Part shown: one piece after another, positions 1 to 64,000 of the stretch
How positions within the stretch are numbered: position 1 is the stretch's first letter
How the letters are laid out: each line of letters begins with the position of its first letter
Program-made: the position numbers and the translations under genes
NCBI RefSeq assembly: GCF_011603255.1
Contig: NZ_JAANCM010000004.1
Location: 372,001 to 436,000 of the forward strand
DNA length: 64,000 nucleotides
Direction: 5' to 3'
Source of the DNA: Ferranicluibacter rubi
GTDB lineage: Bacteria; Pseudomonadota; Alphaproteobacteria; Rhizobiales; Rhizobiaceae
Notes under the pieces: model-generated
Databases searched by the model: none
Seen by the model: only the letters and a program-made list of their open reading frames with translations
Told to the model about the DNA's origin: nothing

Positions 1-2
1 CC

Positions 3-764
3 CTCGCGCCGCAAGCGGCCTTTGCCGCCAGCTGTGGCAACACGTCTGCCGGCTTCGACGCCTGGGTTCAGGACTTCAAGCAGGAAGCTTCCGGCCGTAT
101 CAGCCCCGCCGTGCTCGACCGCGCCTTTGCCAATGTGAAGTACAACACGGCCACGATCCGCGCCGACCGCGGCCAGAAGAGCTTCAAGCTCTCGCTCAGC
201 GAATTCATGAAGAAGCGCGGTGGCGCGACCATCGTCTCGCGTGGCAAGAAGATGAAGGCCCAGAATGCGGCCCTCTTTGCGTCCATCGAACAGCGCTACG
301 GCGTGCCGGCGGGCCCGCTGATCGCAATCTGGGGCATGGAAACCGGTTTCGGCAACTTCCTCGGCAAGGAGCACACGCTGTCTGCCGTTTCGACACTCGC
401 CTATGACTGCCGCCGGTCCGACTACTTCACCGACCAGCTCTACGCAGCTCTGACGCTCGTCCAGCGCGGCGATCTTGCGACGGATGCCCGCGGTGCGGCC
501 CATGGTGAAATCGGCCAGACGCAGTTCCTTCCCGCAAACGTCGTGAAATATGGCGTCGATGGCGATGGCAACGGCCATGTCGACATGGTTCGCTCCAAGG
601 CCGACGCCCTGGCCTCAACGGCCAACTTCCTGCGCGGCCATGGCTGGCGGGCAGGGGGCGGCTATCAGCCGGGTGAAGCCAATTTCGGCGCCATCCAGGG
701 CTGGAACGCGGCCAGCGTCTACCAGCAGGCCATCGCCCAGATCGCAGCCGACATCGACGGCTGA
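3..764 (+). CDS. Lytic murein transglycosylase, MltB type (5' end outside window)
   Basis: Periplasmic enzyme that cleaves the MurNAc-GlcNAc bond of peptidoglycan. The frame is open to the window edge, so the true start lies upstream. The first visible residues (LAPQAAFAASC) look like the end of a signal peptide followed by the mature N-terminus. The SLT_2 domain fills the rest: WGMETGFG carries the expected catalytic Glu at about visible residue 113, followed by the GEIGQTQFLP block and a DGDGNG stretch. The 253 visible residues fit the MltB family without its C-terminal peptidoglycan-binding domain. Known family function; exact substrate preference is not shown. Confidence 0.88.
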   Translation, partial: LAPQAAFAASCGNTSAGFDAWVQDFKQEASGRISPAVLDRAFANVKYNTATIRADRGQKSFKLSLSEFMKKRGGATIVSRGKKMKAQNAALFASIEQRYGVPAGPLIAIWGMETGFGNFLGKEHTLSAVSTLAYDCRRSDYFTDQLYAALTLVQRGDLATDARGAAHGEIGQTQFLPANVVKYGVDGDGNGHVDMVRSKADALASTANFLRGHGWRAGGGYQPGEANFGAIQGWNAASVYQQAIAQIAADIDG

Positions 765-786
765 TCCTTTCGGATTTTGATGACAG

Positions 787-821
787 AAAAGCCCCGGCGC
801 GGATGCGTTCCGGGGCTTTTT
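787..821 (+). terminator. Rho-independent terminator after the lytic transglycosylase
   Basis: AAAAGCCCCGG and CCGGGGCTTTTT form an 11-bp stem with a 12-base loop, followed by T residues. The A-run on the other side could make it bidirectional, serving the convergent carbonic anhydrase gene too. Confidence 0.85.
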
Positions 822-892
822 CATGGTCATTTTCAAGAAGGCTGCAACGGTTCGACCCGTGCAGCTTTCTTGAAACGATAATCTGGCGCGTG

Positions 893-1534
893 TCAGGTCC
901 CGGGCCGGGAGAAATCACCCGACTTCGGATCCATCACCCACAGCTCCCCTGTCGAAATATCGAACCAGGCGCCATGCAGCTGCAGCTTGCCGCGCTGCTC
1001 GAGGATCTGGACGCAGGGGAACGTCCGCAGGTTGACGATAGAATTACGGATGGACACATGCTCCATCGCACGCTGCCGTTCCGCCGCCGTCATCATGTCA
1101 TTGCCTGCAATCTGTTCGGCCGCCGGCTTCAGCATGTTCATCCATTTGCCGATGAAATCGCCGGGCGACAGAGGCTCGGCGCTGCTATCGAGCACCGCCT
1201 TGATGCCGCCGCAGCGGCCATGGCCCATGACGACGATATCCTTGACGCGCAGCGACTGGACAGCGAATTCCAGTGCTGCCGAGGTCGAATGATACTGGCC
1301 ATCGGGCTCGTAGGGCGGAACCATATTGGCGACGTTGCGCACAACGAAGAGTTCGCCCGGTCCGCTGTCGAAGATGGTTTCCGGCGCGGCGCGAGAGTCG
1401 CAACAGGCAACGATCAGCGTCTTCGGCTGCTGTCCGGTGTCCGCCAGCGTCTTGTAGCGGGCCTGCTGCTCGGTGAACCGGCCGTTCATGAATTTCTGGT
1501 AACCGCCCAGCAGGTGCTCGGGAAAATGATACAT
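893..1534 (-). CDS. Beta-class carbonic anhydrase
   Basis: Zinc enzyme that interconverts CO2 and bicarbonate in the cytoplasm. The beta-class zinc ligands are visible: Cys44 in the CCDSR motif (with Asp46 and Arg48), then His105 and Cys108 in GHGRCGG. The product is 213 residues, normal for the family. I chose the ATG that gives MYHFPEHLLGG because AAAGGG lies about 9 bases upstream; a longer in-frame reading adds 33 residues without family character. It is convergent with the transglycosylase across a shared terminator, and pdxY lies upstream on the same strand. The usual names are can or cynT, but the sequence does not decide between them. Confidence 0.93.
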   Translation of the reverse strand: MYHFPEHLLGGYQKFMNGRFTEQQARYKTLADTGQQPKTLIVACCDSRAAPETIFDSGPGELFVVRNVANMVPPYEPDGQYHSTSAALEFAVQSLRVKDIVVMGHGRCGGIKAVLDSSAEPLSPGDFIGKWMNMLKPAAEQIAGNDMMTAAERQRAMEHVSIRNSIVNLRTFPCVQILEQRGKLQLHGAWFDISTGELWVMDPKSGDFSRPGT

Positions 1535-1656
1535 GTGCCTGTGCCCTTTTTGCTGCCTCGTGTTTAAGCGCCGAATGCCCGATGAGGCAAGAGTAACGCG
1601 GTCAGCTGGGTTAATTTGCGGCGCGCCGGGCACGACGCCGCCCGCAAATCCCCGTA

Positions 1657-2532
1657 TCAGCGCCTACGCGTCTGCGACGGATGCATCAGATGCCGCATCT
1701 GCACCAGCGACATCGGCCCGGTCAGGCAATGCGCGTCCTGCTGCAGCGTCAGCTCGTCCGCGCCGCGTCGTGCCGAGCGGGCCACCATCTCGAACACGCT
1801 GGCGGTGGCAAGCTGCAGCGCCTTCTCCTCGCTCTGCCCCTCCAGCAGCCGTCCCAGAAACAGCGCGGCCATCAGGTCGCCTGTCCCGTTCGGCGGATTG
1901 TCCACCAGCCGGTGCTCGGCCAGCAGCGCATGATGTCCGGAGAGGTAGAGATTGCCCGTGCTGCCGTTCATCATGGCGATCGCCGACGTTACCAGCATGC
2001 GCGATGGCCCGAGCGCCAAGGCGGCATCCAGAATGGCCGCATTGCTATCGAGCGCCGCATTCGAGAGCCACGACAGTTCGAACCGGTTCGGCGTGGCGAG
2101 CCCCGCCAAAGGCAGCAACCTGTCCCGGATGCCCGAGGCCACCGGTTCCGGCACATAGAGATCGCCCCGGTCGCCGATCACGGGATCGCAGGCATAGATG
2201 AGGTGAGGATTGCGCACCTTCAGCGTCTCGACCAGCCGTGCCACCGCCTCGACCTGCTGCGCATTGCCGAGATAGCCGGACAATACGGCCCGAACCTCGC
2301 CCACCCAGGGGGACGCCGCAAGCTCGCCCAGCATCGCATCGAACGTATCCGGGTCGATCGCCATCCGCGTCGAGCGTCCGTGACCGGGATGCCAGGGCAT
2401 GATGACCGTCGGCACGGCCCACACGGTAAAACCCAGCGTCTCCAGCGCGAAGACGACGGCCCGGTTGCCGACGGAGCCGCGCATGACGTGGCTGGAAATG
2501 ACGATAACGGCACCGGCAGCGGTCTCGGACAT
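1657..2532 (-). CDS. pdxY: Pyridoxal kinase PdxY
   Basis: Phosphorylates pyridoxal to pyridoxal 5'-phosphate in the vitamin B6 salvage pathway. The 291-residue protein has the ribokinase-fold layout of PdxY/PdxK: an N-terminal ISSHVMRGSVGN block that binds substrate, a central YACDPVIGD motif (115-121), and the NPPNGTGD anion-hole motif with the catalytic Asp at about residue 219. It lies 122 bases upstream of the carbonic anhydrase on the same strand; the gap makes a single transcript possible but unproven. The family assignment is strong. The choice of PdxY over PdxK rests on overall resemblance only. Confidence 0.9.
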   Translation of the reverse strand: MSETAAGAVIVISSHVMRGSVGNRAVVFALETLGFTVWAVPTVIMPWHPGHGRSTRMAIDPDTFDAMLGELAASPWVGEVRAVLSGYLGNAQQVEAVARLVETLKVRNPHLIYACDPVIGDRGDLYVPEPVASGIRDRLLPLAGLATPNRFELSWLSNAALDSNAAILDAALALGPSRMLVTSAIAMMNGSTGNLYLSGHHALLAEHRLVDNPPNGTGDLMAALFLGRLLEGQSEEKALQLATASVFEMVARSARRGADELTLQQDAHCLTGPMSLVQMRHLMHPSQTRRR

Positions 2533-2771
2533 GCAGCAGGTCTCTCTTTCGGGTTCTCCCGCCAGATCGCCTGACGGTCATGCCGCTGTCAACTGCGCAT
2601 GGGAAGAGGAGCAGGTGCCTCACGAGGACGAGATCACGTATCCGATCCGCTCTACCCATCGTCTGCGGAGACCACGGCCGTGCTTTGGAAGAAACAGGCA
2701 GGCTTAGCGGTCGCAAATGCGAATTGTTCTGCTAGGTTCACGTAAAAATAACGGCTGGAGGACGAAACATC

Positions 2772-5700
2772 ATGGGCACGCGACATCATCCGAAGAAAAC
2801 CCGCTTGATCGGCGAGATCGAGCAGGCGGCAGAACGCCTCGGCCAGCCCTTCCTGTCGCCGGCCATCCTCTTCGGACGCGCGAGCCCCGACGATATCGCC
2901 GCCTATGATGCCGGCATGCTCGCCGCCGCCGCCGCGCACGCCTATCAGGAAGTGACCGCCCGCAAGAGGAACACATCCCGCGTCACCGTTACGGATCTGG
3001 AAAGCGTGAAGCCCGGCGGCGCGCCAGTCTCCGTTCTCTGCGTCACAGACCGCAACATGCCCTTCCTCTATGATTCCATCATGGGCGAGGTCACGAGCCG
3101 GCACCGTGATCTCTCGCTCGCCGTCCACCCGATCCTGGTGGTGTCCAAGGGCGCCGCGCCCGTGCTGTTCGATCCCGAGGAGGAGAGCGATCCGACGGAT
3201 CGCGTCAGCCATATCCAGATCCACCTCAGCCACCTCGTGGCCGAGGAGGCGACGGCACTGGTGGGCGCGATCGAGACCGTGCTTGCGCAGGTGCATCAGG
3301 CCGTGGGCGACTGGGAGCCGATGAAGACGCTTCTCGGCGAAGCCATGGGCGAACTGGAAGGGCAGACGACAAGCGACCGCGACGCCGACCGCAAGGAGGC
3401 GCTCGCTTTCCTGAAATGGCTGCGCGACGACAACTTCACCTTTCTCGGCATGCGCGAATACAGCTATTCCGGCGACGGGCAGAAAGCGACGCTCGACCGC
3501 GGCACCGGCCACGGCCTCGGCATCCTTTCCGATCCGAACGTGCGCGTGCTGCGCCAGGGACACGACGCCGTCGTCACCACGCCGGAAATCCTCGCCTTCC
3601 TGCAGGGTCCGGATTTCCTGATCGTCACAAAGGCGAACACCAAGGCCCTCGTCCACCGCCGCGCCTATATGGATTACATCGGCATCAAACGCTTCGACGC
3701 AAAGGGCAACGTGATCGGCGAGCTGCGCGTCGTCGGCCTCTTCACCTCGACGGCCTATACGCGCTCGGCCTCCGACATTCCGCTGCTGCGGCTGAAGGTG
3801 CGCCGCGTCATCGAGCATTTCGGCTTCGATCCGCACAGCCATTCCGGCAAGATGCTGATCAACACGCTGGAATCTTACCCGCGCGACGACCTGTTTCAGA
3901 TCGATGTCGAAGAGCTGCAGGTGTTCTGCGAGCAGATCAACGAGCTCGCCGATCGCCCGCGCGTACGCGTCCTGCCGCGCATCGACCGTTTCGATCGCTT
4001 CGTCTCGATCATCGTCTACGTGCCGCGCGAACAATATGATTCCCGCGTGCGCGAGCGTATCGGCGATGTTTTCAAGGATGTCTACGAGGGCCGGGTTTCC
4101 GCCTATTACCCAGCCTTTCCGGCCGGCGGGCTCGCCCGCGTCCACTTCATCATCGGCCGTTCCGGCGGCACGACGCCACGTGTCGCCCAGAGCACGCTGG
4201 AAGATGCCGTGCGCGAGATCGTCACGCGCTGGTCCGATCGCTTCCATCTGCTCGCCCGCCGCGACGGCGTATCGCTGAGCGTGAGCGAAGGCTATCAGGC
4301 GGCCTTCACCCCCGCTGAAGCCTATGCCGACCTGCCCGACATCGCCGCCGCGCAAACGGACGACCCGATCCGCATCGCCTTCTACGAGCGCCACCGGCCG
4401 CAGGACACGCCATCGGAGACGGCCGGGGAGGACACGCCGAACGCGGACCGCCTCGAACTGAAGATCTTCCATGCCGATCGAGCCGTCTCGCTGTCCCAGC
4501 GCGTGCCGCTGCTCGAAAATCTCGGCTTCCGCGTCATCAGCGAGCAGACCCACGATCTCTCCGTTTCCGATACGAAGGGCGAGCGGCTGGTTGTCCTCCA
4601 CGACATGGAACTGATCCACCGTGATGGAAAGACGCTCGACGTCTCGTCCATGGGCCCGCTGCTGGAAGAGGCCTTTCTCTCCGCCTGGACGGGCAAGATC
4701 GAGGACGACGCCTTCAACCGGCTGATCCTGCTGGCCGGCCTCAACGCACGCGACGTCACGGTGCTGCGTGCCTATGCGCGCTACCTCCGCCAGGCCGGCA
4801 TCCCTTATTCTCAAGGGTTGATCGCCGAGACGCTCAACAAATACCCCGCGATATCCGCCGATATCTTCCGCCTCTTCATCGCGCGAATGGATCCACGGAT
4901 CGAAGAGAAGGCGCGAACGCGCGACGTCTCCAACCTCCAGACGAGCCTCGAAGATGCGCTGAACGCCGTTCCCAGCCTCGACGAGGACCGCATTCTCCGG
5001 CGCATGATGAACGCCGTGCTCTCGACGCTGCGCACCAACTATTTCCAGCGCGACGAAGCGGGCGAACCGCGTGTCATGCTGGCCTTCAAGTTCGATCCGA
5101 AACTCCTCGACGGCCTGCCCGAGCCGCGGCCCTTCCGCGAGATCTTCGTCTATGGCGTCGAGGTCGAGGGCGTGCATCTGCGCTTCGGCAAGGTCGCCCG
5201 CGGTGGCCTGCGCTGGTCGGACCGGGCGCAGGATTATCGCACCGAGGTTCTGGGCCTGGTGAAGGCGCAGCAGGTCAAGAATGCCGTCATCGTGCCCGTC
5301 GGCGCCAAGGGCGGCTTCTTCCCGAAGCTGCTGCCGGCCGGGGGGCCACGCGACGAGATCTTCCGCGTCGGCACCGAGGCCTACAAGACCTATATCCGCA
5401 CCATGTTGTCGATCACCGACAACATCGTCGATCAGGAGATTGTGCCGCCTAACAACACGCTGCGGCTGGATGGTGACGATCCCTACTTCGTGGTGGCGGC
5501 CGACAAGGGCACGGCCACATTCTCCGATACGGCGAACGGCCTCGCGCAGGACGCCGGCTTCTGGCTGGACGATGCCTTCGCCTCCGGCGGCTCCGCCGGC
5601 TACGACCACAAGAAGATGGGCATTACGGCACGCGGCGCCTGGGAAACGGTCAAGCGCCACTTCCGCGAGATGAACATCGACATTCAGACGACGCCGTTCA

Positions 5701-7595
5701 GCGTCGTCGGTGTCGGCGACATGTCCGGCGACGTCTTCGGTAATGGCATGCTGCTGTCGCGCCAGATCCGCCTCATCGGCGCCTTCGATCACCGCGGCAT
5801 CATCATCGATCCCGATCCCGATATCGCCGCATCCTTTGCCGAGCGCGAGCGTCTGTTCGCCCTGCCACGCTCCAGCTGGCAGGATTACGACCGCTCCACG
5901 CTGTCGAAGGGCGGCATGATCATTCCGCGAACCGAAAAATCGGTGAAGCTGACCCCGGAAGCGGCGGCCGCTATCGGGCTAGAGAAGTCCCAGGCGACGC
6001 CCTTCGAGATCATGACGGCCATCCTGAAGACGCGCGTCGACCTGCTCTGGTTCGGCGGCATCGGCACCTATGTGCGCGGACCGACCGAGAACGACGCCGA
6101 TGTCGGTGACCGCGCGAACGACCCGATCCGCATCACGGCGGACGAGGTGGGCGCACGAGTCATCGGGGAGGGCGCCAATCTCGGCGTCACGCAGCGCGGG
6201 CGCATTGCCTTCGGCCTTGCCGGCGGCCGCTGCAACTCGGATGCCATCGACAATTCGGCCGGCGTCAATTCCTCCGACGTCGAGGTCAACATCAAGATCG
6301 CGCTGGCCTCCGCCATGCGCGACGGCCGCCTGACACGCGCCAAGCGCAACACGCTTCTGGCATCGATGACCGACGAGGTCGCGTCTCTCGTGCTCGACAA
6401 CAACTACCAGCAGTCCCTCGCGATATCGCTGACCGAAATGCAAGGCGCTGCCAACCGCACCTCGCTCGCCCGGCTGATGACGCGGCTGGAGGCGGAAGGG
6501 CTCTTGAACCGCAAGGTCGAGGTTCTGCCGAACGACAGTGCGCTCAGCGAGCGCTACCAGTCCGGCAAGGCCCTGACCCGGGCCGAAATCGGCGTCCTGC
6601 TCTCCTACGCCAAGATCGTGCTCTTCGACGAGATCATCGACAGTGATTTGCCCGACGATCCCTATTTCCACGAAACGCTGATCGGCTATTTCCCGGGCAA
6701 GATGCAGAAGGCGCATCAGGGCGACATCGAGACCCATCGCCTGCGCCGCGAGATCATCGCCACGCTGCTCTGCAACGACGTGATCAACCGTGGCGGCCCG
6801 GCCTTCATCTCGACCATGATAGACCAGACGGGCTTCCTGCCGGCCGATGTGGTGAAAGCCGCCGTGCTGACGCGCGATGGCTACGACCTGCCGCGCCTTT
6901 ACCGTGCCATCGACGCGCTCGACAACGTGGTGCCGGGCACGGTGCAGAACGAGCTCTACCAGGATGTCGGCCGCATCTTCGCGATCGTCACAGAACGCAC
7001 GCTGCGAACTCGGGCCATCACCGGGCCTCTGGGTCAGGCGATCGACAAGCTGCGCAAGGCGCTGGAGAAACTGACCACGGCCGCACACGGCGCCGTGCCG
7101 GAAGAGGCGGTGACGGAGATCGAGGCCCGCGCTGCTGCCCTTATCGAAAAGGGCGTTCCGGAAGCGTTGGCGCAGGATATCGCCCGCCTGTTCCTCATCA
7201 CCCTCGTGCCGGAGATCATGCAGATCTCCTCGGTTGCCGGAACGTCGCTTGCCCGAACCGCACAGAGCTACTTCGCGGTAACGCAGAGCCTCAAGGTCGG
7301 CCGACTGCTGGCAGCGGCCGAGCGCATCATCACCACCGACCCTTACGAGGCCATGGCACTCGCCCGCAGCACCAGCGATATCGCCGATGCCCGCCGCGCC
7401 ATCACCATCGCCGCTCTCACGCAGCGCAAAGGCGAGAAGGAGCCCGTGCTCGCCTGGCAGGAAGGCGACGCCGACCGCTTCAACCGCGTCGTGACGCAGC
7501 TGGCGCAGATGACAGAGAAGGGTGAGACGACACTCGCCAAGATCACCGTTGCGGCAGGCCTGCTGAGTGATCTGGCTGAAGACAGGGCCCGGTGA
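2772..7595 (+). CDS. NAD-dependent glutamate dehydrogenase, large (about 180 kDa) class
   Basis: Oxidatively deaminates glutamate to 2-oxoglutarate and ammonia with NAD+, feeding amino-acid carbon into the TCA cycle. At 1607 residues it belongs to the giant bacterial GDH class (gdhB/gdhZ type), with long N- and C-terminal regions around the catalytic core. The core is seen at about 805-850, where RGGLRWSDR, QDYRTEV, AQQVKNAVIVP and GAKGGF occur in order; the lysines there are the expected substrate-binding and catalytic residues. A GGAGG ribosome-binding site lies upstream of the ATG. The stop codon overlaps the start of the next gene (TGATG), so the two are probably translated together. A 1046-residue open frame on the opposite strand is a coding shadow. 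Confidence 0.95.
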   Translation: MGTRHHPKKTRLIGEIEQAAERLGQPFLSPAILFGRASPDDIAAYDAGMLAAAAAHAYQEVTARKRNTSRVTVTDLESVKPGGAPVSVLCVTDRNMPFLYDSIMGEVTSRHRDLSLAVHPILVVSKGAAPVLFDPEEESDPTDRVSHIQIHLSHLVAEEATALVGAIETVLAQVHQAVGDWEPMKTLLGEAMGELEGQTTSDRDADRKEALAFLKWLRDDNFTFLGMREYSYSGDGQKATLDRGTGHGLGILSDPNVRVLRQGHDAVVTTPEILAFLQGPDFLIVTKANTKALVHRRAYMDYIGIKRFDAKGNVIGELRVVGLFTSTAYTRSASDIPLLRLKVRRVIEHFGFDPHSHSGKMLINTLESYPRDDLFQIDVEELQVFCEQINELADRPRVRVLPRIDRFDRFVSIIVYVPREQYDSRVRERIGDVFKDVYEGRVSAYYPAFPAGGLARVHFIIGRSGGTTPRVAQSTLEDAVREIVTRWSDRFHLLARRDGVSLSVSEGYQAAFTPAEAYADLPDIAAAQTDDPIRIAFYERHRPQDTPSETAGEDTPNADRLELKIFHADRAVSLSQRVPLLENLGFRVISEQTHDLSVSDTKGERLVVLHDMELIHRDGKTLDVSSMGPLLEEAFLSAWTGKIEDDAFNRLILLAGLNARDVTVLRAYARYLRQAGIPYSQGLIAETLNKYPAISADIFRLFIARMDPRIEEKARTRDVSNLQTSLEDALNAVPSLDEDRILRRMMNAVLSTLRTNYFQRDEAGEPRVMLAFKFDPKLLDGLPEPRPFREIFVYGVEVEGVHLRFGKVARGGLRWSDRAQDYRTEVLGLVKAQQVKNAVIVPVGAKGGFFPKLLPAGGPRDEIFRVGTEAYKTYIRTMLSITDNIVDQEIVPPNNTLRLDGDDPYFVVAADKGTATFSDTANGLAQDAGFWLDDAFASGGSAGYDHKKMGITARGAWETVKRHFREMNIDIQTTPFSVVGVGDMSGDVFGNGMLLSRQIRLIGAFDHRGIIIDPDPDIAASFAERERLFALPRSSWQDYDRSTLSKGGMIIPRTEKSVKLTPEAAAAIGLEKSQATPFEIMTAILKTRVDLLWFGGIGTYVRGPTENDADVGDRANDPIRITADEVGARVIGEGANLGVTQRGRIAFGLAGGRCNSDAIDNSAGVNSSDVEVNIKIALASAMRDGRLTRAKRNTLLASMTDEVASLVLDNNYQQSLAISLTEMQGAANRTSLARLMTRLEAEGLLNRKVEVLPNDSALSERYQSGKALTRAEIGVLLSYAKIVLFDEIIDSDLPDDPYFHETLIGYFPGKMQKAHQGDIETHRLRREIIATLLCNDVINRGGPAFISTMIDQTGFLPADVVKAAVLTRDGYDLPRLYRAIDALDNVVPGTVQNELYQDVGRIFAIVTERTLRTRAITGPLGQAIDKLRKALEKLTTAAHGAVPEEAVTEIEARAAALIEKGVPEALAQDIARLFLITLVPEIMQISSVAGTSLARTAQSYFAVTQSLKVGRLLAAAERIITTDPYEAMALARSTSDIADARRAITIAALTQRKGEKEPVLAWQEGDADRFNRVVTQLAQMTEKGETTLAKITVAAGLLSDLAEDRAR

Positions 7596-9004
7596 TGGCG
7601 GAGACGGTGGAGGGAGCACCAGCGCCGGCAAAACAGGGTCAAACCCGCCGCGCGGGCCTTTGGGGCTGGATGCTGTTCGATCTAGCAGCCCAGCCCTTCT
7701 TCACCGTCGTCATCACCTTCATCTTCGGCCCCTATTTCGTCTCCCGCCTGACGGCCGATCCGGCAGCGGGCCAGGCGATGTGGGGCTATACGCTCACCGT
7801 CTCCGGCCTCATCATCGCAGTGATGTCGCCGATCCTCGGATCTCTGGCGGACGCCACGGGCGCGCGAAAGCCTTGGATCGCCAGCTTCGCGGTCGTCAAG
7901 ATCGCCGCCTTGTCGGCGCTCTGGTTCGCGGTTCCGGGGTCCCCGCTGATCCTGCCCTTCGCCTGCATCGTGCTGGCATCGATCGCGGCCGAGTTTTCCA
8001 TCGTCTTCAACGACAGTATGATGCCGCGGCTGGTGCCGCCGGAGGACACCGGCCGGATCTCCAACATCGCCTGGGGCATCGGCTATCTCGGCGGCATGAT
8101 CGTCCTGATCGCCGTCGTGGCGCTTCTCGCCGGTAGTCCCGAAACGGGCGTCACGGCGCTCGGCATCGCCCCGCTCTTCGGCCTCGACCCTGCAACCGGC
8201 GCCGATGCCCGCATCACCGGACCGCTGGCCGCCGCCTGGTACGCGCTCTTCATCCTGCCGATGTTCCTGTTCACGCCGGATGCGCCGAAGACCACGATAT
8301 CAGCGAGCCGGGCGATCGCAGAGGGCCTTACGGACCTGAAAAGCGCGATCCTCGGCCTCCGCCAGCGGCGCGGCATCCTCAAATTCCTGATCGCCCGGAT
8401 GATCTTCCAGGATGGCGTCAACGCTTTGGTTGTTCTCGGGGGAACGTTTGCGGCGGGCATGTTCGCCTGGCGGACGCTGGAACTTGGCCTCTATGGCATC
8501 ATCCTCAACGTCGTGGCGATCGGCGGGTGCCTGGTGGCGAGCCGCCTCGACACGGCACTGGGCTCGAAGACCATCGTCGTTCTCAGCCTGCTGAGCCTGA
8601 TCGTCGCCACCATCGGCATTGTCTCGACAGGGCCCGGCTTTACGCTGTTCGGCCTCGTGCAACTCTCGACCGCCGATAGCGGCGGTCTATTCGGCACCGC
8701 GGCAGAGAAAGCCTATATCCTCTTCGGCCTATTGGTCGGCATCGCCTTCGGGCCGGTGCAGGCCTCCGCCCGCTCCTACCTTGCCCGCAGCGTCGCACCG
8801 GAGGAGGCCGGCCGCTATTTCGGCCTCTACGCGCTGTCGGGTCGCGCGACCTCGTTCCTGGCACCCGCCAGCGTCGCGACCCTGACACTTGCCACCGGCT
8901 CTGCACGGGTCGGCATGATGGCGCTGATCGCGTTCCTCGTCATCGGGCTCCTGATCCTCCTGACGACGCCCTATCCGGCCGACAAGGGCGACCGGACAGG
9001 ATAG
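7595..9004 (+). CDS. UMF1/Atg22-like MFS transporter
   Basis: Integral membrane protein of 469 residues with about twelve hydrophobic segments and the opening GWMLFDLAAQPFFTVV typical of UMF1 (vacuole-effluxer Atg22-like) proteins. The loop after the second segment (SPILGSLADATGARKPW) matches the MFS motif-A position. In yeast the related Atg22 exports amino acids; bacterial substrates are mostly unknown. Its start overlaps the stop of the glutamate dehydrogenase gene by one base, so a link to amino-acid transport is a reasonable inference but no more. A GTG directly before the ATG is an alternative start one codon longer. Confidence 0.85.
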   Translation: MAETVEGAPAPAKQGQTRRAGLWGWMLFDLAAQPFFTVVITFIFGPYFVSRLTADPAAGQAMWGYTLTVSGLIIAVMSPILGSLADATGARKPWIASFAVVKIAALSALWFAVPGSPLILPFACIVLASIAAEFSIVFNDSMMPRLVPPEDTGRISNIAWGIGYLGGMIVLIAVVALLAGSPETGVTALGIAPLFGLDPATGADARITGPLAAAWYALFILPMFLFTPDAPKTTISASRAIAEGLTDLKSAILGLRQRRGILKFLIARMIFQDGVNALVVLGGTFAAGMFAWRTLELGLYGIILNVVAIGGCLVASRLDTALGSKTIVVLSLLSLIVATIGIVSTGPGFTLFGLVQLSTADSGGLFGTAAEKAYILFGLLVGIAFGPVQASARSYLARSVAPEEAGRYFGLYALSGRATSFLAPASVATLTLATGSARVGMMALIAFLVIGLLILLTTPYPADKGDRTG

Positions 9005-9025
9005 GGTTTTTCAGCCTGTTACGGC

Positions 9026-10639
9026 TTAATGCCGGAAATGGCGCATGCCGGTGAAGACCATGGCGACGCCCGCCTCATCGGCCGCGGCGATCACTTCCTC
9101 GTCGCGCATCGAGCCGCCCGGCTGAATGACAGCGGTCGCACCGGCCGCAACGGCGGACAGAAGACCATCGGCAAACGGCAGGAAGGCTTCGGACGCCACC
9201 GCCGAGCCGATCGTCAGCGGCTTGTCGAGCCCCAGAGCCCGTGCGGCCTCCTCGGCCTTGATGGCGGCGATGCGAACCGAGTCGACACGGCTCATCTGCC
9301 CGGCACCGATGCCTACCGTCTGGCCATCCTTGGCATAGACGACGGCGTTCGACTTCACGTGCTTTGCGACCTTGAAGGCGAACTTCATGTCGATGAGTTC
9401 CTGCGCCGTCGGTGCGCGACGGGTGACGACCTTGAGGTCGAGATCCTCGACCATGCCGTTGTCGCGCGTCTGCACGAGGAGACCGCCGGCCACCGTCTTG
9501 GCCGACAGGCCGGGCAGGCGCGGGTCGGGCAGGGCGCCGGTGACGAGCAGGCGCAGATTGGCCTTGCGGGCGATGATCGCCTTCGCCTCGTCGCTGACCG
9601 ACGGTGCGATGATGACTTCGGTGAAGAGCTTGACGATCTCTTCCGCCGTCGCACCGTCCAGTTCCTGGTTCAGCGCAATGATGCCGCCGAAGGCCGAGGT
9701 GCTGTCGCAGGCCAGCGCGCGCCGATAGGCATCCACGAGCGTCGTTGCCGTGGCCACGCCGCAGGGGTTGGCATGCTTGATGATGGCGCAGGCAGGCGCC
9801 GTTTCCGGCGGAAACTCGGCCACCAGTTCGAAGGCGGCATCCGTGTCGTTGATGTTGTTGTAGGAAAGCTGCTTGCCCTGCAGCAGCGTCGCGGTGGCCA
9901 CGCCGGGACGGTTCTCGCCAGTAACGTAGAAGGCCGCCTTCTGATGCGGATTCTCGCCGTAGCGCATTTCTTCTTTCAGCACGCCACCGATGGCGCGATG
10001 CCGCGGCATCGGCGTGTCCAGCACCTCGGCAAACCAGCCCGAAATCGCCGTGTCGTAGGCCGCCGTCCGCGCATAGGCCTTGGCAGCCATCTGGCGCCGG
10101 AAGGCGAACGTCGTCGCGGCATCGTCGCCGAGCTGCGCGATCAGCGTGTCGTAGTCGGAAGGGTCGGTGATGACGGTGACATAGGCGTGGTTCTTCGCGG
10201 CCGCACGGATCATGGCCGGGCCGCCGATATCGATATTCTCGACCGTCGTCGGATAATCTCCGCCCTTGGCGCGCACGTCCTCGAACGGATAGAGGTTGAT
10301 GACCGCGAGATCGATCGCGGCGATCCCATGGGTCTCCATGGCCGCGACGTGTTCGGCATCGTCGCGGATCGCGAGCAACCCACCATGGACGCCGGGATGC
10401 AGCGTCTTCACGCGACCGTCCATGACCTCGGGAAAGCCCGTCAGCTCGGACACGTCGCGCACCGGCAGGCCGGCTTCCGACAATGTCTTGTGCGTCCCGC
10501 CTGTCGAAACGAGCGCCACGCCCTTTTCATGCAGCGCACGGGCAAGCTCGACGATGCCGCTCTTGTCGGACACGGACAGAAGGGCCGTGCGCAGGGCAAC
10601 GCGGTCGGGGGCGGGAATGTTCTTGGAGGCAACGGCCAT
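9026..10639 (-). CDS. purH: Bifunctional AICAR transformylase / IMP cyclohydrolase PurH
   Basis: Catalyses the last two steps of purine synthesis, AICAR to FAICAR to IMP. The N-terminal IMP cyclohydrolase domain (about 1-200) has SVSDKSG, STGGT and [10 protein letters not shown]. The C-terminal transformylase domain contains KHANPCGVA at about residue 293, with the catalytic Lys-His pair. Length is 537 residues, as usual. AGGAG stands 7 bases before the ATG. It is the last gene of a leftward run (htpX, rsmB, a heparinase-like gene, purH), separated from the heparinase-like gene by a 200-base leader that may be regulatory, and it is convergent with the UMF1 transporter. Confidence 0.97.
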
Positions 10640-10839
10640 GACAGGCTCCTAGCAAGGAAGAGGGGGCAAGGAAGGGAGGCGAGGACGGGCAGGGAAGCCG
10701 AAGGGCCACGCGAAAGCCCGGCCGGCCGGATGCCGCTGCCGTTAGCACAGCTAGGGCCGGGAAGGAACCGCACCGGCCTACAGCCCACCGCCATTTCACC
10801 CGAATCCTCAAGGCTTCCCCTTGCTTTCCGGCACAGACG
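10640..10839 (-). other. purH leader region with a predicted hairpin
   Basis: A 200-base untranslated stretch precedes purH. On the minus strand it holds a strong hairpin (10750-10784; GGCCGG pairs with CCGGCC around a 12-base loop, extended by GCT/AGC) and then a second GC-rich block with CCGGCCGGCCGGGC. Leaders of purH genes often carry ZTP (pfl) riboswitches and the last block resembles part of that motif, but I could not fit the whole consensus. I see no reading frame of interest in it. Confidence 0.35.
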
Positions 10840-12546
10840 TCACGTTCGCCGGGAAAGAATCCACTGGATTTCGGGCTGCTCTCCGGCAGAAAAACCGATC
10901 GTCAGCATCTGGGCCTTCCGCAGGCCGGAAGGGTCGGCAAAGAAGATATCCTCCTCCACCAGGATCGCACCATCGCGGCAGGTCAGCACCCAGCTATCAC
11001 CATCCGGTGCGACCAGCTTGACCTCATGCGCATCCGCCTGTCGCAGGCTGATGGCAGGGTGGATATGGAAGCGCGCAACCGCGCTCGCCGTATGTGCGGG
11101 ATCTGGATCCGCCCCATTCTCCGTCACCAGCCGGTCGCGACCGCGCAAGGTCGTTCCCGTGGCATTAAGGCTCAGATCCCGCTCATGCATCAGATTGAAG
11201 GCACCGGCATAGCCGTTGTGGCGCGCAACCACGCTATCGCCGCCTTCACTGGGCGAATGCGTCACCGAGACCTCCGTCACGCCGCCGGTGATGATCGGCC
11301 CCAGAAAGCGCGAGGTCGAAAGCCGGGCAGACGAGCGATCCTCGACGGTAACCGTGGAATGCGCCGCCGTGACCCGGGCCATCTGCCGAAACCGCTCGCC
11401 GGCAAAGCGCGGCGCGCCGGAATTGATGATGAACCGATGACGGCCCGAAGACAGCTCGAACGAAAGACACCCGGCATGCGCCTCTCGCGAGAGGGCAGCC
11501 GAGAGTGGACAGCCTGTGTCCATGATGACAACGACATCCTTTGCCGCCAGCCGCTCGTACTGGCTGTCCGGCAGACCTTTGAACGGCTGACCGGCCGTCT
11601 CGTCGTAGCGCAGCACCGACATCAGTTCGTTTGCCTGCGCGGACGTCGCGCCATTGAACAGCGCCAGCTCGCCGCCCTGATGGCGAAAGAAGCGCAGGGC
11701 TGGAAACATGCGGTCGATGGATGGGATCAGCTTGACCGGAACGTCGTGACCGAGATTGACATAGGTCTGGCGCAGCGGCAGCAGGTCGAGAAGGAGATCG
11801 AGCGCCACGCGCGGATTGCGCGAGGCATGGCCGCCATCGGGGAGGATCTGGCGATCGAGTTCGTCGTCGAGATGGCGCGCAGCACGGCGGATGGCGGAGC
11901 CCGAGGCGGGCATGGAGACCGTCGCGAAAGCGATAGCGATCCGGACCTGTAGCCGTCCCTCGCCATCCGGCACCGCGTTGGCGACATGCCGGAGGTAGCG
12001 CACATGCACCGCGAGGCTCTTCAGAAACCGACGATAGAACACGTGATCCGCCTGCTTCAGGATCACTGGGGAATGCGAGAGCCAGGCGATCAAGCGCTGT
12101 GCCGCAACATCCGGCTCCCACGCAATGCCCTTGATGCCACGGCCATGCGTGGCCAGCCAGCGGCTGACGAGCTGGCGTGCGCGGGAAAGATCGTCTTCCT
12201 CCGTCAGCGCCCTGATGTGACGCGCCCAGCTGAACGTGTGCAGCCGGATCGCGAATTCACGGGAAGGCAGATCCACTTCGAAGGGTGATTCGCCGTCCGT
12301 TTCCAGAATACGTCCGGCGAGCGGAAAGCGCCCGGCAACGATTTCGCTGGCCACATGGGGGTCGATGACCCTGAGGTCCGTCGGCGCGACGATCAGCCGG
12401 TCGGGCGTCGGGCCGGAGAAGCGGATGAACGACATGCGACCGAGCACGAGGCGGCGCGACAGGCGCCACCAGGCTTCCCGAATAGTGAGAGAGATCAGCC
12501 GTCGACTGTCCGACATCCGCATGAATGAAATGAAGCCCCACCCCAT
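10840..12546 (-). CDS. Heparinase II/III-family protein
   Basis: A 568-residue protein of the heparinase II/III-like polysaccharide lyase superfamily: an alpha/alpha-toroid-like N-terminal half and a beta-rich C-terminal half (about 300-540) with FNGAT, GRHRFIINSGAP and AAHSTVTV, where heparinase II/III C-terminal domains have their core strands. No signal peptide is evident, so where it acts and on what is unclear. Alphaproteobacteria often carry such a gene between rsmB and purH, as here. The upstream signal is weak for the first ATG; Met9 and Met11 are alternative starts, with a GGGGTGGGG run before them. Confidence 0.8.
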   Translation of the reverse strand: MGWGFISFMRMSDSRRLISLTIREAWWRLSRRLVLGRMSFIRFSGPTPDRLIVAPTDLRVIDPHVASEIVAGRFPLAGRILETDGESPFEVDLPSREFAIRLHTFSWARHIRALTEEDDLSRARQLVSRWLATHGRGIKGIAWEPDVAAQRLIAWLSHSPVILKQADHVFYRRFLKSLAVHVRYLRHVANAVPDGEGRLQVRIAIAFATVSMPASGSAIRRAARHLDDELDRQILPDGGHASRNPRVALDLLLDLLPLRQTYVNLGHDVPVKLIPSIDRMFPALRFFRHQGGELALFNGATSAQANELMSVLRYDETAGQPFKGLPDSQYERLAAKDVVVIMDTGCPLSAALSREAHAGCLSFELSSGRHRFIINSGAPRFAGERFRQMARVTAAHSTVTVEDRSSARLSTSRFLGPIITGGVTEVSVTHSPSEGGDSVVARHNGYAGAFNLMHERDLSLNATGTTLRGRDRLVTENGADPDPAHTASAVARFHIHPAISLRQADAHEVKLVAPDGDSWVLTCRDGAILVEEDIFFADPSGLRKAQMLTIGFSAGEQPEIQWILSRRT

Positions 12547-12658
12547 TCCGACGACACGCCGGAATGTTCACGATCAATAACACAGTGACGTGTTTCCCTG
12601 GTCAGCACCAGTGGATGACCGAGGGAACGTGAGCGGTCAAGGTATGGAAACTCTTTCC

Positions 12659-14035
12659 TTACAACGATCTACGCAGGACTGTGGCATAAAAGCCGTCCAG
12701 CCCGCCGGCAAATCCCGGTTGCGGCGCCAGCATAGCAGGTGTCGTGCGCAGTTCCCCGAGAGGCGTAATGGCGTCCTCCAGACCGGGAAAAGCATGGGGA
12801 TCGACCGGAACACGCTCGCATCCGCCGTTTGCAACGACACGAGCGACCACCGCTTCACCCTCGGCCGGATCAAGCGAGCAGTTTGAGAAGACCACGAGGC
12901 CACCGGGCTTGACGACCGTCAGGGCATGACGCAGCAGTCGCTCCTGCAGGCCCGCAAGCTTGGTGATGTCCTCCGGACCCTTGGTGTAGGGGACATCCGG
13001 ATGGCGGCGGATCGTGCCGGTCGAGGAACAGGGCGCATCGAGCAGCGCGGCATCGAAGAGCGTCTCTGGCCGGAAGTCCGCCATGTTGCATTCCAGCGTT
13101 TCGGCTGTCAGGCCGAGCCGCTCGAGATTGCCGTTCATACGCTTCAGCCGGCTGGCGGACTGATCGAGCGCCGTCACCTCAGCCCCCGCACCGATCAGCT
13201 GCGCCGTCTTGCCCCCGGGGGCCGCACAGAGATCAACGACCCGCTGGCCGCGGATGTCGCCGAAAAGTCGCGCCGGCAGCGAGGCTGCAGCATCCTGCAC
13301 CCACCATTCGCCATCATCGAACCCTTCGAGCGCAGAGACCGCACCCTGGAAAGATGCGAGGCGAACGCTGCCGGTCGGAAGCACGATGCCTCCAAGGCGC
13401 TGCGCCCAGCCTTGCGGATCGGACTTCACCGTGATGTCGATGGCCGCCGGCTCCAGAAGCGCATCCGCGATGCGCTGGGCATGATCCTGCCCATAGGTCG
13501 AGACGAGCCTTGCCATGTACCAGTCCGGAAGGGATGGAGTCGTTTCGGAAGCGATTCGAAGCAGTTCGTCCTTCTCGCGCGACAATCGGCGCAGGACCGC
13601 ATTGGTCAGGCTCGCAAAGCGCCGATTGCGTGGATCGGCATTGGCCTGTTCCACAGCAAGGTCCACGGCCGAGTGATCGGGAATATCGAGATAGACGATC
13701 TGCGTTGCCGCGACGACGAGCTGGTGATGCAAGGCCCGCGCACCGTCCGGCAGAGGCGTCTTCAGAAGCTGGTCGAGCATTGCCTCGATGCGGGGAAGAT
13801 GCCGCAACGCCGTGTGGAGAATGGCTTTGACGAGCGTCCGATCGATGTCGGACAGCTGACGGTAAGCCGGGTTGCCACCGATCGGATCGAGCATGCCATC
13901 CAGCGAGATCTTCTTTTCGATCACCGCGCCGAGCAGCTTCGCTGCCGCCTGCCGCGCAACGAGGCCGGGCTTCTGAAGCCCGGGAGCCGGCTTTGGGGAT
14001 CGTTGCGTCGCCGAATCGTTCTTTGTCTTCGTCAT
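12659..14035 (-). CDS. rsmB: 16S rRNA (cytosine-C5)-methyltransferase, RsmB/NOL1/NOP2/Sun family
   Basis: SAM-dependent methyltransferase expected to make m5C in 16S rRNA. The N-terminal part resembles the NusB-like RNA-binding domain of RsmB. The catalytic half has VVDLCAAPGGKT (SAM site), DAPCSSTGTIRRHPD with the motif IV Cys, and SNCSLDPAEGE with the second conserved Cys; the more common form of the last motif has Thr before Cys, here Asn. The start is the ATG that overlaps the htpX stop by one base (TGATG), giving 458 residues and implying coupled translation with htpX. Related RsmF-type enzymes are a less likely alternative. Confidence 0.9.
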   Translation of the reverse strand: MTKTKNDSATQRSPKPAPGLQKPGLVARQAAAKLLGAVIEKKISLDGMLDPIGGNPAYRQLSDIDRTLVKAILHTALRHLPRIEAMLDQLLKTPLPDGARALHHQLVVAATQIVYLDIPDHSAVDLAVEQANADPRNRRFASLTNAVLRRLSREKDELLRIASETTPSLPDWYMARLVSTYGQDHAQRIADALLEPAAIDITVKSDPQGWAQRLGGIVLPTGSVRLASFQGAVSALEGFDDGEWWVQDAAASLPARLFGDIRGQRVVDLCAAPGGKTAQLIGAGAEVTALDQSASRLKRMNGNLERLGLTAETLECNMADFRPETLFDAALLDAPCSSTGTIRRHPDVPYTKGPEDITKLAGLQERLLRHALTVVKPGGLVVFSNCSLDPAEGEAVVARVVANGGCERVPVDPHAFPGLEDAITPLGELRTTPAMLAPQPGFAGGLDGFYATVLRRSL

Positions 14036-14994
14036 CAAGACCACGGGCCCTTTGGAGGTTCGGAGCGATCACGCCCCCAACCTGTGCTGGGCACGGAACG
14101 CGTCTTTCGCGTCGCCGTAGCAGGCTGAGCCGTGCGCGTCGAGGGCCGCGAAAAGCTGGAGGCCATGTCTTCGAGAGCCGCGATACGGTTTTCCGTCGCG
14201 GGATGGGTCGAAAACAGGTTGTCCATCCGCTCGCCGGAGAGCGGGTTAATAATGAACATATGCGCTGTCGCCGGATTGCGCTCCGCCGTAGCGTTCGGCA
14301 CTTGGTGCGCGGCACCGGCAATCTTGCGGAGCGCCGAGGCAAGAGCCAGAGGCTGCCCGCAGATTTCGGCACCGCGGCGATCCGCCGAATATTCCCGCGT
14401 CCGGCTCACTGCCATCTGCACCATCATGGCGGCAAACGGCGCGATGATCATCGCGGCCAGCGTTCCGATGAAACCGAGCGGATTGTTGTTTTCGCGATTG
14501 CCGCCGAAGAAGAAGGCAAAGTTTCCGAGCATGGAAATGGCACCCGCCAGTGTCGCCGTCAGTGTCATCGTCAGCGTGTCCCGGTTCTGCACATGGGCTA
14601 GCTCATGCGCCATGACGCCAGCCACTTCGTCATAGGTCAGCGCCTGCAGAAGCCCGGTGGAGGCGGCCACGGCGGCATTTTGCGGATTGCGACCCGTTGC
14701 GAACGCGTTCGGCTGCGGATTGTTGATCACGTAAACCCGCGGCATGGGCAGGCCGGCATTGTCCGCAAGGTCCCGGACGATGCCATAATATTCGGGCGCG
14801 CTGCGCTCATCGACTTCCTGCGCATCATACATGCGCAGCACGAGTCGGTCCGAATTCCAATAGGAGAAGAAGTTCATGGCGATCGCGATGAGGAGGGCGA
14901 TCATCATGCCACCCCGACCGCCGATCAGAAGGCCGATGCCCATGAACAGCGCTGTCATGAAAGCCAAAAGCATGGCCGTGCGAATGAGGTTCAT
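14035..14994 (-). CDS. htpX: Membrane zinc metalloprotease HtpX
   Basis: Inner-membrane M48 protease that takes part in quality control of membrane proteins. Two hydrophobic segments occupy about residues 4-45, followed by the zinc site HELAH (in [13 protein letters not shown]), another hydrophobic pair, and the [14 protein letters not shown] block carrying the third ligand Glu. GGAG lies 7 bases before the chosen ATG ([10 protein letters not shown]), giving 319 residues. The C-terminal tail after the domain is rich in Ser, Thr, Arg and Pro and probably disordered. A parS-like palindrome lies just upstream. The gene leads the htpX-rsmB-heparinase-purH run. Confidence 0.94.
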
Positions 14995-15031
14995 GCGCGT
15001 CTCCGAAAGCAATAGATGCATTTTCGGCGGC

Positions 15032-15045
15032 GTTTCACGTGAATC
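15032..15045. promoter_or_regulatory. parS-like ParB binding site (one mismatch)
   Basis: GTTTCACGTGAATC differs at one position from the 14-base palindrome GTTTCACGTGAAAC. It lies in the short gap between the divergent htpX and SdhAF4-like genes, the most origin-distal of the sites on the left arm. Confidence 0.65.
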
Positions 15046-15122
15046 ATCGTGGGATTGCCGCGTTTCCCTCTATATGATGGTGCGTAGATGCCACGGATTC
15101 AACGGCGTAGTGAGGTCACACA

Positions 15123-15323
15123 ATGCTGAACGACAACGACAACAACCAGGAAACACCGGGCAAGGTTCTCTCGCCGGCGGCACGTCGCGCCCTTGAGGAA
15201 GCGGCCGCGCGCCGTGAAGCAAGCGCAGCACTGGAACTGCCGACGGAAATAGGCGGTCGCGGCGGTGCGGAGCCCGTGCGTTTCGGCGACTGGGAAATCA
15301 ATGGTCGCGCGATCGATTTCTGA
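15123..15323 (+). CDS. DUF1674 protein, succinate dehydrogenase assembly factor 4-like
   Basis: A 66-residue protein ending in PVRFGDWEINGRAIDF, the signature of the DUF1674/SdhAF4 family. In mitochondria this factor binds flavinated SdhA and protects it during complex II assembly; the bacterial role is inferred from that. The N-terminal half is charged and Ala/Arg-rich, likely flexible. A GAGG stands close before the ATG. It is divergent from htpX and ends just before a terminator shared with acsA. No sdh genes are in the window. Confidence 0.85.
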   Translation: MLNDNDNNQETPGKVLSPAARRALEEAAARREASAALELPTEIGGRGGAEPVRFGDWEINGRAIDF

Positions 15324-15338
15324 TTGAGACAGTTTAAC

Positions 15339-15372
15339 GAAGACCGGCAGACGCCACCGCCTGCCGGTCTTC
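15339..15372. terminator. Bidirectional terminator between the SdhAF4-like gene and acsA
   Basis: GAAGACCGGCAG and CTGCCGGTCTTC form a perfect 12-bp stem with a 10-base loop between two convergent genes. The flanking T-runs are short, so strength is uncertain. Confidence 0.75.
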
Positions 15373-15376
15373 CCAG

Positions 15377-17326
<1,950 letters not shown>

Positions 17327-17435
17327 GGTCTTCTCTCTCCCTGCTGTCGTGCTTGCGCATCCTCACGGCGCTTTTCACGGGATACATATCAGGTGCAGAG
17401 CCGGCGGCAATGAGACGAAAGTCAGGACGTCGAGA

Positions 17436-17449
17436 AGAATTGCAATTCT
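17436..17449. promoter_or_regulatory. 14-bp perfect palindrome over the trcR promoter
   Basis: AGAATTGCAATTCT reads the same on both strands and covers the proposed -35 hexamer TTGCAA. It sits in the divergent acsA/trcR gap, so a repressor there could affect either gene. No matching regulator is known to me. Confidence 0.45.
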
Positions 17450-17468
17450 GCGACAAGAGGGGTATAGA
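17440..17468 (+). promoter_or_regulatory. Predicted housekeeping promoter of trcR
   Basis: TTGCAA and TATAGA are separated by exactly 17 bases, a good fit to a sigma-70-type promoter, and lie about 75 bases upstream of the trcR start. Confidence 0.55.
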
Positions 17469-17542
17469 AGCGCCCTATTCCCGGAAATCAGTGGTATTCC
17501 ACGGCCCGCGACACCGGCGCGGCGGACAGAAGGACTATATCT

Positions 17543-18241
17543 ATGGCTCAACAATTGCTGATGCCGAAAGCCACGGCGGTCTGGCTTGTCGATAATACCG
17601 CCCTGTCGTTCGAGCAGATCGCCACGTTCTGCAAGCTGCACCCCCTGGAAGTCAAGGCGATCGCCGATGGCGAATCAGCCCAGGGCATCAAGGGCCTCGA
17701 TCCCATCGCCACCGGCCAGCTGTCGCGTGATGAAATCGTCCGCGCCGAAGGCAATCCGAACCACAAGCTGAAGATTTCCGAGCCGAAGGTTCGCGTCCCC
17801 GAGTCCAAGCGCAAGGGCCCGCGCTACACCCCGGTCTCCAAGCGCCAGGACCGCCCGAACGCCATTCTCTGGCTGGTTCGCAACCATCCCGAACTCAAGG
17901 ACGCCCAGATCTCGCGTCTCGTCGGCACGACCAAGTCGACGATCGAGCAGATCCGCGAGCGCACGCACTGGAACTCGGCCAACCTGACGGCGAGCGACCC
18001 GGTTACGCTCGGCCTCTGCAGCCAGATCGATCTCGACCTCGAAGTCGAACGCGCCTCCAAGGGCCGCCCGCTGCCGACAGCCGCCGATCTCGGCGCCACG
18101 CTGGAACCGGCGCAGGAAACCCAACGCTTCAGCTATGGCTATGAGCGCGAGGAAGAGAAGGAAATGGACGCAGACGCCGTTTTCGCAAAGCTGAAGTCGC
18201 TGAAGTCCGCAACGCCGGACGAAGAAGAAGAGAAATACTGA
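17543..18241 (+). CDS. trcR: TrcR-family (DUF1013) cell-cycle transcriptional regulator
   Basis: A 232-residue protein matching the DUF1013 family throughout: the opening LLMPKATAVWLVDNTALSFEQIA, a Lys/Arg-rich middle (about 85-100), a helix-turn-helix-like stretch (AQISRLVGTTKSTIEQIR, about 128-145), and an acidic C-terminus. In Caulobacter the DUF1013 protein TrcR associates with RNA polymerase and affects cell-cycle transcription; that role is inferred here from family membership. AAGGA lies before the ATG. The gene is single, divergent from acsA, with its own promoter and a strong terminator. Confidence 0.85.
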   Translation: MAQQLLMPKATAVWLVDNTALSFEQIATFCKLHPLEVKAIADGESAQGIKGLDPIATGQLSRDEIVRAEGNPNHKLKISEPKVRVPESKRKGPRYTPVSKRQDRPNAILWLVRNHPELKDAQISRLVGTTKSTIEQIRERTHWNSANLTASDPVTLGLCSQIDLDLEVERASKGRPLPTAADLGATLEPAQETQRFSYGYEREEEKEMDADAVFAKLKSLKSATPDEEEEKY

Positions 18242-18271
18242 TCCGCAGAAGCGTCCTTGCGGCATTCATCG

Positions 18272-18298
18272 AAAACCCGGCCATACGCCGGGTTTTTT
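18272..18298 (+). terminator. Rho-independent terminator after trcR
   Basis: AAAACCCGGC and GCCGGGTTTT form a 10-bp stem with a 5-base loop and a run of six T. It separates trcR from the convergent YggS-like gene. Confidence 0.88.
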
Positions 18299-18321
18299 GT
18301 GACCTCAGGTTTTCAAGATCC

Positions 18322-19002
18322 TCAAGCAGGCCGCGCAACGACATCGCGCAGACCAAAGATCGCCGACCCCACGCGAACGCTGGTCGCCCCGAAGGCGATG
18401 GCGACATCGAAATCGCCCGACATGCCCATCGACAGCTTCTCGACCCCATTCTCTGCGGCAAGCTTTGCCAGCAGCGCGAAATGCGGGCCCGGATTTTCGT
18501 CCGCCGGCGGAATGCACATCAACCCTTCCACGAGTAGGTTCAGTGCATCCCGGCACATCGCCACGAAAGCTGCCGTCTCTTCCGGCGCGATGCCCGCCTT
18601 CTGCGGCTCGAGCCCGGTGTTCACCTGCACGTAGATCCGGACCGGCTTGCCCTGCCGTGCGATCTCCGCCGCCACAGCGCGTGCGATCTTCTCCCGGTCG
18701 ATGGTCTCGATGACGTCGAACAGCGCAACGGCGTCGGCAGCCTTGTTGGACTGGAGAGGGCCGATCAGATGCAGCGTGATACCCGACGTCTCTGCCTTCA
18801 GCTCCGGCCACTTGCCCTGCGACTCCTGCACCCGGTTTTCGCCGAACACGCGCTGCCCGGCCGTAATCACGGGACGGATGGCGTCTGCATCGAAGGTCTT
18901 CGATACCGCAACCAGCGCCACGGAGCCGCGCGCGCGCGCAGCACCGTCCTCCGCCACGTGGATGCGCGACAGCACCTCGTTCCACTGGTCCACTCGGGTC
19001 AT
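18322..19002 (-). CDS. YggS/PROSC-family PLP-binding protein
   Basis: Cytoplasmic PLP-homeostasis protein with an alanine-racemase-like barrel fold and no known enzymatic activity. The PLP lysine is in VALVAVSKTFDAD (Lys35). Further family blocks are FGENRVQE, HLIGPLQSNK, TGLEPQKAGI, MCIPP and LSMGMSGDF with the GATSVRVGSAIFG phosphate-binding end. I chose the ATG giving MTRVDQWNEVL because GGGAGA precedes it; the frame continues open for hundreds of codons upstream only because it runs antisense to leuS. The product is 226 residues. It is convergent with trcR and divergent from leuS. Confidence 0.93.
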   Translation of the reverse strand: MTRVDQWNEVLSRIHVAEDGAARARGSVALVAVSKTFDADAIRPVITAGQRVFGENRVQESQGKWPELKAETSGITLHLIGPLQSNKAADAVALFDVIETIDREKIARAVAAEIARQGKPVRIYVQVNTGLEPQKAGIAPEETAAFVAMCRDALNLLVEGLMCIPPADENPGPHFALLAKLAAENGVEKLSMGMSGDFDVAIAFGATSVRVGSAIFGLRDVVARPA

Positions 19003-19230
19003 AGGTAAGGTCTCCCTGGCAGTCATGTGGCTTGAAGCGCCACGGTCACGCGCGATTGCTGGCTCGATATAGACAATCAGCGACAGGCCGCCAAGCAAGC
19101 TTGCGGGGAATGCCGCAGGGCCCAAGCAAAGGCCCGCAAAACTTGACGCTACCGTTGTTTCATGATGAAGGTCACGCCACATAAGACCGAGCGGCAGCGC
19201 CCCGCCACAATTTCCGGAACGACGAAACAC

Positions 19231-21858
19231 ATGGCCACAGAACGCTATAACCCGCGCGATGCAGAACCACGCTGGCAGCGCGAATGGAATGAGAATTCCG
19301 TCTACAAGACGGACAATAACGATCCACGGGAAAAATACTACGTCCTGGAGATGTTTCCCTACCCCTCCGGCCGCATCCACATGGGCCATGTGCGCAACTA
19401 CGCGATGGGCGACGTCGTCGCACGTTACAAGCGCGCCCGCGGCTATAACGTTCTTCATCCCATGGGTTGGGACGCCTTCGGCATGCCCGCGGAAAACGCG
19501 GCCATGGAGCGCGGCGTTCATCCCGCCGAATGGACCTACCAGAACATCGCGGCCATGCGGGCGCAGTTGAAGGTCATGGGCCTCTCGCTCGACTGGAGCC
19601 GCGAGTTTGCGACCTGCGACGTTGCCTACTACCAGCAGCAGCAGCACCTCTTTCTCGACTTCATGGAAAAAGGGCTGGTCTATCGCAAACAGTCCAAGGT
19701 CAACTGGGATCCGGTCGATCATACCGTGCTTGCCAACGAGCAGGTGATCGACGGCCGTGGCTGGCGCTCCAACGCACTCGTGGAACAGCGCGAACTGACG
19801 CAGTGGTTCTTCCGCATCACCGACTTCAGCCAGGACCTGCTGGATTCCCTCGATACGCTGGAGCACTGGCCGGAAAAGGTCCGGCTGATGCAGAAGAACT
19901 GGATCGGTCGCTCCGAGGGTCTCTCCATCCGCTGGGAGCTCGTCGCAGACGCACGCGCACCCGGCGAAACCGAGGTCGAGGTCTACACGACCCGTCCGGA
20001 CACTCTGTTCGGCGCTTCCTTCCTGGCGATCGCCGCAGATCATCCGCTGGCGCGCAAGGTCGCTGCCGGGAATGCCGAGCTGGAAGCCTTCTGCGATGAA
20101 TGCCGTCGCGCGGGAACCTCGCTTGCAGCCCTCGAGACGGCAGAGAAGCGCGGCATCGACACGGGCCTGCGCGTCCGCCATCCGCTCGATCCTTCCTGGG
20201 AACTGCCCGTCTACGTCGCCAACTTCGTCCTGATGGACTACGGCACGGGCGCCATCTTCGGCTGCCCTTCGGGCGACCAGCGCGACCTCGATTTCGCGCG
20301 CCGCTACGACCTGCCCGTGACGCCCGTGGTCATGCCGGTCGACGGCGATGCCGCGACGTTCAGCGTCGGCACGGAGGCCTATACCGGCGACGGCGTGATG
20401 ATCCATTCGCGCTTCCTCGACGGCCTCACCACCGAAGCCGCTTTCGAGCGCGTGGCGAGCTTGCTCGAAACTAAGGAGCTTGGCGGTCGTCCTCAGGCCG
20501 AACGCAAGGTCAACTTCAGATTGCGCGACTGGGGTATTTCCCGTCAGCGTTATTGGGGCTGCCCCATTCCGGTCATTCATTGCGAAGTCTGCGGTGTCGT
20601 TCCCGTGCCGAAGAAGGACCTTCCGGTTCGCCTGCCCGACGACGTCACCTTCGACAAGCCCGGCAACCCGCTCGACCGCCATCCGACCTGGCGCCATGTC
20701 GGCTGCCCGCAATGCGGCGCTGCGGCCCGTCGCGAGACCGACACGATGGACACCTTCGTCGATTCCTCCTGGTATTTCATGCGCTTCACAGCGCCGTGGG
20801 AAGAACAGCCGACCAACCGAGCGGTTGTCGATCGCTGGATCCCCGTCGATCAGTATATCGGCGGTATCGAGCATGCGATCCTGCATCTCCTCTACTCCCG
20901 CTTCTTCACCCGCGCCATGAAGGCTGCCGGTCACGCAGGGCTGTCCGAGCCGTTCAAGGGTCTTTTCACCCAGGGCATGGTCGTGCACGAGACCTACAGC
21001 CGTGGAGAAGGCGCCCAGCGCGAATGGATCAACCCCTCGGCCATCACCATCGAGGATCTCGGCACCGGCCGCAGGGCGACGCTGAACGAGACCGGCGAAG
21101 AGATCGTTATCGGCTCCATCGAGAAGATGTCGAAGTCGAAGAAGAACGTGGTCGACCCGGATGACATCATCGCATCCTACGGTGCCGACACGGCACGCTT
21201 TTTCGTGCTGTCGGACTCGCCGCCGGACCGTGACGTCATCTGGTCGGAGGCCGGCGTGGAAGGCGCCCATCGCTTCGTCCAGCGCGTCTGGCGCTTGATC
21301 TCCGAAGCAGCGCCCGCTTTGGCCGCTGCAAAGGCTGCCCCCGCCACGGAAGGCCCCGCGCTTGTCATCTCCCAGGTCGCCCACAGGACGCTGAAGGCGG
21401 TCGAAGCTGACTACGACAAGCTCGCCTTTAACAAGGCGGTCGCCCGCCTCTACGAGATGGTGAACGCCCTTGCCGCGCCGCTCAGCGATGTTGCCACCGG
21501 AACGGACGCCGCGACGACCGCCGCCATGCGCGACGCGGTCGAGATCCTCATTCACCTCATGGCGCCGATCACCCCGCATCTGGCGGAACAGTGCTGGAGC
21601 GTTATCGGCGGCGAGGGCCTGATCGCTCAGGCGGATTGGCCGCGCTTCAACGAGGCGCTGGTCACGGTTTCCGAGATCGTCGTGCCGGTCCAGATCAACG
21701 GTAAGAAGCGCGCCGATTTGACAATCGCGCGCGATGCGGATCAGAGTGCCGTCGAAGCTGCCGTACTTGCCCTCGATGCCGTGCGGACCGCGCTGGAAGG
21801 CCGGACGCCGAAGAAGATTATTGTCGTGCCGCAGAGGATCGTGAATGTCGTCGTCTAA
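19231..21858 (+). CDS. leuS: Leucyl-tRNA synthetase
   Basis: Class I aminoacyl-tRNA synthetase for leucine. The HIGH-type motif is HMGH at 50-53 in [13 protein letters not shown], and KMSKS is at about 632-636. The CP1 editing domain lies between, with TTRPDTLFG and the [19 protein letters not shown] block. The start giving [16 protein letters not shown] fits the family; an upstream in-frame ATG would add 23 atypical residues. The product is 875 residues, standard for alphaproteobacteria. The end overlaps lptE by 14 bases, and leuS-lptE-holA form a rightward unit. Confidence 0.97.
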
Positions 21859-22375
21859 GTTCGATCCCCGCCGCCGCCTCACCCTCGGCTTTGCCGGTCT
21901 TTCCCTTTTGCTTATAGCGGGCTGCCAGGTTCGCCCGCTCTATTCCGAAGGTCCGAGCGGCGCTCCGGCGACTGCATTGGCTTCGATCGGGATCTCGGAG
22001 GCGAAAGACCGGGTGGAGCAGCGCGTGCGCAACGCCCTGATTTTCCTGACATCTGGTGGCAAGGGTGAACCGGTCGCGCCGCAATACCAGCTGGCGCTGA
22101 GCGTCAGCCACCAGACCACCGGCGTGCTCTTCGACGAGCGCAAGGATAACGACACGGCCTCGGCTGGTCGTCTTGTCATCGAGGCGGACTATAACCTGAC
22201 TCGCGTCGATACTAGCAAGACGGTGAAATCCGGTCATCGCAAAGCCGTCGCACTGGTCGATTTCCCGATCCAGGAGTTTGCCAAGCTTCGCGCGATCCGC
22301 GATGCAGAGAACCGAGCTGCCCGCGAACTCGCGGAAGTCATCCGCGCCGATCTCGCCGCAGCACTCGGCAACTGA
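21845..22375 (+). CDS. lptE: LPS-assembly lipoprotein LptE
   Basis: Outer-membrane lipoprotein that plugs the LptD barrel and helps insert lipopolysaccharide. A short signal peptide ends in the lipobox LIAGC with the lipidated Cys at residue 27. The remaining 150 residues are variable, as usual for the family, with [10 protein letters not shown] at the mature start. The gene overlaps the 3' end of leuS and is followed 13 bases later by holA; this leuS-lptE-holA order is widely conserved and supports the call. GAGGA precedes the ATG. Confidence 0.88.
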
Positions 22376-22387
22376 TCCGGCGTTGGC

Positions 22388-23425
22388 ATGAGTGAAATCA
22401 AATCCCACGAGTTCGACAATTTCGTGGAAAGGCCGCTGCCCAGCCAGCGGCTTTACCTTTTCTATGGACCCGATCGTGGCCTGGTCGCCGAACGCGCCGT
22501 AGCGATCGCAGCGAAAACCGGCATTGCGCTCGACGATCCCTTCTCGCTCATCAAGCTGGATGGCAGCGACCTGTCTCCGGGCAGGCTTGCCGACGAGGCC
22601 AATGCACTGGGTCTCTTCGGTGGTGGCAAGCTCGTCTGGGTGCGGGCATCGGGAACGGAAAAGGCCCTGAGCGAAGGCCTCGCCTACCTTGCCGAGGAGC
22701 CACCGCGCGACGCCTTCGTCATCGTGGAAGCCGGTGACCTGAAAAAGGGCACAGCCCTCCGAAAGATAGGGGAAACTGCGCGCAGCGTCATCGCCGTCGC
22801 CTGTTATGCCGACGACGTGAAGGCCATCAACGGCCTGATCGATAAGGAACTGGGTGCCGCTGGCCTGCGCATCACACCAGCGGCACGCGAAGCGCTCCGC
22901 GATCTTCTGGGTGCGGACCGGCTGGCGTCGCGTAACGAGATCGCCAAGCTCGCGCTCTACTGCCGCGATGAACCCGTCATCGAGGAAAGCCATGTCCTCG
23001 ATATCATCGGGGATGCCAGCTCCACCTCGGTCGATGACGCCGTGGATGCCGTTCTTACCGGCGATATGGATCGCCTGATGACGTCCCTCCGCAAGGTCGA
23101 AGCATCGAAGACGTCGATGTTCCTCGTGCTGCAAAGCTGCCTGCGCCAGTTCCAGCAGCTCGACATTCTCAGGGCGGAGATGGACGCAAAGCGGCTCGGA
23201 CCGTCACAAGTCACCGCGACGCTCGGTCGAGGCATTCACTTCCGCCGCAAGCCCTTGATCGAAGCCGCTTTAAAGAACTGGGGACTACCGGCCATCCGGC
23301 GAGATTTGCAAAGGCTCCAGAATGCGATCCTGCAAAGTCGCGGTCGTCAGACGCTTGAGGCCGACATCGCCAGCCAGGCGCTGATCGCGATAGCCTTTCA
23401 AGCGGCAAGGCAACGATCTGCTTAA
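22388..23425 (+). CDS. holA: DNA polymerase III delta subunit HolA
   Basis: Clamp-loader subunit that opens the beta sliding clamp. The 345-residue protein has the family pattern: an N-terminal FYGPDRGLVAERA block, the ASGTEKAL region of the AAA-like domain, a middle domain with DLLGADRLASRNEIAKLALY, and a C-terminal helical collar domain with RQFQQLDILR. It follows lptE closely. It is convergent with parB, separated by 25 bases in which I see no clear terminator. Placing a clamp-loader gene beside parAB and near oriC agrees with the origin-proximal setting. Confidence 0.93.
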   Translation: MSEIKSHEFDNFVERPLPSQRLYLFYGPDRGLVAERAVAIAAKTGIALDDPFSLIKLDGSDLSPGRLADEANALGLFGGGKLVWVRASGTEKALSEGLAYLAEEPPRDAFVIVEAGDLKKGTALRKIGETARSVIAVACYADDVKAINGLIDKELGAAGLRITPAAREALRDLLGADRLASRNEIAKLALYCRDEPVIEESHVLDIIGDASSTSVDDAVDAVLTGDMDRLMTSLRKVEASKTSMFLVLQSCLRQFQQLDILRAEMDAKRLGPSQVTATLGRGIHFRRKPLIEAALKNWGLPAIRRDLQRLQNAILQSRGRQTLEADIASQALIAIAFQAARQRSA

Positions 23426-23450
23426 ACTCTGGTCTCTGTCTCGTCGTCGG

Positions 23451-24338
23451 TCAGCGCCGCTCAAGCAGTCGGCAGATATCTTCCAACTGTTCCAGCGTCT
23501 TATAGCTGATCTTCAGCTGGCCGCCACTTGCCCGGTGATTGACAGAAACCTCAAGGCCAAGACTGTCGGTCAGGGAGCGTTCGAGGGCAACTGTGTCTGC
23601 ATCCTTTTCAGGACGAGGCTTCGCACCAAACGTCGGATCGTTCTGGGCCCGGATATCGTTCTGCGCAAGTTTTTCCGTATCCCGAACGGACAGGCCCTTT
23701 GCGATGATCGCACGGGCGAGGGTGGTCGGGTCGGACGTGGGGATCAGCGCGCGCGCATGGCCAGCTGAAAGTGTGCCTGAGGACAGCATGTCGCGCACCG
23801 GCTCTGGAAGTTTCAGAAGCCGGAGGCTGTTTGCCACATGGCTCCGGCTCTTGCCGATGATCTCGCCGAGGTCGTTCTGCGTGTAGCCGTGATCGGCGAT
23901 CAGCAGCTCATACCCCATGGCTTCTTCAAGAGGATTGAGGTCGGAACGCTGAACGTTTTCGACAATGGCGATTTCGAGGGCCGTGCGATCATCCACATCG
24001 CGAACGATGACGGGAATATCCGAAAAGCCCGCAAGCTGGGCTGCACGCCAGCGGCGCTCGCCCGCGATGATTTCGAACCGGTCACCGTTCACAGTGCGAA
24101 CGACGACAGGCTGGACGATACCATGCTGCCGAACAGAGTTTGCGAGATCCTGCAATTCCGCCTCGTCGAACGTCCGCCGCGGATTTCGTGGATTGCGCGT
24201 AATATGCTCGATCGGGACACGCTGGTCTGCTGGAACGATTGGCGCGGAGGCTGATTCAGCGACGATGGGCTGATCCATCTCACCGATCAATGCGGCAAGA
24301 CCTCGTCCGAGACGGCGCCGTGCGGGATCTTCGTTCAT
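23451..24338 (-). CDS. parB: Chromosome partitioning protein ParB
   Basis: Sequence-specific CTPase that loads at parS and spreads along DNA for origin segregation. The protein has an N-terminal RRRLGRGLAALIG peptide (ParA-stimulating arm), the CTP-binding ParB/Srx domain with NPRNPRR and GERRWRAAQ (93-101), a helix-turn-helix domain around YTQNDLGEIIGKSRSHVAN, and a short C-terminal dimerisation region. Length is 295 residues. AAGGAG lies before the ATG. It is downstream of parA with a 33-base gap and in the same direction as parA-rsmG-mnmG. Five parS-like sites lie in the window. Confidence 0.97.
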   Translation of the reverse strand: MNEDPARRRLGRGLAALIGEMDQPIVAESASAPIVPADQRVPIEHITRNPRNPRRTFDEAELQDLANSVRQHGIVQPVVVRTVNGDRFEIIAGERRWRAAQLAGFSDIPVIVRDVDDRTALEIAIVENVQRSDLNPLEEAMGYELLIADHGYTQNDLGEIIGKSRSHVANSLRLLKLPEPVRDMLSSGTLSAGHARALIPTSDPTTLARAIIAKGLSVRDTEKLAQNDIRAQNDPTFGAKPRPEKDADTVALERSLTDSLGLEVSVNHRASGGQLKISYKTLEQLEDICRLLERR

Positions 24339-24371
24339 GGCGTTCTCCTTATTATTCTGGAGCCGAATCGA

Positions 24372-25169
24372 TTACGCCGCAGCTTTCCGCTGGCGCTCGC
24401 GTTGAATAACTTCCGACGCGAGCTGCAGATAGGCCTGGCTGCCGGCACATTTAAGATCGTAAAGAATAGCAGGCTTTCCATAGGACGGCGCTTCGGAAAC
24501 CCTGACGTTACGTGGAATGAGCGTATGGTAAACTTTCTCGCCCAGATGTGTACGCACGTCACTCACGACCTGTTGTGCAAGGTTGTTCCGGGAATCGAAC
24601 ATTGTCAGGACGATACCTTGGATATCGAGCTGCGGATTAACGCTCCTTCGGATCTGATCGACGGTTTCCAGCAATTGGCTAAGCCCTTCGAGCGCAAAGA
24701 ACTCGCACTGAAGCGGCACGAGAACCGAATGCGCGGCGGCCATGGCGTTCATGGTCAGCAGATTGAAGGATGGCGGGCAATCGACCAGAATATAGGAATA
24801 GGCCAGTGCTTCCGGTGTCCCGAGAGCCTTCTTCAAGCGAAAAACACGGTCGCTCTGACTGGAAATTTCCATCTCCAGACCAAGAAGATCCATGGTCGAG
24901 GGAATGATCGACAAGTTCGGAACGACAGTCGGATGAACGATCGTATCGATCGTATGCGTTCCCATCATCAGGTCGTAGGAAGAATACCGACGATCACGGC
25001 GCTGAATACCGAGCCCGGTGCTCGCATTGCCCTGAGGATCCAGATCGATGATCAAGACAGATTCACCGATTGCAGCTAGAGCGGTCGCGAGATTGATGGC
25101 TGTCGTCGTTTTACCAACGCCGCCCTTTTGGTTCGCAATCGTAATGATCCGATTTTTATCGCGCGACAT
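24372..25169 (-). CDS. parA: Chromosome partitioning ATPase ParA
   Basis: Walker-type ATPase that moves ParB-bound origins by a nucleoid gradient. The deviant Walker A motif KGGVGKTT is at 15-22 with the signature Lys, followed by [14 protein letters not shown] and the Walker B segment [17 protein letters not shown]. Length is 265 residues, and there is no N-terminal regulatory domain as in plasmid ParA type Ia. It overlaps the 3' end of rsmG by 14 bases and is followed by parB, the usual chromosomal order. Confidence 0.97.
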
Positions 25170-25815
25170 TGATCGCTCCTGCGCCCTGGCTCAGCTGCTG
25201 CATCCGCGTGATCTCGAGAATGACGGAGTCAGCCTCGACAATGCTTTGGTGTTTTACCAGATCGAAATCATACCGACCACGCGCATTCGCGACTTCCGTC
25301 TCGTAATCCCTGCCTTTGTGAAAGAAAGCGCGTGTCGCACCACTCGCCATCCAGGGCGCGATGAACTGCAGCAACAGGGACAGATCGGCAACGGCCCGCG
25401 CAGAGATCGCATCGCAAGCCGGAATTTTCGTGGGAGCGTCTTCAATACGCAGAACATGAACGGAGCCTCGTGCACCCGTTTCCTGCAATGCGACGCGAAG
25501 GAATGCTGCTTTCTTCTGATTGCTCTCAACGAGATGAACCCATCCTTCCGAGATTTCGGAAAGAAGAATGGCTGTGATGACACCGGGAAATCCGCCACCG
25601 CTTCCCAAATCGATCCACGTCTTCGGGCCGGGCGCGAGCGCATAAATCTGAGCGCTGTCCCGGATATGTCGGTTACCGATGTCTCCAAGCGTGGAGGGAG
25701 CCACAAGGTTGATCGTTTTCGCCCATTTCAGGAAGAGCTGGGTAAAATGTTGAAGCCTCTCGGTCGTTTCACGTGAAACACGCAAGCCGATCAATTCCGC
25801 GGACTGACTCGCCAT
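25156..25815 (-). CDS. rsmG: 16S rRNA (guanine-N7)-methyltransferase RsmG (GidB)
   Basis: Methylates N7 of a conserved guanosine in 16S rRNA (G527 in E. coli); loss often gives low-level streptomycin resistance. The SAM-binding motif [12 protein letters not shown] occurs at about 67-78, followed by [12 protein letters not shown] and the conserved ISARAVADL block. The 219-residue length is normal. The ATG overlaps the mnmG stop by one base and the end overlaps parA by 14 bases, so mnmG-rsmG-parA-parB are tightly coupled. A perfect core parS site lies inside the gene near its 5' end. Confidence 0.96.
25766..25779. promoter_or_regulatory. parS site (perfect 14-base core)
   Basis: GTTTCACGTGAAAC, a perfect palindrome and full core match to the bacterial chromosomal parS consensus. 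It lies in the 5' coding part of rsmG, about 7.5 kb from the proposed oriC. Confidence 0.88.
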
Positions 25816-27692
25816 CAGTGTACACCTTGTGCTGCATCACGCCGCTCATAGCGCTGCAGATGGGTCAGAATCAGCGTAGCGGCTGAAGGTGTCATACCAT
25901 CAATGACTTGAAGCTGGGCAAAATTTCGCGGTTGTATCCGCGTCAGCTTCTGTTTCAGCTCATTGGAAAGGCCGGGAAGATCTGCGTAAGCGAAATCGTC
26001 CGGTATTGTTCGCTCCTCTTCCTTACGCGCTCGAACGATATCGGCAGCCTGCCGATCCATATAGACAGCATAGTGCGCGTCAATTTCGATGGCTTCGGCC
26101 AGTTTGGCCGGCACCTTCGCGAGATCCGGCCAGATGCCGGAGAGACGGGAGAGTGTAATATCGGCATGCGACAGTAGATCGAAGGCGGAGCGTCTCTGTC
26201 CGTCTTTGTTAAGATTGAAACCATGCGCACCCGCTTCGTTTGGCGTCAGCATCCGCTGATGAAGCTTTTCCTTCCATTCAGCGAAGGAACTCTGCCATGC
26301 GGTAAATCGGTCATGGCGTTCGCGAGAGACGCAGCCGAGGGCGATTGCAGCCGGTGTCAGCCGCATGTCGGCATTGTCGGCCCGGAGAGACAGCCGGTAC
26401 TCCGCGCGCGAGGTGAACATGCGATAGGGTTCCGCCACCCCCCTGGTGATCAGATCATCGATCATCACGCCGATATAGGAATCCGTACGGGAGAAAATAT
26501 GAGGACTCTGGCCGGAAACTTTGCGCGTCGCGTTCAGGCCGGCAACAAGACCCTGCGCCCCTGCCTCCTCGTAGCCCGTCGTCCCATTGATCTGACCTGC
26601 CAGAAACAGACCGCGGATCTTCCTAAGTTCCAAGCTCGCCAAAAGCTCGCGCGGATCGACATGGTCATATTCAATCGCGTAGCCGGGCTGCAGGATCTTC
26701 GCATCCTCAAGCCCGGGTATCGTTCGGATAAAAGCTGCCTGGACTTCCTCCGGAAGGGATGTCGAAATACCGTTCGGGTAGACGGTGTGATCATCGAGAC
26801 CTTCCGGTTCAAGAAAGATCTGGTGCCCATCACGCTCGCCGAACTTCACAATCTTGTCTTCGATCGATGGGCAGTAACGTGGTCCAACGCCAGAGATCTG
26901 TCCAGAATACATCGCGGACCGCTGAAGGTTCTCCTCAATGATCCGGTGGGTCGCATCGGTGGTTCGGGTCACGCCACACGCGATCTGCCGCGTCGTAATA
27001 CGATCCGTCATGAAGGAGAAGGGAACGGGCTCCGCATCCGCTGCCTGACTACCAATCCTGTCCCATCCAATCGTCCGGCCATCCAGACGCGCTGGCGTTC
27101 CGGTCTTCAGTCGGCCCAATGTTACATGATGGTCTTCGAGCACTTTTGACAGCCCGATTGACGGCGCCTCACCGACGCGACCGGCTGGAATCTTTTTATC
27201 TCCGATATGAATGAGACCACGGAGAAACGTGCCTGTCGTGAGGACGACAGCGCCACAGGATATGGTCTCTCCGGTCGCGAGGACGACACCGGCAATGGCG
27301 GTCTGGTCGAGGACGAGATCGACTACATCTCCCTCTATCACCGTCAGCAAGGAGAGGTCCGCAAGTTCCGCCTGCATCGCCTGCCGGTATAGTCGGCGAT
27401 CAGCCTGTGTTCGCGGCCCACGAACGGCTGGGCCCTTTTTACGATTCAGGAGCCGAAACTGGATGCCAGCCTGATCCGCCACCCGACCCATCAGTCCATC
27501 GAACGCATCGATCTCCCGGACAAGGTGACCCTTGCCCAATCCACCGATGGCGGGATTACAAGACATCACTCCGATCGTTTCACGCTTATGCGTGACAAGC
27601 GCAACATTGGCGCCGAGACGCGCAGCGGCGGCTGCCGCTTCACAGCCGGCATGTCCACCACCGACAACGATAACATCATACTTCACGATCAT
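25815..27692 (-). CDS. mnmG: tRNA uridine-5-carboxymethylaminomethyl synthesis protein MnmG (GidA)
   Basis: FAD-containing partner of MnmE that modifies U34 of several tRNAs. The dinucleotide-binding motif [11 protein letters not shown] is at 10-20, the family block [19 protein letters not shown] follows, and [24 protein letters not shown] lies in the middle. The 625-residue length is standard. The product starts [10 protein letters not shown]; a parS site ends about 17 bases upstream of the start, so ParB loading occurs in the mnmG 5' region. The gene leads the mnmG-rsmG-parA-parB run. Confidence 0.97.
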
Positions 27693-27709
27693 TTCGATTC
27701 CGATTCAAT

Positions 27710-27723
27710 GTTTCACGTGAAAC
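27710..27723. promoter_or_regulatory. parS site (perfect 14-base core)
   Basis: GTTTCACGTGAAAC with a T on the left and a G on the right, between mnmE and mnmG, about 5.5 kb from the proposed oriC. It matches the 16-base consensus at 15 positions. Confidence 0.88.
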
Positions 27724-27751
27724 GTGCGGGACGACTCGCATGCGTTGCAGT

Positions 27752-29068
27752 CTATTTGCCGATACAGAATTCCGAGAAGATAACATCCAGGAGATCTTCG
27801 ACATCGACCCGACCCGTAATTCGCCCCAGCGCATCTCCGGCTCGCCGAAGTTGCTCGGATTGGATATCGAGATCGACACTTTCAACAGCCTCATCCAGCG
27901 CAGTCAAACACTGCGTCAAATGATCAGCATGCCGACGGCGAGAGGGAACAGCGAATGAATCCGCTTTGGTTTGATCCGGAAGTCGCGCCGTTAGCGCCGA
28001 AATCAAAGACTGCAAGCCTTCGGGCTGCTCGACGGAGACGAACACGTCGGCCGCGGCTCTATCCCATGATTCCGAGGAAATATCAATCTTGGTGGCAATT
28101 CTGAGGATCTCGATCTGGCTGTCTGGCGGAACCATAAATCCGTCCGGCGTGTCAGAGAGAGACAATATAAGATCGGCATCCTCCAGAAGAGCCATCGCTC
28201 TTCGTATGCCTTCGCGCTCGACCGGATCGACCGCCTCACGCAAACCGGCGGTGTCGAAGAGTTTCACAACGAATCCGGCTAAAGAAATATCAACACTGAG
28301 GACGTCACGGGTGGTCCCCGCGATATCCGTGACGATGGCAATGTCCTGTTTGGCGAGTGCATTCAGGAGGCTCGATTTCCCGGCATTAGGAGGTCCTGAA
28401 ATGACCACACGATAGCCATCCCGAATGATCGCACCGGTCCTTGCACCAGCGAGATGTTCGGCGATTTCCGTTCTGAGTTTCTGTGTATCCTGCCAGATCA
28501 TATCGCTGACGGAACCCGGAACATCGTCCTCGTCAGCAAAGTCGAGCTCCGCCTCGATCATCGCTCGGGCGTGGGTCAGACGTTTCGCCCAGCCTTGATA
28601 AAGCTGCGAAACCCCGCCGCGAGCATGTTCGCCTGCAAGGCGCCGTTGCATCTCGGTCTCGGCAGAGATCAGGTCGGCGAGACCCTCGATTTCGAGGAGG
28701 TCCAGCTTTACATGTGCAAAGGCCCGGCGCGAGAACTCGCCGGCTTCTGCATGACGAAATGTGGGGAACGTTGCGAGTTCGTCCAACAGGCGATCCACGA
28801 CGGCCCGCCCACCATGAACCTGAAGCTCGACACAGTCCTCTCCTGTGAAGGAGGCCGGGCCGGGGAACGACAAGACCAGTCCCTGATCAACCACATCTCC
28901 GTTACGGGACCGAATCGTACGCAGCGTGGCCACACGCGGAGGAACAGGACCGCCGCAGAGACCCTCGCACACCGTCAACGCCGATGGCCCGCTGATCCGA
29001 ATAACGGCGACACCAGAGGGCAGACCGCCGGAAGAAAGAGAATAGATCGTATCGCTGGCCGCTGACAT
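27752..29068 (-). CDS. mnmE: tRNA modification GTPase MnmE (TrmE)
   Basis: GTPase that works with MnmG on wobble uridine. An N-terminal folate-binding domain (SGGLPSGVAVIRISGP) is followed by a helical domain with the inserted G domain: GPPNAGKSSLLNAL (G1), GTTRDV (G2) and DTAGLRE (G3). The C-terminus ends in CIGK, the conserved catalytic Cys motif. The ATG giving MSAASDTIYSLSSGG fits the family N-terminus (438 residues); an upstream ATG adds eight residues. The end of the gene lies 59 bases before mnmG. Confidence 0.96.
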   Translation of the reverse strand: MSAASDTIYSLSSGGLPSGVAVIRISGPSALTVCEGLCGGPVPPRVATLRTIRSRNGDVVDQGLVLSFPGPASFTGEDCVELQVHGGRAVVDRLLDELATFPTFRHAEAGEFSRRAFAHVKLDLLEIEGLADLISAETEMQRRLAGEHARGGVSQLYQGWAKRLTHARAMIEAELDFADEDDVPGSVSDMIWQDTQKLRTEIAEHLAGARTGAIIRDGYRVVISGPPNAGKSSLLNALAKQDIAIVTDIAGTTRDVLSVDISLAGFVVKLFDTAGLREAVDPVEREGIRRAMALLEDADLILSLSDTPDGFMVPPDSQIEILRIATKIDISSESWDRAAADVFVSVEQPEGLQSLISALTARLPDQTKADSFAVPSRRRHADHLTQCLTALDEAVESVDLDIQSEQLRRAGDALGRITGRVDVEDLLDVIFSEFCIGK

Positions 29069-29104
29069 TCGAACCGTCCGTGAAAACTTCATCTGAGATA
29101 AACG

Positions 29105-29134
29105 AAAAAATCCCTGGAGGATGCCAGGGATTTT
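29105..29134 (-). terminator. Rho-independent terminator between rho and mnmE
   Basis: AAAATCCCTGG and CCAGGGATTTT form an 11-bp stem with a 6-base loop. On the minus strand it is followed by TTTTTT, so it ends rho transcription ahead of mnmE. Confidence 0.85.
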
Positions 29135-29185
29135 CAGAATGCGTCGAACGAAACGAAAGATCAGCTTCTTGTGAGGCCGATAATC

Positions 29186-30451
29186 TCACGTGTTCATGGA
29201 GTCGAAGAAATCGCCGTTCGTCTTCGTCTGCTTCAACTTGTCGATCAGGAACTCGATCGCATCGGTCGTGCCCATCGGCGCGAGAATACGGCGGAGAACG
29301 AAGATCTTCTGGAGATCCTGACGCGGAACGAGCAGGTCTTCCTTGCGGGTACCGGACTTCAGAATGTCCATCGCCGGGAAGATACGCTTGTCGGCGACCT
29401 TGCGGTCGAGCACGATTTCCGAGTTGCCCGTGCCCTTGAACTCTTCGAAAATGACTTCGTCCATGCGGCTGCCGGTATCGATCAGCGCTGTCGCGACGAT
29501 CGTCAGCGACCCACCTTCTTCGATGTTACGTGCAGCACCGAAGAAGCGCTTCGGACGCTGCAGGGCGTTGGCATCCACACCACCGGTGAGAACCTTGCCA
29601 GAGGACGGCACGACGGTGTTGTAGGCGCGGCCGAGGCGGGTGATGGAATCGAGCAGGATGACAACGTCGCGACCATGCTCGACAAGACGCTTGGCCTTTT
29701 CGATCACCATCTCGGCGACCTGCACGTGCCGCGTGGCCGGTTCGTCGAAAGTGGAGGAAACGACCTCGCCCTTCACGGAGCGCTGCATGTCCGTCACTTC
29801 TTCCGGCCGCTCATCGATGAGGAGAACGATCAGATAACATTCCGGATGGTTGGCGGTGATCGAATGCGCGATGTTCTGCAGCAGCACCGTCTTACCCGTG
29901 CGCGGCGGCGCGACGATCAGGCCGCGCTGGCCCTTGCCGAGCGGTGCCACGAGATCCATGACGCGCGAGGAAAGATCCTTGGAGGTGGGAACCTCGAGTT
30001 CCATCTTGAAGCGCTCGTTCGGATAGAGCGGCGTCAGGTTGTCGAAGTGCACCTTGTGCCGGATCTTCTCCGGATCTTCGAAATTGATCGTGTTGACCTT
30101 GAGGAGCGCGAAATAGCGTTCGCCTTCCTTCGGTCCGCGGATCGGACCCTCGACCGTATCTCCGGTCTTCAGCGAGAAGCGCCGGATCTGGGAAGGAGAG
30201 ATGTAGATATCGTCGGGGCCGGGGAGGTAATTGGCATTGGCGGAGCGTAGGAAGCCGAAGCCGTCCTGGAGGAGCTCGACCACACCTTCGCCGATGATCT
30301 CGACGTCCTGCGCCGCGAGCATCTTCAGGATGGCGAACATCAGCTCCTGCTTGCGCATCACGCTGGCGTTTTCGACCTCCACCGACTCGGCGAACGCCAG
30401 AAGGTCGGTTGCAGATTTGTTCTTGAGGTCTTGGAGCTTCATTTCAGCCAT
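29186..30451 (-). CDS. rho: Transcription termination factor Rho
   Basis: Hexameric RNA helicase that ends transcription at unstructured C-rich sites. The 421-residue protein has the N-terminal helical part, the RNA-binding cold-shock-like domain ([22 protein letters not shown] at about 64-85), Walker A APPRTGKT (181-188), [13 protein letters not shown], Walker B-type [16 protein letters not shown], and the Q/R-loop region. No insertion domain is present. The start MAEMKLQDL is conserved in relatives; the upstream bases do not show a good ribosome-binding site. An IS element and a structured 186-base leader precede the gene. Confidence 0.98.
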
Positions 30452-30562
30452 GAAGGAAAATCACACTTGCAGAGGGAATGGAAGGGCTGGCGCTGTGTGG
30501 GTCAAGGGAGCGGCAGGGGGATAGCCACTCGAACTCTAACGCGCGCCAGAAAGATGGGATGT

Positions 30563-30610
30563 CACACGCTAGCGACTTCCGGCCTGCACCGCAAGGGGGC
30601 TAGCGATGTG
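30563..30610. repeat. Imperfect inverted repeat in the rho upstream region
   Basis: CACACGCTAGC pairs with GCTAGCG-A-TGTG around a 25-base spacer, an 11-bp stem with a single bulge. No T-run follows on either strand, so it does not look like a terminator. It could be part of the rho 5' untranslated region. Confidence 0.5.
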
Positions 30611-30637
30611 AGAGGCTAAAATGTCCGTGATGGCCTA

Positions 30638-30654
30638 GGGTCTGTTGAGGTTCA
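30638..30654 (+). repeat. IS left terminal inverted repeat
   Basis: GGGTCTGTTGAGGTTCA. The stop codon of the second transposase frame lies at its inner edge. Confidence 0.85.
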
Positions 30655-31038
30655 TCGCGAATGGATGATGGCAGCGGCGAGATGGATGATAGCTTTGAAG
30701 CTTGTGTCGGTTTTGCAGGCTCGCATAGCGATGCGCTTGAAGTCCTTCAGTTTGCAGAAGAAGTTTTCGATGAGATGACGCCATTTATAGAGTTCGGCGT
30801 CGATCTTCAGAGGCGAGGCCCGTCTGGGATGCTGGGAGATGACGATCTTGGCACCACGTTCGTTCAAGTCTGCGATGATGGCGTTGCTATCGAAGGCCTT
30901 GTCGGCGATCAGTCCTCCGAAGGAGAGACCCTCAATCAGCGGCGCGACGCCGACCGTGTCGAAGCGCTGGCCGGGCATCAGGACAAAGCGCACCAGGTTG
31001 CCGAGCGCATCGGTAAGAGCCAGGATTTTAGTCGTCAT
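30652..31038 (-). CDS. IS5/IS427-group transposase, second frame (OrfB)
   Basis: The 128-residue frame carries the second half of the DDE catalytic domain: Asp in GGLIADKAFDSNAI and the Glu in YKWRHLIENFFCKLK, which matches the Y-(2)-R-(3)-E-(6)-K signature of IS5 elements. The shown start is the first ATG in the frame, but the frame is open further upstream and reads GTESQAIGRSKGG before it, which is the conserved joint of full transposases. It is therefore most likely made as an OrfA-OrfB fusion of about 250 residues by -1 frameshifting at the AAAAGGGGG run near 31078-31086. Confidence 0.85.
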   Translation of the reverse strand: MTTKILALTDALGNLVRFVLMPGQRFDTVGVAPLIEGLSFGGLIADKAFDSNAIIADLNERGAKIVISQHPRRASPLKIDAELYKWRHLIENFFCKLKDFKRIAMRACKTDTSFKAIIHLAAAIIHSR

Positions 31039-31403
31039 GCCACCCTTGGAACGGCCGATGGCCTGGCTTTCAGTCCCCCTTTTGCACCTTGTCCATGGCG
31101 GTGGACCTTGACGATGGTTGCGTCGACCATGGCGTATTCCATGTCTGGCTCATCCGAGCAGGCTTCGAAAAATCGTACAAAAACATCGGCTTTGACCCAA
31201 TCGCGAAAGCGCACAAACACTGTGTTCCATTTGCCAAAGGACGCGGGCAGGTCACGCCACGGGCTGCCCGTGCGAACGATCCAAAGCACCGCCTCGACAA
31301 ACAGCCGGTTGTCGCTTCCGTTCCGTCCAGGATCACCCGACTTGCCGTTACAATGCGGTTCCATCTTCGCCCACTGGGCATCAGTCAAAACAAATCGTTC
31401 CAT
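31035..31403 (-). CDS. IS5/IS427-group transposase, first frame (OrfA, DUF4096-like)
   Basis: The 122-residue frame starts MERFVLTDAQWAKMEPH and contains the DUF4096-type N-terminal domain (DNRLFVEAVLWIVRTGSPWRDLP) and the first catalytic Asp in YAMVDATIVKVHRH. After KGG it runs into about 12 residues unlike any transposase (LKARPSAVPRVA) and stops, while the -1 frame continues the conserved sequence. OrfA alone may act as a regulator or be a by-product. Transcription runs toward rho. Confidence 0.85.
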   Translation of the reverse strand: MERFVLTDAQWAKMEPHCNGKSGDPGRNGSDNRLFVEAVLWIVRTGSPWRDLPASFGKWNTVFVRFRDWVKADVFVRFFEACSDEPDMEYAMVDATIVKVHRHGQGAKGGLKARPSAVPRVA

Positions 31404-31441
31404 CCAGAGCTTGAATCATAATCTCCAAACAAATGGAATCC

Positions 31442-31458
31442 TGAACCTCAACACGCCT
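31442..31458 (-). repeat. IS right terminal inverted repeat
   Basis: Reads AGGCGTGTTGAGGTTCA inward on the minus strand, 14 of 17 matching the left repeat. Its outermost base is the third base of the hemJ stop codon. Confidence 0.85.
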
Positions 31459-32021
31459 TAAAACGGCTTTACGATGACGAGGATCACGATGACGATCATC
31501 AGAACGGTTGGCACCTCGTTCATCAGTCGCCAATAGCGCGCCGTGCGTCGCGCGCCATCGCGCGAAAAACGCCCGACGGCATCGGCATAGTGCACATGCA
31601 CGCCGGTCAGCAGGATCACGGCAAGGATCTTGGCATGAAGCCAGCCGCCCTGAAAACCGTAGACGCTCCAGGCGAGATAGAGCCCGAGCGTCCAGGTGAT
31701 CATCATGGCCGGGCGCATGATCACCTTCATGAGCCGCTGCTCCATCACCTTGAAGGTCTCCGACGTCTGCGAGCCCGGCTCGGCGTCGGTGTGGTAGATG
31801 AACAGGCGGGGCATGTAGAGGAGGCCGGCCATCCAGGAGATGACGGCCACGACATGCAGCGCCTTGATCCACAGAATGAGATCGGCCGGCTGCCAGACGA
31901 TCAGCCCAACGATAACAGCCACAAGCACCGAAAGCGCCACAAAGGCCCGTACGCGCGATTTGCGGCCTGCAGGGGCATCCGTCTGCCGCGTGCCACTCTC
32001 ATCGCGCTCTGGGGTGCTCAT
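31458..32021 (-). CDS. hemJ: Protoporphyrinogen IX oxidase HemJ
   Basis: Membrane protein that oxidises protoporphyrinogen IX to protoporphyrin IX in haem synthesis. Four hydrophobic segments are visible, and the conserved [21 protein letters not shown] block holds the essential His. An N-terminal extension of about 25 polar residues precedes the first segment. The product is 187 residues and ends in VIVKPF, the usual family end, so the IS next to it has not truncated it: the stop TAA is built from the target TA plus the last IS base. AGGAG precedes the ATG, which overlaps the hemE stop by four bases. Confidence 0.92.
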
Positions 32022-33049
32022 ACACGGCTCCTGACACGAGCCACGAGATCGGCGACATGCGCAGGATCGGCTTGCGGCGTGATGCCATGGCCGAGATTGA
32101 AGATCAGAGGGCCTTGTCCGAGACGGTCGAGGATATGATCGATCCCTTCCTCGAGAGCCTTGCCGCCTGCAACGACACGCATCGGATCGAGATTGCCCTG
32201 CACCGGGCCTTCCTTCTGCAGGTCGGCCGCAAACGACAGCGGCACCGACCAGTCGAGACCGATCGCATCGGCTTGCGTCTTCTGGCGATAGTCCTTGAGC
32301 AGCAAACCGGCCCCCTTGGCGAAGGCGATGATCTTCGCATCGGGCCTGCGTGCCCGCACGCTGTCGATGATCCGACGCACGGGAGCGACCGCAAACCGCT
32401 CGAACGTATCCTCCCCGAGCACACCGGCCCAGGAGTCAAAGATTTGCACGGCATCCGCACCGGCGTCGAGCTGCGCGACGAGATAGTCCGCGGACAGTTC
32501 GGCGAGGAGGGCGAGCAGCGCATCGAAGACTTCCGGGTTCCGATAAGCGAACAGCCGTGCCGGCGCCTGGTCCGGTGTCCCGTGCCCGGCGATCATGTAG
32601 GTCGCGACCGTCCAGGGTGCACCGCAGAAACCGAGCAGTGCTGTTTCCGTCGGAAGCTCCCGGCGCAGGCGCGCCACGGTTTCGATGACGGGACGCAGAT
32701 GATCGGTCACCGGCCTTCCGTCGAGAGCCTTGATACCGTCGACATCGATCGGATCGAGCTTGGGTCCGCTGCCTTCCTCGAAGCGGACATTGCGCTTTAG
32801 GGCATCGGGAATGACGAGGATGTCGGAAAACAGGATGGCCGCATCGAAAGCGTAGCGCCGGATCGGCTGCAGCGTCACTTCCACGGCAAAGTCCGGGGAA
32901 TAGCAGAGATCGAGAAAGCTCCCGGCCCTTGCCCGCGTCTCGCGATATTCCGGCAGATATCGTCCGGCCTGGCGCATCAGCCAGATGGGCGGAGGCGTCA
33001 CCGTCTCCCCGTTCAGAACACGGACGAGCTTGCGGTTTTCAGACGTCAC
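32018..33049 (-). CDS. hemE: Uroporphyrinogen decarboxylase
   Basis: Converts uroporphyrinogen III to coproporphyrinogen III in haem synthesis. The N-terminal [20 protein letters not shown] is the family signature with the substrate-binding Arg residues, followed by [11 protein letters not shown] with the essential Asp, [14 protein letters not shown], and the C-terminal [12 protein letters not shown]. The 343-residue length is standard. The start is a GTG with AGGGA about 9 bases upstream. hemE next to the origin is the arrangement known from Caulobacter and Sinorhizobium; hemJ overlaps its end by four bases. Confidence 0.97.
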
Positions 33050-33060
33050 ACACAGCTTCC

Positions 33061-33120
33061 CTCTTAAAATAGAATCTTGAATCTAAGGGTTTCTATTTCT
33101 TAGAGTCGGTGACTATCAAG
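33061..33120. other. AT-rich block of oriC, candidate DNA-unwinding element
   Basis: Only 20 of these 60 bases are G or C, in a window that is otherwise clearly GC-rich. It holds three of the four GANTC sites and an inverted repeat TCTAAG-N11-CTTAGA. The position beside the DnaA boxes fits an unwinding element. Confidence 0.5.
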
Positions 33121-33270
33121 GATTAAAGGTTGTCCGTCCTTTGTCCCCAGAACGCCATTCCGTCCAAATTGGCGGGACGATGATCAGGCGCTTGAGGGAC
33201 AACATAGGGAGCAAGTCGAAAAAATCCCGTCATTCAAGCAACTTGGCTGTCGTCCAATTTCTCCTCTGCC

Positions 33271-33279
33271 TGTGGATGA
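33271..33279 (-). promoter_or_regulatory. DnaA box candidate 1
   Basis: TCATCCACA on the minus strand, 8 of 9 matches to TTATCCACA. Confidence 0.55.
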
Positions 33280-33318
33280 CCTGTTGAGGATCGGCGGCGA
33301 TCGGTCGCATCGCGAGTC

Positions 33319-33327
33319 TTTTTCACA
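33319..33327 (+). promoter_or_regulatory. DnaA box candidate 2
   Basis: TTTTTCACA fits the relaxed box TTWTNCACA and abuts a GAGTC site. Confidence 0.45.
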
Positions 33328-33361
33328 AGTTCTCCGGAAAGATCGCCGGCGCGGGTCTCTT

Positions 33362-33370
33362 TGTGAATAA
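33362..33370 (-). promoter_or_regulatory. DnaA box candidate 3
   Basis: TTATTCACA on the minus strand, fits TTWTNCACA with one change from the strict consensus. Confidence 0.55.
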
Positions 33371-33420
33371 GTCGGAGGTTTTCCCCTTGCCTGCCGGGCC
33401 GGCTCCCCCCTAGGCTCGGT

Positions 33421-33429
33421 TTATCCACC
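33421..33429 (+). promoter_or_regulatory. DnaA box candidate 4
   Basis: TTATCCACC, 8 of 9 matches, 27 bases before the ppsR start, so DnaA could also affect ppsR transcription. Confidence 0.55.
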
Positions 33430-33455
33430 ATCATCAACAGGCGGCCAAGAATAGC

Positions 33456-34277
33456 GTGGACAATCACAAAAACTATTTCCACCTGCATCTGATCTCCGAC
33501 TCGACGGGCGAAACGCTGATCGCGGCGGGCCGGGCAGCCGCGGCGCAATTCCAGACCTATCATGCGCTGGAGCACGTCTATCCGCTGATCCGCAATCGCA
33601 AGCAGCTGATGCAGGTGCTGGAGTCGATCGACACGGCGCCGGGCATCGTTCTCTACACGATCGTCGATCGCGAGCTGTCCGACATCATCAATGCCCAGTG
33701 CCAGCAGATCGGCGTGCCCTGTGTGTCCGTGCTAGAGCCGATCATCGATCTCTTCCAGACCTATCTCGGCACCTCGTCGCGGCGGCGGTCCGGCGCCCAG
33801 CATGTCATGGATGCCGATTATTTCGCGCGGATCGACGCGCTGAACTTCACGATGGATCATGATGACGGCCAGCTTCCGGCCGACTTCAACGATGCAGATG
33901 TCGTGCTGATTGGGATCAGCCGAACATCGAAGACGCCGACCAGCATCTACCTTGCCAATCGTGGCATCCGCACTGCCAACATTCCGATCGTGCCGGGGTT
34001 GCCCCTGCCGGAACGACTGCTGGAGGCGACGAAGCCGCTGGTCGTCTGCCTCATCGCGACGGCCGATCGCGTCTCCCAGGTTCGCGAACACAGGGTGCTT
34101 GGCACGACACAAGGGTTTCACGGGCAGGACTATACGGATCGTGCAGCGATTGCCGAGGAACTGAAATATGCCCGTGCGCTCTGCGCCCGCAACAACTGGC
34201 CGATCATCGACGTCACGCGACGCTCGATCGAGGAAACGGCCGCCGCCATCGTTGCCCTGAGGCCGCGCCTGCGCTAG
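33456..34277 (+). CDS. ppsR: PPSR/PDRP-family bifunctional kinase-pyrophosphorylase (DUF299)
   Basis: Family members phosphorylate and dephosphorylate a Thr on PEP synthetase or pyruvate phosphate dikinase, using ADP and phosphate. The P-loop-like motif [11 protein letters not shown] is at 153-163, and the N-terminus reads [12 protein letters not shown]. The 273-residue length is typical. In alphaproteobacteria the target is probably pyruvate phosphate dikinase, which is not in this window. The start is a GTG without a clear ribosome-binding site. It is the first gene on the right side of the origin and opens the rightward run to dnaQ. Confidence 0.9.
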
Positions 34278-34305
34278 TCCGCATCGCGATAGGGAGAGAT
34301 CATCC

Positions 34306-34932
34306 ATGACGCATCAGCTTGTCCTCGCCTCTGCGAGCCCGTTCCGGCGCATGCTGCTCGAGAATGCCGGCATCGCCTTTACGTGGCAGGCGGCCGAGAT
34401 CGACGAACGCGCGCTGGAAGCGCCGCTCGAAGCAGAAGGCGCATCCCCGGAAAGGGTCGCGACTGTGCTCGCCGAGGCGAAGGCTGAATCTGTCGCCTCG
34501 GCGTTGCGCAAAGGGCAAGGGGTTGGGGAAGGCACCGGTCCCGTCGTCATCGGGTCTGACCAGACGATGTCGCTCGGGGGCCGCGTGTTTCACAAGCCCG
34601 CCTCGATGAAGGAAGCGCATGACCATTTGCGCGCCCTGTCCGGCCGAACCCATCAGCTGAACAGCGCCATCGCCCTTCATCAGGATGGCAGGACCGTGTG
34701 GTCACACGTCTCGACCGCCCGCCTGACGATGCGCCCGTTCGATGACGGGTTTATCGCGCGCCATCTTGAGCGGGTGGGGGAGAAGGCCTTGACCAGCGTC
34801 GGCGCCTACCAGCTGGAAGGCGAGGGGATACAGCTGTTCGAGGCGATCGACGGCGATTATTTCACGATCCTCGGATTGCCGATCCTGCCGTTGCTCGCCG
34901 AATTGAGAAAACTGAGTGTCATCGATGCATGA
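34306..34932 (+). CDS. maf: Maf-family nucleoside triphosphate pyrophosphatase
   Basis: House-cleaning pyrophosphatase that hydrolyses non-canonical or certain NTPs and is linked to septum inhibition. The N-terminal [16 protein letters not shown] is the family signature, followed by GSDQTMSL and the invariant FHKP loop. The length is 208 residues. GGGAGAG lies before the ATG. It sits 28 bases after ppsR and its end overlaps the start of aroE by 8 bases. Whether it is the YceF type or the dTTP/UTP type cannot be decided with certainty. Confidence 0.9.
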
Positions 34933-35788
34933 TTCACGTGAAACATTTGTTAACCATGCCTTCGTCGCGGGCTATCCGGTCCGCCATTCGCGCTCACCCC
35001 TGATCCATTCGCACTGGCTGAAGACACTGGGGCTGGATGGCAGCTACACCACGCGCGAAGTCACGCCCGCCATCTTTTCTGATTTCATCGCGCTTCTCAA
35101 ATCCGGCCAATCCGGCTTCGTGGGGGGCAATGTCACCATTCCGCACAAGGAAACAGTGATCGCCCATGTCGATGAGGCCGATGCGCTGAGCCGGGAAATG
35201 GGTGCGGCCAACACCGTCTGGCTGGAGGAGGGCCGGCTGAAGGCAACCAATACAGACGGCCTCGGCTTCGCCGCCAATCTCGATGAGCGGGCACCGGGAT
35301 GGAACAACGCCGAGACCGCCATCGTGCTCGGCGCCGGCGGTGCCAGCCGCGCGGTGATCCAGGCCGTCCGCGATCGCGGCGTCCGCACCATCCACGTGGT
35401 CAATCGCACGCTACCACGTGCCCGCGAACTCTCTGACCGTTTCGGGCGCACACGCGTTATTGCCCACGCCATGGACGCACTGCCGGAGCTTCTCACCGAT
35501 GCAAGCCTCTTCATCAACACGACCTCGCTCGGCATGGATGGAACGGCGGTTCCGGACTTCGACTTCACCCGCATGCCTGACAACGCTGTCGTGACGGATA
35601 TCGTCTATGTGCCGCTGGTTACGCCTATCCTGGCACAGGCAGGGGCACAGGGCCGAAGGATCGTAGACGGGCTCGGCATGCTGTTGCATCAGGCAGCGCC
35701 GGGCTTCGAAAAATGGTTCGGTCAAAAGCCTCTCGTGGACGAAACGCTGCGCGCCCTCGTCATCGCCGATATGGCGGCACACGCATGA
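34925..35788 (+). CDS. aroE: Shikimate dehydrogenase
   Basis: Reduces 3-dehydroshikimate to shikimate with NADPH in aromatic amino-acid synthesis. The substrate site [13 protein letters not shown] is at about 16-28, with NVTIPHKE carrying the catalytic Lys, ATNTDGLGF, and the nucleotide-binding GAGGASRAV followed by NRTLPRA, which indicates NADP preference. I take the ATG giving [13 protein letters not shown] (287 residues); a GTG three codons upstream is possible. Its 5' end overlaps maf and contains a parS-like site, and its stop overlaps the coaE start (ATGA). Confidence 0.95.
34931..34944. promoter_or_regulatory. parS-like site (one mismatch) at the maf/aroE junction
   Basis: GATTCACGTGAAAC differs from the perfect core at one base and matches the 16-base consensus at 15 positions. 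It is only about 1.7 kb from the proposed oriC, the closest site. A CtrA-type half-site TTAACCAT follows at 34950-34957. Confidence 0.72.
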
Positions 35789-36375
35789 TCGTCCTCGGGC
35801 TCACGGGATCGATCGGCATGGGCAAGTCCACGACGGCCGAAATGTTCACGGCGCTGGGCGTTCCCGTCAACGATGCCGATGCCGCCGTTCATGATCTCTA
35901 TCGCGGCCAGGCCGCCGCACCCATCGAGGCAGCTTTTCCCGGTTCCACGAAAGACAGTGTGGTCGATCGTGCGGCGCTCAGCGCGGCGCTGGCGAAACAT
36001 CCGGACGGCTTCAAGACGCTGGAGTCGATCGTCCACCCCCTCGTCCGGGAAAGGGAGCGGGCCTTTCTCGACAGAGAAAGACAGGTAAACGCCGCCCTTG
36101 TTGTCCTCGATATTCCCTTGCTTTACGAGACGGGCGGCGAGGATCGGGTCGATAAGGTCGTGGTCGTTACTTGCGATGCCGACATCCAGCGTCAGCGGGT
36201 TCTCGCCCGTCCGGGCATGACCCCGGAAAAATTCGCCCTGATCCTGTCGCGGCAAATGTCGGACAGCGAGAAACGCGCCCGTGCAAACTATGTGATCGAC
36301 ACCGGTCACGGACTGGACGCCGCGCGCCAAAGAGTCGAAGAGATTGTCCGCGACCTCACTACCCGAGCGGGATAA
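35785..36375 (+). CDS. coaE: Dephospho-CoA kinase
   Basis: Catalyses the last step of coenzyme A synthesis, phosphorylating the ribose 3'-hydroxyl of dephospho-CoA. The P-loop GSIGMGKST is at residues 8-16, followed by [11 protein letters not shown] and [11 protein letters not shown]. The ATG overlapping the aroE stop (ATGA) gives [11 protein letters not shown] and 196 residues; a longer in-frame reading with Arg-rich residues upstream is aroE coding in another frame. It is part of the maf-aroE-coaE-dnaQ run. Confidence 0.96.
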
Positions 36376-36423
36376 CATGTCCCCGGGTGGACAGCAGATC
36401 GTATTCGACGGAAGGAAAATGCC

Positions 36424-37122
36424 ATGCGGGAAATCATCTTCGATACGGAAACCACCGGCCTCGACAATCGCCAGGACCGCGTCATCGAAATCGGCGGCAT
36501 CGAGCTCAATGATCACTTTCCGACAGGCCGGACCTTTCATCGCTACATCAATCCCGGTGACCGCAAGGTCCATCCCGATGCGCTCGCCGTCCACGGCATC
36601 ACCGACGATTTCCTGAAGGACAAGCCGGTCTTCGCCGAGGTCGTTGAGGACCTCATGGCCTTCTTTGAGGGCGCCCGCTGGGTCGCGCACAACGCCACCT
36701 TCGACATGGGCTTCATCAATGCCGAGCTGGCGCGTCTCGATCGCCCGGCGGTCTCGCAAGACCTCGTGACCGACACGCTGTCGATGGCCCGCCGCAAGCA
36801 TCCGATGGGTCCGAATTCGCTCGACGCGCTCTGCCGGCGTTACGGTATCGACAATACCCACCGTACGAAGCACGGCGCACTGCTCGACTCCGAGCTTCTG
36901 GCCGAAGTCTATATCGAGATGATCGGCGGCCGGCAGGCAGCGCTTGGCCTGACCACGCAGGAAAGCCGCGCCCAGGCGGAAGCCTCCGACGACGTTGTCG
37001 CCGTGCCGCGCGAGCGCCCGGTGCCCTTGCGTCCGCGCCTTGCCGAAAGTGACATGGCCGCCCATGCGGTCCTCATCGAGAAGATCGGCGCAAAGGCCAT
37101 CTGGTCGCAGTACGAGGTCTGA
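36424..37122 (+). CDS. dnaQ: DNA polymerase III epsilon subunit (proofreading exonuclease)
   Basis: 3'-5' exonuclease that proofreads the replicative polymerase. The DEDDh exonuclease motifs are visible: FDTETTGLD at 6-14 (Exo I), AHNATFDMGF at about 95-104 (Exo II), and KHGALLDSELLAEVY (Exo III, with His and Asp). Length is 232 residues; the tail after the exonuclease domain would bind the polymerase alpha subunit. AAGGA precedes the ATG. It is the last gene of the rightward run from the origin and is convergent with secB. Confidence 0.96.
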   Translation: MREIIFDTETTGLDNRQDRVIEIGGIELNDHFPTGRTFHRYINPGDRKVHPDALAVHGITDDFLKDKPVFAEVVEDLMAFFEGARWVAHNATFDMGFINAELARLDRPAVSQDLVTDTLSMARRKHPMGPNSLDALCRRYGIDNTHRTKHGALLDSELLAEVYIEMIGGRQAALGLTTQESRAQAEASDDVVAVPRERPVPLRPRLAESDMAAHAVLIEKIGAKAIWSQYEV

Positions 37123-37126
37123 ACGC

Positions 37127-37157
37127 AAAACGCCCGGGCCTTGTCGGACCGGGCGTT
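37127..37157 (-). terminator. Terminator between dnaQ and secB
   Basis: AACGCCCGG and CCGGGCGTT form a 9-bp stem with an 11-base loop. On the minus strand a T-run follows, so it mainly ends secB. Confidence 0.75.
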
Positions 37158-37181
37158 GAAAACGGTCGGCTTGAAGGCCGA

Positions 37182-37673
37182 TCAGTTCGGGGTGGTGGAA
37201 ACCTGGGCGCGGACGCGGTCTTCGGCCATGCGCTGCGTAAACATCTGCGCGAAATCGATCGGGTCGATCATCAGCGGCGGGAAGCCGCCATTGCGCGTCG
37301 CGTCGGCCACGATCTGGCGTGCGAACGGGAAGAGCAGGCGCGGGCACTCGATGAAGAGCAGCGGCAGCATGTGCTCCTGCGGGAAGCCGGTGACGCGGAA
37401 GACGCCGCCATAGGTCAGTTCGACCGCAAACAGAACCTTGTCGCCATCCTTGGCTTCGGCATTCAGCGTCAGCACCACGTCGAACTCCGTATCCGTCATC
37501 GGATTGGCGTTCACATTGACGTTGATGTTGATCGCCGGAGCCTTGTCGCGGGCCTGAAGCGAGCGCGGCGCACCCGGATTTTCGAACGAGAGGTCCTTGA
37601 TGTACTGGGCGAGAATGTTCAGCGACGGATTTTCGCCGGTGTCACCGTTCGTGGGTGCTGCTGTGTCGGTCAT
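37182..37673 (-). CDS. secB: Protein-export chaperone SecB
   Basis: Tetrameric chaperone that keeps preproteins unfolded and hands them to SecA. The core has [12 protein letters not shown], a run of alternating Ile/Asn/Val ([11 protein letters not shown]), the [13 protein letters not shown] block and the [27 protein letters not shown] region that forms the peptide-binding groove. The ATG giving [11 protein letters not shown] is preceded by AAGGA and yields 163 residues; an upstream ATG would add 23 atypical residues. fxsA lies 134 bases upstream in the same direction. Confidence 0.96.
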
Positions 37674-37807
37674 GAGGCGCGTTCCTTGGAGGCGTTCGAT
37701 AGAATGATGCGTTGAATGGAGCGGTTCATTGGTCGAGCGCATCTATCATTTCGGGCATGCCCTTACAACCCGAGCGGCCGGGCGGGACACCGGCGAGGGC
37801 GTTTCCG

Positions 37808-38299
37808 TCACCGCAGCCGGTCGTTCGGGTCGGTACGGCCGGGGTCCCTGGTAAATTCTGCGTCATCGAGATCGATCACGCCGGGGATGGCGCGAGGCCG
37901 GGTGCTGGCCGGATCAGGACGCGCACTGCTCGTCCGCGTCACCACGGTGATACGCTTGCGCAGGAACTGCCAGACCGCTTCCCGCACCGCGGGAATGAAG
38001 AGAAGGATGCCGAAGACGTCCGTCAGAAACCCGGGCAGGATCAGCAGAAAGGCGGCGACGACGATCATCGCGCCATGCACGATCTGCCGGCCGGGGTTCT
38101 CGCCCGTGCGCGATGCGGACTGGAGTTTCCGCAGGACACCAAGGCCTTGCGCCCTCAGGAGAAGCGCGCCGACGATGGCAGACAGGAGAATGAGACCGAG
38201 CGTGGCACCCACGCCAATCTCGCGCCCGACGACGATAAAGGTGGCGATCTCCGCCATCGGCAGGAGCAGGAAGAAGAGCGGGATCAGGGAAAGGCGCAT
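37808..38299 (-). CDS. fxsA: FxsA-family membrane protein
   Basis: Inner-membrane protein; in E. coli FxsA relieves exclusion of phage T7 by the F plasmid, while its cellular role is unknown. The start MRLSLIPLFFLLLPMAEIATFIVVG is characteristic. About three to four hydrophobic segments fill residues 4-110, with LPGFLTDVFGILLFIPAVR before the polar C-terminal tail. The length is 163 residues with the chosen ATG; the frame continues 24 codons upstream without membrane-protein character. Divergent from the Tim44-like gene. Confidence 0.88.
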   Translation of the reverse strand: MRLSLIPLFFLLLPMAEIATFIVVGREIGVGATLGLILLSAIVGALLLRAQGLGVLRKLQSASRTGENPGRQIVHGAMIVVAAFLLILPGFLTDVFGILLFIPAVREAVWQFLRKRITVVTRTSSARPDPASTRPRAIPGVIDLDDAEFTRDPGRTDPNDRLR

Positions 38300-38519
38300 T
38301 CGGTCCACGTGTTGGTTGGAAGGGTTGTCGTCGGCCCGATGCCCTAAGGCAACAGAGCGAAGAGGCGGCATTGGATCATGCGTCGGCGGTTGATCTGCTT
38401 CAAGATACCTGCCGATCTGCTTTCAACGCTTTGCCAATCTGCTCCTGGCCATTTGAATGATGGGTCCATCGCGTCTATATGGGTCTCTAAGATACATCAT
38501 AAAAGCGGCATTGGTGGAA

Positions 38520-39218
38520 ATGGGATCTTTCGACTTCGTAACATTGTTCTTTCTTGTCGCCGCGGTGATCATTTTCATCCAGCTTCGCAGCGTGCTGGGC
38601 CGTCGGACAGGCAATGAACGCCCGCCGACCGATCCCTTCTCCGCCCGTGAACCTGTGGACAGCGCCGACCCCACCGGCAAGGTCGTCCAGCTTCCCCGCC
38701 GCGACACAGTCGTGGACGAGGCGGCGCGCTATGCCGCGATCGATGCCTTCGCCAAGCCCGAGACCCCGCTGAACGCTTCGCTGCGCAAGATCGCTGATGC
38801 CGACACCGCCTTCGACCCGAAGGAGTTCGTGAACGGTGCGCGGATGGCCTATGAAATGATCGTGACCGCCTTTGCGGATGGCGACCGGAAGACGCTGAAG
38901 TCGCTCCTCTCCAAGGAAGTCTATGACGGCTTCGAATCAGCTATCGCCGACCGCGAAGCCAAGGGCGAAGTCGTCAAGTCGACCTTCGTCGGCATCGAAA
39001 AGTCCGACATCGTCTCGTCCGACCTCAAGGACGGAGAAGCGATCGTCACCGTGCGGATCTTCAGCCAGCTGATCTCGGCGACCTTCGACAAGGCCGGAAC
39101 GATCGTCGATGGCGATGCGGAAGCCGTCTCTGAGGTCAACGACCTCTGGACCTTTGCCCGCGACAGCCGCTCGCGCGATCCGAACTGGAAGCTGATCGCG
39201 ACCGAATCCGAGAATTGA
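38520..39218 (+). CDS. Tim44-like domain protein (TimA)
   Basis: A 232-residue protein with one N-terminal hydrophobic segment (FVTLFFLVAAVIIFIQLRSVLG, about 6-27), a polar linker, and a C-terminal Tim44-like domain (about 85-230; KEFVNGARMAYEMIVTAFADGDRKTLKSLL then the beta-sheet part). In mitochondria Tim44 ties the import motor to the translocon; bacterial members are membrane-anchored with an unsettled role. The neighbouring secB and fxsA fit an envelope role. I use the ATG giving MGSFDF; a GTG two codons before it is possible. Confidence 0.86.
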   Translation: MGSFDFVTLFFLVAAVIIFIQLRSVLGRRTGNERPPTDPFSAREPVDSADPTGKVVQLPRRDTVVDEAARYAAIDAFAKPETPLNASLRKIADADTAFDPKEFVNGARMAYEMIVTAFADGDRKTLKSLLSKEVYDGFESAIADREAKGEVVKSTFVGIEKSDIVSSDLKDGEAIVTVRIFSQLISATFDKAGTIVDGDAEAVSEVNDLWTFARDSRSRDPNWKLIATESEN

Positions 39219-39283
39219 GGTCTCGGCATCCGGGCATTTGCAGAAGAGAGCGGGCGTTCGCAGAAGAAAGATAGGGATCGCCG

Positions 39284-40390
39284 ATGGATTTCGCGCTCCG
39301 CAAGGTCGCCTTTTCGGATCTGCCCGGCTGGGCGAGCGACGATCCATCGGATCTCCTGCCGGCACTCCGCCGGTGCCGGCATCATGTCGAAACGATCAAG
39401 CCCCACCGGACTGGATCGCTCGGCATCTCCTCACACGATCTCCTGCCCGCCTATCGCGCTGCTGATGACGTGGAAGCGCCGGACGCCTTTGCATCCCGCA
39501 CCTTCTTCGAGGCAAACTTTCAGCCCTTCGCCATCGAGCGCCGGGATGGAAAGCCGGGCTTCGTCACCGCCTTCTTCGAGCCGACCGTTGCCGTCAGCCG
39601 CGAGCGCACCACTGAATACGTCTTTCCCTTCTATCGCCGGCCAGACGATCTGGTCGATCTTGATGCGACCAACCGCCCGGCATCGCTGGACGAGAGCTTC
39701 GCCTTCGCCCGAAGCATGGAAGACCGGATCGAGGAATATCCCGACCGGCGCGCGATCGAGACCGGCTGTCTTGCAGGGCGCGGGCTGGAGATCGCCTTTG
39801 CCCGGTCGAAGACCGACGTCTTCTTCGCCCATGTCCAAGGCGCGGCGCGCCTCATTTTTCCCGACGGTTCTTCGGAGCGCATCACCTATGCCGCCAAAAG
39901 CGGCCACCCCTTCTCGGCTATCGGCAGGCTTCTGATCGACCGTGGCGAGATCGATGCGGCGACCGTGTCGATGCAGTCGATCAAGGCCTGGCTCGATACG
40001 CATCCTGAGGAAGCCGACGCGGTGATGTGGCACAACCGCTCCTTCATCTTCTTTCGCGAGGCAGTGGTCGATGATCCCGCGCTCGGACCTGTCGCCGCCG
40101 CCAAGGTGCCCTTGCAGGCGGGACGCTCGCTGGCGGTCGATCGCCTGATCCATACCTTCGGCGTGCCGTTCTTCATTGCAAGCGATAGCCTGACCCGTAT
40201 CGACGGAGGCCGTCCGTTCCACCGGTTGATGCTGGCGCTCGACACCGGCACCGCCATCGTCGGTCCGGCCCGCGGCGATATCTTCGCCGGGTCGGGCGAC
40301 GAAGCCGGCGAGCGGGCCGGCGCGGTGCGCAACGAGGCGGACTTTTTCATTTTGATTCCGAAGGCGGCAGCGGCAAGATACGAGGCATGA
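39284..40390 (+). CDS. mltA: MltA-domain murein transglycosylase, no export signal
   Basis: The 368-residue protein has the MltA double-psi-beta-barrel domain and the C-terminal 3D domain: TAFFEPTVAVSRERT, the YRRPDDLVDLD block, SIKAWLDTHPEEADAVMWHN, FREAVVDDPALGP, LQAGRSLAVDR and LMLALDTGTAIVGPARGDIFAG, the last holding the catalytic-type Asp. The N-terminus (MDFALRKVAFSDLPGWASDD) is not a signal peptide or lipobox, and an in-frame TAG four codons before the ATG rules out an extension. AGGGA precedes the start. It overlaps smr by four bases. Confidence 0.9.
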   Translation: MDFALRKVAFSDLPGWASDDPSDLLPALRRCRHHVETIKPHRTGSLGISSHDLLPAYRAADDVEAPDAFASRTFFEANFQPFAIERRDGKPGFVTAFFEPTVAVSRERTTEYVFPFYRRPDDLVDLDATNRPASLDESFAFARSMEDRIEEYPDRRAIETGCLAGRGLEIAFARSKTDVFFAHVQGAARLIFPDGSSERITYAAKSGHPFSAIGRLLIDRGEIDAATVSMQSIKAWLDTHPEEADAVMWHNRSFIFFREAVVDDPALGPVAAAKVPLQAGRSLAVDRLIHTFGVPFFIASDSLTRIDGGRPFHRLMLALDTGTAIVGPARGDIFAGSGDEAGERAGAVRNEADFFILIPKAAAARYEA

Positions 40391-40956
40391 CGAGGAAGAA
40401 GACGCTTTCGAGCGAAGACCGCATTCTCTGGGGCAAGGTCGCCCGCTCGACGCGCGCGCTCCCCGGACGCATGGAACTGCTCGCGCTCTTCGAAGGAGAG
40501 GAGGCGCCGCCAAAGCCCACAGAGCCTATGCCCGTTCCCGCAGCGAAGGTGACGCGCGAGCCGGTGCCCGTCGCCAAGGTCGAAACGCCGCGACATCACC
40601 AGCCGCTGGAAAAGCCGGTCAAGCGCAAGCTCGCCAAAGGCCACCTGCCGATCGATGCCCGCATCGACCTTCACGGCATGGCGCAGTCGGAAGCGCATGG
40701 GCTCCTCTTGAGATTCATCACGCGGGCGCACGATCACGGCCTGCGCCATGTTCTCGTCATCACCGGCAAGGGCACGTCGATGGGCAGTGAAGGGGTATTG
40801 AAGCGCGCGGTGCCTCTCTGGTTCTCCCTGCCGGATTTTCGTTCGCTGATTTCCTCCTACGAGCCCGCTGCCCGCAATCATGGGGGCGAAGGCGCTCTCT
40901 ATGTTCGCCTGTCACGGCACGGCGTCTCGCGGCATGGCTTCGGCCCCTTCGCATGA
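40387..40956 (+). CDS. Smr-domain protein
   Basis: A 189-residue protein with a basic, proline-rich N-terminal half and a C-terminal Smr (small MutS-related) domain: IDARIDLHGMAQSEAHGLL, then HVLVITGKGTSMGSEGVLKRAVPLWF and the GGEGALYVRL end. Smr domains are nicking or RNA-cleaving endonucleases in some proteins; here the DLHG and TGKG motifs are present, so activity is possible. It overlaps mltA at its start and the XRE gene at its end by four bases each (ATGA), which implies coupled translation. Confidence 0.88.
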   Translation: MTRKKTLSSEDRILWGKVARSTRALPGRMELLALFEGEEAPPKPTEPMPVPAAKVTREPVPVAKVETPRHHQPLEKPVKRKLAKGHLPIDARIDLHGMAQSEAHGLLLRFITRAHDHGLRHVLVITGKGTSMGSEGVLKRAVPLWFSLPDFRSLISSYEPAARNHGGEGALYVRLSRHGVSRHGFGPFA

Positions 40957-41330
40957 CGCCCTTCGGTGAGGAGATGATCCGCCTGCGCGCCGAGCGTGGG
41001 GTGACGCAGAAGCAGATGGCGCAGGCGCTCAACGTGTCCGCGGCCTATCTCTCGGCGCTGGAGCACGGAAAGCGCGGCACGCCGAGCTTCGATTTCCTCC
41101 AGCGGGTCGCCGGGTACTTCCACATCATCTGGGACGAGGCGGATGCCTTGTTCGCGCTTGCGGCGCAGTCGAACCCGCGCGTCACCGTCGACACATCAGG
41201 CCTTCCCCCCGGCCACACGATCCTTGCCAACCTCCTGGCGGCCCGGATCCGGCATCTCCCGAACCAGACGGTTGTGGATATCACGCAACTTTTGGACAAT
41301 GCGCAGAAGGGTGCTAAAGATAGTTCCTGA
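40953..41330 (+). CDS. XRE-family helix-turn-helix regulator
   Basis: A 125-residue DNA-binding protein. The HTH is in residues 9-60 (GVTQKQMAQALNVSAAYLSALEHGKRGTPSFDFLQRVAGYF). The C-terminal half is a conserved but uncharacterised tail (DEADALFALAAQSNPRVTVDTSGLPPGHT). Its start overlaps smr by four bases. Targets are unknown; the 269-base gap before gyrB is an obvious candidate for autoregulation, but that is inference. Confidence 0.88.
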   Translation: MTPFGEEMIRLRAERGVTQKQMAQALNVSAAYLSALEHGKRGTPSFDFLQRVAGYFHIIWDEADALFALAAQSNPRVTVDTSGLPPGHTILANLLAARIRHLPNQTVVDITQLLDNAQKGAKDSS

Positions 41331-41461
41331 AACCCTCTCCGGCAAAAGAGCCTGGCGATCTTGCCTCGGGAGCTGCGAGACAAACGGAAGAACCATCCCC
41401 CGATCCCGCTTTCGCCGGATCGATTTCAAGTCCCGTTTCTGGCCGCAACCATCTGTCAGAT

Positions 41462-41490
41462 TTGGAACCGGACCCGGAAATGCTTATATT
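41462..41490 (+). promoter_or_regulatory. Predicted gyrB promoter
   Basis: TTGGAA and TATATT are spaced by 17 bases, about 110 bases upstream of the gyrB start, in the 269-base gap after the XRE gene. I see no other clear element in the gap. Confidence 0.45.
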
Positions 41491-41578
41491 CAGACGATTG
41501 CCAGCAAGCTGATTCGCCCTCCCGGATTCCCGCATGGCCCGGATTCTCGTATGGCAAGCGTCCGAAACGACGCCGTAA

Positions 41579-44035
<2,457 letters not shown>

Positions 44036-44064
44036 CGGAATACTCTTTCCAGAGTTTCAAACTG

Positions 44065-44101
44065 AAAAGCCCTCGCAACCAACCGGCTGCGAGGGCTTTT
44101 T
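44065..44101 (+). terminator. Rho-independent terminator after gyrB
   Basis: AAAAGCCCTCGCA and TGCGAGGGCTTTTT form a 13-bp stem with a 10-base loop. It may also serve the convergent nitroreductase gene. Confidence 0.87.
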
Positions 44102-44134
44102 CATGTCGATCTCATGCTTTGAGATCGACGCCGA

Positions 44135-44737
44135 TCAATCGGCCTTGAAGCTGCCGTTGAAGGCGAGTTCGGAAAGCGGACGGCGGGGGCTCGGGGTCTC
44201 CCGCGCCTGCAGGCCTTCCGGCAGGACCGACTTGTCGCCGACCCGGCCGATCGCAACGCCGGCTTCGACGCGGTAGCCTTCGGGAATGTCGAGGATCTCG
44301 GCAGCCTTGTCGAAGTGGATGCCGGTCATGCCATGCGCCTGGTAGCCCAGCAGCATCGCCTGATGGGCGATGGCGCCCCAGGCCGAGCCCGCATCGAAGC
44401 TATGGCTGTAGGACGGCTTGGATTCGGTGGAGCCCGGTGCCGTAAAGTGCGTTTTGGAAATGATGATCACCAGCGCGGAGGCGGACTTCGCCCAGCTCTG
44501 GTTGAAATCGTTGAGGATCGGGAGAAGCGTGTCCCATTCCGGCGTGCCGCGCAGCGCGTAGGAGAAGCGCCAGGGCTGCGAGTTGAAGGCGGATGGCGCC
44601 CAGCGGCCGGCTTCGAGAATCGTCAGAAGCTCCGCTTCGCCCATCGTCTCGTCCTTGAAGGCACGGGGCGACCAGCGGTCGAGAAAGCTAGCTTCGATCG
44701 GATGGTCTGCCTGTCGGAAATTGCTCGACGTGGTCAT
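44135..44737 (-). CDS. Nitroreductase-family protein
   Basis: FMN-dependent oxidoreductase fold. The RWSPRAFKDETM start (the RRSxR FMN-binding pattern of the family), the APSAFNSQPWRF block, SHSFDAGSAWGAIAHQAMLLG and GRVGDKSVLP fit a 200-residue homodimeric nitroreductase. The natural substrate is unknown; relatives reduce nitro compounds or quinones. The ATG giving MTTSSNFRQAD is preceded by GAAGGA. It is convergent with gyrB and divergent from the aldolase gene. Confidence 0.88.
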   Translation of the reverse strand: MTTSSNFRQADHPIEASFLDRWSPRAFKDETMGEAELLTILEAGRWAPSAFNSQPWRFSYALRGTPEWDTLLPILNDFNQSWAKSASALVIIISKTHFTAPGSTESKPSYSHSFDAGSAWGAIAHQAMLLGYQAHGMTGIHFDKAAEILDIPEGYRVEAGVAIGRVGDKSVLPEGLQARETPSPRRPLSELAFNGSFKAD

Positions 44738-44940
44738 GGTTCTGGTCCTTCGAGTGGATCGGCCGCTGTGCCAGCGGTTGCCGATGGGAAAAGCATGGGC
44801 GCGACGGAGAGCGCACTGCACCATCTAGTAAGTCCGTGCCATTCCCGACAAGATGCTTTCGGCGAATAGAGTGTCTTCACCATGGAGACGATTGCCTGAT
44901 GCCCTATCTGAGAAAGGGTGAGCGCGAGAAGGAGAGCGAC

Positions 44941-45744
44941 GTGCCGGCACCGATCAACCCATTCAAGGCCGCGCTGAACGAGCGACGCTTCCAGCTCGGT
45001 TTCTGGGTGGCACTGGCCAGTCCCTATGCCGCCGAGATTCTCTCCGGCAGCGGCTATGACTGGCTGCTCATCGATGGCGAGCACGCCCCGAACGACATTC
45101 CCTCGCTCGCAGCGCAGGTACAGGCGCTGAAAGGCTCGCAGAGCCATGCGGTCGTCCGCCTGCCGGTGGGCGAGACATGGATGATCAAGCAGATCCTCGA
45201 TGCCGGCGCCCAGACCGTCATGATTCCGATGGTGGAAACCGTCGAGGAAGCCGAGCGGCTGGTGCGGGCTGTGCGCTATCCGCCGCGCGGTGACCGAGGC
45301 GTTGGTGCGGCGCTCGGTCGGGCCTCCAGCTTCAGCCGCATCGGTGACTATCTGGAAACGGCGGATCGCGAGATCTGCCTGATCGTGCAGATCGAGAGCC
45401 GGGCGGGTCTGGCGGCTCTCGACCGGATCGCCGCGATCGACGGCGTGGATGGATTGTTCATCGGCCCGTCCGATCTCGCGGCCGACATGGGCCTTCTCGG
45501 GCAGCCGGGCCATGCCGATGTCACGGCAGCCATTCGCGATGCCTTCGCGCGGATCGCCAAGGCCGGCAAGGCGTCCGGCATCATGACGCTGAACCTCGAT
45601 CAGGCGCGGCTCTATCGTGAACTCGGCGCGGACTTCATGGCGATCGGCACGGATGTGACGACGCTCGTGGAAGCAACGACCCGGCTGCGTTTGCAATATC
45701 AAGGCGATGAAACGTCCCATACCACAGGATCGTCCGGGTATTGA
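44941..45744 (+). CDS. HpcH/HpaI-family aldolase
   Basis: Class II pyruvate aldolase of the HpcH/HpaI family, which cleaves 4-hydroxy-2-oxo acids into pyruvate and an aldehyde. Motifs: LGFWVALASPYAAEIL, DWLLIDGEHAP with the catalytic His, IPMVETVEEAERLV and IQIESRAGLAAL with the metal-binding Glu, and FIGPSDLAADMG with the metal-binding Asp. The start is a GTG with a strong AAGGAG 7 bases before it, giving 267 residues; an ATG 14 codons upstream lacks a ribosome-binding site. No aromatic-degradation genes are nearby, so the substrate is not shown. Confidence 0.88.
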   Translation: MPAPINPFKAALNERRFQLGFWVALASPYAAEILSGSGYDWLLIDGEHAPNDIPSLAAQVQALKGSQSHAVVRLPVGETWMIKQILDAGAQTVMIPMVETVEEAERLVRAVRYPPRGDRGVGAALGRASSFSRIGDYLETADREICLIVQIESRAGLAALDRIAAIDGVDGLFIGPSDLAADMGLLGQPGHADVTAAIRDAFARIAKAGKASGIMTLNLDQARLYRELGADFMAIGTDVTTLVEATTRLRLQYQGDETSHTTGSSGY

Positions 45745-45903
45745 TAGGGCTTATCGACTTGTCAATGCCTTCGGGCGCACACTTCGTCGAGGAATGAGGG
45801 AGGATTTCAAGATGATGGCAGAGGAAGGTCTTGCGACAGTTTCGCACCGGCCAACCGTGATACTCTAACGCACTTGCCGCACTGCACAATAAAGCGTAGC
45901 CTA

Positions 45904-45922
45904 TCATATTAGAGGAATATGA
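45904..45922. promoter_or_regulatory. Inverted repeat in the phaZ leader, candidate operator
   Basis: TCATATT-N5-AATATGA, perfect 7-bp arms. It is followed by a second stem (CGGAGAC, 14 bases, GTCTCCG, at 45925-45952). A possible promoter TTGCCG-17-TAGCCT lies just upstream (45874-45902). Nothing here identifies the binding protein. Confidence 0.4.
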
Positions 45923-45979
45923 AACGGAGACTTTACGCCAGAACTGTCTCCGCTCATGGTAAAAAGGAGTTTGTATCCA

Positions 45980-47251
45980 ATGTTTTACCAGTTCTATGAG
46001 CTGAATCATGCGATTATGGCCCCCTGGCGTGCCGCAGCCGACGCCATGCGTCTGGCCTATAGCAATCCGCTCAATCCGCTGTCGCAAACCTATCTCGGCC
46101 GCACCGCAGCAGCCGGTCTCGAAGTCTTCGAACGCTCGACCCGCCGCTATGGCAAGCCGGAATTCGGCCTGCATGAGACGATCATCGACGGCCAGCCGAT
46201 TTCGATCGACGAGAAGATCGTCTGGCGGCAGCCCTTCTGCAATCTCATTCATTTCGAGCGCGTTCTCGAAAAGCCGGCCCGGTCCGATCCGCGCGTCCTG
46301 ATCGTCGCCCCGATGTCCGGTCATTACGCGACCCTTCTACGCGGCACCGTCGAAGCGCTGCTGCCGACGTCCGACATCTACATCACGGACTGGATCGACG
46401 CGCGCATGGTACCCCTGACGGAGGGGACGTTCGATCTCGACGACTATATCGAATACATCATCGAGATCCTGCATTTCCTCGGGCCCGATACGCATGTCGT
46501 CGCAGTCTGCCAGCCGGCGGTTCCCGTTCTCGCCGCCGCCGCCATCATGGAAGCCCGGGGCGATGCGCTCTCGCCTGCCTCGATGACGCTGATGGGCGGG
46601 CCGATCGATACGCGGATCAACCCGACCGCCGTCAACAAGCTGGCCAAGGACAAGCCAATCGAATGGTTCCGCGACAATGTCGTGATGCCTGTTCCCTTTC
46701 CGCAGCCGGGCTTCATGCGGCCGGTCTATCCCGGCTTCCTCCAGCTCTCCGGCTTCATGTCGATGAACCTCGACAGGCATATCAATGCCCAGAAGGAATT
46801 CTTCGACCATCTCGTCAAGCATGACGGCGATGCGGCGGAGAAGCATCGGGAATTCTACGACGAATATCTCGCCGTGATGGACCTGACCGCCGAATTCTAC
46901 CTGCAGACCGTCGATGTCGTGTTCATGCAGCACGCTTTGCCGAAGGGCGAGATGATGCATCGCGGCGAGCGGGTGGATACGCACGCGATCCGCAAGGTCG
47001 CTCTGCTAACGGTGGAAGGCGAAAACGACGACATCTCAGGCGCGGGGCAGACGGCGGCGGCACAGACCATCTGTTCCAATATTCCGGACCATATGCGGAT
47101 GCATTACGTGCAGCCGGATGTCGGACATTACGGCGTTTTCAACGGTTCGCGCTTTCGTCGGGAAATCGCACCGCGCATCACCGTCTTCCAGCGCGAGCAC
47201 GGCCACAAGGCTGCAGCCGTCAAGGTCATCAAGGGTGGAAAAACCGCTTGA
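45980..47251 (+). CDS. phaZ: Intracellular poly(3-hydroxybutyrate) depolymerase, PhaZ type
   Basis: Breaks down stored PHB granules in the cytoplasm. The 423-residue protein starts MFYQFYELNHAIMAPWR as typical members do. The nucleophile elbow VVAVCQPAVP has Cys177 in place of the usual lipase Ser, as in the intracellular PhaZ (PhaZd-like) class. The Asp in VEGENDDISG and the His in VGHYGVFNG complete the triad. No signal peptide, which fits intracellular action. AAGGAG lies upstream of the ATG. The gene stands alone; no other pha genes are near. Confidence 0.93.
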   Translation: MFYQFYELNHAIMAPWRAAADAMRLAYSNPLNPLSQTYLGRTAAAGLEVFERSTRRYGKPEFGLHETIIDGQPISIDEKIVWRQPFCNLIHFERVLEKPARSDPRVLIVAPMSGHYATLLRGTVEALLPTSDIYITDWIDARMVPLTEGTFDLDDYIEYIIEILHFLGPDTHVVAVCQPAVPVLAAAAIMEARGDALSPASMTLMGGPIDTRINPTAVNKLAKDKPIEWFRDNVVMPVPFPQPGFMRPVYPGFLQLSGFMSMNLDRHINAQKEFFDHLVKHDGDAAEKHREFYDEYLAVMDLTAEFYLQTVDVVFMQHALPKGEMMHRGERVDTHAIRKVALLTVEGENDDISGAGQTAAAQTICSNIPDHMRMHYVQPDVGHYGVFNGSRFRREIAPRITVFQREHGHKAAAVKVIKGGKTA

Positions 47252-47289
47252 GAGCGGAAAAACGAACGGAAACATCAAAAAATGGTGAG

Positions 47290-47315
47290 ATCGGGCAAGC
47301 CTTTGCCCGATTTTT
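47290..47315 (+). terminator. Rho-independent terminator after phaZ
   Basis: ATCGGGCAA and TTGCCCGAT form a 9-bp stem with a 4-base loop and five T. Confidence 0.87.
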
Positions 47316-47408
47316 GGTCGCATCGTCTTGTGATGGAATGGACCTGTTCCCACATCGAAGAGAGCGGGTTCGACGATCGAACCCCTCTATAGATGAGGAC
47401 CAATCCCC

Positions 47409-47861
47409 ATGAATCAGAATGCCTTGATCCGTCCTGACTGGACGCCCGCGACCATTGCGTTGATGGTTCTCGGCTTCGTCGTCTTCTGGCCGCTCGGTCT
47501 GGCCATGCTTGCTTACATCCTCTTCGGCGAACGCCTGAAATCCTTCAAGCGCGACGCGAACGCCTCCGTCGATACTGTCTTTTCTACGTTCAGGGGCGGC
47601 TTCGGCGGCTTTGGCAAAACGGGTTTTTCGCGCGGCACGTTCCGCGCCGGCAATACCGGCAACGTCGCTTTCGACGACTGGCGCGAAGCCGAACTGGCGC
47701 GTCTCGATGAAGAGCGCCGCCGTCTGGACGATATGCGCGAAGATTTCGACGCCTATGTCCGCGAGCTGCGCCGCGCCAAGGATCAGGATGATTTCGACCG
47801 CTTCATGCGCGAACGTAACAACCCGTCGAACGGCCCGGTCACCGGCTACACCGGTAACTGA
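47409..47861 (+). CDS. DUF2852 protein
   Basis: A 150-residue protein of unknown function. The N-terminal RPDWTPATIALMVLGFVVFWPLGLAMLAY contains one membrane segment (about 15-38); a Gly/Phe-rich stretch follows (GGFGGFGKTGFSRGTF), and a long charged helix (DDWREAELARLDEERRRLDDMREDF) resembles a coiled coil. The FDDWREAEL block is conserved in the family. It is probably an inner-membrane protein with a cytoplasmic coiled coil. No functional partner is visible; it is followed by a strong terminator. Confidence 0.83.
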   Translation: MNQNALIRPDWTPATIALMVLGFVVFWPLGLAMLAYILFGERLKSFKRDANASVDTVFSTFRGGFGGFGKTGFSRGTFRAGNTGNVAFDDWREAELARLDEERRRLDDMREDFDAYVRELRRAKDQDDFDRFMRERNNPSNGPVTGYTGN

Positions 47862-47907
47862 TCCTCGACGCGCCCTGTGACCTCAGGCGCGCTTTGACGA
47901 AGAACAG

Positions 47908-47942
47908 GCCGGCCTTTCCTTTGCGGGGAAGGCCGGCTTTTT
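47908..47942 (+). terminator. Rho-independent terminator after the DUF2852 gene
   Basis: GCCGGCCTT and AAGGCCGGC form a 9-bp stem with a 12-base loop and five T. Confidence 0.87.
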
Positions 47943-47990
47943 CATCTCCAACTTGCGGCATAAGGCCCGCGAATCATCTATCAGGAACCC

Positions 47991-48770
47991 ATGTTTCCTT
48001 TGCTGCTCAAGCCTGTCCGCCGGAAGAAGCCGGTCGCACCTGTCCGGCCGGTGACGAAGACCGTCGTGAAGACGCTGACCGTCGACGGGCGGTCGCTTCC
48101 CCTGACGATCCGGCAGAACCCGCGGGCGACACGGATGACGCTGCGGATCGAGCCCGGCGGCCGCGCCCTCAAGATGACCATTCCCACCGGCCTGCCCGAA
48201 CGCGAAATCACGCAGTTTCTCGACCGTCATCAGGCGTGGCTGGCCAGCCGGCTGGCACGCTTCTCCGGCGAAAGCGTGCTGGAGGAGGGCGGCATGATCT
48301 TCGTGCGCGGCGTGGCGCACCGCATCGAGCGCACTGGCCGGCTCCGGGGTGTGACGGAAAGCGTCGTGGTCGATGACGAGGCGGTGCTGCGGGTCAGCGG
48401 CGCGCCGGAACATCTCGGCCGGCGCATCGCCGATTTCCTGAAGAAGGAAGCCCGCAAGGATCTGGAGCACTTGGCACCTGCCCATGCGCTGCATGTCGGA
48501 CGGCGGATCAAGTCGCTGACGTTGCGCGATACGCGGAGCCGCTGGGGGTCCTGCGCTGTGGATGGAGCGCTGAATTTCTCCTGGCGTATCGTTATGGCGC
48601 CGCCTTACGTCATCGATTATCTCGCCGCCCATGAGGTCGCTCACCTCAAGGAAATGAACCACGGCCCGAACTTCTGGGCACTCTGCGAGCGCCTCTGCCC
48701 GCGCACGGCCGACGCCCGTCACTGGCTGAAGCGCAACGGTACGCTGCTCCACGCCATCGACTTCACCTGA
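47991..48770 (+). CDS. YgjP-type zinc metallopeptidase (DUF45)
   Basis: A 259-residue protein with the YgjP/SprT-like domain. The zinc site AAHEVAHLKEMNHGPNFW (about 213-230) has the HExxH pair and the third His. Preceding blocks are RDTRSRWGSC and LNFSWRIVMAPPYVIDY, both typical. The N-terminal half has a family beta-sheet (IRQNPRATRMTLRI). The natural substrate is unknown. It follows a terminator, so it has its own promoter, and lies 75 bases before trpF. Confidence 0.9.
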   Translation: MFPLLLKPVRRKKPVAPVRPVTKTVVKTLTVDGRSLPLTIRQNPRATRMTLRIEPGGRALKMTIPTGLPEREITQFLDRHQAWLASRLARFSGESVLEEGGMIFVRGVAHRIERTGRLRGVTESVVVDDEAVLRVSGAPEHLGRRIADFLKKEARKDLEHLAPAHALHVGRRIKSLTLRDTRSRWGSCAVDGALNFSWRIVMAPPYVIDYLAAHEVAHLKEMNHGPNFWALCERLCPRTADARHWLKRNGTLLHAIDFT

Positions 48771-48845
48771 TCGCATCCTTCGACAACGGCGCGGGCCCTT
48801 GTTTTGGCTCGACTCCCAGGCCGATTCATGCAAATGCGGTGCCTT

Positions 48846-49520
48846 ATGACCATCGATGTCAAGATCTGCGGATTGAAGACCGCCGAAGCCGTCGACAAGG
48901 CGGTTGCCTTGGGCGCGAACCATGTCGGCTTCATATTTTTCGAGAAGAGCCCGCGCAATATCGAGCCGGACGATGCCGCACGGCTTGCCGACCGAATCCG
49001 CGGCCGGGCGAAGATCGTCGCCGTGACGGTGGATGCGGATAACGACACGCTGGACGAAATCGTCTCGTCGCTCGACCCCGACATCCTGCAGCTTCACGGC
49101 CACGAGACGGCGAGCCGCGCGCTGGATATCCGCGCCATCTACGGCCGGCCGGTCATGAAGGCATTTTCGGTGCGCGAGGCTGATGATCTGCGCGCCGTGG
49201 AGGCCTATATCGGCATTGCCGACAAGTTCCTGTTCGACGCCAAGGCGCCCAAGGGTTCCGACCTGCCGGGCGGCAATGGTGTGTCGTTCGACTGGACACT
49301 CCTCGACGCGCTTGACGCCGAGGTGGATTACATGCTTTCCGGCGGCTTGAACGCCGGAAATATCCGCGAGGCCCTGCAGATGACCGGCGCGCGCGCAATC
49401 GACATCTCCTCTGGAGTGGAAAGCGCGCCCGGCGTCAAGGATCTCGGGCGGATGGAAGAGTTTTTCGATGCCGTTGCACAGGCTTGCGCAGAGCCTTTCC
49501 GGTCAAGGAGCACGACGTGA
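48846..49520 (+). CDS. trpF: Phosphoribosylanthranilate isomerase
   Basis: Amadori isomerase in tryptophan synthesis, with a TIM-barrel fold. [12 protein letters not shown] carries the catalytic Cys, [15 protein letters not shown] follows, QLHGHE and the [10 protein letters not shown] block with the catalytic-type Asp before it (FDAKAP) are present. The start MTIDVK gives 224 residues; upstream ATGs in the same frame lack support, though the ribosome-binding site is weak. The stop overlaps the trpB GTG by four bases, so trpF-trpB-trpA are an operon. Confidence 0.95.
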
Positions 49521-50737
49521 ATCAGACCCCCCTCCCCAATTCCTTCCGTTCCGGCCCCGACGAGGATGGTCGTTTCGGCATTTTCGGCGGCCGCTTCGTC
49601 GCGGAAACGCTGATGCCGCTGATCCTCGAGCTTGAAGCCGAATGGGAGAAGGCAAAGACCGACCCCGCTTTCAAGGCCGAGCTGGAACATCTCAACACCC
49701 ATTATACCGGCCGTCCGAGCCCGCTCTATTTCGCCGAGCGGCTGACGGAGGAGCTGGGCGGCGCGAAGATCTACTTCAAGCGCGATGAGCTGAACCACAC
49801 CGGCTCGCACAAGATCAACAACTGCCTCGGACAGATCCTGCTTGCCAAGCGCATGGGCAAGACCCGCATCATCGCGGAAACCGGGGCCGGCCAGCATGGC
49901 GTGGCGACGGCAACCGTAGCGGCCCGCTTCGGCCTGCCCTGCGTCGTCTACATGGGCGCGACCGACGTCGAGCGCCAGTCGCCGAACGTCTTCCGCATGA
50001 AGCTGCTCGGTGCCGAAGTGCGCCCCGTCACGGCCGGTCACGGCACGCTGAAGGATGCCATGAACGAGGCCCTGCGCGACTGGGTCACCAATGTGGACGA
50101 CACCTATTATCTGATCGGCACCGCCGCCGGCCCGCATCCCTATCCGGAAATGGTGCGCGACTTCCAGGCCGTCATCGGCCGGGAAACGCGCGAGCAGATG
50201 CTGGCCATGGAAGGCCGCCTGCCGGACATGCTGATTGCTGCCGTCGGCGGCGGCTCCAATGCCATCGGTCTCTTCCATCCGTTCCTCGACGATGCCAGCG
50301 TCAAGATCGTCGGTGTGGAAGCGGGCGGCAAGGGTCTCGACGGCGAGGAGCACTGCGCTTCGCTGACGGCGGGCTCGCCGGGCGTTCTCCACGGCAACCG
50401 AACCTACCTGCTGCAGGACAAGGACGGGCAGATCAAGGAAGGCCACTCGATCTCCGCCGGCCTCGATTATCCCGGCATCGGGCCTGAGCATTCCTGGCTG
50501 AAGGATGCCGGCCGCGTCGAATACGTGCCGATCATGGACCATGAGGCGCTCGAAGCCTTCCAGCTTCTGACCCGCCTCGAGGGCATCATTCCCGCGCTGG
50601 AGCCGAGCCATGCGCTCGCCGAAGTCATCAAGCGGGCGCCCACGATGGACAAGGACCAGATCATCGTGATGAATCTCTGCGGACGCGGCGACAAGGATAT
50701 CTTCACCGTCGGCAAGCTGCTCGGAATGGGACTGTAA
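49517..50737 (+). CDS. trpB: Tryptophan synthase beta chain
   Basis: Condenses indole with serine using PLP. The PLP lysine is Lys99 in [20 protein letters not shown] and the phosphate loop VGGGSNAIG (about 238-246) are present, and [16 protein letters not shown] is the family signature. The start is a GTG with AAGGAG 7 bases upstream, giving [10 protein letters not shown] and 406 residues; an upstream in-frame TTG is not needed. It overlaps trpF by four bases, and trpA follows after four bases. Confidence 0.97.
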
Positions 50738-50741
50738 GAAC

Positions 50742-51581
50742 ATGAGCGCACGTTTCGACAGGACCTTCGCCAAGGCTGCCGCCGATCACCGTCCGGTGCT
50801 CGTCACCTACATCATGGGGGGCGATCCGGATTTCGACACTTCCCTGTCGATCATGAAGGCGCTCCCCTCTGCCGGCGCCGATATCATCGAACTCGGCATG
50901 CCCTTTTCCGACCCGATGGCCGATGGCCCAGCGATCCAGCTTGCCGGCCAGCGCGCGCTGCGCGGCGGCCAGACGCTCGAAAAGACGCTGGAGCTCGCCC
51001 GCCAGTTCCGCAAGACGGATACGGACACGCCGATCGTCATGATGGGCTACTACAATCCGATCTACATCTATGGCGTGGACCGGTTTCTCGAAAACGCGCT
51101 TGTCGCTGGCATCGACGGCCTGATCGTCGTCGATCTGCCACCGGAAATGGACGACGAGCTTTGCTTGCCCGCCCTCAAGAAGGGCATCAGCTTCATCCGG
51201 CTGGCGACGCCCACGACGGACGGACGGCGTCTGCCCAAGGTTCTCGAAAACACATCGGGCTTCGTCTATTACGTCTCCATGAACGGCATCACGGGCTCGG
51301 CCCTACCGGAGCCGGCACTGGTCGGCGGCGCCGTGGCGCGCATCAAGGAGCATACCAACCTGCCGGTCTGCGTCGGCTTCGGCGTGAAGACGGCCGAGCA
51401 TGCGCGCGCCATCGGCGCCTCCGCCGACGGCGTTGTCGTTGGCACCGTCATCATCAATCAGGTCGCATCCAGCCTGACCGAAGACGGTCAGGCCACAGGC
51501 GCGACCGTTCCGGGCGTCGAAGCTCTCGTTCGCGGCCTTTCGGCCGGCGTCCGGGCCGCACGTCTTGCCGCAGCCGAATAA
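50742..51581 (+). CDS. trpA: Tryptophan synthase alpha chain
   Basis: Cleaves indole-3-glycerol phosphate to indole and glyceraldehyde 3-phosphate and channels indole to TrpB. The catalytic acids are Glu50 in [11 protein letters not shown] and Asp61 in [19 protein letters not shown] and [10 protein letters not shown] form the phosphate-binding end of the TIM barrel. The length is 279 residues. It starts four bases after the trpB stop and is followed 49 bases later by accD. trpF-trpB-trpA-accD-folC is a common alphaproteobacterial arrangement. Confidence 0.97.
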
Positions 51582-51630
51582 TCGCCCACATTCAGGGCAA
51601 TGACAGGCTGAACGATTTCAGGAGTTTCAT

Positions 51631-52557
51631 GTGAACTGGATTACCAACTACGTTCGCCCGAAGATCAATTCGATGCTCGGCCGCCGCGAGGTTCCGGAAA
51701 ACCTTTGGATCAAGTGCCCGGAAACGGGCGAGATGGTGTTCCACCGCGATCTCGAAGAAAACAAATGGGTCATTCCCGCCTCCGGCTTCCACATGAAGAT
51801 GCCGGCGAAGGCGCGTCTGAAGGACCTGTTCGACGAGGGCGTCTTCGAGACGCTGCCGCAGCCGAAGGTGGCGCAGGACCCGCTGAAGTTCCGCGATAGC
51901 AAGAAATATACCGATCGCCTGCGCGACAGCCGTGCGAAGACCGAGATGGAGGACACGATCCTTGCCGGTGTCGGCACCGTCGAAGGCCTGAAGCTCGTGG
52001 CCGTCGTGCATGAATTCGCCTTCATGGGCGGCTCGCTCGGCATTGCCGCCGGCGAGGCGATCATCAAGGCCTTCGAGCGCGCCATCGCTGAGAAGTGCCC
52101 GCTTGTCATCTTCCCGGCCTCGGGCGGCGCCCGCATGCAGGAAGGCATCCTCTCGCTTATGCAGCTGCCGCGCACCACCGTTGCCGTGCAGATGCTGAAG
52201 GAGGCAGGTCTTCCCTACATCGTGGTTCTGACGAACCCGACCACGGGCGGCGTCACGGCGTCCTATGCCATGCTCGGCGACCTGCATCTGGCGGAGCCCG
52301 GTGCCGAGATCTGCTTTGCCGGCAAGCGCGTTATCGAGCAGACCATCCGCGAAAAGCTCCCAGAGGGATTCCAGACGTCGGAATATCTGATGGATCACGG
52401 CATGATCGACATGGTCATCAAGCGCCATGACATTCCCTCGACGCTCGCACGCCTGCTGAAGATCATGCTCAAGAAGCCGGTCGATGCTGTCAAGCGGACC
52501 GTCGAGCCGGAAATCGTGGTTCCCCCGGCAGCGGTGCCGGTTGCGGCCAGCGTTTAA
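51631..52557 (+). CDS. accD: Acetyl-CoA carboxylase carboxyltransferase beta subunit, zinc ribbon degenerate
   Basis: Half of the carboxyltransferase that makes malonyl-CoA for fatty-acid synthesis. The crotonase-like core is normal: [32 protein letters not shown] and [16 protein letters not shown]. The N-terminal region aligns with the four-cysteine zinc ribbon of other AccD proteins, but only Cys29 remains; the other positions are Thr32, Ile48 and Ser51. The gene starts with GTG after AGGAG, giving 308 residues. The enzyme probably works without that zinc site; relatives in rhizobia appear similar as far as I recall. Confidence 0.95.
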
Positions 52558-52565
52558 GTTCAGCG

Positions 52566-53906
52566 ATGACCGTTGCGGCAAGCGAAGCCACGCAGGAGAT
52601 CGACAAGCTCCTTGCCCTTCACCCCAAAGGCTTCGATCTGTCGCTGGAGCGCGTAACGCGCCTTCTCGACAGGCTCGGCAATCCGCAGGACCGGCTACCG
52701 CCCGTCATTCATGTGGCGGGCACCAACGGCAAGGGATCGGTTTCGGCCTTCTCCAGGGCGATCCTGGAGGCGGCGGGTCTCTCCGTCCACGTCCACACCT
52801 CGCCGCACCTCGTTACCTGGCATGAGCGCTACCGCCTCGGCATCAAGGGCGGGCGCGGTGCCTATGCTACGGATGCGGTTCTCGCAGATGCCGTGCGCCG
52901 TGTGGCGGCCGCCAATCGCGGCGAGATCATCACCGTCTTCGAGATTTTGACGGCCGTCACCTTCGTCCTCTTCTCCGAGCATCCGGCCGATGTCGCAATC
53001 ATCGAGGTTGGCCTCGGCGGGCGTTTCGACGCGACGAACGTCATCAAGACGCCGGCGGTAACGACGATCATGCCGATCTCGCTCGATCATCAGGCCTATC
53101 TCGGCGACCGCGTCGAACTGATCGCCGCCGAAAAGGCAGGCATCATGAAGCGGGGCTGTCCCGTCGTTATCGGGCAGCAGGAGGAAGAGGCCGCGCGCGA
53201 CGTGCTGGTCACCACCGCCGAGCGGCTGCGCTGCCCCGTGTCCGTCTACGGACAGGACTTCATGGCGCACGAGGAGTTCGGCCGCCTGATCTATCAGGAC
53301 GATGACGGACTGATCGACCTGCCGCTCCCCCGCCTTCCCGGCCGGCATCAATATGCCAATGCCGCAGCGGCGATCCGCACGATTCGCGCTGCCGGTTTCG
53401 ACCCGTCCGATGAGGCCATCGAGAAAGGCCTGACGACGGTCGAGTGGCCCGGCCGCCTGCAGCGGCTGACCAGCGGACGGCTGGCGGAACGCGCACCGAA
53501 ACGCGCCGAGATCTGGGTGGATGGCGGCCACAATCCCGGTGCCGGTAAGGTGATCGCCGAGACGATGGCAAACCTTGAGGAGCGCGATCCGCGACCTCTG
53601 TTCCTCATCATTGGAATGATCAACACCAAGGATCCAGCCGGCTATTTCCAGGCCTTCTCCGGCCTCGCCGAGCAGGTCTTCACCGTGCCGATCCGTGACT
53701 CGGATGTCGGTATCGATCCGGCGGCACTGGCGGAAGATGCAGCGGCCCAGGGCTTCGAGGTCGAGCCCGTCTCCTCGGTCACCGAAGCACTGGCGATCCT
53801 CTCGGTCCTGTTCGAAAACCAGCCGATTGCCCCACGCATCCTTATCGGCGGCTCGCTCTATCTCGTCGGCAATGTTCTTGCCGACAATGGCACGCCGCCG
53901 CGCTGA
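52566..53906 (+). CDS. folC: Folylpolyglutamate synthase / dihydrofolate synthase
   Basis: Adds glutamates to folates and, in bacteria, makes dihydrofolate from dihydropteroate. The Mur-ligase-like fold has the P-loop HVAGTNGKGSVSAFS, TSPHLVTWHERYRLG, IIEVGLGGRFDATNV with catalytic residues, and the C-terminal domain start WVDGGHNPGA. The 446-residue length is standard. It starts eight bases after accD and ends at a strong bidirectional terminator opposite trxA. Confidence 0.95.
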   Translation: MTVAASEATQEIDKLLALHPKGFDLSLERVTRLLDRLGNPQDRLPPVIHVAGTNGKGSVSAFSRAILEAAGLSVHVHTSPHLVTWHERYRLGIKGGRGAYATDAVLADAVRRVAAANRGEIITVFEILTAVTFVLFSEHPADVAIIEVGLGGRFDATNVIKTPAVTTIMPISLDHQAYLGDRVELIAAEKAGIMKRGCPVVIGQQEEEAARDVLVTTAERLRCPVSVYGQDFMAHEEFGRLIYQDDDGLIDLPLPRLPGRHQYANAAAAIRTIRAAGFDPSDEAIEKGLTTVEWPGRLQRLTSGRLAERAPKRAEIWVDGGHNPGAGKVIAETMANLEERDPRPLFLIIGMINTKDPAGYFQAFSGLAEQVFTVPIRDSDVGIDPAALAEDAAAQGFEVEPVSSVTEALAILSVLFENQPIAPRILIGGSLYLVGNVLADNGTPPR

Positions 53907-53932
53907 AAGACGCCAGCGGAAGAAACGGCATG

Positions 53933-53960
53933 AAAAAACCCGGCTGCAAGGCCGGGTTTT
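53933..53960. terminator. Bidirectional terminator between folC and trxA
   Basis: AAAACCCGGC and GCCGGGTTTT form a 10-bp stem with a 6-base loop, with A and T runs on both sides. It lies between two convergent genes. Confidence 0.87.
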
Positions 53961-53989
53961 CCAATTGTCATATCTGACGACGCAAACGC

Positions 53990-54313
53990 TTATGCAGCGG
54001 CGTTGATGATCCAGGAAGTCAGTGCGGTCTTCGGCGCAGCACCGACCTTGATGTCGGCAACTTCGCCGGCCTTGAAGATAGCCAGCGTCGGGATCGACCG
54101 GACGCCGTACTGAGCGGCGATCTCGGGGTTCTCGTCGATGTTGATCTTCGCGACCTTCACCTTGCCAGCCATCTCGTTGGAGATTTCCTCAAGGCTCGGC
54201 GCGATCATCTTGCACGGGCCGCACCATTCGGCCCAGAAATCGACGATAACCGGCTCCTGTGCATTGAGAACTTCATCCTGAAAATTGGATGTATCGACTT
54301 TCACGGTCGCCAT
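53990..54313 (-). CDS. trxA: Thioredoxin
   Basis: Cytoplasmic disulfide reductase of 107 residues. The active site WCGPC is at 30-34, the cis-Pro is in RSIPTLAIF, and the buried Asp is in VDFWAEW. AGGAG lies before the ATG. It follows addA at 89 bases in the same direction, the last gene of the leftward block; it may have its own promoter, since thioredoxin is usually needed in large amounts. It is convergent with folC. Confidence 0.98.
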
Positions 54314-54402
54314 GATGCGCTCCTGGTTTTTATGGTGCGGAGGACCCGCAGGGCATGATCAGGATGTGATGATCCGGACCCTTAATTTCAATGTCCGGTA
54401 TC

Positions 54403-57400
54403 TCATTTTGTGGCGAGCTCCACAAGCGCGGCGTCGAGCAGGGCCTCCGGCACTTCGATTGCCGATGGACCCTCGGTAAAGACGAGGATGCAGCGGAAAC
54501 GATGGGCCGGATAGAGCGGTCGAAGGATCTCCCGATAGATCGCAAGCTGTGTCCGGTAGACCATCGGTACGGCGCCGGCGTCACCGGGCACGTCGCGGTT
54601 GGTCTTGAAGTCGGCAATCACCACGCAATCGTCTGTAACGGCCAACCGGTCGATCCGGCCGGACACCGCGTGTTCGCGCGCACCGAGCCGAAGCGTGCCC
54701 ATGATCGACACCTCGGCGCGGCTGGTGCCGGAGAACAGTTCGGAAAGGGCGGGATCTTCGATGACCGCAAGAACGGAGTGCACGATGCCGTCTCGCTGCG
54801 CCTCGCTCCATGTGGGAACGGCGCGCGACAGGTAGAGCGCGGCATCCGCTTCGCGCACCTCCTGCGCCCGTGCGGGCAGGACCTGCAGCAGCCGGTGCAG
54901 GATCGCCCCGCGCAACAGGGATGGTCCGGTCCGCTTGTCCTCGAGAAAGAGGCGCGATCCCGTGATCGTATCCGCTGCGTCGGCCTCGACAGTAAAGCCG
55001 GCCCCGGATGGGCTCAAGGGGCGGGGAAGGTGGCGCTGCGGCGGCAGGGGGTCGAGCAGCGCCGGCGGCAGGGCTCCGCCATCATCGGCCGTGATCTTGG
55101 CTTCTACGGGTTTGATGTCGAAATCCGTCCGCTTCGTCAGGGCATGCCAGCGCGCGCCGCTCCATTGCAGGCCGCCCACGGCAAATTCGACGGGCACCAG
55201 ACGGCCTTCCACGTCCGCCGCAAGGCCGGCCCGCACCATGGCGTGCCAACTCTCGGGATTGTCGAGCTTGCCCCGATAGCCGCAGACGATCAAACGATCC
55301 GCCGCCCGCGTCATGCCCACATAGAGCAGCCGGCGATACTCTTCCTCGGCGCTTGCCTTCAGCCGCTGCGTGTCGCTGTCGATCAGGCTGTTGGAGGCTG
55401 CCCGTGGCGGTCGCCAGACGGGAATGGTCATGGTCTCCCCATCGGGGCCTCGTCCACTCGGGGAGGGCACCATGCGGAGTGCGGGAACATGCTGGTTGTT
55501 GAACGCCTTGCCGCTGCCATCGACCAGGAATACGACCGACGCTTCCAGGCCCTTTGCCGCATGCACGGTCATGACGCGAACCTCGTTGCGTTCCTTGTCC
55601 TGCTCGCGCTTGATGGTCGGCGCTTCCAGTTCGAGACCGGAGATGAAGCTCTGCAGACCGGGAAGTCCGTTGGCCTCATGATCGAGGCAGAAGGTGAGGA
55701 ACTCGTCGAGGATGTCGCTGACCTCGCTGCCGAGCCGCGACAGGAACGCAGCCCGGCCGCCATCGGCACCCAGCAGACGCGCATAGAGATCATGCACCGA
55801 GAGCGTATCCGCGAGCATCCGGTAGTTCGCCAGCCGTGCGACGACCGGCTTGAGGGCCGGATCGGACGATCCTTCCAGCGCGGTCCAGAGGCTCTGGCCG
55901 AGGGGTCGCAAGGTTGCGGCGTCTGCCAGTATGTCCTCGGTCACTGCGAAAAGCGGGCTCTTCAGCACGGCGGCCAGCGACAGGTCGTCCTGCGGCAAAA
56001 GCAGGAACCGCCCGAGCGCCATCAGATCCTGCACGGCGATATGCGCCGTCAGCACCAGCCGGTCGGCACCGGCGACGGGAATATCGTGCCGCGTCTTCAG
56101 GGCGCGCATCAGCGCATTGACGAAGGCATCGCGCTTGCGCACCAGCACGATCACGTCACCTGGCCGCATGACGCGGCGTGTGGTCTTCTCGATGATGGTC
56201 TCGGTGCCGATCCAGCTCGCAAGCGTCGCTGCAATGCGTTCGGCCAGAATGTTGGCCGGCGCGTTTTCCGGCGTGGCATCGAAAGCCGCGGTCCAGTCTT
56301 CTTCCTCGAGGCTCGGCGCGGGCGCGATCGCGTCCCAGATCTCGACCAGACCCGGATGGCCGACGCGGTTGGAGGCATGCACGACGGGTTCGTTGCGGGC
56401 GCTGAGGCCCCGCGCATGGGCGGGCTGGCGAAACACCGTGTCCACGGCGGACAACACGTCCTCGGTCGAGCGGAAGGAGAGCTGAAGCTGCACGGGGCTG
56501 AAGGCGAGCCCGCTGGCGTCGATCCGCCGCTTCGCCTCCCGCTCCTCTTCTGAAAAACGCTCCGGTCGTGCGCCCTGAAACGAGTAGATCGACTGCTTTT
56601 CGTCACCGACGGCAAAGAGCGTCCGGTGGCGGCCGCGGGCGCTGTCGCCGGTGAAGAAATCCTCGGCCAGCGAGCGGATGATCGACCACTGCACGGGGCT
56701 CGTATCCTGCGCCTCGTCCACGAGAATATGGTCGATGCCCTGGTCGAGCTTGTAATGCACCCAGGCACCGACATCCGAGCGGGTCAGCAGCCGGGCGGTC
56801 CGGTTGATCAGGTCGTCGAAGTCGAGCTGGCTGCGGCTTTTCTTGATGTCCTCATAGTCCTGCGTCAGCCGCTCGGCGAGCACCATCGCCGCCTGCGTCG
56901 CCTCGAACATATGGACGAGGGCGAGCTGGTCGGAAAGCGTCAGAACCTGATCGTAGGCGGCCTGAACCTTGTCCTCGAGATCGGGTGCCGCCTTGCGCAG
57001 CGGCGCGGAAAAGAAGCCCGACATGGCTTTCGGCTTGCCCGAGGATGGGGAGAAGAACAGGTCCCGAGCGGCCTGATAGCGCTGAAGCGGCGTCTTGAGT
57101 TCTGCCGTAACCGCCAGCCCGTCGGCAAAATCCCGCACCTTGGTACCGCCCGAAGTGCGGGCGATGTCGATATAGCGCGTGAGATCCGGGCCGTTGAGGC
57201 CGGCAAGCGGCCAGAACCGCGCGATGACGCTGTCTGCCGTCTCATCACCGTCCAGCCCTAGAGCCTCGCGCAGGACACGATCGGTGCCGCCCTGCTGCTC
57301 GGCCTCGGTCAGAAAGGCCTGGAGCGCCGTACGGTTGGCGACGATCATCGACAGCAGGCTTTCGAGCCCGGTGTCGTCGGCCAGCGCCAACACGGTCTCG

Positions 57401-57972
57401 AACGCACCGGTCAGCACCGGATCGCCCTCGGTCGCCGCGGCCGTTAAGAGAAGACGGCGCGCATCGGCGAGCAGGATCGTTGCCGTTCGGTCGTCCAGCA
57501 CGGAAAAGTGCCCGGCGACGTTGGCTTCCAGCGGAAACTGATGCAGCAGCGCTTCGCAAAAGGCATGGATCGTCTGGATCTTCAACCCGCCCGGCGTTTC
57601 CAGCGCGCGCGCAAACAGGCGCCGGGCTTCCGCGATCGTGGCAGCGCTCGGTGCCTGCCCTTCGAGTGCCGTGATCCGCGCCGAGAGCGTCGCGTCATCG
57701 AGAGTCACCCATTCAGCCAGCCGTTCGAACACGCGGTTCGACATTTCGGCGGCCGCCGCCTTGGTATACGTCAGGCAGAGAATGGCCGAGGCGCGGCATC
57801 CCGAAAGCAGCAGGCGGATGACGCGCTGGGTCAAGACATGGGTTTTGCCCGACCCGGCATTGGCCGAGACCCAGGCCGATCGCTTCGGATCCGAGGCGAT
57901 AGCCTGTTGCTCCGTCGTCCAGTTCAGCCAGTCGGCCGGCGAGCCGCTCTTTGGTGCGAGATCGTCAGGCAT
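54403..57972 (-). CDS. addA: AddA helicase-nuclease (alphaproteobacterial type)
   Basis: Large UvrD-like helicase-nuclease of the AddAB complex that processes double-strand ends for recombination. Walker A SANAGSGKTHVL is near residues 36-47, then LCLTYTKAAAAEM, LDFDDLINRTARLL, LVDEAQDTSPVQW (Walker B), GDEKQSIYSFQGARP, VMTVHAAKGLEA and LLYVGMTRA. The C-terminal nuclease motif is VVIADFKTNR. The start giving MPDDLAPKSGS has GAGGAG before it and overlaps the addB stop, giving 1189 residues. The complex is the rhizobial counterpart of RecBCD. Confidence 0.95.
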   Translation of the reverse strand: MPDDLAPKSGSPADWLNWTTEQQAIASDPKRSAWVSANAGSGKTHVLTQRVIRLLLSGCRASAILCLTYTKAAAAEMSNRVFERLAEWVTLDDATLSARITALEGQAPSAATIAEARRLFARALETPGGLKIQTIHAFCEALLHQFPLEANVAGHFSVLDDRTATILLADARRLLLTAAATEGDPVLTGAFETVLALADDTGLESLLSMIVANRTALQAFLTEAEQQGGTDRVLREALGLDGDETADSVIARFWPLAGLNGPDLTRYIDIARTSGGTKVRDFADGLAVTAELKTPLQRYQAARDLFFSPSSGKPKAMSGFFSAPLRKAAPDLEDKVQAAYDQVLTLSDQLALVHMFEATQAAMVLAERLTQDYEDIKKSRSQLDFDDLINRTARLLTRSDVGAWVHYKLDQGIDHILVDEAQDTSPVQWSIIRSLAEDFFTGDSARGRHRTLFAVGDEKQSIYSFQGARPERFSEEEREAKRRIDASGLAFSPVQLQLSFRSTEDVLSAVDTVFRQPAHARGLSARNEPVVHASNRVGHPGLVEIWDAIAPAPSLEEEDWTAAFDATPENAPANILAERIAATLASWIGTETIIEKTTRRVMRPGDVIVLVRKRDAFVNALMRALKTRHDIPVAGADRLVLTAHIAVQDLMALGRFLLLPQDDLSLAAVLKSPLFAVTEDILADAATLRPLGQSLWTALEGSSDPALKPVVARLANYRMLADTLSVHDLYARLLGADGGRAAFLSRLGSEVSDILDEFLTFCLDHEANGLPGLQSFISGLELEAPTIKREQDKERNEVRVMTVHAAKGLEASVVFLVDGSGKAFNNQHVPALRMVPSPSGRGPDGETMTIPVWRPPRAASNSLIDSDTQRLKASAEEEYRRLLYVGMTRAADRLIVCGYRGKLDNPESWHAMVRAGLAADVEGRLVPVEFAVGGLQWSGARWHALTKRTDFDIKPVEAKITADDGGALPPALLDPLPPQRHLPRPLSPSGAGFTVEADAADTITGSRLFLEDKRTGPSLLRGAILHRLLQVLPARAQEVREADAALYLSRAVPTWSEAQRDGIVHSVLAVIEDPALSELFSGTSRAEVSIMGTLRLGAREHAVSGRIDRLAVTDDCVVIADFKTNRDVPGDAGAVPMVYRTQLAIYREILRPLYPAHRFRCILVFTEGPSAIEVPEALLDAALVELATK

Positions 57973-60900
57973 CCCCCGTCTCCTCTTCGCCATCGGCCGT
58001 CGACCATTCGGCAACGCGCGCCAGATGATCGTATTCCCCGCCATAGGATTTCTCCTTCTGGACGATCACGCGCGAAGCAAAGCCGCGCTGGCCCGATTGC
58101 AGCGCGCGCAGCAGGCCTGTGAACTGGGCGAGCGATTCGTCCGCCAGCATGTCCGCCGTCTTCGGCTCCACATCGCCCCTCGCACGCCCCTCATTGTTGA
58201 CCTCGTCCACCTTGAACTGGTCTCCCGGCTTCAGCCGGACATAAAGGAGCGAGGCGGGATGGCGCCTGCCGACCGTGTCGAAGGCGCCCGCTTTCAGCGC
58301 AGCCGCTTCGAGCGGCAGCTGCGGGTCGAGCAGTGCGCGGGCTTCCTTCACGGAAGGGTTGGCGCCGGTTTTGTAATCGACGATCACGGCCTCGCCATCG
58401 GGGCCGATGTCGATCCGGTCGGCAATACCGGTCAGTTCGATATCGGCGACGTCGACCTGAAACTTGGCATAGCGCTCCAGGAAGGATTGCCGGATTCCGT
58501 CCTTGCGGGACATCTCCCAATTGATGAATTCTCGACCGACGGCCGCAAACCGGGGCCGCCAGATGACATCGATATGCACCGGCAGGCGCTGTTCGTTAAA
58601 GGCCGCATCGATCAGCTGCTGCATGACGGCCTGCGCTTCTGGGCTCGCCGGATCGACCTCGCTTTTGGCGAAGCGCTCGACGATGGCGTGGTAGATGGTG
58701 CCGCGCTCGGCCGCACCCGGGTCGGCATTGAATCCATCGACCGGCTGGAGGCGCAGGATGCGCCGGGCATAGATGGAGTAGGGATCGCGGCGCAGGCGCC
58801 CGACCTCGCTGAAGGAGTAGCGGCGCGGTTGCAGCGCGAAATCCGGCTTCGGCTCCGGGCGCCGGGCAAGCGGCGTGTCCGGACGCGCATCGAGAAGTGC
58901 CGCATAGCGCAGCCGGTCGCGACCATTTTCGCGCAGGCGCTGTCCGAGATCCTTGCCACCGACGGCGAGCAGCCGTTGCAGCCAGCGGGAGGCGACGGTG
59001 GGCGTCGCGCCCTTGCGCAGCGACCGGCTGAACACCAGCCGCCGCGTGCCGCAGGCCATCTGGAGATCGTGGGCCAGCTGGCCGATACGCCGTTCCGGCG
59101 GCTCCAATCCGATGCCGGTCTTCATGCTGCGCGACAGGAACGGATCATTGGCAGTCTGCCCCGGCCACGTTCCTTCGTTCATACCGCCGAGGACGACGAG
59201 ATCGACGCTCTGCAACCGGGCTTCCAGCGCCCCGAAGATGAAGACGCGCGGATGCCGCATGGCGCGCGGCTTGACGGCCGAGCCGGCCATCAGTGCTTCC
59301 ACCGCTTCGCACCACTGCCCGCCATCCGCCTCGATCTGCCCATCCACCTCGATGACGGCGCGCAGGAGATCGGCAAGTGCGGCACCCGCCTCGCCGGACC
59401 AGAGAGCGCCGAGGTCGCCGGTCTCCGTCATGGCTACACCTTCCAGCGCCCGGCCGGTCCGCTCGGCCCAGTCGGACAGCGTCAGCGACGTGCTGAACCC
59501 GCCGGCACCCTTTCGCCGCCGCACCAGCATGGCGACAAGCGGCTCGACGGCAGTGGCGATGGCACCAGCCACGAAGCGGGCATCCTCGATATCCGCATCG
59601 GTCACCTTCGCCAGCCACTCCGGCGCATGGCGATCGGCCCGCCTTCGTACAGCCGCCTCGTCGAGCAGCGGCCTGAGGTCGGCAATATCGGCCGGCACCG
59701 TGCCGCCGCGCAGAGCCAGCAGCTCCAGCAGCGTCGCAGCCGGGCGGAAGCGCTCGGGCGACACCCCGAAGAGGGCCAGCGGATGCTTCAGCAGCGTGGT
59801 GATGGCGACGGGATCGCCGGGGCGCAGCGTCACGTCAAGCATGAGACGGAGAAGCGTGCCCTGGGGCGTGGATGCGAGCGGCGTTCCCGCCGAATCGTCC
59901 GCCTCGATGCCGAAGCGCTGCAGTTCGGCGGCCACCCGGCGGGCGAGATCGCGGTCGGGCGTAATCAGCGCGGCCTGGCATTCCTCGTCCTTCTGCAGTG
60001 CCAGCCGCAGCGACAGCGCGATCGCCGTCGCTTCCTCGCGTTCGTTGACCGCCTCGATCAGCGCCGCATCGCAAAAGGCGGCCTCGACGCGCCGCGCATC
60101 GAGCGAGCGTCGGACAGCGTCCCAGGAACTGGTCGCTTCCACCGGCAGGAAAGCGTGCGACAGCGTCTCCGCCCGGTCGGCGAGATCCGTATCGACAGTA
60201 CCGATCGACACGACCTCCGTCCGTGCGATTCCCATGCGCCGGAGGAGGCGAACGAAGCCGTATTGCGGATGGCTCCGGCTGGCCGAATCGTCGCGGTGGG
60301 CGGCATCCACAGGTGGCGGATCGATGAGGCTCCAGTCCGCCTCCGTCATCGTCTCGTCGAGGCCGGGCAGCACGATCGCGCCTTGCGACAGCTTTTGCAC
60401 CGCGAGGATCAGCCGGGCGGTGGCGGGAATGGAACCGGTGGAGCCTGCAATGATGACCGGGCCGTCGATGGCGCCGGCGGCGATCCGGTGGCTTTCCGCC
60501 TCAAGGATCGCATTGCGGTGGCGGGCGGGTGAGGAGCGGCTGAGTTCGGCCAGCCGGGCCGGCCAGAACTGGCTGGCGATCTGCAGAAACTCCAGCGTCA
60601 GCGTCCACCATTGCGCATAGTTGCTGGCATCGAGCGCGCCCAGGCTCTCCCAGTCCAGATCTTCCGTCTCGATATCGTCGATGATCTGCACGAGGTTGCG
60701 CGCGAGCCACAGGGCGTCGGCCGGGCTTGCCGGCGCGATCAGCGGGCTCTCGCCATGGAGTTCGGTAACGATGCGCGGCAGCGTGTTGCGCCAGGCAAGG
60801 ATCAGTCGCGACAGCTCGATCAGCCGGGCCGGGCCGGTCAGCGGCGGCGCCAGATCGAGAACGGCCGGCATTTCCGCATCGAAGAAGCCGCTATCGTCGT

Positions 60901-61153
60901 CCGTCTCCCCCAGCGCCCGGATGACCGGCAGAATGGCCGAGCGGGCGCCGAGGCAATCCACGAACTCCGAGCGCAGCACGCGCGCCGCGCGCCGCGTCGG
61001 CACGAAGATCGTCACGCCCGCAAGCGACAGCGGATCAGCCGGATCGTAGCGGTAGTCGGGCACGATCGTGCCGTCGCAGATCGCATGGACGAGCGTCTTC
61101 AGAAAGGGCACGCCGGCCGGGATGGTGAAGACGTTCTGTCGTGCGGGCGTCAT
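57965..61153 (-). CDS. addB: AddB double-strand break repair protein (alphaproteobacterial type)
   Basis: Partner of AddA, with an inactive helicase-like core and a nuclease domain. The nuclease motif AVIVDYKTGANPSVKEA is in the C-terminal quarter, near residue 955. LQSVDLVVLGGMNEGTWPG and the RPEPKP region are typical of the AddB group found in alphaproteobacteria, and the four-cysteine iron-sulfur pattern of Firmicutes AddB is not seen. The start giving MTPARQNVFTIPAG has AGGGA before it and yields 1062 residues. The upstream nucleotidyltransferase gene ends after addB starts, so the two overlap. Confidence 0.94.
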   Translation of the reverse strand: MTPARQNVFTIPAGVPFLKTLVHAICDGTIVPDYRYDPADPLSLAGVTIFVPTRRAARVLRSEFVDCLGARSAILPVIRALGETDDDSGFFDAEMPAVLDLAPPLTGPARLIELSRLILAWRNTLPRIVTELHGESPLIAPASPADALWLARNLVQIIDDIETEDLDWESLGALDASNYAQWWTLTLEFLQIASQFWPARLAELSRSSPARHRNAILEAESHRIAAGAIDGPVIIAGSTGSIPATARLILAVQKLSQGAIVLPGLDETMTEADWSLIDPPPVDAAHRDDSASRSHPQYGFVRLLRRMGIARTEVVSIGTVDTDLADRAETLSHAFLPVEATSSWDAVRRSLDARRVEAAFCDAALIEAVNEREEATAIALSLRLALQKDEECQAALITPDRDLARRVAAELQRFGIEADDSAGTPLASTPQGTLLRLMLDVTLRPGDPVAITTLLKHPLALFGVSPERFRPAATLLELLALRGGTVPADIADLRPLLDEAAVRRRADRHAPEWLAKVTDADIEDARFVAGAIATAVEPLVAMLVRRRKGAGGFSTSLTLSDWAERTGRALEGVAMTETGDLGALWSGEAGAALADLLRAVIEVDGQIEADGGQWCEAVEALMAGSAVKPRAMRHPRVFIFGALEARLQSVDLVVLGGMNEGTWPGQTANDPFLSRSMKTGIGLEPPERRIGQLAHDLQMACGTRRLVFSRSLRKGATPTVASRWLQRLLAVGGKDLGQRLRENGRDRLRYAALLDARPDTPLARRPEPKPDFALQPRRYSFSEVGRLRRDPYSIYARRILRLQPVDGFNADPGAAERGTIYHAIVERFAKSEVDPASPEAQAVMQQLIDAAFNEQRLPVHIDVIWRPRFAAVGREFINWEMSRKDGIRQSFLERYAKFQVDVADIELTGIADRIDIGPDGEAVIVDYKTGANPSVKEARALLDPQLPLEAAALKAGAFDTVGRRHPASLLYVRLKPGDQFKVDEVNNEGRARGDVEPKTADMLADESLAQFTGLLRALQSGQRGFASRVIVQKEKSYGGEYDHLARVAEWSTADGEEETGDA

Positions 61154-61164
61154 GGTTTCTTCCC

Positions 61165-61893
61165 TCAGGCGCGTTCCGCCAGCCGCGCAAACTGCGCTTC
61201 GGCCATGCCGATCGCATCCGGCGTACCCACGGTGATCCATTCGCCTTCGAGCATCAGACCGTAGAGACGTCCGGCCGCGATCGCCTTGTCGAAATAGATG
61301 TTGAGATTGAAGGCGTCTTTCGGCGCATCGTCGAACAGTGTGCTCATCATGGCGATGGCACCGGCATAGACGACGGGCTGCGGCAGTCCTTCGGCGTAGC
61401 GCACGAGTTGCCCGTCGGCCTGAAGCGAGAAATCTTTCTTGCCGTCATGTCCGGTCGTCCGGTCGAGATCGACGCAAAGCAGCAGCATGTCCATGCGGGC
61501 GGGATCGAATGTCTCCGCAAGCCGGGCCAGATTGCTGCGCCCTTCCGGCTCGCCGATCCAGAAGAGGTCCGCATTCATGACCAGCACCGGGCCGGGATCG
61601 AGATGTGCCAGCCCCTTGGCGAGGCCTCCGCCCGAATTCATCAGGGCCGCGCGCTCGTCGGATATCCGGATCGCCGGTGCCGCGCGGGCATGGAGATGCG
61701 CTTCCATGCGATCGGCGAAATGGTGCACGTTGACGGCCACCGTCTTGATGCCCGCAGCCACCAGAAGATCGAGCACATGGTCGATCATCGGCTTGCCGGC
61801 AATCGGCACCAGCGGCTTCGGCATCGTGTCGGTGATGGGACGCAGGCGCGTGCCGAGCCCTGCGGCCAGCACCATGGCATTTTCAATGAGCAT
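61165..61893 (-). CDS. Nucleotidyltransferase-family protein, MurU-like
   Basis: A 242-residue sugar-1-phosphate nucleotidyltransferase fold. The N-terminal AMVLAAGLGTRLRPITDTMPKPLVPIAGKPM is the NTP-transferase signature; LVMNADLFW holds the metal-binding Asp, and EGEWITVGTPDA ends the domain. It resembles MurU, which couples UTP to MurNAc 1-phosphate in peptidoglycan recycling, but a kinase partner (AmgK) is not next to it here. AAAGGG lies before the ATG. The downstream gene is addB, beginning 11 bases before this stop. Confidence 0.87.
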   Translation of the reverse strand: MLIENAMVLAAGLGTRLRPITDTMPKPLVPIAGKPMIDHVLDLLVAAGIKTVAVNVHHFADRMEAHLHARAAPAIRISDERAALMNSGGGLAKGLAHLDPGPVLVMNADLFWIGEPEGRSNLARLAETFDPARMDMLLLCVDLDRTTGHDGKKDFSLQADGQLVRYAEGLPQPVVYAGAIAMMSTLFDDAPKDAFNLNIYFDKAIAAGRLYGLMLEGEWITVGTPDAIGMAEAQFARLAERA

Positions 61894-62008
61894 GTCGCCC
61901 TTTCCTTGATTGGCGCCTTGATTCGCGATCGAAGCCTCGCATCATTTCCGAAACGCGGCCGGGTTCAACAACGGATGCCGTGTGGGATGTCATGTCGCCG
62001 GAGCCTTC

Positions 62009-62656
62009 TCAAGGGGTGACGCGCCGAAGCGTCAGGTTGATACGGCCGCCATTCTTCAGAAGCGTCGATGTCGCGGGGTAGATCCGGTCGACGCCATGAA
62101 AGGCGAGCCGGCTTTCGCCGCCGAGAACCACGATGTCGCCGCTCGACAGCTTGAAGGAGACCGTCCGGTCGTTGCGCTCGCGCCCGCCGACGCGAAACAG
62201 GCAGGCATCGCCGAGCGACACAGAGACGACCGGTGTCTGCAGATCCTGCTCGTCCTTGTCCTGATGCAGCCCCATCCGCGCGGTTTCCGCATAGAAATTG
62301 ACGAGGCAAGCCTGTGGCGGCTTGTATGCACCGGCAACCGTCTGCCAGAGATCGAGCAGGCTTTGCGGAATGGCGGGCCATGGCTCCTGGCTTACGGGAT
62401 GCTGAGGTTGATAGCGATACCCGAGAGCCTTGTCCGTGACCCAGCCGAGCGTGCCGCAATTCGTCATCCGCACCGACAGGTCCTTGCCGGTCTTCGGCAT
62501 GGCCGGGCGATAGAGCGGGGCCGCGGCAACGACGGCTCGGATCTCCTCGACAAGGGCTTCCTGCCGATCGCGATCGAGAAAGCCGGGAATATGGCGGAAG
62601 CCTTTCGGCAGGACCAGCATGGCCTCCTCCTGTTCGCGTTGCTGCCAGTCGTTCAT
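62009..62656 (-). CDS. alkB: AlkB-type alpha-ketoglutarate-dependent dioxygenase
   Basis: Direct repair enzyme that oxidatively removes methyl groups from 1-methyladenine and 3-methylcytosine. The iron ligands are His131 and Asp133 in LHQDKDE and His187 in AFHGVDR; the 2-oxoglutarate-binding arginines are Arg205 and Arg211 in GGRINLTLRR. The substrate-recognition lid lies in the GYRYQPQ region. The 215-residue length is normal. No clear ribosome-binding site precedes the ATG. The gene follows arfB in the same direction with an 83-base gap. Confidence 0.94.
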   Translation of the reverse strand: MNDWQQREQEEAMLVLPKGFRHIPGFLDRDRQEALVEEIRAVVAAAPLYRPAMPKTGKDLSVRMTNCGTLGWVTDKALGYRYQPQHPVSQEPWPAIPQSLLDLWQTVAGAYKPPQACLVNFYAETARMGLHQDKDEQDLQTPVVSVSLGDACLFRVGGRERNDRTVSFKLSSGDIVVLGGESRLAFHGVDRIYPATSTLLKNGGRINLTLRRVTP

Positions 62657-62739
62657 GGCAAGGTTCTTTGCCGGATTCCGACCGCGACGTTTACCGGTTC
62701 GAGTGTTGCATTGGCATCCTGCCCGGCGATCGCATTCAT

Positions 62740-63174
62740 CTATTCGCCATCCGGGCGGCCACGCATCTTCTTGACCTCTCCGCGTCCGCTCTTCGCCTTC
62801 AGGCGGCGCTCCACCGAGCCGCGGGTCGGCTTGGTCTTGCGGCGGGGCGGCGGGGGCGGTTCGGCGGCTTTGAGGATCAGCGCCTTCAGCCGCTCGCGCG
62901 CGTCCTCGCGATTGCGATCCTGGCTGCGGAAGCTGTTCGCCTCGATCATCAGCACGCCCTCTTTCGAGACCCTGCGACCGGCAAGGCCGATCGCGATGTC
63001 GCGGATGCGCTCGGGCAGGGAAGGGGACGCCGCAATATTGAAGAACAGCTGGACGGCGGTCGCGACCTTGTTGACGTTCTGCCCGCCAGGGCCGCCCGCC
63101 AGCACGAACTGCTCGCTCAGTTCCCAGCCGGCAATGACGATCCGGTCGTTGATATAGAGGGGGTCGCTTGCCAT
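62740..63174 (-). CDS. arfB: Alternative ribosome-rescue factor ArfB (YaeJ)
   Basis: Release-factor-like protein that frees stalled non-stop ribosomes. The catalytic GGQ is at residues 30-32 in LAGGPGGQNVNK. The tail is basic and proline-rich (PPPPPRRKTKPTRGSVERRLKAKSGR), which in known ArfB threads into the empty mRNA channel. AAAGG lies before the ATG that gives MASDPLYINDR, 144 residues; the frame upstream of it is non-coding in character. It is followed by alkB. Confidence 0.94.
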   Translation of the reverse strand: MASDPLYINDRIVIAGWELSEQFVLAGGPGGQNVNKVATAVQLFFNIAASPSLPERIRDIAIGLAGRRVSKEGVLMIEANSFRSQDRNREDARERLKALILKAAEPPPPPRRKTKPTRGSVERRLKAKSGRGEVKKMRGRPDGE

Positions 63175-63227
63175 GCCGTTGCCTTTCGTTCCCTGTTTAT
63201 TCCAGCTTGGCGTGCTTTGCCAAGAGA

Positions 63228-63268
63228 GCAATTCCAGCAAAAGTGCACAGCGGTTTTGCTGAAATTGC
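63228..63268. repeat. Imperfect palindromic intergenic element, rhizobial-repeat-like
   Basis: GCAATTCCAGCAAAA and TTTTGCTGAAATTGC pair as a 15-bp stem with one mismatch around an 11-base spacer GTGCACAGCGG. From memory it looks like the abundant short palindromic elements of Rhizobiaceae intergenic regions (core with AAAAGTGCG and CGGTTTT). Only one copy is in the window, upstream of arfB. Confidence 0.6.
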
Positions 63269-63296
63269 GGGAAGACAAAAAGATAGGCCGAAAGAC

Positions 63297-63327
63297 AAAA
63301 CCCGGCGCTGTTACCAGCGCCGGGTTT
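63297..63327 (-). terminator. Terminator of pckA
   Basis: AAACCCGGCGCTG and CAGCGCCGGGTTT form a 13-bp stem with a 4-base loop; on the minus strand TTTTGTC follows. The parS-like site at 63324-63337 overlaps its right arm. Confidence 0.82.
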
Positions 63328-63337
63328 CACGTGAAAT
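63324..63337. promoter_or_regulatory. parS-like site (one core mismatch) beside the pckA terminator
   Basis: GTTTCACGTGAAAT differs from the perfect core at the last base. It lies about 30 kb from the proposed oriC, the farthest of the five, and overlaps a terminator stem. Confidence 0.5.
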
Positions 63338-63364
63338 CATCGATCAGGCGTTTCTGCCTGAGAC

Positions 63365-64000
63365 CTACTCCGCAGCGATGGCCAATCCCGGTGCCGCATC
63401 GCGGACGCCGCCATCGACGTGACTCTCGAACTTGGTGAAGTTCGCCACGAACATGTTGGCAAGCTTGCTGGCCTGCGCGTCATAGGCGGCACCGTCCGCC
63501 CAGGTCGAGCGCGGATCGAGAATACCGCCCTCGATACCGGCGACTTCGACCGGCACCGCGAAGCCGAAATTGGCATCGGCGCGGAATTCGGTCTCGGCCA
63601 GCGAGCCGTCGAGCGCTGCGGCGAGCAGAGCGCGGGTCGCCTTGATGGGCATGCGGCGGCCCGTACCGTAGGCACCACCGGTCCAGCCGGTGTTGACGAG
63701 CCAGCAGGTGACGCCGTGTTCGGCGATCAGTTCGCGCAGCAGGTTGCCGTATTCGCTCGGATGCCGCGGCATGAAAGGCGCGCCGAAGCAGGTCGAAAAG
63801 GTGGCTTCCGGTTCGGTCACGCCCTTTTCCGTGCCGGCGACCTTGGCGGTGTAGCCGGACAGGAAGTGATACATGGCTTGGTCGGCGGTCAGCTTGGCGA
63901 TCGGCGGCATCACGCCGAAGGCATCTGCCGTCAGCATGATGATCGTTTTGGGATGACCGGCCGTGCCCGTGGCGCTGGCATTGGGAATGAAGTCCAGCGG
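63365..64000 (-). CDS. pckA: Phosphoenolpyruvate carboxykinase (ATP), 3' part only
   Basis: Makes PEP from oxaloacetate with ATP, the entry to gluconeogenesis. The visible 211 residues are the C-terminal portion; the 5' end is outside the window. Seen are [33 protein letters not shown], the [14 protein letters not shown] block, [13 protein letters not shown], and [16 protein letters not shown] with conserved active-site residues. In rhizobia pckA usually heads toward chvI/chvG, which would be beyond the window. A terminator lies just after the stop. Confidence 0.96.

Follow-up and report, generated by a model that had tools for sequence, protein, structure and literature searches.

Where does replication of the main chromosome begin in this draft Rhizobiaceae genome, and could the short gap between hemE and ppsR be that place? 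We addressed this in a 64,000-nucleotide stretch of Ferranicluibacter rubi DNA (the window), part of a contig of 465,788 bases (C37) in an assembly of 42 contigs. Within it, 406 bp separate hemE (minus strand) from ppsR (plus strand), and this gap is very probably the DnaA-dependent origin (oriC) of the main chromosome. The right-hand gene, ppsR/PF03618, we take to be COG1806.

32018–33049, minus strand: hemE, left boundary gene (TIGR01464 above cut-off)
33050–33455: hemE–ppsR intergenic region, probable oriC (strict box cluster unique in 400 kb; length kept in relatives)
33456–34277, plus strand: ppsR/PF03618, right boundary gene (NF003742 and PF03618 above cut-offs)

The preliminary description had proposed an origin here from the address beside hemE and from a flip in gene direction, and both observations hold. 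Leftward of the gap lie hemJ, an IS element, rho, mnmE, mnmG, an rsmG-like gene (presumably so, from the usual gene order), a parA-like gene and parB; everything from hemE to parB reads leftward, including the IS element between rho and hemJ, and ppsR, maf and aroE read rightward. The boundary genes match those of the Caulobacter origin, which lies between hemE and COG1806 and carries DnaA, CtrA and IHF sites, and of the Rickettsia origin, which occupies the same place (PMC1914354; this and the other PMC articles are cited from partial text). The reverse open reading frame at 33234–33575 (113 aa) matched no Pfam family. The IS5-like element (30636–31460) has two overlapping frames, matching PF01609 and PF13340, and imperfect 19-bp end repeats; its right end abuts the hemJ stop codon, 1.6 kb from the probable origin.

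Conservation of the arrangement was assessed in relatives, for which the best 80 of 300 hits of a PpsR search were taken as named loci. Their titles read Rhizobium, Pararhizobium, Sinorhizobium/Ensifer, Shinella, Xaviernesmea, Ciceribacter, Martelella and a few other rhizobial names, together with unclassified Rhizobiales, bins and two entries under other genus names (Arenimonas, Marinicella). The nearest named among these best 80 of 300 were isolate AFS017967, Rhizobium sp. PP-CC-3A-592, NFR03 and Leaf371, with PpsR 97–99% identical. hemE is divergent beside ppsR in 79 of the 80, the remaining locus (L044) being cut by a contig end. Gap length is 399–409 bp in 77 of these 79 named loci and 388 and 392 bp in the other two; lengths are quoted for the named loci, those of the reverse-oriented unnamed loci (L013–L018, L024, L025, L027–L030, L036–L038) being approximate. 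Among 61 whole genomes searched, PpsR was found in 49, and 30 are given as loci, our own included. From 109 gaps, five duplicates were removed to give 104, with the window included and L044, without hemE, excluded; three (L035, L037, L038) belong to other families within the order, and because the gaps are related, counts over the 104 are not independent events.

The gap is rich in sites resembling DnaA boxes, of which the preliminary description had listed four 9-mers. All four were recovered: three match at 8 of 9 positions (TCATCCACA, TTATTCACA and TTATCCACC), and TTTTTCACA fits TTWTNCACA. A further one at 33431, outside that set, has TTATCAACA as the consensus of the relatives. The counts below are gaps among the 104 with at most one mismatch.

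33141–33149, plus strand: weak DnaA-box-like site TTGTCCCCA, two mismatches; 15 of 104
33271–33279, minus strand: DnaA box TCATCCACA, 8 of 9; 53 of 104, 12 exact
33319–33327, plus strand: DnaA box TTTTTCACA, weak in the window, fits TTWTNCACA; 52 of 104, 11 exact
33362–33370, minus strand: DnaA box TTATTCACA, 8 of 9, the most conserved; 94 of 104, 24 exact
33421–33429, plus strand: DnaA box TTATCCACC, 8 of 9, poorly conserved; 12 of 104, at 33420–33421
33431–33439, plus strand: DnaA-box-like site TCATCAACA, two mismatches; 56 of 104, none exact

With 400,000 of the 465,788 bases of the window's own contig as the chance baseline, 406 bp should contain 0.031 boxes at one mismatch or fewer; the gap contains three, the sole such cluster in the 400 kb. 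Allowing two mismatches, seven boxes start in the gap, and nowhere else in the 400 kb do as many. Under TTWTNCACA with one mismatch allowed, the gap's four boxes are equalled or exceeded at one other place (stretches starting from 99.7–100.1 kb), the maximum being five. Across the 104 distinct gaps, the mean was 3.29 boxes (at most one mismatch) versus 0.09 in copies given a simple base shuffle, not a dinucleotide shuffle. Exact boxes are absent from 54 of the 104, and one gap has no box even at one mismatch. The genus of the window has rather weak boxes: none is exact in the window, and only one site in a 3.8-kb locus of the same genus (G006) comes within one mismatch. Such degeneracy in the genus counts against the oriC reading. 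A second DnaA box, at 33282–33290 on the minus strand and 11 bp from that at 33271, is found in 29 of the 104 relatives (17 exact) and is degenerate in the window.

At its hemE end, the gap contains an AT-rich stretch that would be suited to strand opening.

33056–33127: candidate DNA-unwinding element (AT-rich, low duplex stability; 19 G+C in 60, and the least stable 50 bp)

The block of 20 G or C in 60 bases previously noted was confirmed and is slightly poorer at its extreme, where the minimum for the gap is 19 G+C per 60 bases (33064–33127). Sixty-mers with at most 20 G+C make up 0.017% of the 64-kb window; a count of 19 or fewer is reached at eight locations across 400 kb of the contig, the gap being one. 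Duplex stability is lowest over the 50 bp from 33056, a level reached at four places in the 400 kb, again counting the gap.

Within this stretch lies the best-conserved part of the gap, a block of 36 bp. The four GANTC sites claimed earlier are likewise present, one of them inside it.

33072–33076: GANTC site; same place in 18 of 104
33079–33083: GANTC site; same place in 8 of 104
33090–33125: conserved block of 36 bp, lying 40 bp upstream of the start of hemE
33090–33101, minus strand: four DnaA-trio-like triplets, AAG AAA TAG AAA; nowhere else in the gap are there three or more trios in a row
33103–33107: GANTC (CcrM-type) site GAGTC in the block; same columns in 100 of 104
33114–33126, plus strand: TATCAAGGATTAA, a possible IHF site differing from the consensus at one position
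33314–33318: GANTC site; same place in 53 of 104

Mean column conservation over the 104 gaps is 0.90 at 33090–33127 versus 0.58 for the whole gap. The 36-mer is matched with at most three mismatches in 67 of the 104 and with at least 11 in 15; shuffling each gap once gave no match with fewer than 15 mismatches. In a search of 297 family genomes, it was found (at most three mismatches) in 57, representing 20 of 109 genera, as a single copy each; the other 240 gave no match at that threshold, and a reversed control pattern gave none in any of the 297.

DnaA-trios have the form 5'-[T/A]A[G/A]-3'. Runs of at least four occur three times in 400 kb with both strands counted. The four trios of the block are kept in 77 of the 104 gaps, with 27 not keeping four, and some variants change letters within the same form, such as TAG AAA TAG AAG in 12 of the 104. 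The box-like site nearest to them is about 40 bp off and has two mismatches, which counts against the oriC reading. GAGTC lies one base beyond the trio run, and at least four GANTC sites are found in 0.39% of 406-bp stretches over 400 kb of the contig. Scanned in the form TTAAN7TTAA, the CtrA motif has no site in the gap within two mismatches, and we therefore do not call the gap CtrA-gated; this absence, too, counts against the oriC reading.

Chromosome partition functions are encoded close by, with parAB and parS sites no more than 10 kb from the gap.

23451–24338, minus strand: parB (TIGR00180 above cut-off)
24372–25169, minus strand: parA-like ATPase adjoining parB (ParA/MinD-type families, none above cut-off; named parA by neighbourhood)
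25765–25780: parS, one mismatch to the consensus
27709–27724: parS, one mismatch to the consensus
34930–34945: parS, one mismatch to the consensus

In 400 kb of the window's contig there are six parS-like sites (at most two mismatches), all at 371.9–444.1 kb, a span that surrounds the gap (405 kb). Six also occur in 400 kb of the same-genus contig G006, all at 4.019–4.097 Mb with the gap at 4.02 Mb.

GC skew speaks less directly. In the draft genome itself it was computed on 400 kb of the window's contig, where the cumulative curve falls overall apart from a rise at about 265–296 kb. It bottoms out at the right end (465,174) and has no turning point at the gap, which counts against the oriC reading. 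GC skew alone was insufficient in several alphaproteobacteria according to the text available from PMC1914354. Two longer contigs of the same genus were also analysed. G006 (4,282,491 bases) was sampled in 20 stretches spread evenly to 3.8 Mb, the first of which holds 2500 N, and in 20 more around the gap and the contig end. Skew is positive in 9 of 9 stretches at 0–1.6 Mb and negative in 9 of 11 at 1.8–3.8 Mb. In the 400 kb around the gap (4.02 Mb) the cumulative curve reaches its lowest value at 4,044,144, in a rather flat stretch, and is equally low at 4,056,592, which favours the oriC reading. Interpolated over the contig without detrending, the curve has its lowest value at base 0 and peaks at 1.78 Mb; after detrending, the minimum is at 4.04 Mb and the maximum at 1.78 Mb.

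The second contig (G001, 3.67 Mb, 40 stretches, the gap stretch left out of the means) has a mean skew of −0.031 left of the gap (nine stretches), −0.009 at 0.7–1.5 Mb (10 stretches), −0.007 at 1.5–2.8 Mb (13 stretches) and −0.036 beyond (seven stretches). Since the mean skew of this contig (G001:C1) is off zero (−0.019), its curve needs detrending: the raw minimum falls close to the contig end, at 3.58 Mb, and the detrended one at 660 kb (gap, 684 kb), with a detrended maximum at 2.44 Mb. The detrended amplitude was reached by 0 of 2000 shuffles for G006 and by 0.45% for G001, figures that are lenient because stretches were treated as independent and sampling was uneven. Given detrending, skew agrees with the site in the relatives to within tens of kb, and in the draft genome it neither proves nor refutes it.

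Could the gap be nothing more than the divergent promoter region of hemE and ppsR, its block being the hemE promoter with a site for a methylation-sensitive regulator? The position of the block just upstream of hemE fits, as does the finding of hemE directly beside it in all 20 loci checked among the 57 matches, but a DnaA-box array with fixed places over 169 bp and the clustering of parS sites would then be left unexplained. Five loci from one genus (L212–L216) are informative here, having no ppsR match within about 1.5 kb of block and hemE; the gap there runs to a maf-like sequence on our reading of the open frames, and one of these genomes (G020) yielded no PpsR in a whole-genome search. 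Their boxes nevertheless stay, at offsets from the block start of 180–181 and 268–269 in five of five, 218 in four and 336–337 in three (window: 181, 272, 229 and 341, respectively). Because block and boxes remain without ppsR, the array is independent of that gene, which speaks against a ppsR promoter. Nor was a sigma-70-like promoter detected at 32950–33560, a weak test for this bacterial group; one terminator-like match occurs at 33297–33313, against a mean of 0.6 in shuffles. We regard a promoter region alone as very unlikely, while promoter and origin appear compatible and can both be true: in Caulobacter, hemE transcription is linked with the origin, as far as the accessible part of PMC8959179 goes.

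Conservation might instead reflect a small RNA like Caulobacter CcnA, which we consider extremely unlikely. An Rfam scan of 30000–36000 gave no match inside the gap up to E = 1, its one match being to a microRNA model outside the gap (E 0.81, far under threshold); the S. meliloti oriC is without transcription signal in the portion of PMC2245857 available, and a CcnA-like homologue is not clearly detected in S. meliloti in that of PMC8959179. The least probable of the readings, bordering on implausible, is that the true origin lies elsewhere, for example beside dnaA or past the right end of the contig, and that the gap is a conserved relic. The lowest cumulative skew at the right end of the window's contig would suit it, as would the raw curves of both same-genus genomes, lowest at or near contig ends, but detrended minima fall near the gap, and fixed box places across relatives are not expected of a relic. 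dnaA itself is on another contig (C11), with one box-like site in the 3486 bases of its locus. The genome also seems to carry several repABC replicons, judging from three RepC genes (contigs C14, C1 and C39); the gap is on none of these contigs.

An origin in the hemE–ppsR gap, as first proposed, is supported by flanking genes, a DnaA-box cluster, an unstable AT-rich stretch, nearby parAB and parS and conservation, all of which are concordant. From this anatomy we infer how initiation might proceed. DnaA would bind the box array at 33271–33439 and extend from it toward the AT-rich stretch at 33056–33127 beside hemE; there it may grip one strand at the trio-like triplets of the conserved block, so that the duplex opens for helicase loading. 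Replication forks would depart in both directions, and ParB on the nearby parS sites would separate the new chromosome copies.

Of the parts of this probable origin, the 36-bp block is the least described. No description of it appeared among the literature matches listed, whether by sequence, a weak way of searching papers, or by subject, with thin coverage of subscription journals, and the accessible portions of PMC7851589, PMC8725594 and PMC6090056 hold nothing on the hemE–ppsR gap. Rather speculatively, and with considerable doubt, we raise the idea that it forms a distinct, undescribed origin module of Rhizobiaceae, in which a DnaA-trio opening site, a near-invariant CcrM site and a possible IHF site, perhaps together with the hemE promoter, would let CcrM methylation gate firing of the main chromosome.

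An origin at hemE–ppsR is largely expected, as related bacteria keep theirs in the same place. The likely main origin is now placed for a draft Rhizobiaceae genome, in a field where automated oriC annotations are sometimes wrong (PMC13342612, in the part available), and the conserved parts of such origins can be named as box places and one short block. With its trios and GAGTC, the block offers a precise target for the possible link between CcrM methylation and initiation, a relation that has been examined at ori2, a repABC origin in Agrobacterium (PMC11514494, from partial text).

Among known systems, the Caulobacter crescentus Cori shares with the gap its boundary genes, DnaA boxes and an AT-rich region (PMC1914354 and PMC8959179, as far as available) and differs in its five CtrA sites, a type for which the gap has no TTAAN7TTAA counterpart within two mismatches. 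The basal unwinding system of DnaA boxes plus DnaA-trios, as the available text of PMC10225481 presents it, is likewise echoed in the gap by a conserved trio-like run in an unstable stretch. The gap differs in that its nearest box-like site is weak and some 40 bp from the trios. Among Sinorhizobium loci, those of S. kostiense, S. americanum and S. fredii have gap and flanks as in the window. The S. meliloti oriC, reportedly the subject of Sibley et al. 2006, presumably also adjoins hemE. It corresponds to SMc04880 and is given as 477 bp in the accessible part of PMC11476347, compared with 406 bp for the gap described here.
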